Of a stretch of DNA of 64,000 bases, positions 1-64,000 are shown piece after piece. Under the pieces are notes generated by a model. It had not been told where the DNA came from, ran no database searches, and saw only the letters and a program-made list of their open reading frames with translations. The translations under genes were made by a program, and so were the position numbers. Numbering within the stretch: position 1 is the stretch's first letter; every line of letters starts with the position of its first letter. This stretch comes from Candidatus Saccharimonadota bacterium (GTDB lineage: Bacteria > Patescibacteriota > Saccharimonadia > Saccharimonadales > Saccharimonadaceae), in assembly GCA_009783305.1 (NCBI GenBank), contig WRHJ01000003.1, forward strand, positions 1-64,000, given 5' to 3'.

Positions 1-1305
1 AACAATACCTGGGGATACGATGTCGGAGCAGCTAGTGTAGTACTAGAAGACTTTAAAGCTATTCCTCTACCTGATGGTCCTCCTGATACCATTAATTCTT
101 CCTCTACTCCCATAGAAGATGATGAAACTATAGTAACGTTTGGTGCTAAAGCAGATATGACTCAGAAGGTAGGAGTCTACTCTCAGATCATTACTTTTAC
201 TGCAGTTACTAATCCAGTTCCTCCTCCTACTGTAGTGAGTGTAGACCCAGACCCAACTAGTCCTGGAGAGACTGTCACTATTACTGGTACTAATTTCTAT
301 GCGGGAGGAGCTAGTAGTGGAGTACTCAGTGTACTCATAGGCCCTAGTAGTGTAGGAGGAGGCAGCAGTGCTGCTATGCGTTGTACTGATCGAGTCGTCA
401 TCAGCAATACAGAGTTGACCTGTACTGTCCCAGAACTAGAGCCTGGTATTTATCCAGTGATTGTGAAGACGTTTGGTGGAGCTAGTAATGATGATGTGGA
501 GATTGAGATCGTTATTCTTCCTACTATGCAGGAGTTTACTACCGCCATGTGTGAAGCTATGCCTATCCACTACAATGCTACTGATCCATATCCAACGAAC
601 CCTACTAACCCTCCTGCAGGTTCTGAAATAGACCTAGTAGATGCAAGAGATGGCAAAGTTTACAAGATCAGAAAACTTGCCAAAATCCCTAGCCCAGTGA
701 ATCAAGCTACTGATGGCTGGTGTTGGATGGTGGATAATTTGGCGCTAGATCTTAGGTTGCCCGGAAACGTTCTCGTAATTCTAGACGACACTACTAGCGA
801 CATTACTTCTGGTACTTATGTTGTGCCAGACCCCATGAACCCTGGCGTGGACAGCAGCATTAATGCAGCAGCTCCTTGTCTCACCCTTGATATTAGTCTT
901 TATCCCCATAAATGCGGTTTCGGTTATCGATACAACACGGCTACGGTCGGGTCTGCCACCGCCTTAACTTCTGGTCCCGCTCCTGATTCCGTCTGTCCCA
1001 AAAACTGGCGATTGCCGACAGGCGAACCTACCACCGGAGATTTCACTTTGCTTGCGACTGCTCTAGGTTGGGGCGGTTACAATGTAAATCGGGTTAACGA
1101 TATCAATGGTTGGAGAGGAGTCTTCACTGCCAATGTCTCAAATTGGCCTCTGGGTCTGTACTGGTCCTCTACTGCCTCTGGTGCAACAACTAATGCTTAT
1201 GTGTTGAATTATGGCCTACTCAACGGCGGTGTGACATATGTTTCACCTGCCAATTCTCAGAATCGTAATGCTGCAGCAACTAGCGTTCGCTGTCTGGCTA
1301 GATGA
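1..1305 (+). CDS. TIG/FISUMP-domain surface protein, 5' end outside window
   Basis: The frame is open from base 1 with no start visible, so this is the C-terminal 434 residues of a larger protein. Residues about 76-165 look like an IPT/TIG immunoglobulin-like fold (PTVVSVDPDPTSPGETVTI, then GTNFY). Residues about 220-434 match the Fibrobacter major paralogous (FISUMP) domain, with WCWMVDNLALDL, CPKNWRLPTG, YWSST and a terminal SVRCLAR. Such proteins are exported and shown on the cell surface; a role in adhesion is inference. Bases up to about 740 use CTA, ACT, AGT and CCT codons heavily and lack the G-rich bias of nearby genes, while the FISUMP part is more balanced, so the gene looks compositionally mosaic. 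A short terminator follows. Confidence 0.8.
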   Translation, partial: NNTWGYDVGAASVVLEDFKAIPLPDGPPDTINSSSTPIEDDETIVTFGAKADMTQKVGVYSQIITFTAVTNPVPPPTVVSVDPDPTSPGETVTITGTNFYAGGASSGVLSVLIGPSSVGGGSSAAMRCTDRVVISNTELTCTVPELEPGIYPVIVKTFGGASNDDVEIEIVILPTMQEFTTAMCEAMPIHYNATDPYPTNPTNPPAGSEIDLVDARDGKVYKIRKLAKIPSPVNQATDGWCWMVDNLALDLRLPGNVLVILDDTTSDITSGTYVVPDPMNPGVDSSINAAAPCLTLDISLYPHKCGFGYRYNTATVGSATALTSGPAPDSVCPKNWRLPTGEPTTGDFTLLATALGWGGYNVNRVNDINGWRGVFTANVSNWPLGLYWSSTASGATTNAYVLNYGLLNGGVTYVSPANSQNRNAAATSVRCLAR

Positions 1306-1321
1306 CTTTAATCGTCTTGAC

Positions 1322-1340
1322 GCGCCTATTTTGGCGCTTT
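1322..1340 (+). terminator. Short terminator after the surface protein
   Basis: GCGCC (1322-1326) pairs with GGCGC (1333-1337) across a six-base loop and is followed by TTT. The stem is short, so efficiency is uncertain. Confidence 0.5.
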
Positions 1341-1376
1341 AGAATAAAAACATAAGTAGGAAGTTTTTGGTATCCA

Positions 1377-1405
1377 TTGACTTTTTGGGTGGAGTGTGAT
1401 ATAAT
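1377..1405 (+). promoter_or_regulatory. Extended -10 promoter of the 1462 gene
   Basis: TTGACT (1377-1382) is 17 bases from TATAAT (1400-1405), preceded by TGTGA. It belongs to the TTGAC...TGTG(A/C)TATAAT promoter set seen in front of other orphan genes in this window. Confidence 0.8.
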
Positions 1406-1461
1406 GAAGGCATGAGGGTGTTTTATGACCCCTTAAATTCACAGGAGGGAAGTGATGTTCT

Positions 1462-1992
1462 TTGTCAACCAAGAAGAAACCAAGTCCGGTTGAGGGCCAG
1501 TTGACGTTCGACGATATATTTCGTGCGAAAGTTGAGGAGCTGAAAAAGCCGTTGATGCGAATCGCGCGAGCCAATGCTATTTTGGAATTTATTGACCGCG
1601 TCAATTATTCCAACATCAAGCTTGGCGCGATCGGCGGGTTTGGCGAAACGAGCTATATGTTCAGTTTCGATCAGGCCTATGGCGCCCGCGTTAACCGAAA
1701 CGGTAAGTACGTGGAAGGGAAAAGCTACGAAAAGGTGGCCAACGAGGCGGCAGAGTCGGCGGTTTTAGCCGAATTGGCTGCGAACCGCGCCTGCGAGGCG
1801 TGCGAGTACGCCGACGGTTGTCCGAGAAAGAACAGACTTTATGAGAAGTTATGTTCTCCGGATAAGGTGGATGTGCGCAATACGCTGAGGACACGCATGA
1901 GAGCGGTAATCAAGAGCGAGGGTGCAAAAACCATGAGCTGCTTGAAGGCTGCGGCAAGTGTGAGGCCGAAAAAGGCTGATTGGGACTGGTAA
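1462..1992 (+). CDS. Orphan Cys-rich cytosolic protein
   Basis: I do not recognise this 176-residue protein. It has no signal peptide or membrane segment. A cysteine cluster at about residues 111, 114, 120 and 131 (CEACEYADGC, then KLC) could bind zinc or an Fe-S cluster; this is inference. The frame has no ATG or GTG near its 5' end; TTG at 1462 is the first usable start and lies 12 bases after AGGAGGG (1443-1449). An ATG at 1455, better spaced from the same Shine-Dalgarno, opens only a 12-codon frame in another register. The gene is monocistronic, with its own strong promoter and terminator, and uses more C than its neighbours. Confidence 0.75.
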   Translation: MSTKKKPSPVEGQLTFDDIFRAKVEELKKPLMRIARANAILEFIDRVNYSNIKLGAIGGFGETSYMFSFDQAYGARVNRNGKYVEGKSYEKVANEAAESAVLAELAANRACEACEYADGCPRKNRLYEKLCSPDKVDVRNTLRTRMRAVIKSEGAKTMSCLKAAASVRPKKADWDW

Positions 1993-2000
1993 GAAAAAAG

Positions 2001-2024
2001 CCGCCCGGCAAAGGGCGGTTTTTT
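2001..2024. terminator. Bidirectional terminator between the 1462 gene and nusA
   Basis: CCGCCC (2001-2006) pairs with GGGCGG (2013-2018). T6 follows on the plus strand, and an A-rich run before the stem gives a T-tract on the minus strand. It serves the two convergent genes. Confidence 0.85.
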
Positions 2025-2037
2025 CATGCTTTGATTT

Positions 2038-3147
2038 TTATTCTTCTTCGCTGGTTTCTTCGAGAGCGGAGAGGAGAGAATCTTCAACGTTCTTTTTCTT
2101 TTTCTTTTCGGGGGTTTTGGCAAGTTCGATATCCAGTTCGTAGCCGGTAAGTTTGCTGGCGAGTCGAACATTTTGGCCTTGACGGCCGATGGCGATGGAT
2201 TGCTGGTCTTCGGTGACATAAACTTTGGCGCGCTTGCCCTCAATTTCGACTTTGGCGATTTCGGCAGGAGAGAGGGCTTCGCGGATGTATTCGGAGGCGT
2301 TGTCGCTCCAGTTGACGATGTCGATTTTTTCGCGATCACCGATTTCGTTCATGACAGCTTGGACGCGAACACCGCGGCCACCGACGAAGGTGCCGACGGG
2401 ATCAACGCCAGGCACATTGGCGGCAACGGCAATTTTGGTGCGGCGGCCAGCTTCACGGGCGATGGATTTGATTTGCACGGAGCCGTTTTCGATCTCTGGG
2501 ACTTCCTGGCGGAAGAGGTATTCGATAAATTCGGGATTGCCGCGGCTAAGGATGAGCTGGGCGCCGCGATCATCGCGTTCGATGCCTTTGATGAATACCT
2601 TGAGGCGGGCGCCGACTGTGTAATATTCGCCTTCGATTTGTTCGGATTTGGGCATGATGCCGGAGGCTTTGCCGATGTCGATGCGGATAAGCTTGGGTTC
2701 GACACGGGCGACCATACCAGTCATGACGGTGCCAATCTTGTCCTCAAACATGGTGAGGACGACGTCGCGTTCAGCTTCGCGGAGGCGTTGGATGACGACT
2801 TGCTTGGCGGTTTGGCTGGCGACGCGACCGAAGCTGGTGACTTTGTGCTTTTCTTCGACGATGTCACCGATTTTCTTTTTCTTACCAGCTTCCTTAAGGG
2901 GAATTTCAGTGGAGGGATTGAAGGCGACATCATCTTCGATGACAGTGCGCATGACGAAGGCATCAGCTTCGCCGGTGTTGAGGTTGAGTTCGGTGCGGAC
3001 ATCCATGTCCTTGTCGCCGTTATCTTTGCGCCAGGCAGCGGCAATGGCTTGCTGGATGACATCTAATACTACCTCTTTGGGGAGGTTTTTTTCTTCGCTG
3101 ATAATGTCTACCATGCTAGTGAGTTGTTTGAGATCAATTAAATCCAT
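2038..3147 (-). CDS. nusA: Transcription termination/antitermination factor NusA
   Basis: NusA binds RNA polymerase and nascent RNA and modulates pausing and termination. The 369-residue protein has the N-terminal polymerase-binding domain (MDLIDLKQLTSMVDIISEEK), an S1 domain at about 125-195 (GTVMTGMVARVEPKLIRID) and two KH domains (VGGRGVRVQAVMNEIG; IGRQGQNVRLASKLTG), ending in a Lys-rich then acidic tail. I chose the ATG at 3147 because AAAGGA sits just upstream of it; an ATG four codons earlier would put that Shine-Dalgarno inside the gene. It stands alone here rather than in a rimP-nusA-infB operon. Identification is secure. Confidence 0.97.
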   Translation of the reverse strand: MDLIDLKQLTSMVDIISEEKNLPKEVVLDVIQQAIAAAWRKDNGDKDMDVRTELNLNTGEADAFVMRTVIEDDVAFNPSTEIPLKEAGKKKKIGDIVEEKHKVTSFGRVASQTAKQVVIQRLREAERDVVLTMFEDKIGTVMTGMVARVEPKLIRIDIGKASGIMPKSEQIEGEYYTVGARLKVFIKGIERDDRGAQLILSRGNPEFIEYLFRQEVPEIENGSVQIKSIAREAGRRTKIAVAANVPGVDPVGTFVGGRGVRVQAVMNEIGDREKIDIVNWSDNASEYIREALSPAEIAKVEIEGKRAKVYVTEDQQSIAIGRQGQNVRLASKLTGYELDIELAKTPEKKKKKNVEDSLLSALEETSEEE

Positions 3148-3238
3148 AGTTCCTTTCATTAAAAACGCCGTCCCTTTCCGGGCCGGCTAATTAAGTATAT
3201 TCATATTGTACAGGGGATAGCGTGAGGTGTCAAGGGGA

Positions 3239-3859
3239 CTATTCGAAGAATTGGATGATGTGAGTGGGCTCTTTGGAGCCGACGATGCGAGCGGTGCCGA
3301 GGAGGTCTTTGGCAAGGTCAAGGTCGAGAATATATTCTTGATTGAGGAGTTGGCCGTCTGGTTGGCGCTCTTTGCCTAGATAGGCGTGATCGTGGTCGGT
3401 GATTTGGCGGATGAGGGCATTGGGGTTTTGGCGGAGCAGGGCGATGGTGTTGAGGGCGTTGAAAAATGGAGCGTATTGTTCGTCGTCGAGGCCGCCGGTT
3501 TTGAGCATTTCGGTACTCTGGAGGGGGGAGTTGAGGATGTTGGGATCTTCTTCGATGATGGCGTTGAAGTTTTGGTTTTCGGAACGGTGGGTGGCGATCA
3601 TGTCATCAACGGCTTGGTCGAAGGCGGCAGGGTCGAATTCTTTGCCGGCGAGCCAAAGTTGGCCGCCGGGGGGCATTTTCTCAGGTCTTTTGGCGGGGGC
3701 ACCGCGATCTTGGGCGATGGATTGGTATTCGGTATAGGAGGAAGGGGCAGGGAAGTTGGGGGAGGGGATTTCGTAAAGTTTGGGCGGGACGTCGGCAATA
3801 ATCTCGAGGTTTTTGAGGGTTTCGGCGACGGGATAAGTTTTTTTGTATTTTTCGAACAT
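3239..3859 (-). CDS. Hypothetical protein, 206 aa
   Basis: I do not recognise this soluble protein. It is rich in Pro, Asp and Gln, with a proline-rich stretch at about residues 25-65 and a C-terminal half beginning AAFDQAVDDMIATHRSENQ. There is no signal peptide or membrane segment. No Shine-Dalgarno precedes the ATG, but TACATT lies six bases upstream on the minus strand, the same -10-to-ATG spacing as other apparently leaderless genes here. Its first residues (MFEKYKK) resemble those of the gene entering at 63651 (MFEKFKK); the rest does not obviously match. Confidence 0.7.
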   Translation of the reverse strand: MFEKYKKTYPVAETLKNLEIIADVPPKLYEIPSPNFPAPSSYTEYQSIAQDRGAPAKRPEKMPPGGQLWLAGKEFDPAAFDQAVDDMIATHRSENQNFNAIIEEDPNILNSPLQSTEMLKTGGLDDEQYAPFFNALNTIALLRQNPNALIRQITDHDHAYLGKERQPDGQLLNQEYILDLDLAKDLLGTARIVGSKEPTHIIQFFE

Positions 3860-3905
3860 ATTTTAAATGTAAGCAGGGGCGAGAAATAAGTCAAGCAAGA
3901 GAAAA

Positions 3906-3925
3906 GCGGGCGATGATTCGCCCGC
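3906..3925 (-). terminator. Terminator of the 3936 gene
   Basis: GCGGGCGA (3906-3913) pairs with TCGCCCGC (3918-3925) around a TGAT loop. On the minus strand the stem is followed by TTTTCTCTT. Confidence 0.75.
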
Positions 3926-3935
3926 CTGATACGGT

Positions 3936-4226
3936 TTAGGCTGTTTCTTCGATGGAACGGAGGATTTCGGCGACGCGGTCGGTGAAATTTTTCATATCGG
4001 TGAGACCGGCGGCGTTGGCTGCTTGTTGAATTTGTTGCGTCCCTCCGGTGAGGGTGCCGACGAGATCGAGCAGGACGAAGGTGATATCGGCGAGCGCTTT
4101 GCTGCTGTCGAAATCGCCTTCCGCCGGCTTAACTTCTTGCACTAATTCGGCGATTTGCATCAAATTCATCATGACCAGCCGGCGTTCGTCTTGCGACTCG
4201 GTAAAATAAATGGGCTGTTGTTCCAT
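3936..4226 (-). CDS. Orphan small acidic helical protein, 96 aa
   Basis: I do not recognise this protein. It is acidic, appears wholly helical and has no membrane segment; the central AELVQEVKPAEGDFDSSKAL is followed by a Gln/Ala-rich helix. It belongs to the set of single genes with canonical promoters: TTGACA and TATAAT 17 bases apart lie at 4305-4277 on the minus strand, AGGTGG stands upstream of the ATG, and a good terminator follows. That arrangement suggests an abundant independently regulated product; its role is unknown. Confidence 0.75.
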   Translation of the reverse strand: MEQQPIYFTESQDERRLVMMNLMQIAELVQEVKPAEGDFDSSKALADITFVLLDLVGTLTGGTQQIQQAANAAGLTDMKNFTDRVAEILRSIEETA

Positions 4227-4276
4227 TAATGTGCACCACCTCTGAGAAATTTAGATGCAAAGGCACCTATATCTCT

Positions 4277-4305
4277 ATTATATCACAGATAAGCATAAAT
4301 GTCAA
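4277..4305 (-). promoter_or_regulatory. Canonical promoter of the 3936-4226 gene
   Basis: On the minus strand, TTGACA (4305-4300) and TATAAT (4282-4277) are separated by exactly 17 bases, with TGTGA just before the -10. The divergent gene has its own TATAAT at 4321-4326, so both transcripts start within about 60 bases. Confidence 0.85.
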
Positions 4306-4333
4306 TAGGGGTGGACGTGGTATAATACAAGAT

Positions 4334-4936
4334 ATGATTAGTGGACTGGTGGCAATTGCGATGCAGACGTTTGTATTGGGGACGAGTATGGATGTGACGG
4401 CGGTAGCGGACGGGGTGGCGAAGCCGACGGCGAACGCATCGATACAAGGTACGTCAGAAAGAACAATTACTTATACAATTTCATCAAAAGGGGTAATTAC
4501 GGGGAACATTGAAGAGTTCCGGAAGATTGTGGCAGAGACTTTGGCGGATAATAAGGGATGGAAGCGGGCGGGAGTGAAGTTTGTGGAGGTGGCGAGCGGA
4601 GGATCGATGTGGATGGTGCTGGCGGCGGGCAATGAGGTGGGGGCGTTTAATGGTTGTTCGGCGACTTTGAGCTGCGTGGTGTATCCATATGTGTTGATCA
4701 ATGATGCAAGATGGATGAGCGGATCGGATAGTTATAATGCGCTGGGGCTGAGTTTGTCGAATTATCGGCAGATGGTGATAAATCACGAGGTGGGACATTA
4801 TTTGGGGCACAATCATATTACGACATGCGAGACTGGTACGGGGTTGGCGCCAGTGATGTTGCAGCAATCGACGGGACTTTTGGGATGTTTGCCTAATCCG
4901 TGGCCGTTGCCGGGAGAGTTGTGGTATACCCGATGA
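4334..4936 (+). CDS. Metzincin-like zinc metalloprotease (DUF3152-like)
   Basis: The 200-residue protein carries HEVGHYLGHNH at about residues 151-161, the HExxHxxGxxH zinc site of metzincin-type proteases with the catalytic Glu at 152. The N-terminus (ISGLVAIAMQTFVLG) is a weak hydrophobic segment that could be an export signal. The overall plan, a small domain ending soon after the zinc site, resembles the actinobacterial DUF3152 family; that family name is inference. TATAAT (4321-4326) ends seven bases before the ATG, so I prefer this start to upstream codons in the same frame. It overlaps the next gene by ATGA, implying a shared transcript. A role in trimming surface proteins is possible but not shown. 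Confidence 0.75.
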   Translation: MISGLVAIAMQTFVLGTSMDVTAVADGVAKPTANASIQGTSERTITYTISSKGVITGNIEEFRKIVAETLADNKGWKRAGVKFVEVASGGSMWMVLAAGNEVGAFNGCSATLSCVVYPYVLINDARWMSGSDSYNALGLSLSNYRQMVINHEVGHYLGHNHITTCETGTGLAPVMLQQSTGLLGCLPNPWPLPGELWYTR

Positions 4937-5601
4937 CGAGGAAGATCATTTTGATAGTAGCTGGAGTGCTACTGGCGGGAGGTTTGGCGTTTGGGGGGAT
5001 GATGTTGTTCCGGGAAAAATTGGATTATGCGGGGGCGAGCGCATATGTGGACGATATGTTGGTGATGGAGATCAGCATACGGGAATTTTTAGATGCAGAG
5101 ATAGATGTGTATGATGATGGCGCTGAGGAGTTGGCGGCGCGGTTCATTGAACTGACGAAGCGGATGTCAGAGTATTACAAAAGTTTGGGGGCGAGCAGTG
5201 CTTTGAAAAATAGTAAGGTGAAGGAGAAATATGATGAACTGGCGGGGACGATGGGCAGTTTGGAAGAAGTACGAGCGGTAGCGAAATGGTTAGTGGGTTT
5301 TATTGAGACGGGAGAGGCGGGAGAGGAAGCGCCAAATGAGTTTACGGTGGGGATGGCGGGAGATATGGCGGATTGGTTGCAGAAAGTGAAGGCGTTTAAA
5401 GAAAAATACGCTGGCGGCAAGGCGGATAGTTATTGTGAGATGACGGAAGAATATGGGATAATTATGGTGGAGGGGGAGGAATTAAAGGGGAAATATGAGG
5501 GGGTGACGCTGATGGATGTGGCGGGGGTGTCCGTGGATGATATTAAGGGGTGGTTTGATGGTTTGAAACAGTTGGCGGATATTTTAGAAGCGAAGAAATA
5601 G
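4933..5601 (+). CDS. Membrane-anchored hypothetical protein
   Basis: I do not recognise this 222-residue protein. An N-terminal transmembrane anchor (IILIVAGVLLAGGLAFGGMM, residues about 5-25) is followed by an acidic, largely helical extracytoplasmic domain with repeated Glu-rich helices. It overlaps the upstream metalloprotease stop by ATGA, which fixes the start and indicates translational coupling. Co-expression with a secreted protease suggests a partner or substrate at the cell surface (inference). Confidence 0.75.
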   Translation: MTRKIILIVAGVLLAGGLAFGGMMLFREKLDYAGASAYVDDMLVMEISIREFLDAEIDVYDDGAEELAARFIELTKRMSEYYKSLGASSALKNSKVKEKYDELAGTMGSLEEVRAVAKWLVGFIETGEAGEEAPNEFTVGMAGDMADWLQKVKAFKEKYAGGKADSYCEMTEEYGIIMVEGEELKGKYEGVTLMDVAGVSVDDIKGWFDGLKQLADILEAKK

Positions 5602-5620
5602 TTTATGGTAAGATGAGGAA

Positions 5621-6520
5621 ATGAATAAGGCTTTTATTATTAATATGATCTGCGTGGCGGTAATTGTGGCAAGCGGAGTGGGGATGGGCGTAATGTTGCC
5701 TGGAGTAATAGACAAGTTTAACAAGGAAGAGGTGGCGCAAAGAGAGTCTGAGGATAAAAAATTATCTGATGGACAATCTGAGGGTTCTGATTCTAATTGT
5801 GCGAATATGCCACCGATTGCAGGCCTGATGAGAGAGGAAGCGCTTGATATATTAAAAACGAGCTTAACCGGAGAAAAATTTTATGTAATGTGTGATTTTG
5901 CGCCCAAGAATATTGGTGGTGCTGGTGTGGCGGCGATTTATTTTGGAACAGCTGGCGATAATGGAAAATTGAATAAGGTGGCAGGACCAGATATTTTGAG
6001 CAGGGGGCTGAGGGAAGTGATTGAAACGGATAGATCTGACAGCAGGTATGTTGTGACGAGAGGTAAGGAGTATGACTCAGATAAGTTCATGGTAGAATTT
6101 GTGACTTTTAATGAGAAAGATTTAAGTTTTCAGCGTTTTTATGATGGTCATATGAAGGAGAAGACGATTTTCCTGAATAAAGAACGAAGCTATGTGGAGG
6201 ATACTTTGAGGATTTTTGCGCGGGCGAGTACTGCCATGTACAATGTGCTTTTGTTCAACTTGTATTCATATGAAATGGCGGAGACGGATGAGATGTATGA
6301 GTTTAAGTATTATTTTGTGGGGATGGGTCTGAATTACGAAATCAAAGGTGCTTATAATTACAGTTATGAAGTGACTTTGGAACAGGTGACATTTAGAGTT
6401 GATAGGTCGACGGGAGAACTTTCTGGAGCGTGGTATACCGATCAAAAGAAATTGAAGGCGTTCGTTTTGTCAGATGAAGAGGGTGAAGAAATAATGAATA
6501 TGCTAAAAGTAATACATTAG
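5621..6520 (+). CDS. Membrane-anchored hypothetical protein, 299 aa
   Basis: I do not recognise this protein. It has one N-terminal membrane anchor (IINMICVAVIVASGVGMGVM) and a large outside domain rich in Tyr, Phe and Glu with two Cys about 30 residues apart (NCANM and MCDFA), which could form a disulphide. A TAAGAT box ends six bases before the ATG, typical of the leaderless genes here. Its AT-rich, less G-biased codons differ from the following lipid kinase. Its place in a run of anchored proteins suggests an envelope role only. Confidence 0.7.
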   Translation: MNKAFIINMICVAVIVASGVGMGVMLPGVIDKFNKEEVAQRESEDKKLSDGQSEGSDSNCANMPPIAGLMREEALDILKTSLTGEKFYVMCDFAPKNIGGAGVAAIYFGTAGDNGKLNKVAGPDILSRGLREVIETDRSDSRYVVTRGKEYDSDKFMVEFVTFNEKDLSFQRFYDGHMKEKTIFLNKERSYVEDTLRIFARASTAMYNVLLFNLYSYEMAETDEMYEFKYYFVGMGLNYEIKGAYNYSYEVTLEQVTFRVDRSTGELSGAWYTDQKKLKAFVLSDEEGEEIMNMLKVIH

Positions 6521-6567
6521 TACGTGGGCGGCTGGGGAGGGCGCGTGTAATGGTATAATAGAGGGGC

Positions 6568-7491
6568 ATGAAACGATTGATGATAGTTTACAATCCGCGC
6601 TCGTCGCGGTTTGGGCAAGTGCGGGATGAAGTATTGGCGGCTAGTCGAAAACTGAAGGGATGGACGGTGGGGAAGTTTGAAGTGGTAGATACGGATGTGG
6701 ATGATAATGCAGCTAGGTTGGCGAAGGTGCTGGATGATGAAGATTTGGTGGTGTCGGCGGGTGGCGATGGGACGGCGACGATTGCGCTAAATGGGGTTAT
6801 GCTGAGCAAGGCTGAGGGTGTGAAATTTGGGGTGCTCGGATATGGGAATTTTAATGATATTGCGCGGACGTTTGGGACGAAAAATTTGGCTGAGATTGTG
6901 GATGTGGTGGAGGGGAAGAGCGGAAGAGTAGCGGAGGCATGGGGATTGGAATGCTTGGTGGATGATAAACATTGGCGATGGGGGATGTGTTATTTTACGA
7001 TTGGGTTATTTGCGGAGGCGACAGAGGTGTTTGATGAGGGGAAACACCGGAAGAAGTTGCAGAGCGGCAGGAAGGGTGTGATGTTTTCGTGGAAGATTTT
7101 GGTGGGATGGTATTTTAGAAATCGGAAGCGGGTGTTTATACCGAAGTTTAAATTAAATGGGCGCGGGGTGCCGAAGGATGTGACAGATTATGTGGCGTTG
7201 AACGGGAAGAGTATGGCGCAGGTGATGAAGGGTGGGAGTTGGTATCTTGGCAAGGAGACATTTTTGAGTTTGATGGGGAGGTTATCGAGTTTTTGGCGAT
7301 TGGCAAGCTTGATGAGTAAGTCGATATTGCGACGGGTGCCGGGTGCGGAAACGAGGGGCGATGTGCTGGAATTTGCGGAGCCGGCAGACGTGGAGATACA
7401 GGCGGAGGGTGAGTATAAGAAATTGGAGAGGGTGAGTAAGATCGAGATACGAAAAGCTAAGAAGTCGATAAAAGTGGTGCTGAGGAATTAA
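6568..7491 (+). CDS. Diacylglycerol kinase-family lipid kinase
   Basis: Members of this family (DgkB, YegS) phosphorylate lipid alcohols with ATP at the membrane surface. The 307-residue protein begins with YNPRSSR and has SAGGDGTATIALNG at about residues 65-78, containing the GGDGT nucleotide-binding motif of the DAGK catalytic domain; length fits the family. Several expected C-terminal family residues are hard to place, so the substrate is open. TATAAT (6554-6559) lies eight bases before the ATG with no Shine-Dalgarno. The next two genes follow with almost no gap, giving a probable three-gene transcript. With no fatty-acid synthesis genes visible, a role in recycling host-derived lipids is inference. 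Confidence 0.85.
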   Translation: MKRLMIVYNPRSSRFGQVRDEVLAASRKLKGWTVGKFEVVDTDVDDNAARLAKVLDDEDLVVSAGGDGTATIALNGVMLSKAEGVKFGVLGYGNFNDIARTFGTKNLAEIVDVVEGKSGRVAEAWGLECLVDDKHWRWGMCYFTIGLFAEATEVFDEGKHRKKLQSGRKGVMFSWKILVGWYFRNRKRVFIPKFKLNGRGVPKDVTDYVALNGKSMAQVMKGGSWYLGKETFLSLMGRLSSFWRLASLMSKSILRRVPGAETRGDVLEFAEPADVEIQAEGEYKKLERVSKIEIRKAKKSIKVVLRN

Positions 7492-7492
7492 G

Positions 7493-8311
7493 ATGCGAGA
7501 CGAACAAGCTACGAAAATCATGGAATATATGCGAGCGCATTGGCCGAGCAAAGTGAGGTCTGAGTGGCAGGTGGGAGATGAGATGTATGTGGGGATTGTG
7601 AAGAAGATTTTGGCGGATTGGACAGAGGGGGTAACGCGAGAGAAGAGATTTTTTAGAATTGCGGGGCAGTCGGGGTCAGGGAAGACGACGCAGTTGCTGC
7701 CGGCGGTTGAGGTGTGGTTTGCGGAGCAGGATTGCAGGCCGATTTTTGTGACGGCGGGGCGATTTGTAGATTATCATCCGTTTGCGGAAGAAATTGAAGT
7801 GGAGTATGGATCGGGACGATTGCGTGAGATGACGGATGAGGTGTCGACGATTTTGATGTTTTTGGTGCTTCGAGAGTTGATTAAGCGGGGGTACGATATG
7901 ATTTTGGATGTGACGCTTTTGGATCCGTTAGTGGAGAGTTTTTTGACGGGGATGTTGAGAGAGGCGGGGTATGAATCAAGGATGAGTTTTGTAGCAGTGA
8001 GCAAGGTGATTTCGGACGAATTTATTGCTAAGCGGCAGGGTAAGTCTGGCAGAGTAGTGGCGAAAAGTACAGCGGCAGAGTTTTGGAGAGCGACTGATTT
8101 GGCGCTGCAATTTTATATTCGCGAATACCCGAAAATGAGGGTGTTAATTTATAATGCATGGAACAAGGAGCCGGTGTTTGACGGGAGGATGGGGGATGCT
8201 GATGTGATGAGGGTAGTGCGGAAATATTGGAAGATTGATGAGGTACCGGTGGAGGTGGATGAGGAAGCGTTGGCGCTGAGTAAAATTGAGTACATGAGGA
8301 AATGGCGATGA
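7493..8311 (+). CDS. Zeta-toxin-like P-loop kinase domain protein
   Basis: The 272-residue protein has a Walker A motif GQSGSGKTT at about residue 62, an ILDVTLLDP segment like the region after the P-loop in zeta toxins, and a basic KRQGKSGRVVAK stretch resembling their phosphate-contact loop. Zeta-family enzymes phosphorylate UDP-N-acetylglucosamine or related sugars and act as toxins or regulators of wall synthesis. No epsilon-like antitoxin is adjacent; it is packed between a lipid kinase and a methyltransferase, overlapping the latter by 10 bases. A housekeeping kinase is therefore as plausible as a toxin. Family placement is from motif pattern only. Confidence 0.65.
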   Translation: MRDEQATKIMEYMRAHWPSKVRSEWQVGDEMYVGIVKKILADWTEGVTREKRFFRIAGQSGSGKTTQLLPAVEVWFAEQDCRPIFVTAGRFVDYHPFAEEIEVEYGSGRLREMTDEVSTILMFLVLRELIKRGYDMILDVTLLDPLVESFLTGMLREAGYESRMSFVAVSKVISDEFIAKRQGKSGRVVAKSTAAEFWRATDLALQFYIREYPKMRVLIYNAWNKEPVFDGRMGDADVMRVVRKYWKIDEVPVEVDEEALALSKIEYMRKWR

Positions 8312-8862
8312 GTGATGTGACGCGGGCAGGGCAAAAATTAACGGGGGCGCTGAAGGCGCTGAGGATTGATTTTCGAGATAAGTTGGTGTTGGATATTGGA
8401 TCAAGTACGGGAGGGTTTACGGAATTGGCGTTGACGAAGGGTGCTGCGAAGGTGGTGGCGGTGGAAAAGGGGACGAAGCAGATGCGGGGAGAGTTGGCGG
8501 CGGATGGTCGGGTAGATCTGCATGAGAAGACGGATATTTTTGATTTTGAGGCGGTAGACAAGCCGGATGTGATTTTGGCGGATGTGTCATTTGTGAGTTT
8601 GCGGAAGATTTTGGCCTATGCGAAAGGGCATTTGGCGGATAAGGGAACGGAGTTTTTGGTGCTATTTAAGCCGCAGTTTGAGGTGAGGGGATCGGAACTG
8701 AATAAAGGGATTTTGAAAAGTAGTCGAGTGCGGCGGGCGGCGATGGCGGATTTTGAGAAGTGGTTAAAGGCTAACGGGTTTGTGGTATTGGGCAAGCGGG
8801 ATAGCGAGGTGGCGGGGCGATTTGGCAACGTGGAGAGATTTTACCATTTAGTGTTGGCGTGA
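8302..8862 (+). CDS. TlyA/FtsJ-like rRNA methyltransferase, no S4 domain
   Basis: The 186-residue protein is a Rossmann-fold methyltransferase with SAM motif LDIGSSTGGFTELAL at about residues 30-44 and DVILADVSFVSLRKIL, closely following TlyA/hemolysin A, which 2'-O-methylates rRNA. KPQFEVR and the C-terminal GNVERFYHLV also fit. TlyA is usually near 250-270 residues because it begins with an S4 RNA-binding domain; here the protein starts directly at the catalytic domain, which calls into question how it finds RNA. It overlaps the upstream kinase by 10 bases and is probably cotranscribed. Confidence 0.85.
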   Translation: MAMSDVTRAGQKLTGALKALRIDFRDKLVLDIGSSTGGFTELALTKGAAKVVAVEKGTKQMRGELAADGRVDLHEKTDIFDFEAVDKPDVILADVSFVSLRKILAYAKGHLADKGTEFLVLFKPQFEVRGSELNKGILKSSRVRRAAMADFEKWLKANGFVVLGKRDSEVAGRFGNVERFYHLVLA

Positions 8863-8897
8863 TACTGTTAGTGATAGTTGACTAAAAAGGAGGAAAA

Positions 8898-9164
8898 ATG
8901 GAAGAAGAAATGATAATTTGCCAGAGTTGTAGTATGCCGTTGGCCAAAGATGAAGAAAAGGGTACAAATGCGGATGGTAGTAAAAATGAAGAATATTGCG
9001 TGTATTGTTTTGTGAACGGGAATTTTACGAAGCCAGAGCAGACACTAGAGGAAGCAATTGCGGAGAGTGAAGATTTTGCGGATGCGGCGGGGATGAGCAA
9101 AGAAGAGGCACGGAAATATGCTGAGGAAGTGTTGCCGAAATTGAAGAGGTGGCAGCAGGATTAG
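8898..9164 (+). CDS. Small zinc-ribbon protein
   Basis: This 88-residue protein starts with a zinc-ribbon-type domain: CQSCSMPL at residues about 8-15 and CVYCFVNGNF at about 35-44 give two CxxC pairs. This matches the putative zinc ribbon family often annotated as transcriptional regulator-like. The C-terminal half is an acidic helix (LEEAIAESEDFADAAGMSKE). AAAAAGGAGG precedes the ATG at good spacing, so translation is Shine-Dalgarno-driven. Function unknown. Confidence 0.8.
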   Translation: MEEEMIICQSCSMPLAKDEEKGTNADGSKNEEYCVYCFVNGNFTKPEQTLEEAIAESEDFADAAGMSKEEARKYAEEVLPKLKRWQQD

Positions 9165-9189
9165 GGTTCTAGCTTGATATAATGGGGAA

Positions 9190-10335
9190 ATGAGCGAAAA
9201 GTTTCCTAAGTCGGTTAGTTATGACGAGTCCGTGTTGGATACGCCTTATGAGTTTTTGGAGTCGAAAGAATTGTCGAGAGGGGTGTTGGCTAAGTTGGGA
9301 CGAAGAGTTTTAGATTTGGCGGCGGTTAAGGTTTTATTGCCAAAACAGTATGCAGAGAGCCACACTAATCGGGCGCGTGAGCATAAATTTGTGCAAGAAC
9401 AGGAGGATTTTAGACAGCAAGAAGTTTGGCGCCAGGAGGAAGAACAAAAGCAGTTAGCGGATGAAGCTCGACGAAAAGAGGCGGAAATTAGCTGGGAGGC
9501 ACATTTGGCGCAGGCGATTGAGGCGCGAGAAGCCCAAGAAAGGGCAAGTGCTGAGTTTGCGAATCAGATGCGAGAGAAGCAGAGGGAACTGAGGGATAAA
9601 GCAGAAGCGCAGTTGAACGAGACATTTGTGGGGGTGGATGAGCTAGAGACTGCGTCAATGAATAATGATCAAATGGTCGGCAAGCGTAATATCGAGACGG
9701 CAAATGGCAATGCTTTAACAGTCTATGATTTAAATGGTTTTGAGTTTCGTTTTTTGGTGCACAATATTGGGTACAAAGATGTGGCGGGCGGCAATGTCAA
9801 AGGCGCATCACTGTCACGGTATTTAAAGGAGAATCCAGACTTTTGGATGAGGCATCAGGAAGCAATAAAATCTAGAGAGTATGGTTATGGCGAGTTGGAG
9901 GAACAGGGGGGAACGGCAGTTTCGATGAGTTATTTTGACACAGCGCGCAATTTATCTACGGCGACGGCGAACGCGGAAGTTGAGGGGAAGACGGTGAGGT
10001 ATGGGTTTACTAGAATTCGGCCCGGGGGCTTGGTAGATGCATCGCGAGGCGATGCGGTTACGAGCCACAATGTCGAAGATCGCAAAAGTACTTATCTCCC
10101 AGATGTGGAAAATGTACCTGAGTATCTGGCTGGAAATGCTGGCAGGTCGGCAGCTGATTATAATGAGGTTTTAATTCGCCGATATGATGACGAGGGGAAT
10201 CCGCAGCCGCCGGATTTTATAGAGACTTATGATGGATTCATATCCGATGAGGCGAAAAAGCATGCCGAATATTTCAAAATTCCAATCGTGAACATCAATC
10301 TTCGGTATTACGACACGAAACGTAGTATAATTTAA
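9190..10335 (+). CDS. Hypothetical protein with long coiled coil
   Basis: I do not recognise this 381-residue protein. Residues about 60-155 form a charged coiled coil rich in Glu, Gln, Arg and Ala; the remainder is a globular domain with VYDLNGFEFRFLVHNIGYKD. No signal peptide or membrane helix is visible. The C-terminal domain ends in polar segments (HAEYFKIPIVNINLRYYDTK). A TATAAT (9178-9183) ends six bases before the ATG with no Shine-Dalgarno. The globular part resembles, in spirit only, domains of effector-like proteins found in reduced host-associated bacteria; I cannot support a function. Confidence 0.7.
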   Translation: MSEKFPKSVSYDESVLDTPYEFLESKELSRGVLAKLGRRVLDLAAVKVLLPKQYAESHTNRAREHKFVQEQEDFRQQEVWRQEEEQKQLADEARRKEAEISWEAHLAQAIEAREAQERASAEFANQMREKQRELRDKAEAQLNETFVGVDELETASMNNDQMVGKRNIETANGNALTVYDLNGFEFRFLVHNIGYKDVAGGNVKGASLSRYLKENPDFWMRHQEAIKSREYGYGELEEQGGTAVSMSYFDTARNLSTATANAEVEGKTVRYGFTRIRPGGLVDASRGDAVTSHNVEDRKSTYLPDVENVPEYLAGNAGRSAADYNEVLIRRYDDEGNPQPPDFIETYDGFISDEAKKHAEYFKIPIVNINLRYYDTKRSII

Positions 10336-10340
10336 CAGAT

Positions 10341-11399
10341 ATGAGTTTGAAAATTGGGGTTGTGGGGTTGGCAAATGTGGGGAAGAGCACGCTTTTTAAT
10401 GCGTTGACGCATGCGCATGCGTTGGCAGCGAATTATCCGTTTGCGACGATTGAGCCAAATACGGGAGTAGTGGCGGTGCCGGATGCACGACTACAGGTGT
10501 TGGCGGATATTTATGAGACAGAAAAAATTGTGCCGGCGACGGTAGAATTTGTGGATATTGCGGGCTTGATTGCTGGGGCGAGCAAGGGGGAGGGATTAGG
10601 GAATAAGTTTTTGGCGCATATTAGGGAATGCGAGATAATTTGCCACGTGGTGCGTGTCTTTCAGGATTCTAATATATCACACATTGATGATTCTGTCAAC
10701 CCTAAGCGGGATATTGAGACGGTGGAGACGGAATTGGCATTGGCGGATATAGAAACATTGCAGAAATTTTTGCCGAAAATACAGAGAGATGCGAAGAGCG
10801 GGGAGAAGGAAGCGATTGCTAGTGTCGAGAAGGCGGAGCGGGTTTTGGCGAGGCTGGAGAAGGGGGAGATGGCGGGTGAAAATGTGGAGGGATTGCAGTT
10901 GTTGAGCGCGAAGCCGGTGGTGGTGACATTTAATATGGATGAGAAAGAGTTGGTGGACGAGGGGCTTCGAAGGGAATTGGCAGCGATGGTGGCGCCACGG
11001 GCAAGCGTGTTTGTAAATGCGAAGTTGGAATCGGAGATGGTGGATATGGGCGAGGAAGAGAGGAGGGAATTTCTGGAGAGTTATGGGGTGGAAGAGGATG
11101 GTTTGGGGCAGTTGGTGAGGGTGGCATACGAGACTTTGGGGTTGCAATCGTTTTTGACGGCCGGGAAGAGAGAGGTGAGAGCATGGACGGTGCGAAAGGG
11201 AGCAACGGCGCCGGAGGCAGCGGGGGTGATTCATACGGATTTTGCTCGAGGTTTTGTGGCGGCCGCGGTGTGCAAATATGATGATTTGGTGAAGCTGGGG
11301 TCAGAGAAGGCAGTGAAGGAGGCAGGATTGATGCGGACGGAGGGGAAGGATTACGTGGTACAAGAGGGCGACATAATTGAGTTCAGGTCAGCTTTGTAA
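10341..11399 (+). CDS. ychF: Ribosome-binding ATPase YchF
   Basis: YchF is a universally conserved Obg-family P-loop NTPase that binds ribosomes and prefers ATP. The 352-residue protein has GLANVGKSTLFNALT (G1) at residues 8-22, YPFATIEPNTGVV, DIAGLI (G3) and a C-terminal TGS domain with AWTVRKGATAPEAAGVIHTD and the terminal VQEGDIIEFRSAL. The first half of motif G4 reads TFNMDE. Length matches the family. It begins five bases after the preceding gene and may be cotranscribed with it. Confidence 0.97.
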   Translation: MSLKIGVVGLANVGKSTLFNALTHAHALAANYPFATIEPNTGVVAVPDARLQVLADIYETEKIVPATVEFVDIAGLIAGASKGEGLGNKFLAHIRECEIICHVVRVFQDSNISHIDDSVNPKRDIETVETELALADIETLQKFLPKIQRDAKSGEKEAIASVEKAERVLARLEKGEMAGENVEGLQLLSAKPVVVTFNMDEKELVDEGLRRELAAMVAPRASVFVNAKLESEMVDMGEEERREFLESYGVEEDGLGQLVRVAYETLGLQSFLTAGKREVRAWTVRKGATAPEAAGVIHTDFARGFVAAAVCKYDDLVKLGSEKAVKEAGLMRTEGKDYVVQEGDIIEFRSAL

Positions 11400-11444
11400 T
11401 AGATTTGTGTTTATTTTTTATTTTAGTTGTATTATACTTATGCT

Positions 11445-12494
11445 ATGAGTTTAACACACGGAGTGGGCGAGTTCTTCGCGCTAGATATAGGGACGCATGC
11501 ACTACGGTTGGTGCAGTTGAGTGGTAGTGCGAGAACAGGGTGGACGTTGCAACGATTTGCGTATGTACCAGTTGATAAGGCAACAGTGCAAGATAGTTCT
11601 GATGCGGGGAAGCGAAAATTGGGCGAGGTGGTGATGAAGGCAGTGCAACAGGCGGGGATTCGCACGCGCAATGTGGCAGTGGGGATGCCGGCGGGGAAAA
11701 CTTATACGACGATTATTGAGGTGCCGAATCAGGACGCGAAGGGGGTGGAGAAGATTATTAAATATGAGTTAGATCAGTATATCCCGATGGCAGTGGAAGA
11801 TGCGAAGGTAGATTTTGCGGTGCTTGGGCCGAGTCCTAATGACCCGACGAAGGCAGAGGTATTATTATCGTCCGTGGCGGTGGCATTTGCAGAAGAGAAA
11901 ATGGAGATGTTAGAATCTTTTGGATTAAATGTGGTAGCGCAAGAACCGGATCAGATTGCAATGGCACGAGCACTGGCGCCTCCAGGGGCGACGGATGGAC
12001 GGATGATTATTGATTATGGCGAGACAGCGACAGATCTTGTAGTGACGTATGGCGGAGTGCCGCGGCTGGTGAGGACGATTCCGGGAGGTTTGTCGGTGTT
12101 GGTGAAGACAACGGCGAATTATTTGAGCGTGAAGGAAGATCAGGCGAGGCAGTTTATTTTGAAATTTGGTTTGGCGCAGGATAAATTGGATGGTCAGGTG
12201 TTTAAGGCGCTGGATTCGACGTTGGAGAATTTTGCGAGTGAATTGAGTAAGTCAGTGAGATTCTTCCAGACGAAATATCCGCAGATTAAGGTGGGCGGGA
12301 TTATATTATCTGGTTTTGCTGGTACGATACCGTTTATGTCGGAATATATTGAGGCGAAGACGAGCGTGAGTACATCGCAAGGCAATCCGTGGCAATTGGT
12401 GAGAGTGACTGCCGATCAACAACAGGCCTTGTCGCAAGTGGCGTCAGAGTTTGCGGTGGCGATTGGTTTGGCGGAAAGGATGAATAATAAATAA
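11445..12494 (+). CDS. pilM: Type IV pilus assembly protein PilM
   Basis: PilM is a cytoplasmic actin-like ATPase that binds the N-terminus of PilN and links the inner-membrane pilus platform. The 349-residue protein has the actin-like phosphate-1 signature FFALDIGTHALRLVQL, MIIDYGETATDLVV and an adenosine-type GGLSVLVKTTA segment. TATACT (11433-11438) ends six bases before the ATG at 11445, which I prefer to an in-frame start six codons earlier. It leads the tightly packed pilM-pilN-pilO-small protein-pilB transcript; pilN begins on its stop codon. Confidence 0.93.
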   Translation: MSLTHGVGEFFALDIGTHALRLVQLSGSARTGWTLQRFAYVPVDKATVQDSSDAGKRKLGEVVMKAVQQAGIRTRNVAVGMPAGKTYTTIIEVPNQDAKGVEKIIKYELDQYIPMAVEDAKVDFAVLGPSPNDPTKAEVLLSSVAVAFAEEKMEMLESFGLNVVAQEPDQIAMARALAPPGATDGRMIIDYGETATDLVVTYGGVPRLVRTIPGGLSVLVKTTANYLSVKEDQARQFILKFGLAQDKLDGQVFKALDSTLENFASELSKSVRFFQTKYPQIKVGGIILSGFAGTIPFMSEYIEAKTSVSTSQGNPWQLVRVTADQQQALSQVASEFAVAIGLAERMNNK

Positions 12495-13666
12495 TGTTTG
12501 AAATTAACCTTGTACCGGACGTAAAAGAACAGTTGCTGAAAAAACAGAGATTGAGGAATTTAATCATCTTTATATCGATTATTGTGGCGGCGGGTTCGGC
12601 GGCGTTGGTGGCGCTGCTAGGATCGATTGTGACAGGGCAGAATATAGCGATGAGTAATCAAGACAGGGAGATTAAGTGTCGATCAGTGGGTCCGACTAGC
12701 CCGAATGAGTGCACAAACTACGGAACGGCGGTAATGAGATTCGAGAACCTAAATGACTATTTGACGATCCAAGATCAGATGAACAAGATTTCGGCGCTCA
12801 ATGATGCTAAGCTGTTACTTTCTAGGGTATTTGGTATTTTGGATGTGATTTTACCGACGGGGGATGACGTGGTGCAGATTTCGGAGTTGGGGATAAATTT
12901 GCCGAATGCGACGTTGAACTTTGATGCGCAAGGTGATTCGGCGAGCGGGATTGATTACCGAGCTTTGGAGGTGTTCAAGAATATTATTAGGCTATCTTAT
13001 TATGACTATGGTCGCTATATGCGCTATGATAACGAGTCAGGCAGTTTTGTGGAGATACCGACTACTTGTATGGATGAAATGGTTGAGAGCGGGATAGCTT
13101 ATGGAATTTACCATAAGGGAGCGCCAGGATGTGAAGCGCCGGTACTTTCAGTAGAACAGCAAGAGAACATGAATAATGGCAGTTTGACTCCAGCTGATGA
13201 GGAAACGGATAATGCAACTGATGGTGAGACATCGCAAATAACGGACATCAAGATCAGACGGGCTTATAGGACGTTGGCGGATAAGGAAGAATACCAGTTG
13301 ACTGACAATGTAGACGGGATAAGGTACTATTTCGAGAGTCAATGTATAGCTTATGACGAAGAGGGGCGGATTAATGAGGGAGAGACAAGGGAGACTTGCC
13401 GATTGTCAGCGGAAGCGCCGTCGATTCGAGATTCCTCAAATGGTAGAGATTCGGAAGGTAATTTGGTGCTGAGGTTTTCGGCAACGATAACTTTGAATAG
13501 AGAGGTGTTTAGGTTTATGAACAAGCACATGCGAATTATTGGTCCGACCAGGCAAAACGTGACGGATAGCTATACGCAGATTCGCGATATGTTTACGGAA
13601 AGGGCGGCAGAATGCAGTCCGGATGATGAGCAATGCAGGCAACAGGTGGTACCAAATGGCAACTAA
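12494..13666 (+). CDS. pilN: PilN-like pilus platform protein (large)
   Basis: PilN is a bitopic inner-membrane protein that joins PilM to PilO. The N-terminus has the PilM-binding motif FEINLVP followed by a membrane helix (LIIFISIIVAAGSAALVALL). At 390 residues it is about twice the usual PilN length; the extra outside region includes an acidic Asn/Asp/Thr-rich linker near residue 240 and four Cys residues. The ATG shares one base with the pilM stop, indicating translational coupling. Name assigned from the N-terminal motif and gene order. Confidence 0.8.
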   Translation: MFEINLVPDVKEQLLKKQRLRNLIIFISIIVAAGSAALVALLGSIVTGQNIAMSNQDREIKCRSVGPTSPNECTNYGTAVMRFENLNDYLTIQDQMNKISALNDAKLLLSRVFGILDVILPTGDDVVQISELGINLPNATLNFDAQGDSASGIDYRALEVFKNIIRLSYYDYGRYMRYDNESGSFVEIPTTCMDEMVESGIAYGIYHKGAPGCEAPVLSVEQQENMNNGSLTPADEETDNATDGETSQITDIKIRRAYRTLADKEEYQLTDNVDGIRYYFESQCIAYDEEGRINEGETRETCRLSAEAPSIRDSSNGRDSEGNLVLRFSATITLNREVFRFMNKHMRIIGPTRQNVTDSYTQIRDMFTERAAECSPDDEQCRQQVVPNGN

Positions 13667-14450
13667 AGAAGTAGCAATCAAAAAGAGGGCGCAAATTGAT
13701 AAGGCCACACAGACGATGTTGATAGCGGTGGGTTTGGCATCAGTGGTGTTGGGCTGCGCGATGGTGTTGTCGGTTTATTTCATTAAATGGATTATCTTTA
13801 ATACGAAAGTGATTGCTGAAAAAGATGCGATAATTAAAGACTTTGAGACAGTGCAAAAAAATGTGGTGACTTTGGCATCAAATGTGGAGGCGTTGTCGGA
13901 AAATGAAAACTTGGAAGTAGTGGCGCGGGTGCGTGAGAATCGTTGCATGACAATTGACGGTGGTCCGGTTGATACGGGCAATAATATTGAACTTTCGAGG
14001 ATTTGCTCAGCGCTCCGGGTGATACCGGATGCCTTGCCGTCGGTACAGAATAATGAGGCAGTATACGCGAGTTTGAACAAATTGTTCTTGGAAACTAAGG
14101 ATGAGTTTGGAGATCCGGTGGAGCCGGAGTCGATTACGCCAGGAAGCGGCAGCGGTGCTTATGGGCTGGAGATACCGGAAGGTTTGGGCGTGATACCGGT
14201 GGCGCTATTGATTGAAAATACGGCAGTAACGACGAGGGCGGTGCTGGATACGATTGAGCGATCGATTCGAAATTATGATGTTTTGACCGCCACGATTGCT
14301 TGGCGCAGCAGCGGCGAAGGCGGCCTGATGACTGACATGATTGAATTAAGAGGAAATGCCGCGGCGTATTATTCGACGGCGGTTGAGGCGGTGTTGAAAA
14401 CAAAAACGATTTATGCCGATGACAGTAAGAATACAGGAGGAGTCAGATGA
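13656..14450 (+). CDS. pilO: PilO-like pilus platform protein
   Basis: PilO forms a heterodimer with PilN across the membrane. The 264-residue protein has a short basic cytoplasmic tail, one membrane helix (MLIAVGLASVVLGCAMVLSV) and a predicted coiled coil (KDFETVQKNVVTLASNVEAL) before an alpha/beta outside domain, the usual PilO plan. The ATG at 13656 lies inside the end of pilN; the 11-base overlap implies coupling. The identification rests on topology and position; sequence is weakly conserved. Confidence 0.72.
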   Translation: MATKEVAIKKRAQIDKATQTMLIAVGLASVVLGCAMVLSVYFIKWIIFNTKVIAEKDAIIKDFETVQKNVVTLASNVEALSENENLEVVARVRENRCMTIDGGPVDTGNNIELSRICSALRVIPDALPSVQNNEAVYASLNKLFLETKDEFGDPVEPESITPGSGSGAYGLEIPEGLGVIPVALLIENTAVTTRAVLDTIERSIRNYDVLTATIAWRSSGEGGLMTDMIELRGNAAAYYSTAVEAVLKTKTIYADDSKNTGGVR

Positions 14451-14758
14451 AGGGATCAAGCTTAGCAACAGTTGTGCTAATTGCGATCATATCGACGATT
14501 GTGGCGGCGTTGGTGGTTAATGCAATATTGGGTGATCCAAATGAAGAGTCGGTGACTGTGAGTTATATGGATGTGATTTCTACGGACGTGATACAGCCGG
14601 ATCGGGAAGTCTTCAATAATAGGGCAGTTAATCCGACGGTTGAAGTGTATGTAGGCGAGTGTAGGCCTGGAGAGGTTTGGGATGAAGATAGACAAGCTTG
14701 CGTGGAAGCACCGGAGGGTGATGAGTCAGAGGCCGGAAACGACGAAGCAGAGGAGTAG
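14447..14758 (+). CDS. Small bitopic protein of the pil cluster
   Basis: This 103-residue protein has a single N-terminal membrane helix (ATVVLIAIISTIVAALVVNA) and an outside tail ending in an acidic stretch. Near residues 72-88 it has GECRPGEVWDEDRQACV, two Cys in a pattern resembling small disulphide-bonded modules such as chitin-binding peritrophin folds; that resemblance is weak. It overlaps pilO by ATGA and ends two bases before pilB, where PilP or a minor component usually sits. It may replace PilP in the platform (inference). Confidence 0.7.
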   Translation: MKGSSLATVVLIAIISTIVAALVVNAILGDPNEESVTVSYMDVISTDVIQPDREVFNNRAVNPTVEVYVGECRPGEVWDEDRQACVEAPEGDESEAGNDEAEE

Positions 14759-14760
14759 TT

Positions 14761-16527
14761 ATGGCGTCGATATCTAGGACGACGCAAGAGGAAGTTGCAG
14801 AGACACTGTCGAGTGACGGGTTGGCTGATGCCAAAATGATCAAGACGGTTATTGAGGAGACCAAGAAGACTGGCCAATCGATTTTGACGGTGTTGGTAGC
14901 GAAGGATTTGGCAGATGAGGCGACGGTGCAGCATGCAATGGCGCAGGTTTTGGGGATACCGTTTGTAAACTTGGATAATGTGAAGATCCCGCAGGATGTA
15001 TTGTTACAAATGCCGCAAGAGGTGGCAGAACGTTCGATGAGTGTGCCAGTTGGCGAAGTGGCTGGACAGCTGTTGATTGCGATGCTGGACGTGGCGGATA
15101 TTCAGAAGACGGACTATTTGTCGACATTGGTGCAGAAGCCAATTAAGGCGATGGTAGCATCAACGATGGGCATACAGCATGTGTTGGCGCAATATAAGGC
15201 GGATTTTAAGGATGTAGATCGGGCCGTTAAGGCGACGGATGAGGAAATTCGTAAGAAGGAAGCTTCGGGTGACGTTAAGACAATTACGCAGGATTCACCG
15301 ATTAGTAAGGCGTTGACGACGATTTTGGAATATGCGGCGAAGAGCAAGGCGAGCGATATTCACATTGAGCCGCTGGAAGGATCATTAGTGATTCGGTGCA
15401 GGATTGATGGCGTGTTGAGGCAAGTGATGGAGTTGCCGAAATCGATTGAGCCGGCGCTGGTGAGCCGGATTAAGATTTTGGCGAATTTGAAAATTGATGA
15501 ACATCGTATACCGCAGGATGGTCAGTTTACGGTATTGGTAGGCAAGCAAGAGATTGATTTGCGTATTGCGATTTCACCGGTGGTATGGGGCGAGCAGGTG
15601 GTGATTCGTTTGCTGGATAAGAGCGGTACGACGATGGAAGTTGAGAAGATGGGTATGACGGGCCGGGCGCTGCGGGCGGTGCTGGATGGAGTGAGCAAAC
15701 CGAACGGGATGATTTTGACTTCTGGTCCGACGGGTAGCGGCAAGTCAACGACTTTGTATGCGTTGATCAAAAAAATTAAGGATGAGTCAATTAATATTAT
15801 TACACTGGAAGATCCGGTGGAATATAAGATGGACGGAGTGAATCAAATTCAGGTAAATGTGGACGCAGGACTGACGTTTGCGTCGGGTCTGAGGGCGATT
15901 TTGCGTCATGATCCGGATGTAGTGATGGTGGGAGAGATTCGCGATGCGGAAACGGCAAACTTGGCGGTGCAAGCGTCATTGACGGGCCACTTGGTGTTCT
16001 CGACCTTGCACACGAATTCGGCAGCAGGTATTTTGCCGCGTCTTCTCGATATGGGAATTGAACCGTTTTTGATTGCGTCAACTTTGAATACAGTGATTGG
16101 GCAGAGGTTGGTGAGGCGGGTGGCAGAGAAAAGAGAAGCTTATCAATCATCTGAGCTGGAGACAAAAGAGATTAAACAGATTGTGGGGCCAATATTGCCG
16201 GAAAAGGGTGAGGATGTGGCAGCGGCGAGCGAAGATTTGGGATATCCGGGATTGCCATTGGCGACGGCGAAAGACTATACGCTGGTGAAAGGTTTTGACA
16301 CAGCAGACACGCCGGGCGGCTTTATGGGGCGAGCGGGGCTATTTGAGGCGATTACAGTGGATGAGGACATCCAGAAGTTGGTGGTAGCGCGGGCGACGGC
16401 CGGCGACATCATGCGGGTGGCACGGATGAAGGGCGTGGTGACAATGCGTCAAGATGGAGTGTTGAAGGCTTTGTCGGGGGTTACGACGCTTGATGAAGTG
16501 AATCGCGTAGCGAGCGACTTGGCTTAA
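14761..16527 (+). CDS. pilB: Type IV pilus extension ATPase PilB
   Basis: PilB hydrolyses ATP to drive pilin insertion at the cytoplasmic face. The 588-residue protein has an MshEN-type N-terminal domain (residues about 50-150), then the GspE ATPase core with Walker A SGPTGSGKSTTLYALI at about residue 320, an Asp box LEDPVEYKM, Walker B VMVGEIRD and the His box STLHTNSAAG. The usual four-Cys zinc site in the C-terminal part is not visible; the segment after IGQRLVRRV has no CxxC. Last gene of the pilM-B run; CTP synthase follows with its own promoter. Confidence 0.96.
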   Translation: MASISRTTQEEVAETLSSDGLADAKMIKTVIEETKKTGQSILTVLVAKDLADEATVQHAMAQVLGIPFVNLDNVKIPQDVLLQMPQEVAERSMSVPVGEVAGQLLIAMLDVADIQKTDYLSTLVQKPIKAMVASTMGIQHVLAQYKADFKDVDRAVKATDEEIRKKEASGDVKTITQDSPISKALTTILEYAAKSKASDIHIEPLEGSLVIRCRIDGVLRQVMELPKSIEPALVSRIKILANLKIDEHRIPQDGQFTVLVGKQEIDLRIAISPVVWGEQVVIRLLDKSGTTMEVEKMGMTGRALRAVLDGVSKPNGMILTSGPTGSGKSTTLYALIKKIKDESINIITLEDPVEYKMDGVNQIQVNVDAGLTFASGLRAILRHDPDVVMVGEIRDAETANLAVQASLTGHLVFSTLHTNSAAGILPRLLDMGIEPFLIASTLNTVIGQRLVRRVAEKREAYQSSELETKEIKQIVGPILPEKGEDVAAASEDLGYPGLPLATAKDYTLVKGFDTADTPGGFMGRAGLFEAITVDEDIQKLVVARATAGDIMRVARMKGVVTMRQDGVLKALSGVTTLDEVNRVASDLA

Positions 16528-16614
16528 GTTTGAATTTTAGATTTTGTGCTTGCTATGGTTATTTTGCTTGTGCTAAAATCGGTGCAAGTGTGGGCAACCG
16601 AAGGGAGGTGCCAA

Positions 16615-17793
16615 GTGCAAAACAAAAACTTAAATACTAAGTATATTTTTGTGACCGGAGGTGTGATCTCTGGTGTGGGGAAGGGGACGTTGGCCGCGAG
16701 TATCGGCGCGATTATCAAGGCGAAAGGCCTGAAGGTGTCGATCCAAAAATGTGACCCGTATTTTAATGTGGATGCGGGGATGATAGATCCGAGGGAACAT
16801 GGCGAGTGTTTCGTGACGGCGGATGGGGCGAAGACGGATTTGGACCTGGGACATTATGAGAGATTTCTGGATATGGAGTTGACGGGTGATTGCACTCTGA
16901 CTTCTGGGAAATTGTACAAGATGTTGATAGACGACGAGCGGGCGGGGAAGTTTGAAGGTAAGACAGTGCAGATGGTGCCGCATGTGACCGGGTTGATTCA
17001 GCAGAGTTTTCTCCTAAACGCGAAGAATTTTAAGAGTGATGTACATATTGTGGAAGTGGGGGGGACAGTGGGGGATTTGGAACAATCGCATTTTATTGAG
17101 GCGATACGAGAATTTCCGGCGAAAGTGGGGAGGGAGAATTGCTTTTATGTGCATGTAGTTTTTGTGCCGTATTTGTCGATTGGAAGGGAATTTAAGACAA
17201 AGCCAGCGCAAAATGCACTGCGGGATTTGCGCGAATTTGGCATTATACCGGATATGGTGGCGGCGCGGGTGGATATGGAAAGAATCACAGGAACGGGGAT
17301 GATACCGAAGAAATTGGCGACTTTTTGCGGGGTGGGCGAAGAGTGTGTAGTGGTGATGCCAAATGTGCGGAGTGTGTATGAAGTACCATTAAATGCTGTG
17401 AAAGGCGGGATGTTGGGACCGCTGGATAAATTTGTGGATCACGGTGATCCGGATATGAGTGATTGGGAGGAGTTGGTGGAGCGAATTCAACGGAAGCCAT
17501 CGCAGATTTTGCGAATTAGGATAATAGGGAAATACGTGGAAAATCCGGATGCTTATTTATCGGTAGTGGAGGCACTGAAGGCAGCGGGGTGGGCGCTGGG
17601 AGTTGGAATTGAGATAGTATGGAGCAGTGAGGATAAAGAAGAGGTGGATGGGGTTGTGATAGCGGATGGGAAATGGATTTATGACGGGAAAGCACCTGAC
17701 TTGAGGTTGGAAGGGAAGGGGCATCCAGAGTTCAGGAGTCGGCCGATGCGGCCACATCCGGTATTTGAGGAATTTATTAAGGGCATAAAATGA
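16615..17793 (+). CDS. pyrG: CTP synthase with internally deleted glutaminase domain
   Basis: CTP synthase aminates UTP to CTP. I start at GTG 16615 because AGGGAGGTG lies just upstream. The synthetase domain is intact: YIFVTGGVISGVGKGTLAAS, KCDPYFNVDAGMIDPREHGE, DLDLGHYERFLD, VEVGGTVGDLEQ. The C-terminal glutaminase domain, normally over 200 residues, is reduced to about 95: it starts normally (IGKYVENPDAYLSVVEALK), lacks the nucleophile-elbow Cys motif (GICLGMQ in E. coli), then resumes at the family's last block, HPEFRSRPMRPHPVFEEF. Total is 393 residues against about 540. Such an enzyme should use free ammonia rather than glutamine. A candidate -10 (TAAAAT) lies near 16575. Confidence 0.9.
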   Translation: MQNKNLNTKYIFVTGGVISGVGKGTLAASIGAIIKAKGLKVSIQKCDPYFNVDAGMIDPREHGECFVTADGAKTDLDLGHYERFLDMELTGDCTLTSGKLYKMLIDDERAGKFEGKTVQMVPHVTGLIQQSFLLNAKNFKSDVHIVEVGGTVGDLEQSHFIEAIREFPAKVGRENCFYVHVVFVPYLSIGREFKTKPAQNALRDLREFGIIPDMVAARVDMERITGTGMIPKKLATFCGVGEECVVVMPNVRSVYEVPLNAVKGGMLGPLDKFVDHGDPDMSDWEELVERIQRKPSQILRIRIIGKYVENPDAYLSVVEALKAAGWALGVGIEIVWSSEDKEEVDGVVIADGKWIYDGKAPDLRLEGKGHPEFRSRPMRPHPVFEEFIKGIK

Positions 17794-17805
17794 TATGAAA
17801 TTAAA

Positions 17806-17830
17806 AAGGCCCCTCAGATGAGGGGCCTTT
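17806..17830. terminator. Bidirectional terminator after pyrG
   Basis: AAGGCCCCTC (17806-17815) pairs perfectly with GAGGGGCCTT (17820-17829) around AGAT. The T-tract is stronger on the minus strand, so it also serves the convergent 17919 gene. Confidence 0.85.
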
Positions 17831-17918
17831 CAGGAGGAATGGCGCCTAAACAGTGCGCCTACGTGAAGATATCCGAATTGGTGGGTAAGCGGATATAAGA
17901 GCTCAAGCGAAACGCTAC

Positions 17919-18278
17919 TTATGTCCGCGCAAAGACAGCCGGTCGACGGTGCCTCTGGCGGTTGTTAGTAGTTTCGCGTCGAGCAGATCTTGAATTGGGT
18001 GAAGCAGGCTGAGAGCCCTTTGATTTTTTGGACTCTGTGGGGCTGAAGTCAAGTACAACTGGAAGCTGCATAATGCCGATGAAAGCGTTGAGCTTTCTGT
18101 CGGTTTCGATGTCGCGCCCGTGACCGTATCTTGTGAACCAGTCTTCAAGCTGGCTTTGGATGCGATCGAGCTTCGGCGTGTCGGCATTGCCGGCGTTGCG
18201 TTCGCGGGCGATCTTGCCTCGTGTTTCTTGGAGCTTCAGGGCTTGCTCAAGCTTTTTCTGGATAGACGGATTGTTCAT
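17919..18278 (-). CDS. Orphan basic protein, 119 aa
   Basis: I do not recognise this protein. The N-terminal half is helical and charged (NNPSIQKKLEQALKLQETRG, then KIARERN); the C-terminal tail is Arg/Ser-rich and probably disordered. I chose the ATG at 18278 because GGAAGGAGAAG lies upstream of it on the minus strand; an earlier in-frame start is possible. TATAAT and a perfect 10-bp palindrome precede the gene, suggesting a repressor-controlled or autoregulated unit. It is monocistronic and ends at a terminator. The basic tail suggests nucleic-acid binding (inference). Confidence 0.65.
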   Translation of the reverse strand: MNNPSIQKKLEQALKLQETRGKIARERNAGNADTPKLDRIQSQLEDWFTRYGHGRDIETDRKLNAFIGIMQLPVVLDFSPTESKKSKGSQPASPNSRSARRETTNNRQRHRRPAVFART

Positions 18279-18312
18279 GCGTGTAATCTTCTCCTTCCGA
18301 AATAAATTAAAG

Positions 18313-18336
18313 ATCATTACCATTTGTGGTAATGAT
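18313..18336. promoter_or_regulatory. Perfect palindrome, candidate operator
   Basis: ATCATTACCA (18313-18322) and TGGTAATGAT (18327-18336) form 10-bp perfect arms with a TTTG spacer. A minus-strand TATAAT overlaps the outer edge at about 18336-18341, so the palindrome sits around the start of the leftward transcript of the 18278 gene. It could be a protein-binding operator or a 5'-end mRNA hairpin. Confidence 0.55.
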
Positions 18337-18415
18337 TATATTTTATCACGAATTGCAGAAAAAAGAAAGGGACAGCTGTGGAGTTTTGAGGATAATTATT
18401 GTATTATTAAGGGTA

Positions 18416-20152
18416 ATGGAAGACATTAGAAAACAGATTGAGATGGTGGTGAAAGACTTGTTTGGGGTAGATGTTCAGGTGGTATTGTCGGTGGTGCCGG
18501 AGGGGGTGGAAGGGGATTATGCCTGTAACGTGGCAATGCAGTTGGCGAAGCAAGTGGGGAAGCCACCGCGAGAGATAGCAGAGGAAATCATTAGCGGGCT
18601 TTCTCGGAAACAGACGGGGTCACTCCTGTCGTCACAGGGTGACGCCCTTTCTTCATCGCAAGTGTCGTCACACTTTGCGAACGTTCCTCAAAAGCCTATT
18701 AATGATTTCTCTGTTTCCGTAGCAGGGGCGGGTTTTCTCAATTTTACGCTGAGTGATGAGATGCTGAGAGGGGAGCTGGAGGGGTTTGAAGTGGGAGGGG
18801 CGAGCGAAAAATATGCTGGGAAAGTGGTTGTAACTGAGTTTAGTGATCCGAATCCGTTTAAGGTGTTACACGTGGGACATTTATATACTTCGATTGTGGG
18901 TGATGGCTTGTCGCGATTGATAGAGTATGCGGGCGGCGAGGTGCACCGGACGAATTTTGGCGGGGACGTGGGGCTGCATGTGGCGAAGACAATATATGAG
19001 ATTTTGCGTCGGGGGGACTTGGAGAGTTTTGATGCAAAAAGTGTGGGTGAAAAAATGGAATATATCGCGGAGTGTTATGTGGCAGGGACTAGGGCGTACG
19101 AAGGTGATGATGAAGCGGTGCGGAGTGAGATTTATGATTTGAATAAAAAAATTTATGAAATTGCAGAAAAAAATGAACGCGACGGTGATGCGGCAAAAAT
19201 ATATTGGGCGGGGCGGGAAGCAAGCTATGAATATTTTGATGGATTTTATGAGCGAATTGGCCTTCAATTTGAGAAATATTATCCGGAATCAACAGTGGCG
19301 GAATTGGGCCTTAAGACTGTACGTGAGCATGTAGGGGAAGTGTACGAGGAGAGTGATGGAGCGGTGATATATCGGGGCGAAAAGGGAGGATTACATACGC
19401 GGGTTTTTATAAATAAAGAAGGTCTGCCGACGTACGAAGCAAAGGACGTGGGGCTGATTGAACAAAAATGGCGGGACTATGAATTTGACGAATCGATTGT
19501 AATTACGGCGGCTGAACAAAAAGATTATATGAAAGTGGTTTTGGCGAGTGTGGCGGAATTTGCACCACAGTTGGTGGAACGGACGCGGCATCTGACGCAT
19601 GGGATGGTGAAGTTGCCGGGTGCGGTAAAAATGAGTTCAAGGAAAGGTAATTTCTTGAGAGCGGTGGACGTGATAGATATGGTGGAAGGAGAAGGAGTAG
19701 AAAGCGTGGTGGCACTGGGGGCAATCAAGTATGCGTTTTTGAAAGTGAAGATGGAAGGAGATATTGCGTTTGATGCCAAGGAATCGGTGAATATGCAGGG
19801 GAATTCGGGACCGTATTTGCAATATGCATTGGTAAGGGCGAAATCGATTTTGCGGCAGGAAGCGGGGGAGTTGAAGGAGGAGACGGGGGAGTTAGGCGTG
19901 TGGGAGCGCAGATTGCTGTTGAAGATATTGGATTGGCGAGGAGCGATGGTTGAGGCGGTGGAAGAATTGGCGCCGCATAAGGTATGTTTGTATTTATATG
20001 AATTAGCGCAAGAATTCTCGAGATTTTATGAAAATAATAAGGTAGTGGATGGTGAAAATGAAGCGTTGCGCAGGAGATTGGTGGGTCAATATGCAGAGGT
20101 GTTGGCGGCAGGGTTGAACCTGCTGGGGATTGAGGCGCCGGAGAAAATGTAA
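18416..20152 (+). CDS. argS: Arginyl-tRNA synthetase
   Basis: ArgRS charges tRNA-Arg with arginine in the cytosol. The 578-residue class I enzyme has the N-terminal additional domain, the HIGH-like motif VLHVGHLYTS, the KMSKS-like KMSSRKGN and the C-terminal anticodon-binding helix bundle ending in NLLGIEAPEKM. The ATG at 18416 follows TATTAT by eight bases and has no Shine-Dalgarno. Residues about 64-95 (from KQTGSLLSSQGDALSSSQ) are an extra, Ser/Gln-rich segment encoded by pyrimidine-rich DNA with two hairpins, unlike the G-rich rest; it looks like an in-frame insertion in the N-terminal domain. Confidence 0.96.
   Translation: MEDIRKQIEMVVKDLFGVDVQVVLSVVPEGVEGDYACNVAMQLAKQVGKPPREIAEEIISGLSRKQTGSLLSSQGDALSSSQVSSHFANVPQKPINDFSVSVAGAGFLNFTLSDEMLRGELEGFEVGGASEKYAGKVVVTEFSDPNPFKVLHVGHLYTSIVGDGLSRLIEYAGGEVHRTNFGGDVGLHVAKTIYEILRRGDLESFDAKSVGEKMEYIAECYVAGTRAYEGDDEAVRSEIYDLNKKIYEIAEKNERDGDAAKIYWAGREASYEYFDGFYERIGLQFEKYYPESTVAELGLKTVREHVGEVYEESDGAVIYRGEKGGLHTRVFINKEGLPTYEAKDVGLIEQKWRDYEFDESIVITAAEQKDYMKVVLASVAEFAPQLVERTRHLTHGMVKLPGAVKMSSRKGNFLRAVDVIDMVEGEGVESVVALGAIKYAFLKVKMEGDIAFDAKESVNMQGNSGPYLQYALVRAKSILRQEAGELKEETGELGVWERRLLLKILDWRGAMVEAVEELAPHKVCLYLYELAQEFSRFYENNKVVDGENEALRRRLVGQYAEVLAAGLNLLGIEAPEKM
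18615..18680 (+). repeat. Tandem hairpin element inserted in frame in argS
   Basis: Two adjacent palindromes with the same CGTC loop: hairpin 1 spans about 18619-18643 (outer GGG/CCC extend it to 18616-18647) and hairpin 2 has arms TCGCAAGTGT (18656-18665) and ACACTTTGCGA (18670-18680). Both have TGT-CGTC-ACA at the tip. The strand composition differs from the flanking argS sequence and the frame is kept. Confidence 0.6.
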
Positions 20153-20160
20153 GGAGAAAT

Positions 20161-20520
20161 ATGAGCAAGATTAAGGAAATTGGAGTAAAGGGAAAAGCAG
20201 AAGCACAGAGTTTTTGGGATTTTATAAGAGGACAAAGAGTAATTGGGTTTGCAGTGGGGCTAATAATTGGTACGGCAGCTTCAGTGACTGTGAATTCTTT
20301 GATAAACAATGTGATATTACCACCGCTAGGGTTTTTGATGGGGTCGGATGATGGGCTGAAAGGACTGGTGTTAGACTTGGGGGTGACGCCGTCAGGGGAA
20401 ATGGCGGTGCTAAAGTACGGAGTGTTTTTGTCTGATTTGATTAATTTCTTAATATTGGCACTGGTGGTGTATTTAGTGATTAAGTGGATGAAAGTGGAAA
20501 TGACGGGTAATAAAAAATGA
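20161..20520 (+). CDS. mscL: Large-conductance mechanosensitive channel MscL
   Basis: MscL opens under membrane tension and protects cells from hypo-osmotic shock. The 119-residue protein has the first pore helix with GFAVGLIIGTAASVTVNSLI, a periplasmic loop and the second helix (LINFLILALVVYLVIKWM), length typical of the family. AAGGAG lies upstream of the ATG, eight bases after argS, so it is cotranscribed. Its last codon overlaps orn by ATGA. Confidence 0.93.
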   Translation: MSKIKEIGVKGKAEAQSFWDFIRGQRVIGFAVGLIIGTAASVTVNSLINNVILPPLGFLMGSDDGLKGLVLDLGVTPSGEMAVLKYGVFLSDLINFLILALVVYLVIKWMKVEMTGNKK

Positions 20521-21044
20521 GCAAGAAAGCAGCGCTTTTGTGGGTGGATTTGGAGATGACGGGATTATCTCCAGAGAAGGATCGGATTTTGGAGGCGGCA
20601 GTGATTGCAACGGATTGGGATTTAAATGAGATTGCGACTTACGAATCGGGGGTGAAAGTGGCGCGGAGCTTGATGAAGCGGCGGATGGTGGGTGAGTTTT
20701 GGGAGAAAAATGCGGAAGTACGGGACAGCTTGATGATGGAAAGTGCGAGGAGCATGAAATCTTCTAAAGTGGAGGACGAATTAGTGGCGTTCGTACGGAA
20801 TAATTTTGGCAAGGAAATTTATTTAGCGGGGAATTCGATCCATCAGGACCGGAAGTTTATCGAGAAATGGTGGCCGAGGCTGAATAGTTTGTTGCATTAT
20901 CGGATGCTGGATGTGAGCGCGTGGAAGATTTATTTTGAGGGAGCGAAAGGTAAGAAGTTTGCCAAGCCTGAAATGCATCGAGCAATTGATGATGTAAGAG
21001 GGAGTATAGAGGAGTTCAAGTGGTATCTGAAACTGAAATCTTAG
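20517..21044 (+). CDS. orn: Oligoribonuclease
   Basis: Orn degrades dinucleotides and very short RNAs, completing mRNA turnover. The 175-residue DEDDh exonuclease has ExoI WVDLEMTGL (D, E), ExoII GNSIHQDRKFI (D) and ExoIII HRAIDDVRGSIEE (H, D), and a length typical of the family. It overlaps mscL by four bases and the next gene by 25, consistent with one transcript. Confidence 0.95.
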   Translation: MSKKAALLWVDLEMTGLSPEKDRILEAAVIATDWDLNEIATYESGVKVARSLMKRRMVGEFWEKNAEVRDSLMMESARSMKSSKVEDELVAFVRNNFGKEIYLAGNSIHQDRKFIEKWWPRLNSLLHYRMLDVSAWKIYFEGAKGKKFAKPEMHRAIDDVRGSIEEFKWYLKLKS

Positions 21045-21355
21045 AGTTGGCGCGGAGCTTGGGGGAGTCGAGCGAGGAGGAAATAGTTGAAGAACAGGGT
21101 CAAAACAGGAAAACTCTGCGGATTTTTAAGCGGGAAGGGCACATATTTTTGGTGGTGTGGGAGGATACAGAACCATTGCGAATTGAAGTGAAGTGTGATG
21201 AAAAGCTGGGTAAGTTATTACGAAAAAAGTATGAAAGCGTGTTGGATTCGAAGATGTTGGGGCGAGGCGGGATAGAAATAATCTGCAGCGGGCAACTAAC
21301 TGCTGATGAAGTGGTGGATTTGGTGAGATTTAGCTGGAATTATTGTTGTAGTTAG
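21020..21355 (+). CDS. MmcQ/YjbR-like protein
   Basis: The 111-residue protein resembles the MmcQ/YjbR (DUF419) fold, a small DNA- or protein-binding domain: LRIEVKCDEKLGKLLRKKYE is followed by an IEIICSG strand and the closing helix DEVVDLVRFSWNY. GTG at 21020 is inside the end of orn. It converges with the next gene and their 3' ends overlap by 26 bases. No function is established for most of this family. Confidence 0.65.
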   Translation: MVSETEILELARSLGESSEEEIVEEQGQNRKTLRIFKREGHIFLVVWEDTEPLRIEVKCDEKLGKLLRKKYESVLDSKMLGRGGIEIICSGQLTADEVVDLVRFSWNYCCS

Positions 21356-21944
21356 CGAAGCGGGTGTGGAGGATTTCGAGGCCGGACATGATCTGGTCGA
21401 CAACGACTCTGGCGTTGTCGGTGGGATTTCTTTCGAGGATTTCAGAACCAATGGCGAGAAGGAGAGAAATCTGAAGCGTGGTAGAGTTGGCAAAGGTGCG
21501 ATCAAGCAGGCCGTTTAATCTGGCGTCTTGGAGGGTTTGGGTATATTCAGCGATGACGGCAGCATCGGAAGCGGCAGCATCGGGGTTAATTTCTGTGGTG
21601 CTAATTTCCATTTCGGCGAGGACGCTGGTGAAGTTTTGCGACGAGGCGTTAAGAGAACTTTTGAGGGTGCCAGCAAGGGCACGGAGTTCGGAAGATTTGA
21701 TGTAACGGCTGAAGGTGGCGATGGGGCCCGTGTCTGAGGAGAGATTATGGAGACGGAGATAGAAGCTTTGATAGAGGGCGGTGGTGTGATTATTGATGCT
21801 GCTCATGACACCGCCAAGGGTAATGATAAGAGCGAGAGCAGCAACGGCGGCGATGATAATTTTGATGATGAAAGGGGAAAAGAAACGTTTGCTGTTTGGC
21901 GTAGGTTTAGCAGCGATTTGGTTGAGATAGTCTTGATTATCCAT
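21330..21944 (-). CDS. Hypothetical bitopic membrane protein, 204 aa
   Basis: I do not recognise this protein. A short cytoplasmic N-terminus is followed by one membrane helix (IIIAAVAALALIITLGGVMS, residues about 28-48) and an extracytoplasmic helical domain rich in Ser, Ala and Thr. A TAAACT box ends six bases before the ATG on the minus strand. It is the only leftward gene between argS and the Xer-like recombinase. Its 3' end overlaps the YjbR-like gene, so transcription of the two may interfere. Confidence 0.75.
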   Translation of the reverse strand: MDNQDYLNQIAAKPTPNSKRFFSPFIIKIIIAAVAALALIITLGGVMSSINNHTTALYQSFYLRLHNLSSDTGPIATFSRYIKSSELRALAGTLKSSLNASSQNFTSVLAEMEISTTEINPDAAASDAAVIAEYTQTLQDARLNGLLDRTFANSTTLQISLLLAIGSEILERNPTDNARVVVDQIMSGLEILHTRFANYNNNSS

Positions 21945-21983
21945 ATGCTTAGTTTAACAAATATGGGGTGATATAATCAAGGC

Positions 21984-23606
21984 ATGAATGATGCCAAGGA
22001 GGAAATACGAGCGCGACTGGCGGTGGAGGATGTGGTAGGGCAGTACATAGAGCTGAAAAAGGCTGGTCGGAATTTTAAGGGACATTCACCTTGGGGTACA
22101 GATAAAACGCCGTCGTTCATGGTGTCGCCAGACAAAGGAATTTGGCATGATTTTTCGAGCAATAAAGGCGGGGATATTTTTAGTTTTGTGATGGAAATAG
22201 AGGGGATTGATTTTCGGGAGGCGCTGGAGAAATTGGCAGTGCAGGCGGGAGTGGAGTTGGCAAAATATGATGGGGGCGATGAGCGCGTAGCGGCACGCAA
22301 AAAGCGGATGCGCGAGTGCTTGGAGCTGGCGGCAAAATACTTTCAGGTGTGTTTGACGCAGAATAAACCAGTGATGGAGTACGTGTTTTATAAGCGGAAT
22401 TTGAATCGCGGTACGGTAGAGAAGTTTAAGATTGGTTATGCGCCGATGGAGGGAAGGGCGCTGAGGGCATTTTTGGAAAAGCGGGGATTTTCTGAGAGAG
22501 AGATGAAGGATGCGGGTCTGCTGAATCAATATGGAGGGGATTTGTTTAAGGGGCGGGTGATGATCCCACTGATGGACACAGTGGGGGCAGTGGTAGGATT
22601 TACGGGGCGAATCTTAAGCGACAAGGATAAAAATTCGCCAAAATATTTGAATACGCCGGAAACACTTTTGTATAACAAGGGCCGACATGTGTTTGGGTTG
22701 AGCCAGGCGAAAGAGGCAATTAGAAAATCAGATTTTGTGGTGGTGGTGGAAGGAAATATGGATGTAATTTCGAGTCATCAGGCTGGGGTGTGCGAGGCGG
22801 TGGCGACGGCGGGGACGGCGATGACGGAAATGCATGTGAAGGCTTTGTCGCGCCTGAGTAGTGATATACGGTTGGCGTATGACGGGGATGAGGCGGGGGT
22901 AGCGGCGGCGGAGCGGGCGATTGGAATTGCTTCGAGGATGGGCGTGTATTTGTCGGTAATTGACAATTATGATGGCTGCAAGGATGCGGATGAGCTAATT
23001 CAGAAGGGGGTGGAACTGTGGCAGAAAGCAGTGAAGGGATATGTGCCGGCGGTGGAGTGGTTGTTGGGCAAATATGAAGATAAGTATGATTTGAAAACGG
23101 AGAAGGGTTTTAAAGAATACAGTGATACAGCAAAGCGGCTGATTGGACAACTGGAGGATGCTACATTGCGGGAGAAATATGAGCGGATGGTAAGTGAAAA
23201 ATTGGGGGTATCTTTGGAATCTTTCCGCAGCAAGGAGCTGAAGGAGACGGGGCGAAGGCTGAAGAAAGCGGCAGCAGTAGCGAAAGATGATAATTCGGGG
23301 CCGAGCAAGGCGGAGAAAAGTTTGGCAGCGCTGGCGAAATTTGGAGGGACGGAAGTTGACAAGGAGTTGATTTATAGTAAACTAAACGAGAACGAGCTGA
23401 GTTTAATATATGAGCATCGTTACGCAGGCTGGGGCGAGGAAGCCAAGCGAAAAGAAATTGACGAGCTGACTCAGAGGGTAAAAGAAGAAAAACGGCAAAA
23501 ACAAAAAGAGAATCTATCTGCAGCAATTGCTGAAGCGGAAAAAGCTGGGGAAGAGGGGCGGGTGGAGGAGCTGCTAAAGGAATTAAAAGTAATTTTACAG
23601 GAGTAG
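21984..23606 (+). CDS. dnaG: DNA primase DnaG lacking zinc ligands
   Basis: DnaG makes RNA primers at the replication fork. The 540-residue protein has the TOPRIM catalytic core (VVVVEGNMDVISSHQAG, then LAYDGDEAGVAAAERA) and a C-terminal helical region that would contact DnaB. In the N-terminal domain the usual CPFHxEKTPSF...CFGCG zinc site reads S35-P-W-G-T-D-KTPSF and D56-F-S-S-N: all Cys/His ligands are gone although KTPSF and GGDIFSF persist. TATAAT (21972-21977) ends six bases before the ATG. The sigma factor follows nine bases after the stop, the classical dnaG-rpoD pairing. Confidence 0.95.
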   Translation: MNDAKEEIRARLAVEDVVGQYIELKKAGRNFKGHSPWGTDKTPSFMVSPDKGIWHDFSSNKGGDIFSFVMEIEGIDFREALEKLAVQAGVELAKYDGGDERVAARKKRMRECLELAAKYFQVCLTQNKPVMEYVFYKRNLNRGTVEKFKIGYAPMEGRALRAFLEKRGFSEREMKDAGLLNQYGGDLFKGRVMIPLMDTVGAVVGFTGRILSDKDKNSPKYLNTPETLLYNKGRHVFGLSQAKEAIRKSDFVVVVEGNMDVISSHQAGVCEAVATAGTAMTEMHVKALSRLSSDIRLAYDGDEAGVAAAERAIGIASRMGVYLSVIDNYDGCKDADELIQKGVELWQKAVKGYVPAVEWLLGKYEDKYDLKTEKGFKEYSDTAKRLIGQLEDATLREKYERMVSEKLGVSLESFRSKELKETGRRLKKAAAVAKDDNSGPSKAEKSLAALAKFGGTEVDKELIYSKLNENELSLIYEHRYAGWGEEAKRKEIDELTQRVKEEKRQKQKENLSAAIAEAEKAGEEGRVEELLKELKVILQE

Positions 23607-23615
23607 ATTTATTAT

Positions 23616-24584
23616 ATGAATGATGATAAAGACGTGAAATCGGATGATTTGATTGAAGAGCCGGATTTTGAGGAGATGGCCGAAGAAGAAGCGGAAGTGG
23701 AAAATTTGGAGCTGACAACGGGGGACTATGACGACGTATCGGATGATTCAGTAAAAATGTATTTGAAGGAAATCGGGAAGATTCCGTTGCTGAGTTCAGA
23801 GGAAGAGTTTGATTTGGCGCAAAAAGTAATTCATGGTACAGCGACAGAGCAAAAACGGGCGAAGGATAAGATGGCGGAAAGCAACATGCGCTTGGTGGTG
23901 TCGATTGCGAAGCGATATTCTGGACGCGGTTTGGATTTTCTGGATTTGATTCAGGAGGGGAATACGGGATTGCTAAGGGCGGTGGAGAAATTTGATCCGG
24001 ATAAAGGATTTAAGTTTTCAACTTATGCGACATGGTGGATTCGACAGGCGATTACGCGGGCGATTGCGGATCAGGCGCGGACGATTAGGATTCCGGTGCA
24101 CATGGTGGAAACGATTAATAAGGTTTTGCGAACGCAACGACGACTAACGCAGGAATTGAATCGGGAACCTTCAGTGGAGGAGGTGGCGAAAGAGATGGAC
24201 ATGGAGGTGGAGAAGATTGAGTATGTGATGAAGATTAAACAGGATATTGCTTCTTTGGACGCGTCGGTGGGTCGGGAAGGTGAGGATGAGGAATCTTCTT
24301 TGGGCGACTTTATTGAAGATGAAGAGAAGGTTTCGCCGGAAGATTCGGCGGCAACGCAGCTTTTGAAGGAACAGTTGGCGAAAATTTTGAAGACGCTTTC
24401 GGAGAGGGAACAGAAGATTATTAAGATGCGGTTTGGAATCGGCGGAGGGAAGAGTCATACTTTGGAGGAGGTGGGGGCGGAGTTTTCGGTGACGCGCGAG
24501 CGGATTAGGCAAATTGAGGCGAAGGCATTGAGCAAATTACGCAAGAATAAAGAGACGAAGAAGCTGCACGAGTATTTGAAATAA
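23616..24584 (+). CDS. rpoD: Primary RNA polymerase sigma factor
   Basis: A sigma-70 family factor of 322 residues directing RNA polymerase to the -10/-35 promoters seen here. It has an acidic N-terminus but no clear region 1.1, region 1.2 ([20 protein letters not shown]), region 2 ([35 protein letters not shown]), region 3, and region 4 with the helix-turn-helix [19 protein letters not shown]. It directly follows dnaG and is probably cotranscribed. Confidence 0.95.
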
Positions 24585-24621
24585 TATTTGCTTTTTCTGT
24601 AAGCATAAGTATAATTGAAAT

Positions 24622-25710
24622 ATGCAAGAAAGTGGGCCGGCCAGTAGTGCCGATGTGAGAATTGAGACGCTGCTTGAGGAGTGCGTCAAGTTAAAGGCAT
24701 CTGATTTACATCTTCAGGTGGGATTGCCGCCGATTTTGAGGGTGGATGGGAGTTTGATGCCGGTGTCCGGAACGAAGGAGTTGACGGAGACGACGATTGA
24801 AAAATTGTTGTTTGCGACAATGGATGATGGCCAGAAAGAGATTCTGCTGAAAGATAAGGAATTCGATTTTTCGTTTGCGTTTGGTGATTTGGGACGGTTT
24901 CGTGTCAATGCCTTCCACGAGAAAGGTAATTTGGCGGGGGCTTTCCGGTTAATTCCGAACCAGATTAAGTCGGTGAGTGAATTGGGGATGCCGCCAGTAA
25001 TTTCGAGTTTTACAGAATTTCCGCGAGGATTGGTGTTAGTAACTGGACCGACAGGCAGCGGCAAGTCGACGACTTTGGCGGCGTTGGTGGATAAGATTAA
25101 TCACGAAAAGTCGCGGCACATTATTACGATTGAAGATCCGATTGAGTTTACGCATAAGTCGAGAAGAAGCGTGGTGGTGCAGCGAGAAGTGCACTATGAT
25201 ACGTATTCGTTCTCAGCGGCTTTGCGTTCGGCGTTGCGCCAGGATCCGGATGTGGTATTGATTGGCGAGATGCGCGACCTGGAAACGATTGCAGCGGCGA
25301 TTACGATTGCGGAAACAGGGCACTTGGTGTTTGCAACTCTACACACGAACTCGGCGGCACAGTCGCTCGATCGTATGATTGACGTTTTCCCGCCGCATCA
25401 GCAACCGCAGGTGCGATCGCAGTTGAGCAATATTTTGATGGCAATTTGCGCACAGCGATTAGTGCCGGCGATTGGCGGAGGACGGGTAGTAGCGGCGGAA
25501 GTTTTGATTGCGAATCCAGCGGTGCGTTCGATTATTCGAGAGGGTAAGACGCATCAATTGGATACGGTGATTCAAACTGGCGCCGATCAGGGTATGCAGA
25601 CAATGGATCGAACGTTGGTGAAATTGATTCAGACTGGTGTGATTACTTATGATAATGCGCGTGAATATGCAGTGGATTTGACGGAATTTGAAAGGTTAGC
25701 GAGAGGATGA
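24622..25710 (+). CDS. pilT: Type IV pilus retraction ATPase PilT
   Basis: PilT powers pilus retraction and twitching. The 362-residue hexameric ATPase has an N-terminal PAS-like domain (LLEECVKLKASDLHLQVGLP), Walker A GPTGSGKSTTLAALV at about residue 143, Asp box IEDPIEF, Walker B VLIGEMRD, His box ATLHTNSAAQSLDRMID and the family's conserved IREGKTHQLD. TATAAT (24610-24615) is six bases before the ATG. It heads the second pil cluster and overlaps pilC by ATGA. Confidence 0.97.
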   Translation: MQESGPASSADVRIETLLEECVKLKASDLHLQVGLPPILRVDGSLMPVSGTKELTETTIEKLLFATMDDGQKEILLKDKEFDFSFAFGDLGRFRVNAFHEKGNLAGAFRLIPNQIKSVSELGMPPVISSFTEFPRGLVLVTGPTGSGKSTTLAALVDKINHEKSRHIITIEDPIEFTHKSRRSVVVQREVHYDTYSFSAALRSALRQDPDVVLIGEMRDLETIAAAITIAETGHLVFATLHTNSAAQSLDRMIDVFPPHQQPQVRSQLSNILMAICAQRLVPAIGGGRVVAAEVLIANPAVRSIIREGKTHQLDTVIQTGADQGMQTMDRTLVKLIQTGVITYDNAREYAVDLTEFERLARG

Positions 25711-26906
25711 GGCGGTATAACTATCGGGCGAAAGACAAGAGGACTGGCAAGGTACTGAAGGGGTCAGTGCAGGCGGAGAGCGAGCGCGCGGCCGGGAAGT
25801 TGTTGCTGGAACGCGGGTATATACCGGATAGAATAACTGAAGAAGGACAGGGTCTTTTCTCGAAAATTAGCAATAAGGTGCCGACGAAGGAAAAAATTGT
25901 ATTTTCGCGTCAGTTTGCAACGTTGATTGGTGCGGGTCTGCCATTGGCAAACTCACTCCGGACGATAGCAGAACAGACGACGAATAAGCCGATGCGCAAG
26001 GTAGTTGAGGAGTTGCTGGCAGATGTAGAGGCGGGGAAGGCTTTGGCGGTGGCGATGGAAAAACATCCGACAGTATTTGATAATGTGTATTTGGCACTGG
26101 TGCGAGCGGGGGAAATGAGTGGTACTTTGGATGAAGCTTTGAAACGATTGGCGTATCAGCAGGAAAAAGACGCGGCGATGATGAGCAAGATTCGTGGCGC
26201 AATGACATATCCGGCAATTGTGCTAGTGGTGATTATTGCGGTGGTAGCATTTATGATGTTTACGGTTGTACCGCAGGTGGAAAAACTATATGAAGATTTG
26301 CGTCAGGAATTGCCGGCCTTGACAGCGTTCTTGGTGGCCGCAACGGATTTCGTGATTAATTTCTGGTGGTTGTTGGCGATTATGTTGGCGGGGCTGATTT
26401 GGTTCCTCATCCAATTCAGGAAGACACCGACTGGGGTGAGGTTTATGGCGACGTTTAAGTTAAATGTGCCGATGTTTAAGAGTTTGTTTAGGAAATTGTA
26501 TATGGCGAGGTTTGCGCGGACGGCGCAAATTTTGTTATCGACTGGTGTGTCGATGTTGGACACGTTGAAGATTTCGGGTGAGGCAATGAATAACGTGGTA
26601 GTGGAGAAGTCGGTGACTGAGGCATCAGAGATGGTGCGATCGGGCAAGGCGTTGTCGGATTCTTTGAGAGGTAAAGACTATATTTTGCCGTTGGTGCCGC
26701 AGATGTCGAGTATTGGCGAGCAATCGGGCAAGATTGATGAAATGTTGGGGAAGGCAGCGCAAGTGTTTGAAGATGAGCTGGATGAGCAGCTTCGGATGAT
26801 TTCGACGATGATTGAGCCGCTATTGATGGTGGTGATGGGTGTGCTGGCGGGTGGTATGGTGGGAGCAATTCTATTCCCGATTTACGCTCTGGTGGGCAGT
26901 ATTTAG
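25707..26906 (+). CDS. pilC: Type IV pilus inner-membrane platform protein PilC
   Basis: PilC is the polytopic membrane protein on which PilB and PilT act. The 399-residue protein has two GspF/T2SF domains (each with ISRQFATL-like and MSKIRGAMTYPAIV-like blocks) and three membrane helices, at about 170-190, 205-230 and 370-395 (LLMVVMGVLAGGMVGAILFP). Length matches the family. Coupled to pilT through a four-base overlap. A short gap with its own promoter follows before the pilin gene. Confidence 0.95.
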   Translation: MRRYNYRAKDKRTGKVLKGSVQAESERAAGKLLLERGYIPDRITEEGQGLFSKISNKVPTKEKIVFSRQFATLIGAGLPLANSLRTIAEQTTNKPMRKVVEELLADVEAGKALAVAMEKHPTVFDNVYLALVRAGEMSGTLDEALKRLAYQQEKDAAMMSKIRGAMTYPAIVLVVIIAVVAFMMFTVVPQVEKLYEDLRQELPALTAFLVAATDFVINFWWLLAIMLAGLIWFLIQFRKTPTGVRFMATFKLNVPMFKSLFRKLYMARFARTAQILLSTGVSMLDTLKISGEAMNNVVVEKSVTEASEMVRSGKALSDSLRGKDYILPLVPQMSSIGEQSGKIDEMLGKAAQVFEDELDEQLRMISTMIEPLLMVVMGVLAGGMVGAILFPIYALVGSI

Positions 26907-26922
26907 GCCCGTAAAATAGGAC

Positions 26923-26951
26923 TTGATTTTTCCATAAGCAGTATGTATGAT
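26923..26951 (+). promoter_or_regulatory. Pilin gene promoter
   Basis: TTGATT (26923-26928) and TATGAT (26946-26951) are 17 bases apart, upstream of pilA. The implied start near 26958 gives an 82-base leader with two small hairpins (TTGGG/CCCAA at 26981-26998; GCAG/CTGC at 27004-27015), then AAAAAGGAG before the ATG. Confidence 0.6.
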
Positions 26952-27039
26952 TATGTTAACGTACTTTTGCAGATGACGGTTTGGGGTGGGTATCCCAAGA
27001 TATGCAGTTGTCTGCGGACGATTAAAAAAAGGAGAACAA

Positions 27040-27630
27040 ATGGCAAAAGGTAAAAAACAAATTAAAAAAGGCAAGAAAGGCTTTACGATTATCGAGGTTG
27101 TCTTGGTGCTTGCAATCGCGGGCTTGATTTTCTTGATGGTCTTTATTGCTTTGCCGGCCCTACAGCGTGCCCAGAGGAATACGCAACGCGAAGATGATAT
27201 GAGTCGTTTCTTGACCGCAGTGACAGATTTCCAGAGTAATAACAGCGGACGGACGCCGTTTGGAGATAGAGCTACTAATGTTCAGCCTCCGACTTTGGAT
27301 GGGAATTTTGTAACGCGGTATATTGATAGGGCTTGCGCACAAGCTGGTATGGGCGTCGATGGGACATGTGATGCTGCACTAGGAAGCGGGGATCAATTCA
27401 CTGATCCAGATGGTACGGTCTATTCGTTTAGGCCTGGGGTTATCAACGTTGCGAACGATCCTATAACAGTCACATTTCCAAATAACGACTTGGATCATAT
27501 GGTTTATGTTGTCGTTGGATACGTCTGTGGTGCGAATGAAGGTACGGTGCGACAAGGATCTGGTACTCGACAGATTTCTTTGCATATGGTGCTTGAGGGT
27601 GGCGCTATCACCTGTAACGATAACCAATAA
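27040..27630 (+). CDS. pilA: Type IV prepilin
   Basis: The 196-residue protein has a Lys-rich leader followed by the prepilin peptidase site G-FTIIEVVLVLAIAGLIFL, with Glu at +5 of the mature protein; the hydrophobic N-terminal helix is the filament core. The exposed domain has three or four Cys that could form the D-region disulphide. I start at ATG 27040 because AAAAAGGAG lies 5-10 bases upstream. It is alone between pilC and pilD with its own promoter and terminator, suiting an abundantly expressed major pilin. Confidence 0.93.
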   Translation: MAKGKKQIKKGKKGFTIIEVVLVLAIAGLIFLMVFIALPALQRAQRNTQREDDMSRFLTAVTDFQSNNSGRTPFGDRATNVQPPTLDGNFVTRYIDRACAQAGMGVDGTCDAALGSGDQFTDPDGTVYSFRPGVINVANDPITVTFPNNDLDHMVYVVVGYVCGANEGTVRQGSGTRQISLHMVLEGGAITCNDNQ

Positions 27631-27650
27631 AAGTTTGAATTAGCTTTTGG

Positions 27651-27679
27651 ACACACTCCCTTAGGGGAGTGTGTTTTTT
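27651..27679 (+). terminator. Strong terminator after pilA
   Basis: ACACACTCCC (27651-27660) pairs with GGGAGTGTGT (27665-27674), loop TTAG, followed by T5. Confidence 0.9.
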
Positions 27680-27696
27680 GTGGTAAGATAGGGAGT

Positions 27697-28527
27697 ATGG
27701 AGATGACGCTAGCGGTTGCATTGATTATGTTTGTGGTGGGGGCAGTGTTTGGGTCATTTGCTTGCTGCCAGGCGTGGCGATTGCACTTGAAGGATACCGG
27801 GAAGGGGAAAATGGCGAAATCAAAATGGTCGGTTTGCATGGACTGTAAGTATAGATTGAAGTGGTACGATAATATTCCGGTGATTAGTTGGGTGGTGTTG
27901 CGAGGGAAATGTCGGAAGTGCGGAAAGAAGATTGGCGGGTGGGAGATTTTGAGTGAGGTGGGGCTAGGGGTGGTATTTGCGGTGTTTGGAGTGTGGTTTT
28001 ATGGTAATTTTGCGAGTTTGATTATCGGCAATGATATGACTTGGCAGTTGTGGGTGCTGGCGGGGTTGGTGATGGCGATGCTGGTGGGGTTTGCAATTTT
28101 GTTCATAGCGGATGCGCGGTGGGGCAGGTTGCCAGTGGGTGTATTGACTTTTTGCATAATTTGTGCTATACTGTTTGCAACCACACGCGAGTGGGGCGTG
28201 TTTGCTGTTGCTCAAATTTGGGATTACTTGGGGGCGCTACTGGTGTTGCCGGTACTATATTATTTGCTGTATAAGATATCGGGCGAGAAGTGGGTGGGAA
28301 GTGGGGATTGGTTGTTGGCGTTGCCGATAGCTCTAGTGCTGGGTAATTTTTGGTTGGCGTTCTTCTGTGTGTTTGCGGCGAATTTGATGGGATGCTTTGT
28401 GATGATACCGGTGATGATGAGGAAGAAAAAGAATATGAATATGCGGGTGGCATTTGGACCGTTTTTGATAGTGGCGTTTATGATAGTATTTTTGGCGCAG
28501 GAGTGGGTTTTGGGGTTGATGGGTTAG
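27697..28527 (+). CDS. pilD: Prepilin peptidase PilD
   Basis: PilD cleaves the prepilin leader and N-methylates the new N-terminus. The 276-residue membrane protein carries the cytoplasmic zinc loop with two CxxC pairs (VCMDCKYRLKWYDNIPVISW; GKCRKCGKK), typical of the bifunctional enzyme, and the two catalytic aspartates in FIADARWGRLP and VGSGDWLLA. TAAGAT ends seven bases before the ATG. The 3' end overlaps the convergent recombinase by four bases. Confidence 0.95.
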   Translation: MEMTLAVALIMFVVGAVFGSFACCQAWRLHLKDTGKGKMAKSKWSVCMDCKYRLKWYDNIPVISWVVLRGKCRKCGKKIGGWEILSEVGLGVVFAVFGVWFYGNFASLIIGNDMTWQLWVLAGLVMAMLVGFAILFIADARWGRLPVGVLTFCIICAILFATTREWGVFAVAQIWDYLGALLVLPVLYYLLYKISGEKWVGSGDWLLALPIALVLGNFWLAFFCVFAANLMGCFVMIPVMMRKKKNMNMRVAFGPFLIVAFMIVFLAQEWVLGLMG

Positions 28528-29438
28528 CTGTCAGAGTGGAATTTTTCGTGGACTTCACGGAGGTGCTGGTCGGTGACGTGGGTGTAGATTTGGGTAGTTG
28601 AGATGTCGGAGTGGCCGAGCATGGATTGGACGGAGCGGAGGTCGGCGCCGTTCATGAGGAGATCGGTGGCGAAGCTGTGGCGGAGGGTGTGGGGGGTGAC
28701 GTGCTTGGTGATACCGGCGACGCGAGCGCGTTGTTCGATGATACGTTGGATGCTGCGGGGAGAAAGGCGGCGGAAGTCGCCGGAGGTGCCGACGGCGGGC
28801 GAGTTGCGGGAATTATTGAGGAAAAGGGCAGGGAGTTGGTCTTTGCGAGCGTCAATGTAGTCGGAAACGCAGGCGGCGGCGGCTTTACTGATGAAGACGG
28901 GACGGTCTTTTTGGCCTTTGCCGCGCACGATGAATTCGCGGCGGTCGAGATTGATATGGTCGCGATTGAGATTGATTAGTTCGGCGACGCGCAGACCTGA
29001 ACTAAAAAGCAGTTCGATGATGGCGCGGTCGCGGAGGTCGGTTTCGGTGTCGGTGGGGATGGCGTCGAGAATTTCTTGAACTTCGTCGTAATGGAGGAAG
29101 GTGACCTGTTTTTTGATAGTTTTGGGGAGTTCGACGAGGGCGGGGTCGAGGGAATTGATGTTGCGTTTGGCGAGGTAGGTGAGAAAACCGCGCAGAGCGA
29201 TGAGGTGGTAGGCTTGGGTGGCGGCGGAGAGTTTGGTGCGGCGTTCGTTTTCGTAGCGATTGAGCCAGAGGCGGTATTTGCGGAGCAGTTCTGAGGTGAT
29301 TTGTTTGGGCGAAATGTCGCCGGCGAATTCGATGAGGCGGGAAAGGTAGAGGTCGTAGTTGCGGGCCGTGTTGACGCTGCGGCCTTTTTCGACCTCGAGC
29401 GATTCGAGGAATTCGGCAATGAGATCGGATAAGTACAT
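28524..29438 (-). CDS. xerD: Tyrosine recombinase, XerC/XerD type
   Basis: Xer recombinases resolve chromosome dimers at dif. The 304-residue protein has the SAM-like N-terminal core-binding domain (DLIAEFLESLEVEKGRSVNT) and a catalytic domain with Arg in SGLRVAELINL, Lys in GKGQKDRPV, HTLRHSFATDLL, LGHSDISTTQIYTH and the Tyr nucleophile in the last block. The only tyrosine recombinase here, so it may act as a single Xer; assignment between XerC and XerD is uncertain. A TATATT box ends six bases before the ATG on the minus strand. No mobile element or att site adjoins it, so I do not read it as an integrase. Confidence 0.87.
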   Translation of the reverse strand: MYLSDLIAEFLESLEVEKGRSVNTARNYDLYLSRLIEFAGDISPKQITSELLRKYRLWLNRYENERRTKLSAATQAYHLIALRGFLTYLAKRNINSLDPALVELPKTIKKQVTFLHYDEVQEILDAIPTDTETDLRDRAIIELLFSSGLRVAELINLNRDHINLDRREFIVRGKGQKDRPVFISKAAAACVSDYIDARKDQLPALFLNNSRNSPAVGTSGDFRRLSPRSIQRIIEQRARVAGITKHVTPHTLRHSFATDLLMNGADLRSVQSMLGHSDISTTQIYTHVTDQHLREVHEKFHSDS

Positions 29439-29488
29439 ACGTTTAATATACCACGTAAATATGTTATAATCTTGGAAAAGGAGTTTTT

Positions 29489-30034
29489 ATGGCGCAGGAA
29501 AAAAAGGTGGAAATGACTGGCAAGGAGTATGATAATCTCCTGCAACGGACTTTGGTAATTTTTAAACCGGATGCGGTGCAGCGGGGAATTGTAGGTGAGA
29601 TTTTGAGTCGGTTTGAACGCGTGGGGTTGAAGATTGTAGGGTGCAAAATGGTGAATCCAGATAAGGATCATTATTATATGCATTACGAGGGGATTTCACA
29701 GATGATTTCGCGGAGGGGACAAGAGGCGTTTGATATGACGCTGGATTTTATGGCGAGCGGGCCGGTGATTGCGATGGTGCTGGAGGGAATTGAAGCGGTG
29801 GCGTTGGTGCGGAAGATTGTGGGGCCGACGGAACCAAAGGCAGCGGAGATGGGTACGGTGCGAGGTGATTATTCGCATATGAGTTTTGGTTATAGTAATA
29901 GCAAGAAGATTGGGGTACCGAATTTAATTCACGCCAGCGGTAGCAATGAAGAGGCTAAGAAAGAGGTGGATCATTGGTTCAAGGTCTCTGAGATGTACGA
30001 ATACGAAGACGTCGTTGATAAGTTTATGAGATAA
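29489..30034 (+). CDS. ndk: Nucleoside diphosphate kinase
   Basis: Ndk transfers phosphate among nucleotides via a His intermediate. The 181-residue protein has the N-terminal TLVIFKPDAVQRGIVGEIL, the active-site block NLIHASGSNEEAKKEVDHWF with the catalytic His and the ALVRKIVGPTEP region. It is longer than the usual 140-150 residues, with an N-terminal extension and an insertion (GDYSHMSFGYSNSKKIG) just before the active-site segment. AAAAGGAG precedes the ATG. In a cell with few nucleotide-synthesis genes it would interconvert salvaged nucleotides. Confidence 0.94.
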   Translation: MAQEKKVEMTGKEYDNLLQRTLVIFKPDAVQRGIVGEILSRFERVGLKIVGCKMVNPDKDHYYMHYEGISQMISRRGQEAFDMTLDFMASGPVIAMVLEGIEAVALVRKIVGPTEPKAAEMGTVRGDYSHMSFGYSNSKKIGVPNLIHASGSNEEAKKEVDHWFKVSEMYEYEDVVDKFMR

Positions 30035-30053
30035 AGGGTATAATATCAGGGTT

Positions 30054-30129
30054 GGCCTGGTAGCTCAATGGATAGAGCAGCTCCGTCCTAAGGAGAAGGT
30101 TGGACGTTCGACTCGTCTCCAGGCTACCA
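30054..30129 (+). tRNA. tRNA-Arg (CCT)
   Basis: A 76-base cloverleaf with acceptor GGCCTGG/CCAGGCT (G1-U72 wobble), D stem GCTC/GAGC, anticodon loop GTCCTAA (anticodon CCT at 30087-30089), T arm with TTCGACT loop, and an encoded CCA. The anticodon-stem closing pair is a G-A mismatch. TATAAT near 30040 lies just upstream. Confidence 0.92.
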
Positions 30130-30166
30130 CGTCTAAGCCGAGTCTTTTAAATGGTATAATATAACT

Positions 30167-30658
30167 ATGAGCGTTGATTTTGAGGGGCAGAGGGAGGGGG
30201 AGCGAGTAATCTTTTTGTTCAGGCGGCATATTTTGACGGCCTGGAAGGGGATGATGTTTGTATTTGTTATGGTGATGCTGGGGGCGGTGCCGGTGTTGCT
30301 TTGGCCGGAGTCGGGATGGGCATTTTGGATGGGGTTTGGCTGTATGGCGGTGGGGATGTTGGGGTGGGGTTATGCATATATGTTGTGGCATTTTAGCGTC
30401 TATGTGGTGACAAACGAGCGGATTCGGCAGATTGCTCAGAAGGGGATGTTTAAGAAGAGCGTGGTGGATTTGGGACTGGAAAAGATTCAGAGTGTTTCGT
30501 ACGAGGTGCCGGGGGTGCTTGGCGGGATTTTTGGGTATGGGACGCTGCTGGTGCAAACGACGGTGGGGGATTTGGTGGTGAGCAACGTGAAGAAACCGGA
30601 GAAAGTGTATAATAAGTTGCAGAACGCTATGAAAGAGGTGGAGAAAAGTAAAACATGA
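30167..30658 (+). CDS. Bacterial PH-domain membrane protein
   Basis: The 163-residue protein has two membrane helices (residues about 27-46 and 50-73) followed by a bacterial pleckstrin-homology (YdbS/DUF304-type) domain: FSVYVVTNERIRQIAQKGMF, VVDLGLEKIQSVSYE, GTLLVQTTVGDLVVSNVKKP. Such proteins sit in the cytoplasmic membrane; function is not established. TATAAT (30155-30160) is six bases before the ATG. It overlaps the next gene by ATGA, so the two are coupled. Confidence 0.83.
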   Translation: MSVDFEGQREGERVIFLFRRHILTAWKGMMFVFVMVMLGAVPVLLWPESGWAFWMGFGCMAVGMLGWGYAYMLWHFSVYVVTNERIRQIAQKGMFKKSVVDLGLEKIQSVSYEVPGVLGGIFGYGTLLVQTTVGDLVVSNVKKPEKVYNKLQNAMKEVEKSKT

Positions 30659-31695
30659 AATTGCCATTTGCTAAGAAAAAAGAGCTGAAACAGCAGGTGA
30701 ACTCGACTACAATTGAGGATCATCGCGAGGAGATTTTGAGTAAAGGACGGAAGTTTAAATATCCGTTCCAATATGCTAGGCATAAATTGGTGATAAAAAC
30801 GATTATCATTGGGGTGGTAGCGGTGGTGTTGTTGGCGGGTTTTGGATGGCTTCAGTTGTATCAACTGCAGAGTACTAGTGATATTTTGTATCGGTTTACG
30901 AAAGTGATACCGTTGTCGGTGGCGAAAGTGGATGGCGAAAGTGTGAGATTTAGTGATTATTTGATGATTTTCAAGAGCAGTATAACGGCGTTGGAGGCTC
31001 AGGAGGGGACATTTACGGGGTCGGAAGTAGGTGCGACGTGGCGGTCGCAATATAAGAGGCAGGCGTTGGATAGTGCGATAGAGTTTGCGTATGCGCTGAA
31101 GTTGGCGAGGGAACTGGATATTGAGATTACTCGAGAGCAGATTTTGGAGGCAGAGAAGGAGCATCGGACGGTTGATGGCGTAGAGAGGAGCGAAGAGAGT
31201 TTTGCGAAGATAATTCGGGCGAACTTTGGATTGAGTGTGGAAGAATATGAGCGCTTGTTGATGTTGTCGCTGACGAAGCGGGCGGTTTCGGCGAAGATTG
31301 ATGAGGATGCGCTGCTGTTGGCGGAGGAAGTGGAGGCGTTGCTGGAGAGTAATGGGGGTGATTTTGCGCAAGTTGCGGAGATTTTGGATGGATCGGTGAT
31401 TTTTGATGAGACTGGAGAGCTGGTGAGCAGGATGAACCTGGATGGGGGCAGGGCGGATATGGCAAGCAGACTGGAGATAGGGAAATGGTCCAAGAAGTTT
31501 TTGTCAAGAAATGGCGATGGGTATTATTTTGTGAAGTCGTTGGCAAGGGGCGAGGGGCAGGTGAAATATGTATCGCTGCGGGTGCCGTTCGGGGAGTTTA
31601 GCAAGAGGATGCAGACGCTGATGGATGAGGGGAAAGTGCAAGAATTTATCACGATACAGAGGACGGGCGAGGGGGATGATGAGGATAAGAATTAG
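30655..31695 (+). CDS. Membrane-anchored SurA-like chaperone
   Basis: The 346-residue protein has a basic cytoplasmic start, one membrane helix (VIKTIIIGVVAVVLLAGFGW, residues about 47-68) and an outside region that looks like a SurA/PpiC chaperone: DGESVRFSDYLMIF, then a helical domain with EITREQILEAEKEHR, resembling the SurA N-terminal fold. The parvulin catalytic domain is much reduced near residues 240-300 (DFAQVAEIL, GYYFVKSLARGEGQVKYVSL). It may help exported proteins fold. Coupled to the PH-domain gene. Confidence 0.7.
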   Translation: MKLPFAKKKELKQQVNSTTIEDHREEILSKGRKFKYPFQYARHKLVIKTIIIGVVAVVLLAGFGWLQLYQLQSTSDILYRFTKVIPLSVAKVDGESVRFSDYLMIFKSSITALEAQEGTFTGSEVGATWRSQYKRQALDSAIEFAYALKLARELDIEITREQILEAEKEHRTVDGVERSEESFAKIIRANFGLSVEEYERLLMLSLTKRAVSAKIDEDALLLAEEVEALLESNGGDFAQVAEILDGSVIFDETGELVSRMNLDGGRADMASRLEIGKWSKKFLSRNGDGYYFVKSLARGEGQVKYVSLRVPFGEFSKRMQTLMDEGKVQEFITIQRTGEGDDEDKN

Positions 31696-31716
31696 AATTT
31701 GATTTTGGTAAAAAAA

Positions 31717-31792
31717 TGGAGCCGTTGGAGGGGATCGAACCCACGACCTGCTCGTTACGAGTGAGCTGCTCTACCAACTGAGCTACAACGGC
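31717..31792 (-). tRNA. tRNA-Thr (CGT)
   Basis: A 76-base cloverleaf with acceptor GCCGTTG/CAACGGC, D stem GCTC/GAGC, anticodon loop CTCGTAA (anticodon CGT at plus 31757-31759), T loop TTCGATC and encoded CCA. Last of three leftward tRNAs. Confidence 0.95.
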
Positions 31793-31808
31793 GTATTTTG
31801 TTCCGAAA

Positions 31809-31883
31809 TGGTGCGGGTGGAGGGAGTCGAACCCTCGTTTCATCCTTGGGAAGGATACATAATAGCCGTTATACGACACCCGC
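31809..31883 (-). tRNA. tRNA-Gly (CCC)
   Basis: A 75-base cloverleaf, acceptor GCGGGTG/CACCCGC, anticodon loop TTCCCAA giving CCC, T loop TTCGACT, encoded CCA. Middle of the leftward Asp-Gly-Thr cluster. Confidence 0.95.
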
Positions 31884-31935
31884 AGAAACTAAAATCGACT
31901 CTGATTAGAGTCGTCAAGTTTGTAAAAAACTTTGA

Positions 31936-32012
31936 TGGCGGGCCCGACCGGATTCGAACCGGCGATCTTCTCCGTGACAGGGAGACGTACTAGGCCGCTA
32001 TACCACGAGCCC
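31936..32012 (-). tRNA. tRNA-Asp (GTC)
   Basis: A 77-base cloverleaf, acceptor GGGCTCG/CGGGCCC, G73 discriminator as expected for tRNA-Asp, anticodon loop CTGTCAC giving GTC, T loop TTCGAAT, encoded CCA. First of the leftward tRNA cluster. Confidence 0.95.
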
Positions 32013-32023
32013 GCATAGGGGTA

Positions 32024-32052
32024 AGTATATCGAATATTTGGAAAATTCGCAA
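32024..32052 (-). promoter_or_regulatory. Promoter of the Asp-Gly-Thr tRNA cluster
   Basis: On the minus strand TTGCGA (32052-32047) is 17 bases from TATACT (32029-32024). It is back to back with the TATAAT (32060-32065) of the rightward 32075 gene. Confidence 0.7.
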
Positions 32053-32074
32053 GGTGTTATATAATAAGCATATA

Positions 32075-32440
32075 GTGAAAGAATTAGTCTCTGACTTTAA
32101 ATCGATCTACCGAAATGATCGAAAAGTTTTAATCACGATGATGATTTTGCTGATAGCAGGCGCGGTGTTGTTTATGTTGCCGATTTTGAATTTGAATCCA
32201 GCGATAAGCAAGACTTGGGTGAGGTATTCGGATATCAATAGTGGCTATGCGGAGGGAGGATGGTGGTACCTGATGAGCTTTTCGGTATTGGCGGCGTTAA
32301 TGAGTTTGGGGCATTGTTTGATCGGCGCGCGGCTATATACTAAGCGCGGGTCAAGTGTGGCGATGCTGTTTTTGATTGTGAGTATTGTGATAGTTTTGAT
32401 AGCAGCTGCATATCTGCTCAAGATACTTGGGAGGGGATAA
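32075..32440 (+). CDS. Small polytopic membrane protein
   Basis: I do not recognise this 121-residue protein. Three membrane helices are evident (VLITMMILLIAGAVLFMLPI; WYLMSFSVLAALMSLGHCLI; VAMLFLIVSIVIVLIAAAYL), with a polar loop after the first. I choose GTG 32075, nine bases after TATAAT (32060-32065), because an earlier GTG would overlap the -10 box. Its stop overlaps the start of the glycosyltransferase gene, suggesting a joint membrane function. Confidence 0.75.
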   Translation: MKELVSDFKSIYRNDRKVLITMMILLIAGAVLFMLPILNLNPAISKTWVRYSDINSGYAEGGWWYLMSFSVLAALMSLGHCLIGARLYTKRGSSVAMLFLIVSIVIVLIAAAYLLKILGRG

Positions 32441-34062
32441 TGGCCAAAGAGCTGGAATTGCCCTTGGGGAAGCGGACGCGCTTATATCGTTTTTTTGAGA
32501 TTTTGCCGGGGATGCTGAGTTATCTAATGATAATTTTGTTGTTCGTTTTTTCATTAATTTCGCCTCTTGCCGGGGCGATTTATTTATTGCTGATAATTAT
32601 CATGATGCTGGTGAAGGCAATTGGGATTGCGGTGCGGACGATACAGGGGAATAACATATTGAAGCGGGCGATGGCGGTGGATTGGGCGAAACGGCTAGGC
32701 GAGTTGGAAGATGCGCATGACAGCTATGATCGGTTGGCGGGCGTGCAGAGCAGCGGGTATGAATATGGGCAACATCTTTTGAATTTGAAGACGGTGGCGG
32801 CGGCGGAAGAAGGATATTTTCCGAAGCCGAGCCAGCTGTATAACGCGGTGATTGTGGCGATGTATAACGAAAGTTTGGATATATTGATGCCGACGGTAGA
32901 GAGCGTGAGGGATACGGATTATGATAATAAGCGGATTATTTTTGTATTGGCGTATGAGGAACGAGGTGGACCCGAGACGGAGAAGACGGCGAAGGAGTTG
33001 AAGAAGCGTTTTGAAGGTGTTTTTAAGGATTTTTTGTTGGTGAAACATCCAGATGGAAAGCGGAAAGAAGTGATTGGCAAGGGTGGAAATATCACTAATG
33101 CAGGACGGGCGTTGCGGGAGTATGTTGAGAAGAAAAAAATGAAATACAGCGATGTGATTGTGACGACGCTAGATTCGGACAATAAGCCGTATCGGACGTA
33201 TTTTGATTATGTGACCTATGAGTATATTGTGCATGAGGATAGGAAGAGATTGTCATATCAACCAGTGTCGTTGTTTATGAATAACATATGGGATGCACCG
33301 GCGCCGATCCGGATTATCGCGGTGGGGAATTCGTTTTGGAACATTATTAGTACAATGCGGCCGCATACATTGCGGAATTTTGCCTCGCATTCACAGCCAT
33401 TGGATGCGCTGGTGGAGATGAATTTTTGGAGTGTGCGGACGATTGTGGAGGATGGGCATCAGTATTGGCGGAGTTATTTCTATTTTGGCGGGGATTATGA
33501 AGTGATGCCAATCCGGGTGCCGATTTATCAGGATGCAGTGTTGGCGGCGACACTTTGGAAGACGTTTAAGGCGCAGTTTATTCAGTTGCGGAGGTGGGAT
33601 TACGGGGCGAGTGATGTGGCATATGTGGGGACGAGGTTGTTTTCGAAGAAACGAACGGTGAGGTTTTGGGCGTTGTTGCCGAAGTTTTTCAGGCTGCTGG
33701 ACGGGCATGTGACGCTAGCAGCGGTGGCGCCAATTGTGGCGTTTGGCGGCTGGGTGCCGTTGATCACGAATATTGAGTCGCGGAATTTGTTAGCTTACAA
33801 TTTGCCAAATGTGGTGAGTATGATTCAGTTGGCGGCGAGCGCGGGGTTGTTTATCACGATTTTGTTATCTCTTAGGATGTTGCCGAAACGGCCAGATCGG
33901 TATAAAAAAGGGAAGAACGTGATTATGGTGCTGCAATGGGTGTTGATGCCGGCGGTATCGATTGTTTATAGCTCTTGCGCGGCGTTTTATTCGCAGACGC
34001 GGTTGATGTTGGGGAGATATATAGAGAAGTTTGACGTGACGGATAAGGTGATAAAAAAGTAA
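32440..34062 (+). CDS. Membrane-bound family 2 glycosyltransferase
   Basis: The 540-residue protein has two N-terminal helices, a cytoplasmic GT2 domain and at least three C-terminal membrane spans, like processive cellulose/hyaluronan-type synthases. Motifs: AVIVAMYNESLDILMPTVES at the start of the fold, TTLDSDNKP (D-D-metal site), VEDGHQYWRSYF (base Asp/Glu), and QLRRWDYGASD, the QxxRW block of processive enzymes. It would build or transfer a surface glycan; sugar and acceptor are unknown. It starts on the upstream stop codon. Confidence 0.86.
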   Translation: MAKELELPLGKRTRLYRFFEILPGMLSYLMIILLFVFSLISPLAGAIYLLLIIIMMLVKAIGIAVRTIQGNNILKRAMAVDWAKRLGELEDAHDSYDRLAGVQSSGYEYGQHLLNLKTVAAAEEGYFPKPSQLYNAVIVAMYNESLDILMPTVESVRDTDYDNKRIIFVLAYEERGGPETEKTAKELKKRFEGVFKDFLLVKHPDGKRKEVIGKGGNITNAGRALREYVEKKKMKYSDVIVTTLDSDNKPYRTYFDYVTYEYIVHEDRKRLSYQPVSLFMNNIWDAPAPIRIIAVGNSFWNIISTMRPHTLRNFASHSQPLDALVEMNFWSVRTIVEDGHQYWRSYFYFGGDYEVMPIRVPIYQDAVLAATLWKTFKAQFIQLRRWDYGASDVAYVGTRLFSKKRTVRFWALLPKFFRLLDGHVTLAAVAPIVAFGGWVPLITNIESRNLLAYNLPNVVSMIQLAASAGLFITILLSLRMLPKRPDRYKKGKNVIMVLQWVLMPAVSIVYSSCAAFYSQTRLMLGRYIEKFDVTDKVIKK

Positions 34063-34075
34063 AAAGGAGGAAAGT

Positions 34076-34279
34076 ATGGGTTTTTTACAAGATATGTTGG
34101 GGATGGTGGGGAGAGATGTGGCGCGGGGTGCGGCGAGGGGCGCAATAGAGAAGACTACTGGGGTTGATCCGTATAATGCGGGGACGGTAGCGCGGAATAG
34201 GGTGAAACGGAAGATAGAAGAGGCGGGGAAGAAGAAGGCGAAGGACGAGAAGAAAGGGGTGGCGGAGAAGAAAAAATAA
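34076..34279 (+). CDS. Small Lys-rich hypothetical protein
   Basis: This 67-residue protein has an N-terminal amphipathic stretch with alternating Ala/Arg (DVARGAARGAIEKTTGVDPY) and a Lys/Glu tail. No family recognised. AAAAGGAGG is well placed before the ATG, and the gene follows the glycosyltransferase by 13 bases, so it is the last gene of that transcript before the terminator. Confidence 0.7.
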   Translation: MGFLQDMLGMVGRDVARGAARGAIEKTTGVDPYNAGTVARNRVKRKIEEAGKKKAKDEKKGVAEKKK

Positions 34280-34300
34280 ACCCCGTTTTGCAACGGGGTT
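34279..34300. terminator. Bidirectional terminator
   Basis: CCCCGTT (34281-34287) pairs with AACGGGG (34292-34298), extended by AA/TT outside. The minus strand has a better T-tract (TTTATTTTTT), so it also ends the convergent 34307 gene. Confidence 0.8.
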
Positions 34301-34306
34301 GTGGGT

Positions 34307-34912
34307 TTAGAGTGGCTCTAGGCCGAGACGTTTCATTTCGGCGTAAACCGGATCGTTTTTGTCGCCGAGTTTGTAGGACATGCCGATACGCAGGACGTAG
34401 ACGGAGGTCTGATGGTTTCGGATAGCCGCCCGTTCGACGCTGTCATTGGTGCCCATTTTGTCCATTAGGTCGAAGGTAGTGGCAGCATTTTGCTGAACCC
34501 GTTCGAGTTCGTCTTGGACGTATTGCCAGCCGTTCCAATCGGGTTCGTCTGAGTGTTCCATGATGAGAGCTTGGGCGCGTCGACAACCATCGACAAAAAA
34601 GTCATGATTGTTTTTGGAGGTCGGCGGGCTATCGTTACAATGTGCGGCGAGCAGCTTTGCTGCGCCTACATAGTCTTGGATAGCGCCGAGCCAATGCTCA
34701 AGGGTTTCGTCATCGCAGTCGCCGTCGTAGACCTGAGCGGCGGAGATGCGTCCGGCGCGCTTTGTGCAATCATATTCGACGTCGGGGTTGAAACCTGCGT
34801 TTTCAGGACACGTGGGGCAGAGACCGTCCATAATACTCAAGATTATAGAAATGGACAAAAAACGGTTGAGTGATAGAGCGGTGCGGATTTGTTCCGATAC
34901 GGTAAGGGGCAT
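34307..34912 (-). CDS. Orphan Cys-containing helical protein
   Basis: I do not recognise this 201-residue protein. It has Cys residues in DGLCPTCPENAGF, EYDCTKRAG, GDCDDE, AHCND and DGCRRA, mostly acidic helices and no membrane segment. I use ATG 34912, eight bases after AGGTGG; a GTG four codons earlier is possible. It is monocistronic, with a canonical promoter at 34974-34946 and a terminator, like the orphans at 1462, 3936 and 54812. Role unknown. Confidence 0.7.
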   Translation of the reverse strand: MPLTVSEQIRTALSLNRFLSISIILSIMDGLCPTCPENAGFNPDVEYDCTKRAGRISAAQVYDGDCDDETLEHWLGAIQDYVGAAKLLAAHCNDSPPTSKNNHDFFVDGCRRAQALIMEHSDEPDWNGWQYVQDELERVQQNAATTFDLMDKMGTNDSVERAAIRNHQTSVYVLRIGMSYKLGDKNDPVYAEMKRLGLEPL

Positions 34913-34945
34913 ACATTTTCCCACCTTTCAATGTAGTATCCTTCC

Positions 34946-34974
34946 ATTATAGCACACTTTGGTTAAAAAGTCAA
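34946..34974 (-). promoter_or_regulatory. Extended -10 promoter of the 34307 gene
   Basis: On the minus strand TTGACT (34974-34969) and TATAAT (34951-34946) are exactly 17 bases apart, with TGTGC before the -10. Confidence 0.85.
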
Positions 34975-34986
34975 TAGAGGGAGGTG

Positions 34987-35637
34987 CTATTTGGCTGGTT
35001 CGGCGACGAAAATGAAGGGTTGGTCGCCGTCGGGGAACTTGGGTTGTTCGAAATTGATGATTTTGAGGCCGGATTTATGGAAAATAGGGGCGATATCGTC
35101 GAGTTGGTGGCGATTCCAGTATTCGGTGAGGCCGGTAGGGTTGATATTGCAGCCGCTCTCCTGGTGGCAGGTGTTGGTAAAAATGAGGAGGAATTTGCCG
35201 TTTTCGACGAGGGAAGCGGCGATTTTCTGGAATAATTCGCTGATTTGGGGGAGGTCAAAGAACTGGATAAGATGAAAGGCGACGATGCCGTCGAATTTGC
35301 CATCTTTTTCTGGGCTTAACTGCAGGGCGTTTTTGGTGATGAATCGGCATTTGGGGCAGAGCTGGTTGGCGGCTTTGATCATATTTTCAGAGAAATCTAA
35401 TCCGGTGACGGTGAAGCCGTGGTCAGAGTAATATTTGGAGAGCAAGCCGGGGCCGCAGCCGAGGTCGAGGATATTTTTGCCGGGAAGGGAATCATTGAAT
35501 TGAATAAAGAGGGGGTAGCCAAAGATGTCTGGCAGGTAATTTTCGGCATCGACAGTGGCGTCGGCGACGGTGAGCGGGTCATTGTAAGTGGCAATGTTAA
35601 GCGCGGTGGCATCGATGTTATTTTGTGGTTTTTTCAT
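34987..35637 (-). CDS. Class I SAM-dependent methyltransferase
   Basis: The 216-residue protein has the full Rossmann methyltransferase signature: NILDLGCGPGLLSKYYSDHG at about residues 55-74, VTGLDFSENMIKAA, FDGIVAFHLIQFF and LVENGKFLLIF. It fits the Methyltransf_11/25 group; the substrate (small molecule or other) is unknown. A proline- and Cys-containing segment (NTCHQESGCNINPTG) lies after the catalytic core. tRNA-Val follows 15 bases above its start, on the same strand and upstream, so the two could share a transcript. Confidence 0.85.
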   Translation of the reverse strand: MKKPQNNIDATALNIATYNDPLTVADATVDAENYLPDIFGYPLFIQFNDSLPGKNILDLGCGPGLLSKYYSDHGFTVTGLDFSENMIKAANQLCPKCRFITKNALQLSPEKDGKFDGIVAFHLIQFFDLPQISELFQKIAASLVENGKFLLIFTNTCHQESGCNINPTGLTEYWNRHQLDDIAPIFHKSGLKIINFEQPKFPDGDQPFIFVAEPAK

Positions 35638-35652
35638 AAATAATTACGGATT

Positions 35653-35729
35653 TGGTGGGCGCTGAGGGACTCGAACCCCCGACCCTCTCGGTGTAAACGA
35701 GATGCTCTAGCCAACTGAGCTAAGCGCCC
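35653..35729 (-). tRNA. tRNA-Val (TAC)
   Basis: A 77-base cloverleaf, acceptor GGGCGCT/AGCGCCC, D stem GCTC/GAGC, anticodon loop TTTACAC giving TAC, T loop TTCGAGT, encoded CCA. TACAAT on the minus strand at 35744-35739 is a likely -10. Confidence 0.95.
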
Positions 35730-35786
35730 GCTTGCGTTATTGTACCAGATTATGTGATAAAATTGGAAGATAAAAGAAAGGTTGTT

Positions 35787-37547
35787 ATGTCAAACTCAGA
35801 AAATGTAGAAAAAATGCGACACACCCTTAGCCATATTCTGGCGGCAGCGGTGAAGGATTTGTATGGCACGACGACAACGGTGAAGTTTGGGATTGGGCCG
35901 GCGGTGGAGAACGGTTTTTATTATGATATCGATTTTGGGGCGATGAAGGTTGAAGAGGAAAGGTTGCCGGAGATTGAGGGGAAGATGCGGGAGATCATTG
36001 CGGAGAAATTGCCGATTACGATGGTCGAGAAGACAAAAGAAGAGGCGTTGGCTTGGGCGAAGGTGGAGAAGCAGAACTACAAGAAGGAATTGATTGAGGA
36101 GTTGCCGGAGGGGGAACATATTACGTTTTACACTCTGGGTGACTTTACGGATCTGTGTCGGGGTCCGCACGAAGAGAATACAGGAGAGGTGGGGGCGTTT
36201 AAGCTGATCCGGGTGAGTGGGGCGTATTGGAAGGGCGATGAAAAGCGAGAGCAAATGACCAGGATTTTTGGAGTGGCGTTTGGTTCTCAGCAGGAGCTGG
36301 ATGATTATTTGAAGATGCTAGATGAGGCGAAGAAGCGAGATCACCGGAAGTTGGGGAAGGATTTGGATCTGTTTTGTTTCTCGGATTTGGTGGGGTCGGG
36401 GTTGCCGATGTTTACGCCGAGGGGAGGGATGATTCGAAATCGATTGGAGGAATATTCGTTGAGTTTGCGGGCGACAAAGGGATTTGAGCGGGTATGGTCG
36501 CCGCATATCACAAAGGTAGATTTGTATAAAAAGTCAGGGCATTATGAGAAGTTTGGGGCGGAGCTGTTTATGGTGCATAGTCAGGTGAACGGGGAAGAGT
36601 TTGCGTTGAAACCGATGAATTGCCCACATCATACGCAGATTTTTGATTGCAAGCCGCGGACTTATCGGGAATTGCCGATAAGGATGATGGAGTGCACAAC
36701 AGATTATAGGGATGAAAAGACGGGAGAGTTGGGCGGTTTGTCGCGGGTGCGATCTCTGTCGCAGGATGATAGCCACGTGTTTTGTCGCAGAGCGCAGGTG
36801 AAGGAAGAGGTGGGGGTATTGGTGGGGATTGTGAAGGAGTTTTACGAGGTGATCGGGATGGATAAATTGCGGGTGCGGTTGTCGTACCGTGATGATAGCG
36901 ATGCCTATTTGGGGGATAAGAAACTCTGGGATATGGCGCAGCAACAGATTAAAGAACTGGCGGAAGAGAATAAGTTAGAGTATTACGAGGCGGAGGGGGA
37001 GGCGGCGTTTTACGGGCCGAAGCTGGACTTTATGGCGGAGGATGCGATTGGGCGAGAGCATCAGGTGGCGACGATCCAGTTGGATTTTGTGATGCCAGGA
37101 CGGTTTGAATTGGGCTTTGTAAACGAGAAGGGCGAGATGGAACAGCCGGTGATGATACATCATGCGACGATGGGCTCAACAGAGAGATTTTTGAGTGTAT
37201 TCATTGAACATACGGCGGGTTGGTTCCCGTTGTGGTGTGCGCCGGAACAGATTAGGATATTGACGATTAATGATACAGTGTCAGATTATGTTGTAAAAAT
37301 TACAACACTTTTGGATGGGGTGGAACTGGAGGAACCGTTGATACATAATGCGCTGCGATACCATGTGGATGCGCGTAATGAATCGTTAGGCAAGAAAATT
37401 CGCGAAGCGACGGAGATGAAAATTCCGATGGTTTTGATTGTGGGGCCAAAGGATAAGGAAGCTGGGGAAGTGAGCGTGCGATTGCGAGATGGCGAACAGA
37501 AGGTGAAGTTGGAGGCTTTGGCGGAGTTTATTAAGGGACAAAAATAG
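35787..37547 (+). CDS. thrS: Threonyl-tRNA synthetase lacking the TGS domain
   Basis: ThrRS charges tRNA-Thr. The 586-residue class II enzyme begins at the editing/SAD domain (MRHTLSHILAAAVKDLYG), without the roughly 60-residue N-terminal TGS domain. The catalytic core follows with MNCPHHTQIF (zinc Cys), motif 2 MECTTDYRDEKTGELGGLSR, HHATMGSTERFLSVFIEHT, and the C-terminal anticodon-binding domain. AAGAAAGG precedes ATG 35787. A 19-bp palindrome (TGTTGTAAAAATTACAACA) lies in its coding sequence at 37289-37307. Confidence 0.95.
   Translation: MSNSENVEKMRHTLSHILAAAVKDLYGTTTTVKFGIGPAVENGFYYDIDFGAMKVEEERLPEIEGKMREIIAEKLPITMVEKTKEEALAWAKVEKQNYKKELIEELPEGEHITFYTLGDFTDLCRGPHEENTGEVGAFKLIRVSGAYWKGDEKREQMTRIFGVAFGSQQELDDYLKMLDEAKKRDHRKLGKDLDLFCFSDLVGSGLPMFTPRGGMIRNRLEEYSLSLRATKGFERVWSPHITKVDLYKKSGHYEKFGAELFMVHSQVNGEEFALKPMNCPHHTQIFDCKPRTYRELPIRMMECTTDYRDEKTGELGGLSRVRSLSQDDSHVFCRRAQVKEEVGVLVGIVKEFYEVIGMDKLRVRLSYRDDSDAYLGDKKLWDMAQQQIKELAEENKLEYYEAEGEAAFYGPKLDFMAEDAIGREHQVATIQLDFVMPGRFELGFVNEKGEMEQPVMIHHATMGSTERFLSVFIEHTAGWFPLWCAPEQIRILTINDTVSDYVVKITTLLDGVELEEPLIHNALRYHVDARNESLGKKIREATEMKIPMVLIVGPKDKEAGEVSVRLRDGEQKVKLEALAEFIKGQK
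37289..37307. repeat. 19-bp palindrome, copy 1 (inside thrS)
   Basis: TGTTGTAA-AAA-TTACAACA, perfect 8-bp arms. The reverse complement is exactly the 50519-50537 copy. Here it encodes Val-Val-Lys-Ile-Thr-Thr. Confidence 0.75.
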
Positions 37548-37643
37548 TAGCGGGACATTACCGAACTTGTGCTATGATGAGCTTGAGTGGGAGTGCAGAT
37601 TTGGATGTGCTCTCTTTTAGTTCTTTGAAAGGAGTGATTCGAA

Positions 37644-38678
37644 ATGGCGGCTGGTTTCGGAAGAAGTCGGGGAGTAACGATTTTCCCGATGAGCCCGATG
37701 GCACGTAAATTTGTTCTGGATGGAATCAAACAACAACCTGATGATGTAACCCCGAAGTTTTCAAAAGAGGACGTAGGAGAGGTAATAATAACCCGGTTCG
37801 CGCAAACAGAGCCCCTGGTGATATTGGAGGGCGATTTGAACGGACGCGATGTGATCTTCTTCTTTTCGTATGAAGGACGCATTGATGAGCGTGCGACAGA
37901 ACTACGGCTAGCAATGGATATTGCCAAGAAAAGGGGCGCGGATAGGATTACGGTGGTGGCAATGTATACACCGTATAGTCGTGGAGACAAACGGGATCAG
38001 CATCATAGTTCGGCGGCATTGAAGGTTTTCATAGACAGCTGTATCAATATGTATGGAGCGTGCTATATAACCTGTGATCTGCACAACGTGGCAACAATTG
38101 AGTTTGTGGACGGGCCGGCGTACATGTTGACGCTGAGAAAAGTAATGATGTCTGAGGTGAAACGGAGTGGCGAGGTAACGGTGTCGATAGCGGCAGATGC
38201 TGGCGGCGTAAAACGGATGCGGAAATGGGCGGAAACACTGTATATTGATGAAAATCGTTATTTGGCAAAAGGCGTGGTCGACAAAATGCGGGCTGGCAAT
38301 GATGATTCAGCGATGTCTGATGCAGTTTATGGCACGGATGTGGCGGGTCAGGATGTGTTGATTGTTGACGACGAAGCTATGACGCTGGGAACTTTGGTGT
38401 CGGCAGCGAAAGTGTTGAAGGAAGCTGGCGCGCGGACGGTGCGGGCGATGGCATATCATGGGATTTTGGTTGGCAAGGCGATCGATAAATTGGTGGAATC
38501 GCCGATAACTGAACTTGTGGTAACGAATACGGTGCCGGTGCCCCGCAGTAAGATTAGGCGAGCGGGCGGGAAATTGCGCGTGGTGGATGTATCTGGTTTT
38601 GCGGTTGAAGCGGCACGGAAATGGTATGGATGTGAATCACTTAGTACAATGATTGATTATGCTTATGATTTTAAGTAG
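37644..38678 (+). CDS. prs: Ribose-phosphate pyrophosphokinase-family protein
   Basis: PRPP synthetases make the ribosyl donor for nucleotide salvage. The 344-residue protein has the family's flexible-loop TPYSRGDKRDQHHSSAALK and the PRPP-binding VLIVDDEAMTLGTLVSAAK, but the N-terminal nucleotide-binding part (FFSYEGRIDERATELRLAMD) is divergent from standard enzymes, so activity should be tested. It has a leader with a TGTGCTATGAT promoter (37569-37579), a GAAAGGAG Shine-Dalgarno and a terminator, and more balanced codons than its neighbours. Its leader resembles that of the 54812 gene (GTTCTTT then AAAGGAG). Confidence 0.82.
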   Translation: MAAGFGRSRGVTIFPMSPMARKFVLDGIKQQPDDVTPKFSKEDVGEVIITRFAQTEPLVILEGDLNGRDVIFFFSYEGRIDERATELRLAMDIAKKRGADRITVVAMYTPYSRGDKRDQHHSSAALKVFIDSCINMYGACYITCDLHNVATIEFVDGPAYMLTLRKVMMSEVKRSGEVTVSIAADAGGVKRMRKWAETLYIDENRYLAKGVVDKMRAGNDDSAMSDAVYGTDVAGQDVLIVDDEAMTLGTLVSAAKVLKEAGARTVRAMAYHGILVGKAIDKLVESPITELVVTNTVPVPRSKIRRAGGKLRVVDVSGFAVEAARKWYGCESLSTMIDYAYDFK

Positions 38679-38695
38679 GGTAATCGATTGTTATA

Positions 38696-38724
38696 ATGGC
38701 CCGCGGCTTGTTGCGGGCCATTTT
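38696..38724 (+). terminator. Terminator after prs
   Basis: ATGGCCCGC (38696-38704) pairs with GCGGGCCAT (38713-38721), then TTT. Confidence 0.8.
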
Positions 38725-38754
38725 CATGGTTTTTAGCGTGATATGATAGATAAG

Positions 38755-40680
38755 ATGATAAATAAGATTTTCGAGGGTTTAAATGAGGCGCAGAAAGAGG
38801 CGGTGGAGACTCTGTCTGGACCGCTGTTGATTTTGGCGGGGGCAGGAAGCGGGAAAACGAAGACTTTGACGCACCGGATTGCGAATTTGATTGCGCACGG
38901 GGTGAGGGCATCTGAGATTTTGGCGCTGACGTTTACGAATAAGGCGGCGCGGGAGATGCGAGTGAGACTAGCGGGACTTTTGGGACGCGAGAATAATTGG
39001 TCGTTTATGCCCTATATGGGGACATTTCACTCGATTTGCGTGAAGATTTTGCGGATAGAGGCGGAAAATGTGGGTTTGACGCGGAATTTTGTGATTTATG
39101 ATACGGATGACCGGTTGGCTTTGATTAAGCGGGTGATGAAGAATTTGAAGGTGAGTGATAAGCAGATTAAGCCGAAGGCGGTGGAGGCGGCGATAAGCAA
39201 GGCCAAAAATGACGGGGTGGATCCGGAGGAATATGGGGCAGCGGTGTATTATCCGAACCAAAGGGCGATTGCTATGGTGTATGAAGGATATGAAAAGGTG
39301 AAGTGGGATGCAGGGGCACTGGATTTTGATGATTTACTGTTGTTGGTGGCGAGGATGTTGCGTGATAATAGTCAGGTGCGAGAGCGGTGGCGACAGCGAT
39401 TTGCACATATTTTGATTGATGAATATCAGGATACAAATAAGATTCAATATGAAATTGTGCGATTATTGGTGAACAAGGAGCAGAATATCTGCGTGGTGGG
39501 GGATGATTGGCAGTCGATTTATTCGTGGCGAGGGGCGGACTACAGGAATATCTTGAATTTTGAGAAGGACTTTCCGGCGGCGAAGGTGATCAAGTTGGAA
39601 CAGAATTACCGGAGTACTCAGAATATTTTGGACGCGTCGCAGAAAGTTATTATGAAGAATACGCAACGAACAGAGAAGGTGTTGTTTACGGAGGCGGGAG
39701 CAGGGAATCCGGTGGTGATTGAGCGGTTGCGAGATGAGCAAGAGGAGGCGGTATTTGTGGCGCAGAAGATTATAGAATCGGGGCGAAAGTTTTCGGATTT
39801 TGCGGTGTTGTATCGGACAAATGCGCAAAGCTATGCTTTTGAGCGGGCGTTTATAGGAGCGAGCTTACCGTATAAGTTGGTGGGGGGCGTGAGATTTTAT
39901 GACCGGAAAGAGATTAAAGACATCTTGGCGTATTTGCATTTGGTGGTGAATCCGCGAGATTCGGTGGCGTTGTCGCGAGTGATTAATGTGCCGGCGAGGG
40001 GGATTGGAGAGGTGAGTTTGGCGCGGATTTTGGCGGGAGAAACGGATAAGTTGACGCCGAAAACTTTGCGGGAATATGAGAGATTTTTGCGATTGCTGGC
40101 GGATTTACGAGTAAAAGATGCGGGTGGAGGTGCGCCGGCGGAGATGATTAGCGAGCTGATTGATAGATTGCAGTATAGGGAATACCTAAATGATGGTGAT
40201 GAGTTGAGGGCGGAAGAGAGGATTGAGAACTTGACGGTTTTGATAGGGGAGGCGGATGCGTATGGTTCGCTAAATGAGTTTTTGGCGGATGCAGCGCTGA
40301 TGAGTTCTTCGGATGAGAGTGCGGAGGGAAATGCGGTGACGTTGATGACGCTACATGCGGCGAAGGGGCTGGAATTTCCGGTGGTGTTTGTGGTGGGGAT
40401 GGAAGACGGGTTGTTGCCGCATGTGCGGGATGGAATAGAGTCGGAGGATGATTTGGAGGAAGAGCGGCGATTGGCTTATGTGGGGATGACGCGGGCGATG
40501 GAGGAGCTATTATTGACTTATGCGCAGTCGAGATTTGCGTTTGGAGGGAGGACTTACAGTTTCCCGTCGCGGTTTTTAACGGATTTGGGACATGACCCGT
40601 ATGGGTTAAATGTGGATCTGGACGGGGACGGATTTACAGATGATCCGTTTCCGCCAGATGACGTGCCGGTATGGGAGTGA
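38755..40680 (+). CDS. pcrA: UvrD/PcrA-type superfamily 1 DNA helicase
   Basis: A 3'-5' helicase used in repair and replication restart. The 641-residue protein carries LILAGAGSGKTKTLTHRI (Walker A), LTFTNKAAREMR, DEYQDTNKIQYEIVR, YRSTQNILDAS, and VTLMTLHAAKGLEFPVVF near the end, all SF1 motifs. Two ATGs are possible (38743 and 38755); TATGAT (38742-38747) would overlap the first and lies seven bases before the second, which I choose. A conventional PcrA is about 720 residues, so this is slightly short at the C-terminus. Confidence 0.93.
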   Translation: MINKIFEGLNEAQKEAVETLSGPLLILAGAGSGKTKTLTHRIANLIAHGVRASEILALTFTNKAAREMRVRLAGLLGRENNWSFMPYMGTFHSICVKILRIEAENVGLTRNFVIYDTDDRLALIKRVMKNLKVSDKQIKPKAVEAAISKAKNDGVDPEEYGAAVYYPNQRAIAMVYEGYEKVKWDAGALDFDDLLLLVARMLRDNSQVRERWRQRFAHILIDEYQDTNKIQYEIVRLLVNKEQNICVVGDDWQSIYSWRGADYRNILNFEKDFPAAKVIKLEQNYRSTQNILDASQKVIMKNTQRTEKVLFTEAGAGNPVVIERLRDEQEEAVFVAQKIIESGRKFSDFAVLYRTNAQSYAFERAFIGASLPYKLVGGVRFYDRKEIKDILAYLHLVVNPRDSVALSRVINVPARGIGEVSLARILAGETDKLTPKTLREYERFLRLLADLRVKDAGGGAPAEMISELIDRLQYREYLNDGDELRAEERIENLTVLIGEADAYGSLNEFLADAALMSSSDESAEGNAVTLMTLHAAKGLEFPVVFVVGMEDGLLPHVRDGIESEDDLEEERRLAYVGMTRAMEELLLTYAQSRFAFGGRTYSFPSRFLTDLGHDPYGLNVDLDGDGFTDDPFPPDDVPVWE

Positions 40681-40793
40681 TCATTAATAAGCGTCCCCTT
40701 TTCATATGAACAGAAATCTGCTACAATATAGGTGTTAATAGCTCAGCAAATGGCATGAAGGAAAGCGCATTTGCTTTAACCAAAGGAGTTTTC

Positions 40794-41144
40794 GTGAAGG
40801 AATATGAACTCACAGTGCTGATTCATCCTGATCTAGAGATGAATCTGCAGCCAACCGTAGATAAGCTGAAGGCTTTGATCACGGAAAATGGGGGGAAAAT
40901 TACAAAAGAAACTAACGAAGGAAAAAAGAAACTTGCTTACGCTATATTGAAGCAGGATTTTGCTGTATATTGCTATTTCGAAGTGGAATTGCCAGCGGCA
41001 GCACCAGCCAAATTGTCGTCAGTTCTGAATATAACCGATGAAGTACTTAGGTATTTATTGGTTCAGAAGGATGAGCGGAAGGCAAAGGCGGAGGCCAAGC
41101 AGAAGGCAAGGAAACCTCAAGAAGAAACTAAAGAGGAGGAATAA
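40794..41144 (+). CDS. rpsF: 30S ribosomal protein S6
   Basis: S6 binds the central domain of 16S rRNA with S18. The 116-residue protein starts at GTG 40794 (AAAGGAGTTTTC upstream) and has YELTVLIHPDLEMNLQPTVD, GKKKLAYAILKQDFAVYCYF and NITDEVLRYLLVQKD, then a Lys/Glu-rich tail. First gene of the conserved rpsF-ssb-rpsR order. Confidence 0.96.
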   Translation: MKEYELTVLIHPDLEMNLQPTVDKLKALITENGGKITKETNEGKKKLAYAILKQDFAVYCYFEVELPAAAPAKLSSVLNITDEVLRYLLVQKDERKAKAEAKQKARKPQEETKEEE

Positions 41145-41146
41145 AA

Positions 41147-41593
41147 ATGGCACGTGGGTTTTCAAAAGCAATCATTATGGGGAATTTGACGCGAGATCCG
41201 GAGATGCGCAGCACGCCTAATGGGGCGCAAGTTTGTGGTTTTTCGGTGGCGGTAAATCGAACTTACAAAGATAGTTCGGGACAACAGCAAGAATCAGTCA
41301 GTTTTATTGATTGTTCAGCTTGGGGTAAGGCAGGGGAAATTATCGCACAGTATGCAAAAAAGGGCAGCGGGATAATGGTCTCTGGCCGTTTGGATCAGAG
41401 AAGCTGGGAAGATAAAGAGGGGCAAAAACGATCGAGGGTCGAAATCGTGGTGGAAGATTTTAACTTTATCGGCGGCGGGGCGCGAGGTAATTCGGATGGT
41501 GGCAGCGAGGCGGGGACTAGCAGCGCAGCTGCTGATGTAGCGCCAAGTGATATTTCGGACGATCCGATTGACCTCTCTGAGATTCCTTTCTAG
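41147..41593 (+). CDS. ssb: Single-stranded DNA-binding protein
   Basis: SSB protects single-stranded DNA in replication and repair. The 148-residue protein has the OB fold (SKAIIMGNLTRDPEMRSTPN, VSGRLDQRSWEDKEG), a Gly/Ser/Ala linker and the acidic C-terminal tip DDPIDLSEIPF that recruits partner proteins. It starts two bases after rpsF. A hairpin overlaps its stop codon before rpsR. Confidence 0.97.
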   Translation: MARGFSKAIIMGNLTRDPEMRSTPNGAQVCGFSVAVNRTYKDSSGQQQESVSFIDCSAWGKAGEIIAQYAKKGSGIMVSGRLDQRSWEDKEGQKRSRVEIVVEDFNFIGGGARGNSDGGSEAGTSSAAADVAPSDISDDPIDLSEIPF

Positions 41594-41602
41594 GAATCTT
41601 TT
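41580..41602 (+). terminator. Hairpin with T-rich tail between ssb and rpsR
   Basis: AGATTCCT (41580-41587) pairs with AGGAATCT (41592-41599), followed by TTTATT. It overlaps the ssb stop and may partially terminate or attenuate transcription into rpsR. Confidence 0.45.
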
Positions 41603-41639
41603 ATTGCAGTAAAAATAATTTATTTTAAGGAAAAGATAT

Positions 41640-41837
41640 ATGAAGAGATTAAAAAACGACCCAAATTTGTACTTCGATTATCGTGACGTGAAAACTTTGT
41701 CGCGATATGTGGATGCTTATGGGCGGATTGAGCCGATTGCGAAGACCGGCTTGTCGGCCAAGCAACAGAGACAATTGGCAGTGGCGGTAAAACGAGCTCG
41801 ACATTTGGCGTTGATGCCCTTTGTAGCGACGGCTTAA
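41640..41837 (+). CDS. rpsR: 30S ribosomal protein S18
   Basis: The 65-residue protein has [20 protein letters not shown], then [20 protein letters not shown], the S18 core that binds S6 and 16S rRNA. Short, but within the family's range. Follows ssb after a 46-base gap with a hairpin; AAGGAAAAG precedes the ATG. Confidence 0.95.
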
Positions 41838-41849
41838 ACTGGAGAAAAT

Positions 41850-42410
41850 ATGTTTGGGCCTACGGATTTGAAGAAAAACACTTTGATTACTTTGGACGGG
41901 CAACCGTTCAAGGTGGTTGAGTACGCGCAAAAGGTAATGGGGCGGGGCGGTTCGATTGTGAACGTGAAGTTGAAGAATCTGGTGACGGGGGCGGTTATAC
42001 CGAAGACTTTTAAGGGACAGGAAAGAATTGAACCGGCAGAAGTGTTAAGTAGAAAAGCGCAGTATTTGTATAATGATGACGGAACGTTTTTCTTTATGAA
42101 CCCGGAGGATTTTGAGCAATTTGAGTTAAATGATGAATTAGTGGGGTCGGCGAGGGATTTTATGAAAGAGGGGGATGAGCTGGAGATACAGTTTTATAAT
42201 GGGACGCCGATCAACTTGGTGTTGCCGAAGAATATCTGGTTGGCAGTGACGTATACGGAGACGGCAGTGAAGGGTGATACGAGTTCGTCAATCGTGAAGG
42301 ATGCGACGCTAGAGACTGGTTTGGTGGTGAAGGTGCCGGCGTTTATCAAAACGGGTGATGTGGTGAGTATTGATACGGAATCCTATGCGTACCGAGAGCG
42401 GAAGAAGTAA
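41850..42410 (+). CDS. efp: Elongation factor P with Arg at the loop tip
   Basis: EF-P relieves ribosome stalling at polyproline stretches by reaching into the peptidyl transferase centre. The 186-residue protein has the three-barrel layout (KKNTLITLDGQPFKVVEY; EFLE-like YNDDGTFFFMNPEDFEQFEL; LETGLVVKVPAFIKTGD). The loop tip is VMGRGGS, with Arg32 where many EF-Ps have Lys; Arg types are rhamnosylated by EarP where that enzyme exists. No EarP is in the window. Overlaps miaA by 26 bases. Confidence 0.94.
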   Translation: MFGPTDLKKNTLITLDGQPFKVVEYAQKVMGRGGSIVNVKLKNLVTGAVIPKTFKGQERIEPAEVLSRKAQYLYNDDGTFFFMNPEDFEQFELNDELVGSARDFMKEGDELEIQFYNGTPINLVLPKNIWLAVTYTETAVKGDTSSSIVKDATLETGLVVKVPAFIKTGDVVSIDTESYAYRERKK

Positions 42411-43131
42411 CCGCAAGACATTGGTAATAGTGGGGCCAACTGGGAGCGGAAAGACTGGTGTGGCAATTGAGATTGCCCTAAAACTGGGCGGGGAAGTGAT
42501 TTCGGCGGACAGCCGGGCAATTTATCGGGGTATGGATATTGGCACAGCGAAACCTAGCTTGGAAGAGATGAGAGGAGTGAGACATTTTGGGATTGATTTG
42601 GTTGAGCCTGGCGAGCGGTTTACGGTGGTTGATTTTCAAGAATATTGCCGTGAGACAGTGGCAGATATTAGGGCGCGAGGAAAGTTGCCGATGGTTGTGG
42701 GAGGGACAGGATTGTATGTGGACGCAGTGATTTACGGGTATAGTTTTACTGACATTGTGAAAAAGACTTGTTCAGACAGAACAGAGATGGATTCGGATTT
42801 TGTAGTAATTGGTGTCAAGTGGGAACGGGACGAACTGAGGGCTAGATTAACGGAAAGGGCGAATAAATTATTTGCTCAAGGTATCGTAGATGAGACTAAA
42901 AGGCTAGTGAAGAAGTATGGCTGGGATAATCAAGCGATGAAGTCAAATATTTATCCAATTGTGTGGCGGATGATAAATGGTGAAATTTCGGAGGAGGAAG
43001 CGAAGGCATTGTTCGTGTTTGATGACTGGCATTTGGCAAAACGACAGATGACATGGTTGAAGCGGAATAAAAAAATTATATGGTTGAGACTGGACGAAAT
43101 AGAAGATTATGTATACAATTTGTATAGATGA
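42385..43131 (+). CDS. miaA: tRNA dimethylallyltransferase MiaA
   Basis: MiaA isopentenylates A37 of tRNAs that read U-starting codons. The 249-residue protein has the P-loop VIVGPTGSGKTGVAIEIALK, DSRAIYRGMDIGTAKPS, the IVGVGGTGLYVDAV-type MVVGGTGLYVDAVIYG, and the C-terminal LAKRQMTWLKRN. It is shorter than the usual ~300 because the middle helical insertion is trimmed. ATG 42385 lies within the end of efp; an in-frame TTG five codons earlier is less likely. Confidence 0.92.
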   Translation: MRTESGRSNRKTLVIVGPTGSGKTGVAIEIALKLGGEVISADSRAIYRGMDIGTAKPSLEEMRGVRHFGIDLVEPGERFTVVDFQEYCRETVADIRARGKLPMVVGGTGLYVDAVIYGYSFTDIVKKTCSDRTEMDSDFVVIGVKWERDELRARLTERANKLFAQGIVDETKRLVKKYGWDNQAMKSNIYPIVWRMINGEISEEEAKALFVFDDWHLAKRQMTWLKRNKKIIWLRLDEIEDYVYNLYR

Positions 43132-43727
43132 GTAAAGAAAGCCCACGACCATTAGAAAAATTATTCGGGTCGAAGACCAGGGCTAAGTTGTTGGCACTGT
43201 TTTTTGAAAATCCCAATAAATCTTATTATGTGCGGGAGATTACGCGAGTGATTAGTGAACAGATTAATTCCGTGAGAAGGGAATTGACTAATCTAAATGC
43301 ACTCGGCTTGGTAAAAATTGAGACTTATGAGAATAAAGTTTATTACTCGGCGAACAGCAGACACCCGTTTGCGCGCCCAATGGGTGAGATATTTTCGAAG
43401 AAGATTAGTACGGTCGTAGATATGGATGTGCCGAGAATTGGTTGGGATGAATATGTGAGGCCGGTAAAGAGTATATTGAGGGCTTTGGTGGTGACAAATC
43501 GCGTGCCTGGGCAGGAGGGCGTTGATTTGCTGATTGTGGGAGATGACCGAGCAAAGAAATTGACACACTGGGCGGAGGTGGTGGAGAAAAAACAAGGCAA
43601 GCCGTTGAATTATGTGATTCTTTCGCGGGAAGATTATTTGTATAGGAAGAGCTTGAAGGACAGATTTATATTGGATATATTTTCATTGGATATTGCGACC
43701 AAGATTGATCCGGAAAAGATTTTGTAA
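43128..43727 (+). CDS. Winged-helix DNA-binding protein
   Basis: The 199-residue protein begins with a winged helix: LLALFFENPNKSYYVREITR, then a recognition helix EQINSVRRELTNLNALGL and a wing. The C-terminal part (VDLLIVGDDRAKKLTHWAEV) resembles the nucleotidyltransferase-like domain joined to such helices in CPR regulators, but I cannot see the catalytic residues. A transcriptional regulator is likely; targets unknown. Overlaps miaA by ATGA. Confidence 0.75.
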   Translation: MSKESPRPLEKLFGSKTRAKLLALFFENPNKSYYVREITRVISEQINSVRRELTNLNALGLVKIETYENKVYYSANSRHPFARPMGEIFSKKISTVVDMDVPRIGWDEYVRPVKSILRALVVTNRVPGQEGVDLLIVGDDRAKKLTHWAEVVEKKQGKPLNYVILSREDYLYRKSLKDRFILDIFSLDIATKIDPEKIL

Positions 43728-43741
43728 AAAAGGAGGATGCG

Positions 43742-44191
43742 GTGTTTGAGATTGAGCTGAGAAATCCAGACGAGATGAGTATTCGACTGAAGGACAGGGT
43801 GATAAATGTCAATGTCGCGCAATCTACGATTGCGGCTGGTTTGGCAGTCGGGACGATAAAGGGAGCTGGGGAGTTTGAGATTGGCGAGACGACAATTAGT
43901 GGTGTGGCGACAGATTTGGGGGGAGTGATATATAGAATTGAAATTGGCGATGTGGCGATTGGCGTGGTAGGAAGCGAGGTGAAAAATGAAGATTTGGATG
44001 AATTGGGGCCAATTGATATTTTGGGAACGAGTGTGGCGGGAATAGTTGGGCTGATAGAGCCAAAGATTGTGATTCCGATGGGGAATATGGATTTTGCCGA
44101 GCTGAAAGCCAGCGTAAAGATGGAGAAGCGGCTGAAGATAAAGAACGTGGCGGCTTTGCCGGCCATCATGGAAATCTATAAATTAGGTTAG
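43742..44191 (+). CDS. Degenerate metallo-beta-lactamase-fold protein
   Basis: The 149-residue protein (GTG start, AAAGGAGG upstream) follows the layout of short MBL-fold hydrolases: GAGEFEIGETTISG, YRIEIGDVAIGVVG, LGPIDILGTSV, LIEPKIVIPMG. Yet the metal ligands are missing: no HxHxDH is present, VVGSEV stands where HLGDL is usual, and PMGN replaces PMHY. It should not bind zinc as its relatives do. A catalytically dead, perhaps binding or scaffold, role is inference. Follows the winged-helix gene by 14 bases. Confidence 0.6.
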   Translation: MFEIELRNPDEMSIRLKDRVINVNVAQSTIAAGLAVGTIKGAGEFEIGETTISGVATDLGGVIYRIEIGDVAIGVVGSEVKNEDLDELGPIDILGTSVAGIVGLIEPKIVIPMGNMDFAELKASVKMEKRLKIKNVAALPAIMEIYKLG

Positions 44192-44268
44192 CTAAGGGGT
44201 TGATTTTGTGCACGGCAGCTGGTATAATTGGCGGAGTTTTAGTAAATAATAAAGAGAAGAAGTAAAAA

Positions 44269-44460
44269 ATGGCAGTATGCGAGATTACCGGTAAAGGCAA
44301 AATGTACGGACATAATGTGAGTTTTTCCCAAAGGAAGACGCGCAAGGTGTTTAAGCCGAATATTCAGAAGCGGACTTTGATGGTAGATGGCAAGAAGGCG
44401 AAGGTGAACGTGTCAGCTTCGGCTCTGCGGACACTGCGTAAAAAGGGTGCACTTAAATAG
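44269..44460 (+). CDS. rpmB: 50S ribosomal protein L28
   Basis: The 63-residue protein has CEITGKGKMYGHNVSFSQRK and TLMVDGKKAKVNVSASALRT, typical of L28. GAGAAGAAG precedes the ATG. It stands alone between two unknown genes, without the rpmG usually nearby. Confidence 0.95.
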   Translation: MAVCEITGKGKMYGHNVSFSQRKTRKVFKPNIQKRTLMVDGKKAKVNVSASALRTLRKKGALK

Positions 44461-44481
44461 GCTGTTTGATACAATAACAGC

Positions 44482-45120
44482 ATGGGTTTTGACTTCATTT
44501 ATCTGGCAATTGTATTAGTAGTAATATTGGTGTCGATGGTTTTGCATGAATTGATGCATGGCCTGGTGGCTTATTGGCTGGGCGATGATACGGCGAAAGC
44601 ACAAGGGAGATTGACATTAAATCCGCTTAAACATATTGATCCGTTTATGTCGATACTATTGCCAATGCTGTTGGCGATCAGTGGCGGTCCGGTGTTTGGC
44701 GGTGCGAAACCGGTACAGATTGATACACGAAATTTGAAGTTTAAGGAGTGGGGCTTTGCATTGGTGGCGATTGCGGGACCATTGACGAACCTGATGCTGG
44801 CGTTTATTGGTTTCGTAATTGGGCATGTGACAGGCGTAATTTATCAAGATGTAGGGTTTTGGACCGATTTTGTTTCTACTTTCGTGCTGGTGAATCTTGG
44901 CTTTTGTATCTTTAATTTGTTACCGATTCCACCCTTGGATGGGAGTAGGGTGCTATATGCGATTATGCCGGATTTTGTGAGGCGGATTATGGAAAGCATG
45001 GAAAGATGGGGGATTGTGATAGTATTTCTGCTGATTATGGTATTTGGCGTAGCGTTTAGCAGTTTTATGAGAGATGCGACGACTGGGATCCTGAATGCTT
45101 TTGAGTGGATAGTGTGGTAG
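44482..45120 (+). CDS. Site-2 protease family (M50) membrane metalloprotease
   Basis: M50 proteases cleave membrane proteins within the bilayer. The 212-residue protein has HELMH at about residues 23-27 (zinc site HExxH), NPLKHIDPFMS, ALVAIAGPLTNLMLAFIGF and NLLPIPPLDGSRVL (third zinc ligand Asp), with at least four membrane spans. No PDZ domain is present, as in the short family branch common in CPR and thermophiles. TACAAT (44470-44475) ends six bases before the ATG. Confidence 0.9.
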   Translation: MGFDFIYLAIVLVVILVSMVLHELMHGLVAYWLGDDTAKAQGRLTLNPLKHIDPFMSILLPMLLAISGGPVFGGAKPVQIDTRNLKFKEWGFALVAIAGPLTNLMLAFIGFVIGHVTGVIYQDVGFWTDFVSTFVLVNLGFCIFNLLPIPPLDGSRVLYAIMPDFVRRIMESMERWGIVIVFLLIMVFGVAFSSFMRDATTGILNAFEWIVW

Positions 45121-45129
45121 AATTGAGTT

Positions 45130-45272
45130 AAGCCCTGAGCGGTTGCACATGATTTTTCCTGAATAATCATGTTTTAGGGGGTTCGTGGCTTGTCTCCGTG
45201 GAGACATCGCATAAGAACATACCCACCTTGGCTAAACCAAGGAAAAACAGGCATATCGCGAGGGGCTTTTTT
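45130..45272 (+). ncRNA. ssrS: 6S-like RNA
   Basis: A structured RNA that appears to be a compact 6S RNA, the regulator that mimics an open promoter to bind RNA polymerase. A closing stem pairs AAGCCC (45130-45135) with GGGCTT (45263-45268) and then GCG/CGC across tandem G-A-type mismatches. Inside are hairpins CATGATT/AATCATG, GTCTC-CGTG-GAGAC and CCTTGG/CCAAGG, with an unpaired middle. The CACCTTGG-CTAAACCAAGG segment resembles the E. coli 6S 3' arm. TAGAAT (45118-45123), inside the M50 gene end, is a well-spaced -10. T6 follows. At about 143 nt it is shorter than most 6S RNAs. Confidence 0.6.
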
Positions 45273-45299
45273 GATGTCGGTTATGTTAAAATAAGATAG

Positions 45300-46157
45300 A
45301 TGAAGCAGCGAATAAGAGTGGCTGGGATTGTGAGGAAGGGGGGAGAAGTATTGTTGCTAAAGCGAGCTGGGGGGAGAGCAGAGATGCCTAGTTGGTATGA
45401 ATTGCCAACTGGAAAGATTAATTTCGGAGAGCAACCGGAAGAAGCGATGGCAAGGATCGTGTATGACTGCTTGGGGGAGAGGACTAAGTTGGTACGGCTA
45501 GTGGACGTGATAACTTTTGTTGACCTGAAGGGATCAAGTAGGTTAGCGAACCTATACATAGTATATGAAGTAGGCTTTGAAGGTGATTCTGTAAAAATTA
45601 CAACAGAAAGATATAGTGCGTATAGGTGGGCAGCGGATAGTGAGATTGGCTCTACGGTTTTGGATGAAGCTTCATTGTCGGTGCTGGAGATTGTGGCAGG
45701 CAAGCAAAGAAATGTTGTAAAAAATATTGATTACAGAGGTGGCGTAAATGTTGCAACAATCTATACGGATGGGGGAAGCAGGGGGAATCCGGGGCCGTCC
45801 GGAATTGGGTATTATATTGTGGCGGCAGATGGAACTGAGCTGAAGAGAGGCGGGGAGTTTTTGGGGTTTTCGACGAGTAGGATGGCGGAATACTATGGTT
45901 TGAAGGAGGGGGTAGAGCAAGCGCTAGAACTGGGGTTGAAGTCGGTACGCTTTATGAGTGATAGCTTAATGCTGGTTAATCAGATGAATGGGGTTTACGC
46001 GGTGAAGAATCAAGATCTGGTACCGGTTTATAATGATATTTGGGCGTTATTGAATAGGTTGGACTCTTATAGCTTCGAATACATATCGAGGATGCGTAAT
46101 GTGGATGCGGATAGGGAAGTAAACCGAGTAATAGATGAGCACTTGAAAAGAGAGTAA
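45300..46157 (+). CDS. Nudix-like domain fused to RNase HI
   Basis: The 285-residue protein joins two domains. Residues 1-130 look like a Nudix hydrolase (VAGIVRKGGEVLLLKRAGGR), but the Nudix box reads G-x5-E-x7-RIVYDCLGE, without the REUxEE catalytic glutamates, so hydrolysis may be lost. Residues about 145-285 form RNase HI with TDGGSRGNPGPSGIGYY, MAEYYGLKEGVEQAL, FMSDSLMLV and RMRNVDADREVNRVIDE, keeping all four catalytic acidic residues. RNase HI removes RNA from RNA-DNA hybrids. TAAAAT (45287-45292) ends seven bases before the ATG. Two TGTTGTAA-like motifs occur within it. Confidence 0.88.
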   Translation: MKQRIRVAGIVRKGGEVLLLKRAGGRAEMPSWYELPTGKINFGEQPEEAMARIVYDCLGERTKLVRLVDVITFVDLKGSSRLANLYIVYEVGFEGDSVKITTERYSAYRWAADSEIGSTVLDEASLSVLEIVAGKQRNVVKNIDYRGGVNVATIYTDGGSRGNPGPSGIGYYIVAADGTELKRGGEFLGFSTSRMAEYYGLKEGVEQALELGLKSVRFMSDSLMLVNQMNGVYAVKNQDLVPVYNDIWALLNRLDSYSFEYISRMRNVDADREVNRVIDEHLKRE

Positions 46158-46176
46158 TGTTTATGTTATACTATAG

Positions 46177-46511
46177 ATGGCTCGAACAGGTGATCGCTGG
46201 CATATAATGCGAGAGGAAAGTCCGGGCAGCATAGGAAAAGATAGTCGCTAACGGCGACCGCCCGCAAGGGTAGGGAAAGTGCCACAGAAACTATACCGCC
46301 GAAAGGTAAGGGTGAAATGAGTAGTGTAAGAGACTACAGTTTGGCGTGGTGACGCGCCAGAGGGGTAAACCCTATCTGCTGCAAGGAGACCTAGAAACAG
46401 TGTTCCGCTGATGGTCGCTCACCGCTAGAAGCGCGAAGCAATTTGTGCTCTAGATAGATGGTCATCAACTGCCTAAAGCAGTTACAGAACCCGGCTTATG
46501 GTCGAGCCACC
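46177..46511 (+). ncRNA. rnpB: RNase P RNA
   Basis: The catalytic RNA that trims tRNA 5' ends. The end helix pairs TGGCTCGA (46178-46185) with TCGAGCCA (46502-46509). Conserved blocks GAGGAAAGTCCGGGC, ACAGAAACTATACCGCC, GGTAAGGGTGAAA and the 3' AGAACCCGGCTTATGG are all present. The A-type layout is evident. TATACT (46167-46172) is the -10. A terminator follows directly. Confidence 0.97.
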
Positions 46512-46537
46512 AAAAAACACCCTTGCGGGTGTTTTTT
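46512..46537. terminator. Terminator shared by RNase P RNA and rplT
   Basis: AAAAAACACCC (46512-46522) pairs with GGGTGTTTTTT (46527-46537). It is bidirectional between convergent rnpB and the leftward ribosomal genes. Confidence 0.9.
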
Positions 46538-46541
46538 GAGG

Positions 46542-46883
46542 TTATTTAGCTTGCTTGACGATGGCGGTGAAGGCTTTAGGGTCGGATACGGCGATTTCGG
46601 CTAGGACCTTGCGGTCTAGCTCGATGCCTTTTTTCTTCATGCCATTAATTAGCTGGCTGTAGCTGATGCCGTTTTCGCGTGCGGCGTTATTGATACGAGT
46701 GATCCAGAGGGCGCGCAAATCGCGTTTGCGGTTACGGCGATCACGATAGGCGTAACGTAGTGATTTGATAACACCTTGTTTGGCCAAGCGGAAGCTGCGG
46801 GTGCGATAATGTTGCATGCCCTTAGCGGCTTTGAGGATCTTCTTGTGTTTTTTGCGGGCAGGGACGCTGCGTTTGATTCTCAT
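46542..46883 (-). CDS. rplT: 50S ribosomal protein L20
   Basis: The 113-residue protein has [40 protein letters not shown] and [17 protein letters not shown], standard for L20. L20 is an early assembly protein and usually represses its own operon by binding the mRNA leader. It is third in the infC-rpmI-rplT order and begins two bases after rpmI. Confidence 0.97.
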
Positions 46884-46885
46884 GA

Positions 46886-47080
46886 TTAGACTCCTAACGC
46901 TTTCTTGACGTTCTTAGCGTTTGCGCCATTAACAATGGCGGCAGTTTTCATATTGCGCTTGCGGGCTTTGCTTTTTTTGGCAAGGATGTGGTTGCCGAAG
47001 GCGCGCTCGCGGACAAGCTTCCCGCTGCCAGTGATTTTGATGCGTTTGGCAGTGCCTTTGTGGGTTTTAAGTTTTGGCAT
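46886..47080 (-). CDS. rpmI: 50S ribosomal protein L35
   Basis: The 64-residue protein has [20 protein letters not shown] and [20 protein letters not shown], standard for L35. Preceded on the minus strand by GCAGGAAAGGT. A hairpin (47112-47146) fills most of the gap after infC and may be the L20 control site. Confidence 0.96.
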
Positions 47081-47111
47081 AGTGTACCTTTCCTGCTTTA
47101 GTTAATGTATG

Positions 47112-47146
47112 CGACGCTTTGGGGTGCAGGGAACCGGTGGGCGTCG
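47112..47146 (-). promoter_or_regulatory. Candidate L20 leader hairpin
   Basis: CGACGC (47112-47117) and GCGTCG (47141-47146) form a perfect stem enclosing 23 bases, in the 73-base gap between infC and rpmI, where L20-binding leaders are found in other bacteria. Confidence 0.4.
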
Positions 47147-47153
47147 GAGTGCG

Positions 47154-47666
47154 CTATTTGCGTCTTACAGAGAAGGACAAATTGCGTCCGCTCATCTGAG
47201 GTTTGCCTTCAACGACGGCATCGGGACCAAGCAGATCAATCATCTTGTTTGCCAGGTCATCACCGATTTCTTTGTGAGCCATTTCGCGTCCGCGAAAGAC
47301 AATCATAATCTTTACGCGGTCGCCGTCATCGAGGAATTCTTTGATTTTGCGGATTTTAATGTTGAGGTCATTTTCCCCAATCTTTAAACCAAGTCGAATT
47401 TGTTTGAGCTCGCTACTTTTGGATTTTTTCTTAGCTCGGCTCTGTTCTTTCATCTTCTGGTACTGGTATTTGCCCCAATCAATGATTTTGACGACAGGAG
47501 GGTTAGCGCCGGCAGAAATTTCTACCAGATCAACTCCGGCGTCACGAGCAGCGAGCTGAGCGTCACGGCTAGACATAATGCCCAGCTGTTCTCCATTAGC
47601 GCCAATCACGCGAACCTCCGGATAGCGGATTTCTCCGTTTATTCGAATATGTGTGCTGTTACTAAT
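47154..47666 (-). CDS. infC: Translation initiation factor IF-3, predicted ATT start
   Basis: IF-3 keeps ribosomal subunits apart and proofreads start codons. The core is clear: NGEIRYPEVRVIGANGEQLG, VEISAGANPPVVKIIDWGKY, RLGLKIGENDLNIKIRKIKE, MIVFRGREMAHKEIGDDL. No ATG, GTG or TTG fits except TTG 47732, which would place the promoter -10 (TAAAAT, minus strand 47709-47704) inside the gene. ATT at 47666-47664 is preceded by AAGGATTAGG at good spacing and gives 170 residues, the normal IF-3 length. AUU starts in infC are a known self-repression device elsewhere. Confidence 0.92.
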   Translation of the reverse strand: MSNSTHIRINGEIRYPEVRVIGANGEQLGIMSSRDAQLAARDAGVDLVEISAGANPPVVKIIDWGKYQYQKMKEQSRAKKKSKSSELKQIRLGLKIGENDLNIKIRKIKEFLDDGDRVKIMIVFRGREMAHKEIGDDLANKMIDLLGPDAVVEGKPQMSGRNLSFSVRRK

Positions 47667-47735
47667 GGTAGCCCTAATCCTTTCCGACTTGTTTACAGGG
47701 TGTATTTTATCAGATTTCTTGGTTTTACACAAGGT

Positions 47736-49235
47736 TTATTTCTTGCGATACTGGAGAGCTTCTGAGAGGTGGGCGTCAGTGACTTGCGGAGAGGATTCGA
47801 GGTCGGCGATGGTGCCAGCTACCTTTATAGTTTTGAAATAGGCTCGGGCGGATAAATCTAGAGACTTGGAAGCGTGTGCTAGGAGTTTTTGGGCAGCGGG
47901 AGAGAGGTGAAGTTGTTTGTTGATTTGGCTGGAGGGGAGGGAAGAGTTGTAGAAACCTGGCTTCTGGTAACGTGCAGATTGATTTTTGGTGGCGATGGCA
48001 ATTTTGGATTTGGCTGCGTCGTGTTCAGCCGAGCTGTCTGAAGATGGTTTTAAGAGGTCGATGTTTTCGACTTTGGCGACATCGATGGTTATATCGATGC
48101 GATCGAGCAGCGGTCCGGAGAGTTTTTTGGCGTAGGAAAGGAGCTGATGAGGAGTACAGGTGCATTCACGATCTGAACCAGCAAAACCGCAAGGGCAGGG
48201 ATTCATGGTGGCAATAAGCATGAAGTCAGCCGGGTAAGTGGTTTTGCGACCGACGCGGGAGATGGAGATTTGCTTGTCTTCTAAAGGTTGACGAAGAGAC
48301 TCTAAGACATTGCGAGAGTATTCGGGTAATTCGTCGAGGAAGAGGACGCCAAAGTGAGCGAGGGAAATTTCTCCGGGCGAAGCAAGCGGCCCACCGCCAA
48401 TGAGAGAGATGGGCGATGCGGTGTGATGAGGATTGCGGAAGGGTCGGTGGTGGACAACATCTTGTGTGATACCGCTTAGAGAGTGAATTTTGGTGATGGC
48501 GATTTTTTCATCATTGCTTAGGTCGGGGAGAAGGTTGAGGGCGGCTTTGGCGAGCATGGTTTTACCAGCTCCTGGTGGGCCGGAAATAAGGATGTTGTGA
48601 CGGCCGGCGATGGCGATAGTGAGAGCACGTTTAGCTTGGGGTTGACCATGTATATGGTTGAGCAGAGTAGTGCTTATGCCTGTTTTGGTATTTTTTACAA
48701 CAATCTTTGGATTAGTGATTTTGGTCTCGCCTTTGAGATGGAGGAAGAGAGATTTGAGGTTGGTCACGCCGAATAGCTTGATGCCTGAGACTAGGGAGGC
48801 TTGAGATAGATTGGCTTGAGGAAGATAGACTTCAGTGATGCCGGCGTGTTTGGCGGCTTCTACGATGTTAATGATGCCTTTGACGGGACGAAGTTGGCCG
48901 TCAAGAGATAGTTCTCCAACGAACAGTTTATGATTAATGTCGGTCTGGAGGAGCTGGTTGGATAGAACCATGACGACAAGAGCGATGGGAAGATCAAGGT
49001 AGGCGCCGTCTTTATGAAGATCGGCAGGAGCTAGATTAACGGTGACTTTTTTATCGGGGAAGTTGAATAGGGAATTGTGAAGAGCGGAACGAACGCGATC
49101 TTTACTTTCCTCGATGGTCTTGTTGGCCATGCCGACGATATTGAAGGCAGGGAGTCCACGGCTGGTGTCTCCCTCGACTTCTATAAGGCGCCCTTGATAA
49201 CCTAGCGGTAGGGCAGAGAAGGCTTTTGCTATCAT
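47736..49235 (-). CDS. comM: ComM/YifB-type Mg-chelatase-like AAA+ ATPase
   Basis: ComM is a hexameric helicase-like AAA+ protein that promotes branch migration of incoming DNA in naturally competent bacteria. The 499-residue protein has the N-terminal fold FSALPLGYQGRLIEVEGDTS, the AAA+ core with Walker A ISGPPGAGKTMLAKAALNLL, LAHFGVLFLDELPEY, and CGFAGSDRECTCTPHQ with four Cys as in ComM zinc fingers. I use ATG 49235; TACACT ends seven bases before it. Together with type IV pili this suggests competence, but comEA/comEC are not in the window. Confidence 0.93.
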   Translation of the reverse strand: MIAKAFSALPLGYQGRLIEVEGDTSRGLPAFNIVGMANKTIEESKDRVRSALHNSLFNFPDKKVTVNLAPADLHKDGAYLDLPIALVVMVLSNQLLQTDINHKLFVGELSLDGQLRPVKGIINIVEAAKHAGITEVYLPQANLSQASLVSGIKLFGVTNLKSLFLHLKGETKITNPKIVVKNTKTGISTTLLNHIHGQPQAKRALTIAIAGRHNILISGPPGAGKTMLAKAALNLLPDLSNDEKIAITKIHSLSGITQDVVHHRPFRNPHHTASPISLIGGGPLASPGEISLAHFGVLFLDELPEYSRNVLESLRQPLEDKQISISRVGRKTTYPADFMLIATMNPCPCGFAGSDRECTCTPHQLLSYAKKLSGPLLDRIDITIDVAKVENIDLLKPSSDSSAEHDAAKSKIAIATKNQSARYQKPGFYNSSLPSSQINKQLHLSPAAQKLLAHASKSLDLSARAYFKTIKVAGTIADLESSPQVTDAHLSEALQYRKK

Positions 49236-49260
49236 GCGGGGTAGTGTAGGGTAGTCGATG

Positions 49261-49289
49261 TTGATTAAAAAGCATGAGTATGATATAAT
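49261..49289 (+). promoter_or_regulatory. tmRNA promoter
   Basis: TTGATT (49261-49266) and TATAAT (49284-49289) are exactly 17 bases apart, with the tmRNA 5' end at about 49299, ten bases from the -10. Confidence 0.85.
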
Positions 49290-49298
49290 TTTGGTGTT

Positions 49299-49661
49299 GG
49301 GGCTGACAAAGCTTAGACGGATTGTTAACATATTCCAGGCGAGTCGAGTTATACCGTAAGTATAAAAATAACTGCAGAAAAAACTGCTAGTAAGCGCATG
49401 ATTTTCATGCCTGCTTACGCAATGGCCTAAGATTTTAGACCATGCTTCCTGCGTGAGGCATCATAGTGCAGAGAAGTATCATATTATGATGCTAAGGTTA
49501 GCCAGCTGAACTCTGGCTGCTCGAAAACTTGTGTCATGGTCAAGTAGAGTTTTGTTTATTCCAGCTCTATTGATATGCCGAGATGAAAGAATAAACTACG
49601 CTCGTAGAATGGGATAGCGAAAACAGTTCGGACCCGGAGGCAGTATCCGGCAGCTCCACCA
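49299..49661 (+). ncRNA. ssrA: tmRNA with atypical T-loop
   Basis: tmRNA rescues stalled ribosomes. Acceptor GGGGCTG (49299-49305) pairs with CAGCTCC (49651-49657), followed by ACCA. The likely tag frame begins at GCA 49374 after ATAACT and reads AEKTASKRMIFMPAYAMA before TAA (49428-49430), 18 codons ending hydrophobic. The T stem CCGGA/TCCGG flanks the loop GGCAGTA (49639-49645), whereas tmRNAs normally have TTCRANT there. A strong terminator follows. Confidence 0.93.
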
Positions 49662-49682
49662 GCTTAGTAAAGCCAACTTATT

Positions 49683-49715
49683 GAACCAAATAAATGAATT
49701 TATTTGGTTCTTTTT
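49683..49715 (+). terminator. tmRNA terminator
   Basis: GAACCAAATAAAT (49683-49695) is complementary to ATTTATTTGGTTC (49698-49710), followed by T5. Confidence 0.9.
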
Positions 49716-49830
49716 GTTGACTTTCCTTACGCTTGCTCAACCTGCGGTTGAAAATCGCAGACTATTACAGACCGAAAACTCTCCTTGGGGATGATTATTT
49801 TTTTAAAGCTGGATAGCACAATACAAAGTG

Positions 49831-49933
49831 AAAGACCGGCAACTGCGAGGAAAGCCGGTCTTTCTATGTAGAGTGTGGAGTTATTTTGGACTTTTTGTTT
49901 TTGGCTTTTGAGTAAAAATTGTATTCAAAAGCT
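49831..49933 (-). ncRNA. Candidate small RNA, about 100 nt
   Basis: On the minus strand, TTGACA (49968-49963) and TACTAT (49945-49940) are 17 bases apart, predicting a start near 49933. The transcript would begin with hairpin GCTTTTGA/TCAAAAGC (49932-49925 with 49911-49904), then an A-rich linker, and end in the strong stem AAAGACCGGC/GCCGGTCTTT (49863-49831) followed by CACTTTG. No coding frame fits. Confidence 0.45.
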
Positions 49934-49939
49934 ACCTCT

Positions 49940-49968
49940 ATAGTAAGGGCCCAAAATGCTTGTGTCAA
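49940..49968 (-). promoter_or_regulatory. Promoter of the candidate sRNA
   Basis: TTGACA and TACTAT with a 17-base spacer on the minus strand (49968-49963 and 49945-49940). Confidence 0.5.
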
Positions 49969-50085
49969 TAGCTATTTGGATACGATTTTTAGAGTTTTCC
50001 ACAGGTCAGGAGCGATTCCGAGAAAGCTTATTTAGGTTATTGGGTCGCGAATTGTAATAAATTGGCGACCTTATATAATGATTGC

Positions 50086-50499
50086 ATGAGCAAAGCACGT
50101 AAATGTCCATTTTGCGAACCAACAAAGATTTTGGAAGAAACTGGATTGGCTTGGTTGCTAGCGAGTGATCCGCGTTTAGCTTTTGGACATTTGTTGGTGG
50201 TACCGAAACGGCACGTTGAGCGACCGTGGGAAATGAGTAGTGACGAAATGAGTGCAGTGTGGAGCTTGATCAAAAAGTATCAAAAATTGTTGTCGGAGAA
50301 AGCGGGGGATGGGTGTGATGTGCGGGAAAATTATCGGCCGTTTTTGCCGCAAAGCCAACTAAAAGTTGATCATGTGCATTGGCACTTGATACCCAGGACT
50401 GACAACGATGAGATTTATATGAAGAGCCAGATTGGTGAAAAGTGGCTGTTTCATAAATTGGGGGATAGGGAATTGGAAGAACTGAAAGGTGTGTTGTAG
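50086..50499 (+). CDS. HIT-family (histidine triad) protein
   Basis: HIT proteins hydrolyse or transfer nucleotides from small phosphate compounds. The 137-residue protein has KCPFCEPTKI at the start, AFGHLLVVPKRHVE and the triad VDHVHWHLIPR at about residues 95-105. Substrate open (Ap4A, adenylates). TATAAT (50074-50079) ends six bases before the ATG at 50086. A perfect 19-bp palindrome lies 20 bases after the stop. Confidence 0.88.
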   Translation: MSKARKCPFCEPTKILEETGLAWLLASDPRLAFGHLLVVPKRHVERPWEMSSDEMSAVWSLIKKYQKLLSEKAGDGCDVRENYRPFLPQSQLKVDHVHWHLIPRTDNDEIYMKSQIGEKWLFHKLGDRELEELKGVL

Positions 50500-50518
50500 A
50501 AAAGACACCTGGTATATT

Positions 50519-50537
50519 TGTTGTAATTTTTACAACA
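50519..50537. repeat. 19-bp palindrome, copy 2 (intergenic)
   Basis: TGTTGTAA-TTT-TTACAACA, perfect arms, identical to the reverse complement of the 37289-37307 copy. A related half-site with TGTTGTAAAA is at 50575, beside it. Confidence 0.75.
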
Positions 50538-50612
50538 TAATTAATTTATGGAATATATCTGATGGAGAATAGAGTGTTGTAAAAAATACTTACAAATTGA
50601 GTAAGAATATTA

Positions 50613-50641
50613 TTGACTTTTTTGCTTATGTTTGCTAGGAT
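50613..50641 (+). promoter_or_regulatory. Strong promoter upstream of the structured RNA
   Basis: TTGACT (50613-50618) and TAGGAT (50636-50641), 17 bases apart, with TTTTTTGCTTATGTTTGC between them. Implied start near 50648. Confidence 0.75.
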
Positions 50642-50647
50642 GATAGT

Positions 50648-50970
50648 GTGCCTTAATAAAAACAAAAATGCACAAAAGAGTTAGAAGAGGGTTTGGCGAA
50701 GGGAAAGGTTATTTCTAGCCATAAATTACAATTAGGAATAGCCTGAGCTCCGCCAAAAAATGGTCGAGAGACCATGAGCGTAGAGCGCATAAGAACCAAT
50801 TATCGTTTGCACATTAAATACCCAATAATAACGATAAGGGTGCTTATAGGGATTTGCTTCACTATATGTGAAGCGGTCAAAGTCTCAAGAGCGGGATTAA
50901 AAGTTGCGGCAATAAGTAGTTTACAAATTGGCCGGATAACTTACCCGCTCGAGAGCCAAGTCTTGTAGGG
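50648..50970 (+). ncRNA. Candidate structured non-coding RNA, about 320 nt
   Basis: A strong promoter leads into DNA with several well-paired elements and no convincing gene. Pairs: TTTGGCG (50692-50698) with CGCCAAA (50751-50757), enclosing an 11-bp stem 50707-50717/50733-50743; ATGGTC-GAGA-GACCAT (50760-50775); GCTTCAC-TATAT-GTGAAGC (50856-50874); GAGCGGG (50889-50895) with CCCGCTC (50944-50950). A 64-codon frame at 50774-50968 overlaps but lacks a Shine-Dalgarno and a -10. No known RNA family is recognised (no SRP, tmRNA or 6S signatures). The 3' end is not defined; no terminator is visible. Confidence 0.5.
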
Positions 50971-51026
50971 AGAAAACCAGTAGAGAAGAAGTGGCAGAGA
51001 GTCAGTGTTTATGCTAGAATTTGCTT

Positions 51027-51395
51027 ATGAATAAGATAGACAGAGTTTTTGTTGTAACTAGCTTGTTGGCTGCGATCTTCCTCATGATTATGATAAATCT
51101 AACAACCCCGTCGGACATTGGTCCGCTGGGGGTTTTAGTTTTTTTTACGTTGATGTATTTGGTTTGTTTGGGAGTGATAGTGGGACTTTGCAGACTCTTC
51201 TTTATTATAAAGGGAAGACTGGGAGATAGGGCCAGAGTTAGTCGCAGAAAAAGCTACTATTACGGGTCTGTTTTAGCGTTTGTGCCGATGGTGCTGATTT
51301 TTATGAGATCATTTGGCGAATTGAATATATTAGAGATAGCTTTGGTGATAATTTTTGCAGTACTGGGGTGTTTTTATATATCTAAAAGAACATAA
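51027..51395 (+). CDS. Small polytopic membrane protein
   Basis: I do not recognise this 122-residue protein. It has four hydrophobic segments (VVTSLLAAIFLMIMINL; VLVFFTLMYLVCLGVIVGL; SVLAFVPMVLIFM; ALVIIFAVLGCFYI) separated by a basic loop (RLGDRARVSRRKSYYYG). TAGAAT (51015-51020) ends six bases before the ATG. Followed by the 51414 gene. Confidence 0.75.
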   Translation: MNKIDRVFVVTSLLAAIFLMIMINLTTPSDIGPLGVLVFFTLMYLVCLGVIVGLCRLFFIIKGRLGDRARVSRRKSYYYGSVLAFVPMVLIFMRSFGELNILEIALVIIFAVLGCFYISKRT

Positions 51396-51413
51396 GCGTG
51401 TTATAGTTGAGAT

Positions 51414-51830
51414 ATGGAAAATGAGGGAGGACACAAGGAGGTTGCGGCTGGAGTGCCGGAGGGCGCTGGCGAGGCGGCTTTTGGCGCCGTAGAGATGGAG
51501 ACATTGCGCGGGAGCGGTGATCCTGAGAGACAAGAGACGCCGGTTATGCCAGCTGCAGAGACTGCACCAGTAATTTTGCCGCCGACGATCCCGATGGTGT
51601 CGAGCAACATAGATGATGCGGGCAGCCAGGATGGGGACGCTCCAGTGGTGGGGCGAGATGCAGAGCGCATGCCCAAAGAGTACGCGAAGCATTTGGTGGA
51701 GATTATGCGGAGATATAAAAAAGAGCCGAATAAATTGCAGCGTTCAGTTACGAATTTGAAATGGGATTATATGGGTAAGGCGTTTAGTCGAAAATTGGGA
51801 GACGGATTGGATGGAAAGGCGAAAAATTAG
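51414..51830 (+). CDS. Hypothetical protein, disordered N-terminus
   Basis: This 138-residue protein has an acidic, Gly/Pro/Ala-rich N-terminal two thirds (likely disordered) and a basic helical end (YAKHLVEIMRRYKKEPNKLQ, then FSRKLGDGL). No family recognised. TTATAG just upstream may be its -10. It lies 24 bases before the large ATPase gene and may be an accessory factor for it (inference). Confidence 0.65.
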   Translation: MENEGGHKEVAAGVPEGAGEAAFGAVEMETLRGSGDPERQETPVMPAAETAPVILPPTIPMVSSNIDDAGSQDGDAPVVGRDAERMPKEYAKHLVEIMRRYKKEPNKLQRSVTNLKWDYMGKAFSRKLGDGLDGKAKN

Positions 51831-51854
51831 GAAACTGAGTGAAGGCAGGCGGCC

Positions 51855-54719
51855 ATGAACGAGATAGTTTTGGGTGTTGTAATAATTACTATAATAGTGG
51901 TAGTGCTAGTGGTTATTTGGCGGATGATTATGAAAGCCGGAAGAGAGCGGAAGGACTATGAGCGTGGCCTAAAAATGGTACCGATGTTGATTCATCTACC
52001 GCCGAGTACGGATGATATTGAAGTTGGAGGCAGGGATGAACGAGACGTGACTAATGAAGCGCTGTCAGAGGCGCAGGTGATGTATAGCATTATTGCCTCG
52101 ACGGCGGTGAAGGGCTTTAAGAGCAGGGTTTATGGGCAGAGGCATATGGGATTCGAGATTGTGGCGCATGATGGCTTTATTAAATATTATGCGGTGGTGC
52201 CGGCGGTGCTAACAGAGACAATTAAGCAGGCGATTGCAGCGGCTTATCCGACGGCTAGATTAGAAGAGGTGGAGGATCCGAATTTCTTTAGTGAAGAGGG
52301 GAAGATTGACGGTACGGTTGGCGGAGAGTTGACCCTGAAGGAGGATTATTGGTATCCGATAGCGACTTTTGAGGAATCGAAGCGGGATGCGAGCCTGGCA
52401 TTACTCAATGCAATGTCAGTGGCGAAAAAAGGAGATGGGGTGGCCCTACAAATTTTATTCCGTCCAGCGGATGAAAAATGGACAAAAAAATCGTTGGAGA
52501 GAGTACAAAATATGCGAGACGGGAAGAAATCGCGTAGACGTTCGAATAATTTATTGGAACGAGCTGTGATGGGCGCGGGATATTTAGTAGTGGACGTGGC
52601 AGAGGCTTTGTGGAAACCACCGGAGGAGCGTAAAAAATCAGAGTCGGAAGAGAAGGTTTTGACTAATTTAGAGCAAGAAGAAATTCAAAAAATTGAGGAG
52701 AAGACCAAGTATCCGGGCTTTGAGACGTTGATACGCGTGATGGCTAGTTCGTCTACTAAATCGCGCTCCGAGGTGTTATTGGGCGGTGTGGTGGCGATAT
52801 TCTCGCAATTTGATCTGCCAAATAACAATGGTTTTAAATATGATGCGTTGAGGGATACTGAGGGATTAGTAAGAGACTATGTATTGAGATTGTTCCCGCA
52901 GGAAGAGAGCGACAGTATATTAAATAGTGTAGAAATGGCAACCCTATTTCATTTACCGAGTCAGAATACGATTCCGACTAGCCAGGTGGAGAGACAGTTG
53001 ACGAAACAGGTGGATGGCCCGGCTAGATTAGTGGAAGAAGGCGTGCTATTGGGCGTAAACGAGTTTCGCGGAGAGCAAAAGGAAATTAGGCTGGCGGAAG
53101 ACGATAGGCGGCGGCATACCTACGTGATTGGTTCTACGGGCATGGGCAAGTCGGTGCTTTTGACGAACATAGCTTATCAGGACATGATGGATGGGAGAGG
53201 GTTTGCATTTATTGACCCGCATGGTGATGCGGTGGAGATGCTGATGAGCAAGGTGCCGCCAGAGCGGATTGATGATGTGATTTATTTTGATCCGGGAGAC
53301 GTGGAGAACCCGATTGGGATGAACATGTTTGAATTTACTGATCCAGAACAGAAGGATTTTATTGTGCAAGAGGGGATAAATATGCTGCAAAGCTTGTATG
53401 ATCCTGGGAATCAAGGTATTTTTGGGCCAAGAGCGCATCATATGTTTAGAAATGCGGCATTGTTGTTGATGAGCGATCCGGAGGGCGGGACCTTTATCGA
53501 TATTCCGAGATGTTTCATTGATCCGGAGTTTGTGAAGTTGAAATTGAAGTTTGTGACGGATAAAACAGTATATGATTATTGGACTAAAGAGTTTCCGGCG
53601 AGCCAGAGGAGTAATGACGCCGGTGAGGTGACAACTTGGTTCGTAAGCAAGTGGGGACCATTCTTGAGCAACCAGATGATGCGAAATATTCTGGGTCAGC
53701 AGAAGAGCGGATTTAATATACGTGACGTGATGGACGAAAAGAAGATTCTGCTGGTTAATCTGAGCAAGGGCAAGATGGGAGAGTTGAACTCGAAGCTGTT
53801 GGGTATGATTTTTGTGATGAAGTTCCAGACAGCGGCGATGAGTCGGGCAGATACCCCAGAGGATAAGCGGACAGACTTTTGCTTATTTGTGGATGAGTTC
53901 CAGAATTTCTCAACAGAAAGTTTTGCGACGATTTTGTCAGAGGCGAGGAAATACCGGTTGAATTTGGTGTTGGCGAATCAGTTTATGACGCAGTTGACGG
54001 ATCAAATACGTGAAGGGGTGCTAGGTAACGTGGGGACAATCATGGCAGGACGATTGGGAGTAACGGATGCGGAGCTGATGGAGAAGGCATTTGCACCGGT
54101 GTTTAATGCGGAGGACTTGCATAAACTGGCAAACTATACGGCGATTGCAACAGTGATGATGTTTAGCGTGCCGAGTGCACCATTTACGATGAAGTTGTTG
54201 CCGCCGATGGGCGATAGTAATCCGGAGATTTTAAAGACTTTGAGAGCGTATTCGGCTACAAAATATGGTCGGACACGGGTGGAGGTTGATAAAGAGATCA
54301 CGGCGAGATTGGCGGCGACAGATGCTGCGGTGCAAAGTCCTGCTGTGCCAGTGGGCGTGCCGATGACTAAGGAGATGGGGGAGGTTCAGCCTGCGGTTGG
54401 TGTACCAATGGCAGCAGCGGCACCGAAGAACTTTTTAGATAGTTGGCTGGAAAAGAAGGCAAAACTAGAGCAAGAGCGGCAGCAAGAGTTAGTTGTGACA
54501 GAAGTGAGCAGTGGTGTCGATATGCCTACTGTTACACCGGTCAACACAGATCATAGCGATGTGGCCGTAGAAGAAGAGTTTGTGCCGGAGGATAATTTTG
54601 CGACTGGGGTGAAAATTGCGCATGACCCGGCCGAGAGAAGATCGGTGGTCGCAAAGGTGCCGCAAAAGGGTGCAAAAGAGCAAAGTCCACCGGATGAGAT
54701 GGTGATAAAATTGAGATAG
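51855..54719 (+). CDS. Large membrane-anchored VirD4/HerA-like ATPase
   Basis: The 954-residue protein has an N-terminal membrane helix (VVIITIIVVVLVVIWRMI), a long region to about residue 410, then a type IV coupling/HerA-type ATPase: Walker A VIGSTGMGKSVLLTN at about 424-433, FAFIDPHGDAVEML, Walker B CLFVDEFQNFS at about 676-684 and LVLANQFMTQLTDQIRE. The C-terminal 200 residues are disordered with Val/Pro/Met repeats. VirD4-like proteins move DNA or protein across the envelope, but no other T4SS gene is in the window. CPR genomes often carry such a protein alone. Codons are typical of the host. Confidence 0.87.
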   Translation: MNEIVLGVVIITIIVVVLVVIWRMIMKAGRERKDYERGLKMVPMLIHLPPSTDDIEVGGRDERDVTNEALSEAQVMYSIIASTAVKGFKSRVYGQRHMGFEIVAHDGFIKYYAVVPAVLTETIKQAIAAAYPTARLEEVEDPNFFSEEGKIDGTVGGELTLKEDYWYPIATFEESKRDASLALLNAMSVAKKGDGVALQILFRPADEKWTKKSLERVQNMRDGKKSRRRSNNLLERAVMGAGYLVVDVAEALWKPPEERKKSESEEKVLTNLEQEEIQKIEEKTKYPGFETLIRVMASSSTKSRSEVLLGGVVAIFSQFDLPNNNGFKYDALRDTEGLVRDYVLRLFPQEESDSILNSVEMATLFHLPSQNTIPTSQVERQLTKQVDGPARLVEEGVLLGVNEFRGEQKEIRLAEDDRRRHTYVIGSTGMGKSVLLTNIAYQDMMDGRGFAFIDPHGDAVEMLMSKVPPERIDDVIYFDPGDVENPIGMNMFEFTDPEQKDFIVQEGINMLQSLYDPGNQGIFGPRAHHMFRNAALLLMSDPEGGTFIDIPRCFIDPEFVKLKLKFVTDKTVYDYWTKEFPASQRSNDAGEVTTWFVSKWGPFLSNQMMRNILGQQKSGFNIRDVMDEKKILLVNLSKGKMGELNSKLLGMIFVMKFQTAAMSRADTPEDKRTDFCLFVDEFQNFSTESFATILSEARKYRLNLVLANQFMTQLTDQIREGVLGNVGTIMAGRLGVTDAELMEKAFAPVFNAEDLHKLANYTAIATVMMFSVPSAPFTMKLLPPMGDSNPEILKTLRAYSATKYGRTRVEVDKEITARLAATDAAVQSPAVPVGVPMTKEMGEVQPAVGVPMAAAAPKNFLDSWLEKKAKLEQERQQELVVTEVSSGVDMPTVTPVNTDHSDVAVEEEFVPEDNFATGVKIAHDPAERRSVVAKVPQKGAKEQSPPDEMVIKLR

Positions 54720-54722
54720 ATA

Positions 54723-54751
54723 TTGACTTTTTTGATAAAGCGTGCTATAAT
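54723..54751 (+). promoter_or_regulatory. Extended -10 promoter of the 54812 gene
   Basis: TTGACT (54723-54728) and TATAAT (54746-54751), 17 bases apart, with TGTGC-like CGTGC just before the -10. Confidence 0.85.
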
Positions 54752-54811
54752 GAGAGTATAGAGTGGTTTGTTAACTGCGAATTGCTGAAGTTCTTTAAGG
54801 AGGGGATGTTT

Positions 54812-55375
54812 ATGTCAACTGGTTATACTAAGCTGATTGAAAATGGTACTGTTACTAGTTTTCGAGGATTTGCGTTTCGCGTGCTGATGGGGACGTGCGA
54901 TGAGACTGAGATGCCTACAGCTGATGAGATAATCGATCAGCAGTCGGTCGACTATCATCGCGAGAGTTTGGCTAGGGCTGAAGCAGAGCTGGAGAGGATC
55001 CGGCAGATGACGCTTGTACAATGGCGCCTTTTGGCTAAAAATGCCAAGGCTGAAGATGCTAAGGAAATTGCTTGCCGTAAGGCGAAAAATAAGCGTCTTG
55101 GCGATATGTTGCGTAAGGTTTTGGCATGGCAAACGCCTACGGAGCAGCATGAGGATTGGAAAAGATTCATGATTGACCAACTCAAGACGTCGATGATATC
55201 GGCAAGAGATTATTGTCCGCCCATGATGTCGTATTGCGAATATCGTCAACGGGCTACTGAAAAAGTCGAGTGGGAGGTAAATTATCACCGGAAAGAGTTG
55301 GCTAAGACTGAACAGAGTAACGCGGAGGCGGTGGAATTTTTTCAGAAATTTATGGCATCATTGCCCGTCGAGTGA
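54812..55375 (+). CDS. Orphan helical protein
   Basis: I do not recognise this 187-residue protein. It is mostly helical and charged (RESLARAEAELERIRQMTLV, then LLAKNAKAEDAKEIA), with no membrane segment. ATG 54812 lies just after TAAGGAGGGG; an ATG further upstream in frame is less likely. It is monocistronic with its own extended -10 promoter and terminator, matching the orphans at 1462, 3936 and 34307. The leader resembles that of prs. Confidence 0.72.
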   Translation: MSTGYTKLIENGTVTSFRGFAFRVLMGTCDETEMPTADEIIDQQSVDYHRESLARAEAELERIRQMTLVQWRLLAKNAKAEDAKEIACRKAKNKRLGDMLRKVLAWQTPTEQHEDWKRFMIDQLKTSMISARDYCPPMMSYCEYRQRATEKVEWEVNYHRKELAKTEQSNAEAVEFFQKFMASLPVE

Positions 55376-55410
55376 TTCTCTGAAGATGCAGCAAAAGTAT
55401 ATTCATACGA

Positions 55411-55439
55411 GCCGCCAGGTATTTATCTGGCGGCTTTTT
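55411..55439 (+). terminator. Terminator of the 54812 gene
   Basis: GCCGCCAG (55411-55418) pairs with CTGGCGGC (55427-55434), loop GTATTTAT, then T5. Confidence 0.88.
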
Positions 55440-55516
55440 CTTGTCTGCTGCAGGGTTGCAAATAGGGGTGGGGAATGCTACAATTATAGGTAGAAAATAG
55501 ATTATAAAGAGGTAAT

Positions 55517-57499
55517 ATGGCTGACAAGCCCAATAGTTACGACAGTTCGCAAATTCAGGTCTTAGAGGGCCTGGAGCCGGTGCGCAAGCGTCCGGGGATG
55601 TATATTGGATCGACAGGCTATGATGGCTTGCACCATTTGGTGAAAGAGATTGCTGACAACTCGATTGATGAGGCGATTGCTGGGTTTGCGACACGAGTTG
55701 ATGTGGTCTTATTGGCGGATGGTGGTGCGAGAGTGACGGACGATGGGCGGGGTATTCCGGTGGAGACGCATCCGAAGACTGGCAGATCGACACTGGAGAC
55801 GGTATTGACCATTTTACATGCGGGTGGAAAGTTTGGCGGTGGCGGGTATAAGGTTTCTTCGGGGTTACACGGCGTAGGCTCATCAGTGGTGAACGCTTTG
55901 TCGGAGAAGATGATTGCTGAGGTTTTTAAGGACGGTAAGATTTATAGAATTGAGTTTGACAAGGGCAAGCCTGTGGGGGATTTGAAAGAGTTTGGCAAGA
56001 CGGAAAATACTGGGACGGCGATTACGTTTTATCCGGATCCGACGATTTTTAAAGAGACGGTGGAGTTTGATTATGACTGGGTAGTGAATTATTTGCGGCA
56101 TCAGGCTTATTTGACTAAGGGTGTTTTGACAACAGTATATGATGAGCGCACGGGCAAACGGGACGCGTTTTATTTTGAGGGCGGGATTAGGAGTTATGTT
56201 AAGAAGTTGAACGTGGGCAAGGAAGTGTTGGCCGACGACATCTTTTATGTAGAGAAGGAAGTGGGGGATGGTGTGGTGGAGATTGCAGTGCAATATAATG
56301 ATACGTTTGCGGAGACGCTGCGGCCCTTTGCGAACAATGTATTGACGCCGGACGGCGGGATGCACGTGATTGGCTTTAGAACGGCCTTAAATCGCGTCAT
56401 AAACGATTATGCGCGTAAAAATGGACTACTGAAGGAGAAGGAAGAGAATCTGACAGGTGACGATATCAAGGAAGGTTTGACGGCAGTAATTTTAGTAAAG
56501 CTGCCGGATCCGCAGTTTGAGGGCCAGACGAAGAATAAGCTGGGGAATCCGGAAGTACGCGGTTATGTCGATAAAGTAATGAGCGAGTATTTTGCTTATT
56601 ATTTGGAAGAGAACCCGAATGTGGCTAAGAAAATTGTGGGGAAGGCGACTTTGGCGGCGCGAGCGCGAAAGGCGGCGCGAGCGGCGCGAGACAATGTGAT
56701 TCGCAAGGGAGCATTTGAGGGTTTGAACTTGCCATCGAAGTTGGCGGATTGTTCTTCGCGGGATCGGACAGAGTGCGAATTATTTATCGTGGAGGGTAAT
56801 TCGGCGGCTGGCTCAGCAAAGGAGGGGCGTGATAGCAAGATTCAGGCGATTCTGCCATTGCGCGGCAAGGTTTTAAATACGGAACGGGCGCGACTAGATA
56901 AGATGTTTGCGAACGCAGAAATTGTATCTTTGATTAAGGCTTTGGGCGTGGGGATTGGCGAGCAGTTTGATATCAATGGACTGCGCTACTGGAAAATTGT
57001 GTTTATGACGGATGCGGATGTGGATGGCGCGCATATTTCGACGCTTTTGATGACATTTTTCTTCCGTTATATGCCGGAAGTGATTAAGGGTGGACACGTT
57101 TATTTGGCGAAACCGCCGTTGTTTGGGCTGATTAAGGGGACAGGCAGCGCTAGAAAGATAGATTATATATACGATGAGGCGGGGCTGGAGAAAACTTTGG
57201 ACAAAAAGATAGAAGAGCGACGCAAGGTTGGTACGAAGATAGATGAGGGCGCCGAGAGATTTAAGCAAGCGGGTTATAGTGCGCAACAGCGGTTCAAGGG
57301 GTTGGGCGAGATGGATGCGGCGCAGTTGTGGGAGACGACGATGAATCCGAAGAATAGGACCTTGGTTCGCGTAAATATCGAAGATGCGGAGAAAGCGGAT
57401 GCTATATTCACGAAGCTGATGGGCGACGAAGTCGAGATGCGTAAAAACTTTATACAGTCGCGGGCGAAGACCGTTGATCTGGATGATCTGGATTTCTAA
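55517..57499 (+). CDS. gyrB: DNA gyrase subunit B
   Basis: GyrB supplies the ATPase and metal-binding functions of gyrase. The 660-residue protein has the GHKL ATPase (KEIADNSIDEAIAG, VTDDGRGIPVE, GLHGVGSSVVNAL), the transducer and the TOPRIM domain with EGNSAAGSAKEGRDSKIQAI and MTDADVDGAHISTLL, ending KGLGEMDAAQLWETTMNP. Followed by gyrA after nine bases, the two as one transcript. Confidence 0.98.
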   Translation: MADKPNSYDSSQIQVLEGLEPVRKRPGMYIGSTGYDGLHHLVKEIADNSIDEAIAGFATRVDVVLLADGGARVTDDGRGIPVETHPKTGRSTLETVLTILHAGGKFGGGGYKVSSGLHGVGSSVVNALSEKMIAEVFKDGKIYRIEFDKGKPVGDLKEFGKTENTGTAITFYPDPTIFKETVEFDYDWVVNYLRHQAYLTKGVLTTVYDERTGKRDAFYFEGGIRSYVKKLNVGKEVLADDIFYVEKEVGDGVVEIAVQYNDTFAETLRPFANNVLTPDGGMHVIGFRTALNRVINDYARKNGLLKEKEENLTGDDIKEGLTAVILVKLPDPQFEGQTKNKLGNPEVRGYVDKVMSEYFAYYLEENPNVAKKIVGKATLAARARKAARAARDNVIRKGAFEGLNLPSKLADCSSRDRTECELFIVEGNSAAGSAKEGRDSKIQAILPLRGKVLNTERARLDKMFANAEIVSLIKALGVGIGEQFDINGLRYWKIVFMTDADVDGAHISTLLMTFFFRYMPEVIKGGHVYLAKPPLFGLIKGTGSARKIDYIYDEAGLEKTLDKKIEERRKVGTKIDEGAERFKQAGYSAQQRFKGLGEMDAAQLWETTMNPKNRTLVRVNIEDAEKADAIFTKLMGDEVEMRKNFIQSRAKTVDLDDLDF

Positions 57500-57508
57500 G
57501 GAGGAACT

Positions 57509-60073
57509 ATGGTAGAAGATAAATCAGATGACAGTGTAGTAGGGGGAGTGCCAGATTCGGCTGATGATAAGGGATTAGATGAGCTGACGGATGGTGTTGT
57601 AGAAAATACAAAAACAGTGGCCATTGCAGGCGTGGAAGAGTCGACGGTTGAAAATGTGATGGAGGATTCGTTTCTACGTTATTCGATGTCGGTGATTATT
57701 GATCGAGCGCTACCGGATGTGCGGGATGGGTTGAAGCCGGTGCATAGGCGGATTTTGTATGCAATGGAGAAAAATGGCTGGAAGGCGCCACATGCAACGG
57801 TGAAATCGGCGAGGATTATTGGTGAGGTGATGGGCAAGTATCACCCGCATGGCGACTCTTCGATTTATGATGCGATGGTGAACTTGGCACAGCCTTGGAA
57901 AATGCGCTATACGTTAGTGGAGGGGCAGGGCAACTTTGGTTCGATGGATGGCGATGAGGCGGCAGCTTCGCGTTATACGGAAGCGCGGATGGACAAAGTA
58001 GGGGGCGAATTGCTGGCGGATATTGAAAAAGAGACAGTGGATTTTCGAGATAATTTTGATGGCAGCGAGAAGGAACCGGTAGTGTTGCCGGCGGCGGTGC
58101 CGAACATTTTGTTAAATGGACAGATGGGCATTGCGGTGGGTATGGCAACCAACATCCCGCCGCATAATTTGGCGGAGGTAGTGGATGCGACGGTGGCGCA
58201 GATTGATGATCCGGAGATTACGCTGGATGGGTTGCTGAAGCATGTGAAGGGACCAGATTTTCCGACGGGAGCTGAAGTGTATGGTGGTGACCCGATGAAG
58301 CAGGCTTATGCAACTGGACGCGGTTCAGTGACGATCCGGGCAGTGACGGAGATTGAGGAGCGCAAGGGTGGCCGGTATAATATTGTGATTTCGGAAGTAC
58401 CATATGGGATGAGCAAAGAGTCGTTTGTTGAGAAAGTGCGCGAATTGGTAATTGCTAGAAAGCTGGATCATATTGCAGACGCTCGGGATGAAAGTGCGCG
58501 GGGAAAAATACGCGTAGTGGTAGAGTTGAAGAAAGATGCGTTTCCGAAGAAGATTTTGAACCAGTTATATAAGATGACTGGACTGCAGACGGCTTTTCAC
58601 TATAATGTGCTGGCCTTGGTGGATGGGATTCAGCCAAGGGTGATGGGGCTGAAAGAGATATTGACTGAGTTTATCAAGCACAGACAGAAGGTGATTCGGC
58701 GACGTACGGAGTTCGAGTTGCGCAAGGCGAAGGAACGAGCGCATATTTTGGAGGGGCTGAAGATTGCGTTGGATCATATAGATGAGGTAATTAAGACAAT
58801 TCGTGAGAGTTATGATGATGCCGATAAGAGGTTGATGAGCAGATTTGGCTTGTCGGAGATTCAGGCAGCGGCGATTTTGGCGATGCAATTGCGCAGGCTG
58901 CAGGGTCTGGAGCGCGAAAAGATTGAGGCTGAATTGAAGGAATTGCACGAGTTGATTAAGAAGTTAGAAGCGATATTGGCGGATGAGAAGGAAATTTTGC
59001 GAGTAGTGAAGGAAGAGTTGCTGGCGATGAAGGAAAAGTATGGAGACAAGAGAAAGAGCAAGATTTTCCGACACGAGTTGGGTAAGTTTGCCGATGAAGA
59101 TTTGATTCCGGATGAAGAGAGCGTAGTATTGCTGACAGCTGAAAATTACGTGAAGCGAGTGTCGCAGAACGATTTTAGGCGGCAGAACCGCGGCGGCAAG
59201 GGCAAGCGGGGGATTACGACTAAAGAAGAGGACGTAATTGATGCGATTATTACAATTAATTCGCATGATTATTTGTTGTTCTTTACGAATCAAGGCCGGA
59301 TTTTTAGGGTGAAAGCTTACGAAGTGCCGCAGGCGTCTTTGACGGCTAAAGGTACGGCGGCAGTGAATTTGCTGAATTTGCATCCAGAGGAAAAGGTGAC
59401 GGCGATTATTAAACAGGGCGATGAAGCGGCAGAAAATAATTATCTGTTTATGGCAACGACGAAGGGGACGATCAAGAAGACGCCAATGAAGGATTATGTG
59501 AATATTCGGACTAATGGTTTGATTACGATTAAGTTGGATAGTAAGGATGAGTTGCGCTGGGTGAAAGGAACAACTGGCGAAAACGATGTGATTATTTCGA
59601 CTTCGGCAGGTCAGGCGGTGAGATTCAATGAGAGGGATGTGCGGCCGATGGGGCGAGCGGCGCGAGGCGTGAGGGGGATGCGGCTGCGTCCGAACGATAC
59701 GATAGTGGGCATGGATATAGTGAGCGATCCGAGGAGTCAGAAGTTGATTGCGGTGTCAGCCAATGGTTACGGCAAGGTGACGGCGGTGACGAATTTTCCG
59801 GCGCATAGGCGGGGCGGAGTAGGGATAAAGGTGGCGGCGGTAACGGCGAAGACGGGGCCGATTGTGGCGGTGCATACGCTAGATCCTGAAGCAAAAGAGA
59901 TTATCATGATGTCCAATAAGGGACAGGCAATACGGGTGGCTACGAAAGAGATTCCGACGCTGGGGCGAGCGACGCAAGGGGTGAGGATTATGAAGATGAA
60001 CGAGGGAGATGGCGTGGCATCGATTGGGATTGTGCCACACGAAGAGGAAGAGATAGAAGATAAAGCTGCGTAG
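57509..60073 (+). CDS. gyrA: DNA gyrase subunit A
   Basis: GyrA cuts and rejoins DNA. The 854-residue protein has an acidic extension of about 45 residues before LRYSMSVIIDRALPDVRDGL, then the catalytic Tyr in AAASRYTEARM, the coiled coil and a beta-pinwheel C-terminal domain with the GyrA box QNRGGKGKRG at about residue 560, showing it is gyrase rather than topoisomerase IV. GGAGG precedes the ATG. No parC/parE is seen here. Confidence 0.98.
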   Translation: MVEDKSDDSVVGGVPDSADDKGLDELTDGVVENTKTVAIAGVEESTVENVMEDSFLRYSMSVIIDRALPDVRDGLKPVHRRILYAMEKNGWKAPHATVKSARIIGEVMGKYHPHGDSSIYDAMVNLAQPWKMRYTLVEGQGNFGSMDGDEAAASRYTEARMDKVGGELLADIEKETVDFRDNFDGSEKEPVVLPAAVPNILLNGQMGIAVGMATNIPPHNLAEVVDATVAQIDDPEITLDGLLKHVKGPDFPTGAEVYGGDPMKQAYATGRGSVTIRAVTEIEERKGGRYNIVISEVPYGMSKESFVEKVRELVIARKLDHIADARDESARGKIRVVVELKKDAFPKKILNQLYKMTGLQTAFHYNVLALVDGIQPRVMGLKEILTEFIKHRQKVIRRRTEFELRKAKERAHILEGLKIALDHIDEVIKTIRESYDDADKRLMSRFGLSEIQAAAILAMQLRRLQGLEREKIEAELKELHELIKKLEAILADEKEILRVVKEELLAMKEKYGDKRKSKIFRHELGKFADEDLIPDEESVVLLTAENYVKRVSQNDFRRQNRGGKGKRGITTKEEDVIDAIITINSHDYLLFFTNQGRIFRVKAYEVPQASLTAKGTAAVNLLNLHPEEKVTAIIKQGDEAAENNYLFMATTKGTIKKTPMKDYVNIRTNGLITIKLDSKDELRWVKGTTGENDVIISTSAGQAVRFNERDVRPMGRAARGVRGMRLRPNDTIVGMDIVSDPRSQKLIAVSANGYGKVTAVTNFPAHRRGGVGIKVAAVTAKTGPIVAVHTLDPEAKEIIMMSNKGQAIRVATKEIPTLGRATQGVRIMKMNEGDGVASIGIVPHEEEEIEDKAA

Positions 60074-60161
60074 TTTCTGAGTGGTTTTTGCAAGATATTA
60101 TGCTGATGCTTTATATTTTTCGTAATCTGATGTATCTTGGGTCGAAATAATAGGAATTTGT

Positions 60162-61199
60162 ATGAAAAAATTGGTTTTTTTGGTGGTGGCAGCGGCGTTG
60201 ATGTCGGTATTTGCAGGAAGCAGCGTTAATGTGTCGGCGACGACGATAACTGGTTTAGTGGATACAGGTTATGATTTTGAATACGTGATTTCGGAGATTG
60301 GACCATCGCTCAATGCGAAAAAAGGATCGTTTGTTGTAAAAAATAATAATACAGAGTATCCGGATAACAAGATATACATTTTCATGTATCGGCTGGATGA
60401 TGGAAGGGACCCGTACTCGATTCTGTATCCAGATATGGTTCGGGAGAGAAAACCAATATATGAAGTGGCGCAGGTTCCAGCATATGCTGATACGAGTGTG
60501 AGACTAGATGTGGCTTCTGGTCCGGCAGTGTACACTCCGGAAGGAGAAGGGCTGGTGATGGGCGATACTGCTAATATGGAGTTTTACTATTCAGTAGCGA
60601 TTATGTTGCCTGCTGCGGATGGGGTTGGTCTTGGTAGTATTCGTTGGATTGGGACGAGAAAGGCGTCATATGCGGATTGTGCAAGAGCCGCGGAATATAA
60701 GGAGGGAGTGGTATGCAAATTAAGCAAACAAGTGGACGGGGTGTTTTATTATGATGCATATGTTGGCGGGGTTCTGGTGGGAGGGACAGAGATTGGCGGA
60801 GAAGCGGAGGGGGTGCATGAAGAGAATAGGGTCGCGGATGAAAAAGCGGAGGGAAGCGTTATAAGAGAAATGGTTGGAAAAAATAATATAGAGAGCAATA
60901 TATTTATGGCTGCTGAGATTGTCAAGGCGGGCGGCGCTATTGCTAAGATGGGCGGAGATCCATTTAAAATAGCATTTGCTGATGAAGTGAGAGATGGTGG
61001 CGGTACGGGGAGTATATCCAACTCAGCTTCAGCTGGTGGTGTAAATATGCGGATGATAGACTGGATGAGATTGGCTTGGTTACCGCCGACGGGAGTTTTG
61101 GCAGTATGGTTATTTGTGTGGCTGTTTAGGCGACGGAAGGACGAGAAGAAGCGTGAACGTTTTGCTAAATATGCTAGAATAGAGGCATGGAAGTATTAG
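60162..61199 (+). CDS. Exported protein with C-terminal membrane anchor
   Basis: The 345-residue protein begins with a typical signal peptide (KKLVFLVVAAALMSVFAGSS), has an extracytoplasmic domain with two Cys, and ends with one membrane helix (PPTGVLAVWLFVWLF) and a basic tail. I do not recognise the family. The tail and stop overlap the next gene by 13 bases. Contains a TGTTGTAAAAA motif at 60332. Confidence 0.75.
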   Translation: MKKLVFLVVAAALMSVFAGSSVNVSATTITGLVDTGYDFEYVISEIGPSLNAKKGSFVVKNNNTEYPDNKIYIFMYRLDDGRDPYSILYPDMVRERKPIYEVAQVPAYADTSVRLDVASGPAVYTPEGEGLVMGDTANMEFYYSVAIMLPAADGVGLGSIRWIGTRKASYADCARAAEYKEGVVCKLSKQVDGVFYYDAYVGGVLVGGTEIGGEAEGVHEENRVADEKAEGSVIREMVGKNNIESNIFMAAEIVKAGGAIAKMGGDPFKIAFADEVRDGGGTGSISNSASAGGVNMRMIDWMRLAWLPPTGVLAVWLFVWLFRRRKDEKKRERFAKYARIEAWKY

Positions 61200-61609
61200 G
61201 AAGTTTTATAGCGTTTGTAGTGGGGTGGTTGTTGGCGCAATTGGGGAAATTGCTGGGAGCGATTATAAAGGGAAGAGGAAAATTGAAGCCGAGTGAGGCT
61301 TTGCGCAACTTTACGAGAAGCGGTGGTATGCCTAGTGGGCATGCGGCAAGTTTGGGTGCCCTAGTGACGTATTTGGGGTTTTGGCAGGGGTTCGATAGCG
61401 CAGTGTTTGCGTTGGGCGTAGGAGTGGCGCTGATTGTTTTCTATGATGCAATGAACGTACGCTATGCAGTGGGCGAGATGGGGAAGGTGCTAAATGAGTT
61501 GACAGAGAAGAAGATGAAAGTGCGTGAAGGGCATACTTTGCCTCAGGTTATGGTGGGAGCGCTGTTGGGCGTTGCGATTGGGACAGGGATTTTCTTGTTA
61601 ATGCACTAA
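61187..61609 (+). CDS. DUF212 family membrane protein
   Basis: The 140-residue protein has the DUF212 plan (divergent PAP2/haloperoxidase-related): four membrane helices, RSGGMPSGHAASLGALVTYLG near residues 45-64 and FYDAMNVRYAVGEM. PSGHAA resembles the phosphatase motif of the PAP2 fold; catalysis is not established for DUF212. TAGAAT (61175-61180), inside the upstream gene, ends six bases before the ATG, giving it its own promoter. Confidence 0.88.
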   Translation: MEVLGSFIAFVVGWLLAQLGKLLGAIIKGRGKLKPSEALRNFTRSGGMPSGHAASLGALVTYLGFWQGFDSAVFALGVGVALIVFYDAMNVRYAVGEMGKVLNELTEKKMKVREGHTLPQVMVGALLGVAIGTGIFLLMH

Positions 61610-61655
61610 ATGCCCTCTTTTTGTGTATTTTTGACAACATTTTGAGGTTTTGTTC

Positions 61656-61684
61656 TTGACAATTTGATTTTTTTTAGATAAGAT
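61656..61684 (+). promoter_or_regulatory. 16S rRNA promoter
   Basis: TTGACA (61656-61661) and TAAGAT (61679-61684), 17 bases apart, giving a leader of about 175 bases. A second TTGACA at 61631 has no fitting -10. Confidence 0.8.
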
Positions 61685-61745
61685 TGGAGAAGTCTAACTG
61701 CGAGGTACCCCTTATTTAAGGTGTCCCAAAGTGAGATTATAGATA

Positions 61746-61769
61746 CTTAACAATTTAGTTGTGCAATTA
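61746..61769 (+). other. 16S processing stem, 5' arm
   Basis: CTTAACAATTTAGTTGTGCA onward (61746-61769) pairs with 63546-63569, 24 bp with two G-U pairs, enclosing the whole 16S gene as an RNase III-type precursor stem. Confidence 0.85.
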
Positions 61770-61868
61770 TTGAAGTCTGTATAGACTTCAAGAGTATCTG
61801 GCTACATTTATGGAACTAGATACTATCATCGTCAGTCTTTTATTTTATATGAGTCTAAACAATTCATT

Positions 61869-63395
<1,527 letters not shown>

Positions 63396-63545
63396 CTAGG
63401 GAGAATGATGCGCAGAAGGCCAGTAATGGCAATCTGTAGCTAGGTCGGTCGTAGTTATTAATATTAAGCTTAGTTAATAACATTATCTGGATTTGTTCAG
63501 ATACGACTTCAAGCTAAATTTTACGAAAGATACAATGATGATACC

Positions 63546-63569
63546 TAATTGCACAACTGAGTTGTTAAG
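63546..63569 (+). other. 16S processing stem, 3' arm
   Basis: The stretch 63546-63569 (starting TAATTGCACAACTGAG) is complementary to 61746-61769. Confidence 0.85.
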
Positions 63570-63575
63570 AGAGAG

Positions 63576-63598
63576 CCGTCCGCTGAGGACGGTTTTTT
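63576..63598 (+). terminator. Terminator after 16S rRNA
   Basis: CCGTCC (63576-63581) pairs with GGACGG (63587-63592), loop GCTGA, followed by T6. Ends the 16S transcript about 180 bases after the mature 3' end. Confidence 0.9.
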
Positions 63599-63650
63599 GT
63601 GGTTTTGATTTGCGGACTATAGTAGAATTATGGTAATAAAGGAGAGAGGT

Positions 63651-64000
63651 ATGTTCGAAAAGTTTAAGAAGGATAAAGGTGAACAGCCGGCGGAAAAGAC
63701 GGGTTGGGATAGTTTGGCAGATGTGGCACCAATGTCTCAAGAGCAGGATGCCCCATCAGAGTGGGATCTATTTGTAAAGGAGGAAGAAGAAAAAGGGGAT
63801 CCTTACGCTAATAAGTATGCAGAGGAACTAGTTGGTACTACTAACACCGTCACGGGTGAGCGATATGAAACTATTGAGCAGGCTCGTGAAGCATACATGA
63901 AGGTGACGCGTGAAGTTCGTACGGAACGTGCCGCTGAAGATGCGAGGGCAGCGGCTGAGCAAGCGCAAAATGCTAAACGTCATGAGGAATGGCTAGCTAC
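63651..64000 (+). CDS. Hypothetical charged protein, 3' end outside window
   Basis: An open frame of 116 codons reaches the window end. The ATG has AAAGGAGAG upstream, and TAGAAT (near 63623) is a possible -10. The product is acidic then coiled-coil (ERAAEDARAAAEQAQNAKRH), with no recognised domain. The first residues (MFEKFKKDKG) recall the 3239 protein. Codons are more balanced than in the neighbourhood. Confidence 0.7.
   Translation, partial: MFEKFKKDKGEQPAEKTGWDSLADVAPMSQEQDAPSEWDLFVKEEEEKGDPYANKYAEELVGTTNTVTGERYETIEQAREAYMKVTREVRTERAAEDARAAAEQAQNAKRHEEWLA

Follow-up and report, generated by a model that had tools for sequence, protein, structure and literature searches.

Introduction

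CTP synthase (CTPS, PyrG) is a textbook two-domain amidotransferase. In the reaction, ATP activates UTP and ammonia, made from glutamine by the glutaminase (GATase) domain, travels through a tunnel; exogenous ammonia can also be used directly (PMC9138612). In about 800 genomes surveyed, every pyrG (100%) carried its glutaminase in fusion (PMC3376133, Table 1), and the same survey found NadE without a glutaminase in 44% of the genomes (PMC3376133). Because of this complete fusion, and because searches of the open-access literature (preprints were outside the search) found no description of a natural glutaminase-less CTPS, we take the pyrG gene reported here to be a new form of a known enzyme. 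It lies in a stretch of 64,000 nucleotides, hereafter the window, at the start of contig WRHJ01000003.1 of a Candidatus Saccharimonadota bacterium (GCA_009783305.1), whose genome (788 kb in 7 contigs) is 98.5% complete. Like type N NadE, the single-domain NAD synthetase (PMC3376133), the window CTPS is an amidoligase without a glutaminase that would use free ammonia; NadE differs in its unrelated fold and pathway, and in NadE the single-domain state is common.

A pyrG gene with a complete synthase domain

The gene and the elements around it are as follows:

16602..16608, + strand: Shine–Dalgarno-like AGGGAGG just 5' of the pyrG GTG (from the sequence)
16615..17793, + strand: pyrG, CTP synthase without a working glutaminase domain, 392 aa (open reading frame, profile and homology searches)
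16636..17406, + strand: complete amidoligase (synthase) domain, residues 8–264 (Pfam and alignment)
17805..17830, + strand: terminator-like hairpin GGCCCCTC-AGAT-GAGGGGCC with a short U tail (folding)

The frame runs from a GTG at 16615 to a stop at 17791–17793 with no internal stop, so that the intact frame claimed from the letters alone holds for all 392 residues. The terminator proposed in the same sequence-only reading is upheld in part: the hairpin that follows the stop is strong (−21.1 kcal/mol, z −3.2), yet it ends in a short run of U. No Rfam family matched at the locus.

By both its domain and its catalytic residues, the protein belongs to the CTP synthases (UTP:ammonia ligases, PF06418). 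The Pfam CTP_synth_N domain is full (residues 9–264, E 8e-98, 327.4 bits against a cut-off of 26.1), and the equivalents of K18, K40, D72, H118, E140, K187, K189 and K223 are identical, and those of D147 and E149 and of the tunnel-gate residues P54 and H57 are retained. Position 60 is a Cys, as it is in 66 of 73 relatives. Altogether, 96 of the 102 near-invariant synthase positions are kept. The protein passes the cut-off of the general NCBIfam CTP synthase model, NF003792, and reaches 396.8 bits with TIGR00337, the model for the glutamine hydrolyzing CTP synthase, which is under the cut-off of 462.75.

The order pyrG-argS-mscL-like-orn-dnaG is common to the window and its congeners, and the locus is thus orthologous. 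The ArgRS encoded in the conserved slot by pyrG (18326–20152, + strand) is itself unusual, with about 29% identity to the ArgRS of the same slot in congeners and 55% to that of genome L105, that is, a different ArgRS type; the window argS is perhaps a xenologous replacement. The interval from pyrG to argS holds a 134-aa open reading frame that runs the other way (17919–18323, − strand) and has no Pfam match; it is preceded by a strong inverted repeat (18312–18337).

What remains of the GATase domain

In an alignment with E. coli PyrG and 75 relatives, the following parts can be told apart past the synthase domain:

17503..17670, + strand: what is left of the start of the GATase domain, a fast-evolving beta-alpha-beta-beta unit, residues 297–352 (alignment and model)
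17671..17718, + strand: unalignable linker, residues 353–368, pLDDT <50, replacing about 140 GATase residues (alignment and model)
17719..17790, + strand: C-terminal tail of the GATase domain, HPEFRSRPMRPHPVFEEFIKGIK, with H370 and E372 equivalent to E. coli H515 and E517 (alignment)

In order, the protein keeps the linker, beta1-alpha1-beta2, VDGVVIADG, some 15 unalignable residues and then HPEFRSRPMRPHPVFEEF. Counted from E. coli position 282 on, it has 103 residues against 243 in the intact L064 protein, so that 140 are missing, in agreement with the loss of about 140–150 central residues, Cys nucleophile included, that had been proposed from the sequence; the first strand-helix and the last block, said to be kept, both aligned. 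The GGFG.RG motif of the oxyanion/lid loop is absent, as are the nucleophile elbow (G-[LI]-C-L-G, with Cys379), E403, ERHRHR[YF]E and the parts of the GATase domain that bind GTP. The window CTPS thus shares with the glutamine-hydrolysing enzymes (PF06418 plus PF00117; TIGR00337) the synthase domain, the catalytic and tunnel-gate residues, the gene position, the linker and both ends of the GATase domain, but lacks the residues that carry the Cys, the oxyanion/lid loop and the RHRHR loop. It has no Cys-His-Glu triad of the class-I GATase that goes with TIGR00337, and, with neither the Cys nor the oxyanion loop present, the His and Glu left in the tail are not a functional remnant. With the Pfam GATase profile only a sub-threshold trace is seen (profile positions 4–51 of 190, 16.9 bits against a cut-off of 22.8).

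The AlphaFold model of the protein (pLDDT 84, pTM 0.87) has a CTPS-like fold, with TMq 0.81–0.87 to CTP synthases in the PDB, and the matches of the structure search are CTP synthases. The synthase domain is normal, followed by a beta-alpha-beta-beta unit (298–349) and a C-terminal helix, and only the junction (352–368) is disordered. Likewise, PDB CTP synthases match the protein at residues 8–341 and then at 368–389 (HPEF.SRPMRP.P.F). The leftover unit and helix probably persist as a small packing module.

Glutaminases elsewhere in the genome

The window genome holds a single PF06418 gene. A profile search for class-I GATases (PF00117) found no match anywhere in the genome, and hence no split or relocated GATase gene and no separate partner of this class; most relatives have exactly one PF00117 domain, located in PyrG. 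GatA, the amidase of the Gln-tRNA pathway, is encoded, so amide metabolism has not been lost altogether. The presence of GatA means that glutamine or asparagine is hydrolysed in the cell, and another amidase or glutaminase might feed the truncated enzyme in trans. We regard this as extremely unlikely, since the genome has no class-I GATase of any kind, a second lineage with a glutaminase-dead CTPS (genus g42, below) is without one too, and the lid and oxyanion parts for docking are missing from the window CTPS. No Amt transporter was found in the window genome or in 30 relatives (31 genomes tested).

CTPS length in the genus and family

A CTPS match was found in 42 of the 45 genomes of the genus. 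As measured by open frame, and with contig-end fragments such as that of G022 set aside, the other congener proteins have 504–619 residues, and the 392 of the window protein compare with 535–560 in nearly all of them. The short form is unique in the genus among the species compared. The sequence-only reading had named full-length genes in close relatives, with the deletion in this assembly alone, as the sign of an assembly error, and full-length genes are indeed what the genus holds.

In a family sample of 149 genomes, 126 of them with a CTPS (part of the fragments was inspected), the short frames left unexplained by contig ends or runs of N were those of the window and of G342, in genus g42. 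Three other short proteins were set aside: in G332 (454 aa) the assembly gives N for 33 residues, in G424 (314 aa) the gene runs off the contig, and in G447 the gene is about 460 bases from a contig end and is probably also a fragment. The CTPS of L096 (Hm464_bin174), which extends to a contig end, is enlarged by long insertions both in the linker and in the GATase region.

One congener CTPS (L087, L026 and L058; UBA4387 = G024, 504 aa) has an in-frame loss of 37 GATase residues that include the Cys. Because the ends of the deletion are microhomologous (CGCGGCGT-like) and the rest of the GATase domain is intact, this may be a recent deletion or an assembly artefact, and a third loss of the glutaminase is possible.

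Divergence of the GATase remnant

Could the middle of a full-length pyrG have been dropped in assembly? The window genome is a metagenome-type assembly with no conspecific, congeners with complete genes all carry a nearly complete GATase domain, and the clean 37-residue loss in UBA4387, between CGCGGCGT microhomologies, is a possible parallel. A dropped segment, however, would leave parts that resemble those of relatives, and the GATase remnant does not. In the block equivalent to E. coli 288–331, the window protein is 46% identical to its congeners, against an average of 68% for intact pairs of equal synthase distance (n = 221) and 73.5% for L064 and congeners. The dN of the residual GATase block is 0.36–0.45 for the window against 0.17–0.23 for L064, whereas synthase dN to congeners is about 0.17–0.18 and 0.15–0.16, respectively, with synonymous change near-saturated. 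Relaxed constraint is thus confined to the GATase part. The strictly conserved columns taken alone are no more than suggestive of the same trend (10 of 13 kept in the GATase part and 96 of 102 in the synthase; Fisher p 0.06).

The junction points the same way. Its approximately 15 residues match no part of the CTPS family, and its two sides are not just conserved ends joined together. The breakpoint carries no direct repeat of at least 10 nt, and a repeat-mediated collapse was rejected on this ground. The deletion is in frame, the flanking GATase blocks are far more diverged than in any intact relative, and the same function has been lost independently elsewhere, in genus g42. We therefore consider an assembly error very unlikely, in spite of the full-length genes of the congeners.

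Independent loss of the glutaminase in genus g42

Genus g42 holds two further CTPSs of interest, that of L106 (Th196P3bin118; the same protein as in G461), with 468 residues, and that of G342 (= L123), with 466. In these proteins GVGACL or SVGNPL stands at the Cys elbow (Cys to Gly or Asn), SPE or NPE replaces HPE, and ERARNS or ERARSS replaces ERHRHR; no lid is left, and some 40 residues that follow the nucleophile elbow are missing. The two loci are syntenic: upstream of each lies an LTA-synthase-like gene, and downstream one that resembles a phosphotransacetylase gene (named by eye from the sequence). Neither the L106/G461 genomes nor that of G342 has a PF00117 match, while in the g42 sisters G234 and G468 the GATase domain is intact.

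In the tree, g42 is monophyletic with full support, G342 and L106 are sisters (97/95), and the window protein adjoins its own genus. Forcing the window, L106 and G342 together costs 143 log-likelihood units, and a single shared ancestral loss is rejected by the AU test (p-AU 1.6e-7). The loss in g42 is thus phylogenetically independent of that in the window. L106 and G342 share 79% amino acid identity in the synthase domain, at saturated synonymous sites, and 53% in the dead GATase domain. This pattern indicates strong purifying selection on the synthase, and suggests that a glutaminase-less CTPS has been kept working for long in g42. The g42 proteins resemble that of the window in the lost glutaminase function, the selection on the synthase and the absence of any other class-I GATase, but differ in that the GATase fold is largely retained (468 aa, pLDDT 90) with dead motifs, whereas most of the domain has been excised in the window.

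These observations also bear on whether the window gene is a decaying pseudogene, with CTP coming from salvage or from the host cell while pyrG is being lost. PF06418 went undetected in 59 of the 393 genomes of the order (about 15%), including the near-complete G100, G126 and G164; CTP synthesis thus appears sometimes dispensable in these epibionts, and genomes without pyrG must obtain their CTP by salvage or from the host cell. Since some members of the group do without pyrG, the window gene might be in the course of being lost, and the branch of the window synthase is somewhat long (0.33 against 0.02–0.18 in neighbours). Against decay, the known catalytic residues and nearly all near-invariant positions are intact, stops and frameshifts are absent, the ribosome-binding site and hairpin are in place, and g42 offers a parallel of long-term purifying selection on a GATase-dead CTPS. 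We find decay improbable; an assembly error or a dead gene, taken together, is unlikely.

Discussion

The features of the window gene make it highly probable that it is a functional, orthologous pyrG of a host-associated Saccharibacterium, from whose middle the GATase domain was lost, leaving a UTP:ammonia ligase. That this is a real gene working with ammonia only, as first proposed from the sequence, is the best-supported reading; from the missing nucleophile and the known use of ammonia by CTPS (PMC9138612), we infer that the enzyme would use ammonia alone. The organism most likely needs free ammonia to make CTP. Natural, obligately ammonia-dependent CTPSs have probably arisen at least twice in Saccharibacteria, through excision of the core in the window and through decay by point mutation in g42.

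In the mechanism that we propose for the functional ligase, the enzyme would phosphorylate UTP at O4 with ATP, and free ammonia would then aminate the intermediate directly. With the GATase domain no longer there to cap the tunnel, ammonia would diffuse to the synthase site, and, as no Amt transporter was found, it would also enter the cell by diffusion. The source could be ammonia-rich surroundings, either the gut or, as Saccharibacteria live attached to other bacteria, the host cell; relatives of gut origin suggest such a habitat. The enzyme would have lost the glutaminolysis that GTP activates, while feedback by CTP might still act on the synthase domain. Activity with ammonia may be poor, since much of the domain normally packed against the entrance of the tunnel is lost.

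If this is true, free ammonia scavenged from the gut or host cell has taken the place of glutamine in the central step to CTP, and a synthase-only CTPS under selection would mean that the enzyme can do without its glutaminase half when ammonia is in ample supply. The window CTPS would be a ready-made minimal enzyme for the study of ammonia entry, GTP regulation and CTP feedback without a GATase domain, and would be a concrete sign, open to testing, that an epibiont with a reduced genome depends on ammonia.

Follow-up and report, generated by a model that had tools for sequence, protein, structure and literature searches.

A DnaG primase without zinc ligands in its ribbon domain and the loss of structural zinc sites in the Saccharimonadales

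The stretch of DNA analysed here (the window, 64,000 nucleotides) comes from a member of the Saccharimonadales and carries one dnaG gene (Table 1), with a gene for an RpoD-type sigma factor downstream at 23616-24584. By sequence the reading frame encodes a DnaG-type bacterial primase. TIGR01391 covers residues 5-407 at 371 bits against a cut-off of 283.6, and the Pfam domains Zn_ribbon_DnaG, DNAG_N, Toprim and DnaB_bind each score above cut-off, the ribbon (PF01807) reaching 86.9 bits against a gathering score of 24.9. The Toprim residues E256, D260, D300 and D302 are invariant in 30 aligned DnaG rows, and we take the glutamate of EGxMD together with DxD to be the Toprim catalytic residues. 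The genome to which the window belongs (G000; 0.79 Mb, 98% complete) has one DnaB. A second, zinc-bearing primase was ruled out there, given that PF01807 matches the genome only once, at the window DnaG.

Table 1 Features of dnaG and of other genes with or without zinc sites. Coordinates are window positions unless a contig is given.
Feature	Position	Strand	Basis
dnaG, replicative primase, 540 aa	21984..23606	+	TIGR01391 371 bits; four Pfam domains over cut-off
N-terminal ribbon domain without zinc ligands, residues 6-94	21999..22265	+	PF01807 86.9 bits; predicted model against 1d0q, Z 15.9
First knuckle SPWG, S35 and G38 replacing Cys and His	22086..22097	+	Alignment to 2au3; S35 in 140/140 zinc-less class rows
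Second knuckle WHDFSS (W54, D56, S58, S59), D56 and S59 replacing two Cys	22143..22160	+	Alignment to 2au3
Catalytic core, N-terminal part (DNAG_N, residues 122-243)	22347..22712	+	PF08275 105.5 bits
Toprim domain, residues 253-339, EGNMD and YDGDEAG retained	22740..23000	+	PF13155 65.7 bits
DnaB-binding domain, residues 358-412	23055..23219	+	PF10410 39.4 bits
Small protein with intact zinc ribbon CQSC, CVYC (contrast)	8898..9164	+	PF12674 98.1 bits
Prepilin peptidase with two intact CxxC pairs (contrast)	27697..28527	+	PF06750 73 bits; sequence
ThrRS keeping C290, H341, H469 (contrast)	35754..37547	+	Sequence
Zinc-less RpoC of the same genome	G000 C1 near 172315 (L266, L277)

The original prediction, made from the letters of this DNA, held that all four zinc ligands of the DnaG ribbon are replaced, at S35, G38, D56 and N60. 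Alignment to Aquifex DnaG (2au3), whose CPFH and CFGC fall on SPWG and DFSS, confirms the fourfold replacement and the first three positions; the fourth was one residue off and is S59. Relatives have Cys, His, Cys and Cys at these places (CHCC), and the window protein lacks this ligand feature of the CHC2 ribbon. Because residues 1-99 contain no Cys at all, ligands shifted to nearby positions could also be ruled out.

The ribbon was further proposed to keep its fold without the ligands, and modelling supports this. With a 62-row alignment the predicted N-domain has a mean pLDDT of 85.7 and forms the ribbon strands, and it superposes on the zinc domains of Bacillus stearothermophilus DnaG (1d0q; Z 15.9, 1.8 A over 97 residues, 46% identity) and Aquifex aeolicus DnaG (2au3; Z 15.1, 36% identity), which lie at the same position in the protein; the knuckles are, moreover, well conserved between genera. 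This model leans on zinc-bearing forms, as 49 of the 62 rows are CHCC, and an earlier one from 30 mostly zinc-less rows was poor in the first knuckle (pLDDT <50 at residues 27-43). Unlike both structures, the window DnaG has no Cys or His ligand, and its W54 and S58 are fixed within its clade. The ribbon of animal Twinkle has also lost its Cys ligands, and human Twinkle (7t8c), a primase-helicase relative with an altered N-terminal primase part, resembles the model at Z 7.3. In the part of PMC3610141 drawn on here, animal mitochondrial Twinkle is described as having helicase activity only, whereas the window DnaG keeps all Toprim residues.

We surveyed the class, in which PF01807 matched 142 of 147 genomes; 89 of the 147 were read and 87 typed at all four positions. 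An alignment of many saccharibacterial DnaGs, proposed along with the original prediction, finds the ligands absent throughout the window's order: all 58 typed genomes carry S35 and D56, and none has CHCC. With every one of these 58 genomes showing the replacement, a sequencing error is excluded. The rest of the class is divided, with CHCC in 13 of 29 typed genomes, including the sister families f18, f20, f22, f24, f25 and f26, and loss in 16; two of the non-CHCC genomes outside the order retain the His (SHDA in G014, SHDT in G035). Among 67 loci from named genomes found with the window protein, 65 are zinc-less, one lacks the domain and one, L095, whose title does not name a Saccharibacterium, is CHCC. 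This set and the class survey seem to share at least two genomes. One row without the N-domain (L090) and two partial ones (G046, G048) were dropped before counting, and other PF01807 proteins of G044, G005 and G009 (L131, L132, L133) were left out.

Across the phylum 268 of 286 genomes matched, and the 60 read outside the class were a non-random choice of the 30 best and 30 weaker scorers. CHCC was found in 52 of these 60, and two were untyped. G222 and G314, whose ribbon lies in another frame than the core, were left untyped. Zinc-less or partial states outside the class are SRDS (G190, G154), SRDA (G369), STCT (G170, G352) and SKCT (G175). A scan with a further profile (A3) kept 80 of 304 relatives, and the 48 of those 80 that were aligned are all CHCC. 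In four genomes of estimated 97-100% completeness (G105, G069, G101, G002) neither PF01807 nor TIGR01391 gave a match, while RpoC was found in all four; a gap, a masked stretch or a true absence may explain the missing DnaG.

The zinc-less ribbons carry a constant set of substitutes. In 140 zinc-less class rows, which contain the window twice, S35, W54 and D56 are each present in all 140 and S58 in 139, while position 59 is Ser in 75, Ala in 62 and Thr in 3 and position 38 is free (Gly, Thr, Ser, Lys or Asn). By comparison, only 24 of 67 CHCC rows have Trp at 54 and two have Ser at 58. Invariant D56 and S35 could point to a different metal (Mg, Mn or Fe) that is bound in the knuckles by Asp and Ser, but with Ala at the fourth position in 62 of the 140 rows and a variable second position at most two good ligands would remain, and where position 38 is Lys or Arg, as in clade A among others, a salt bridge is a better fit than a metal, so that we judge this reading very improbable. 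Between genera of the order, mean identity is 0.80 over residues 33-64 and 0.57 over the core; CHCC members of the class give 0.84 and 0.63 in the same comparison. Given that the knuckle residues are more conserved than the core and the substitutes are fixed, the ribbon is under selection and not a relic.

Trees were built from the catalytic core only, leaving the ribbon out. On 82 cellular DnaG rows (careful method), zinc loss requires five changes, each forced by branches with good support, and D56 needs four gains, each of them likewise forced; a single origin of the zinc-less state occurs in 0 of 200 bootstrap trees. An 88-row core tree that includes phages (quick method) gives eight changes of the zinc-less label, at least four of them forced. 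Two losses fall within the class, one leading to the window's order and the other to families f17, f21, f23 and f27 together with f19, which sits on a long branch that is placed differently in the two trees. The sister of the window's order is the CHCC family f18 (support 92/83). The loss of zinc ligands in DnaG is convergent. The idea of a single unusual primase gives way to ligand loss that is fixed across an order, has several origins in the phylum and is also found in phages.

A change from Cys to Asp is impossible by one base change, so the repeated gain of Asp points to selection for this residue. The small genomes and the recurrent loss would also suit a ribbon that decays under relaxed selection and no longer matters, but such a ribbon should not be conserved above its own core with invariant substitutes, nor gain Asp four times over more than one base change; we regard decay as very unlikely. 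An inactive ribbon would also be costly, given that T7 primase without this domain is reported to make random dinucleotides (PMC6163395).

A viral scan with the zinc-less DnaG profile returned four loci, two zinc-less (L222, L223) and two with their Cys in place (L224, L225). Among phage records 312 matched and five of these were read, two being zinc-less and three CHCC. The primases of the Flavobacterium phages laban6-1 and 1H (L226, MN812211; L435, KU599889) have the knuckles SPF...IWKDFSS, and the IMG/VR contigs L222 and L223 have SPFN...WHDFSS and WHDFSA. All four share S-x-D-S/A knuckles with a preceding Trp, as in the window DnaG; the two Flavobacterium phage proteins differ from it in their length (>1,000 aa), distant core and annotation as toprim or hypothetical protein. 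A gene near the L222 and L223 primases resembles that of a ribonucleotide reductase small subunit. These shared knuckles would be expected if the zinc-less form had spread by gene transfer, perhaps via phages, instead of by repeated mutation, yet zinc-less rows do not group on the ribbon-free core trees, and we give transfer a very small chance. Transfer of the ribbon alone by recombination would be compatible with those trees.

The primase is not the only enzyme concerned. We compared the positions that we take to be the known zinc sites of RpoC, LigA, bL36, uS14, UvrA and ThrRS, and in the window's order structural sites of particular core enzymes are gone. The N-terminal site of RpoC (beta') has no Cys left in 24 of 24 order genomes, CYCGK...CDKCG having become INPHD...VDKNG or similar (INP[NH]D...VDK.G), and the second site is incomplete in all 24, with 0 to 2 of its 4 Cys left. 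Class members from other orders or families still have these sites, with an intact first site in 11 of 11 readable genomes (all three of f18 among them) and an intact second site in 12 of 12. The first site is likewise present in 12 further genomes that do not belong to the order. The zinc-less form of ribosomal protein bL36 occurs in 5 of 5 order genomes and in two f51 genomes too, and bL36 keeps its Cys in 10 class genomes outside the order (among the 19 of 21 matches listed). The number of uS14 Cys kept is 0/4 in G000, 1/4 in G012 and G144 and 4/4 in G013 and G005. LigA keeps its zinc finger in 3 of 12 genomes (G013, G016, G022) and has lost it in four order genomes and in G001, G006, G014 and G005; that of G024 was not read, as the gene is split.

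Several of these losses coincide on the order's stem after the split from f18, as seen for DnaG and RpoC, the two proteins read in that family. The losses are nevertheless separable, as clade A lacks DnaG zinc but keeps that of RpoC, and G005 of f20 lacks LigA zinc but keeps that of DnaG. UvrA has its C-terminal CxxC...CxxC in 12 of 12 genomes, and ThrRS retains C290, H341 and H469, presumably its zinc ligands. With these sites, the small ribbon protein and the prepilin peptidase all intact, the cells must still use zinc. A ZnuA-type importer was found in 5 of 28 genomes (3 of 15 in the order, 2 of 13 elsewhere in the class) in no pattern; this distribution lends no support to a zinc shortage, and we draw no verdict from it.

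General cysteine avoidance, with Cys shed everywhere and zinc ligands lost as a by-product, would also produce such losses. The proteins of the window are indeed poor in Cys (0.63% of residues in 31 proteins), and GyrA (57509-60073, 854 aa) and the sigma factor (322 aa) have none. However, RpoC Cys outside the zinc sites average 4.65 for the order (23 rows) and 4.20 for the rest of the class (10 rows) in rows of >1,200 aa, and UvrA in the order retains its C-terminal zinc Cys and 12-17 Cys in total. Because the non-zinc Cys of RpoC are unchanged, we reject avoidance as the main cause; it also leaves the recurrence of the same Asp and Trp unexplained, and we consider it highly unlikely. As a separate observation, the N-terminal Cys site of UvrA is lost in G001, G006 and G014 (L311, L313, L310), which lie outside the order and have a zinc-less DnaG, and is largely kept inside the order (CPID for CPIC in G000), the reverse of RpoC.

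The nearest known parallel is the zinc-free (C-) form of bacterial ribosomal proteins. S4, S14, L31, L36 and others recur in this form and are discussed as zinc economy in the sections of PMC3087516 used here. Like them, the DnaG of the order has a zinc ribbon that is kept, ligands that are lost, recurrence across lineages and zinc-bearing sister forms. Zinc-free ribosomal proteins often have zinc-bearing paralogs, according to the same sections, whereas here a single-copy primase and RNA polymerase are affected. Given this precedent, the bL36 and uS14 losses are ordinary; those of DnaG, LigA and RpoC are not covered by it, as far as these sections of PMC3087516 go. A search of open-access literature found nothing on a zinc-less DnaG or RNA polymerase in Saccharibacteria, which is weak evidence of absence.

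The window DnaG is the cell's replicative primase and most likely a working one. We consider it probable that its ribbon folds without zinc and that core information enzymes have shed their structural zinc. In such a ribbon, S35, D56 and S58 would form hydrogen bonds with one another and with backbone amides, which would hold the two knuckles together in place of the usual zinc clamp, with W54 packed beneath. The basic face of the ribbon (K25, R29, K32) would still meet single-stranded DNA, and the zinc-free domain would help the Toprim core to choose start sites. The shedding of structural zinc would have affected proteins of replication, transcription and translation in the stem lineage of the order and spared catalytic zinc as well as some zinc sites of repair enzymes. 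With somewhat less assurance we favour a broader reading, in which the whole order runs its core enzymes without structural zinc (primase, NAD ligase, both beta' sites, bL36 and uS14) and Ser-Trp-Asp-Ser is a repeatable substitute for the clamp, its Asp reached at least four times in cells and again in phages.

A natural primase that has the domain but no ligands, next to CHCC sisters in f18, offers a way to separate the role of the fold from that of the metal, and the partial states SHDA, SHDT, SKCT and STCT likewise help. An RNA polymerase without both beta' zinc sites would allow the same separation for transcription. The DnaG ribbon may also serve as an example, worked out in detail, of how side chains can take over from a structural metal, an outcome that was reached more than once.

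Elsewhere in the window, positions 16546-17793 encode a 415-aa CTP synthase. Its synthetase half matches positions 2-334 of 534 in NF003792 as well as CTP_synth_N. No glutaminase domain was reported for it, and the frame ends in a PyrG-like HPEF...PHPVF stretch.
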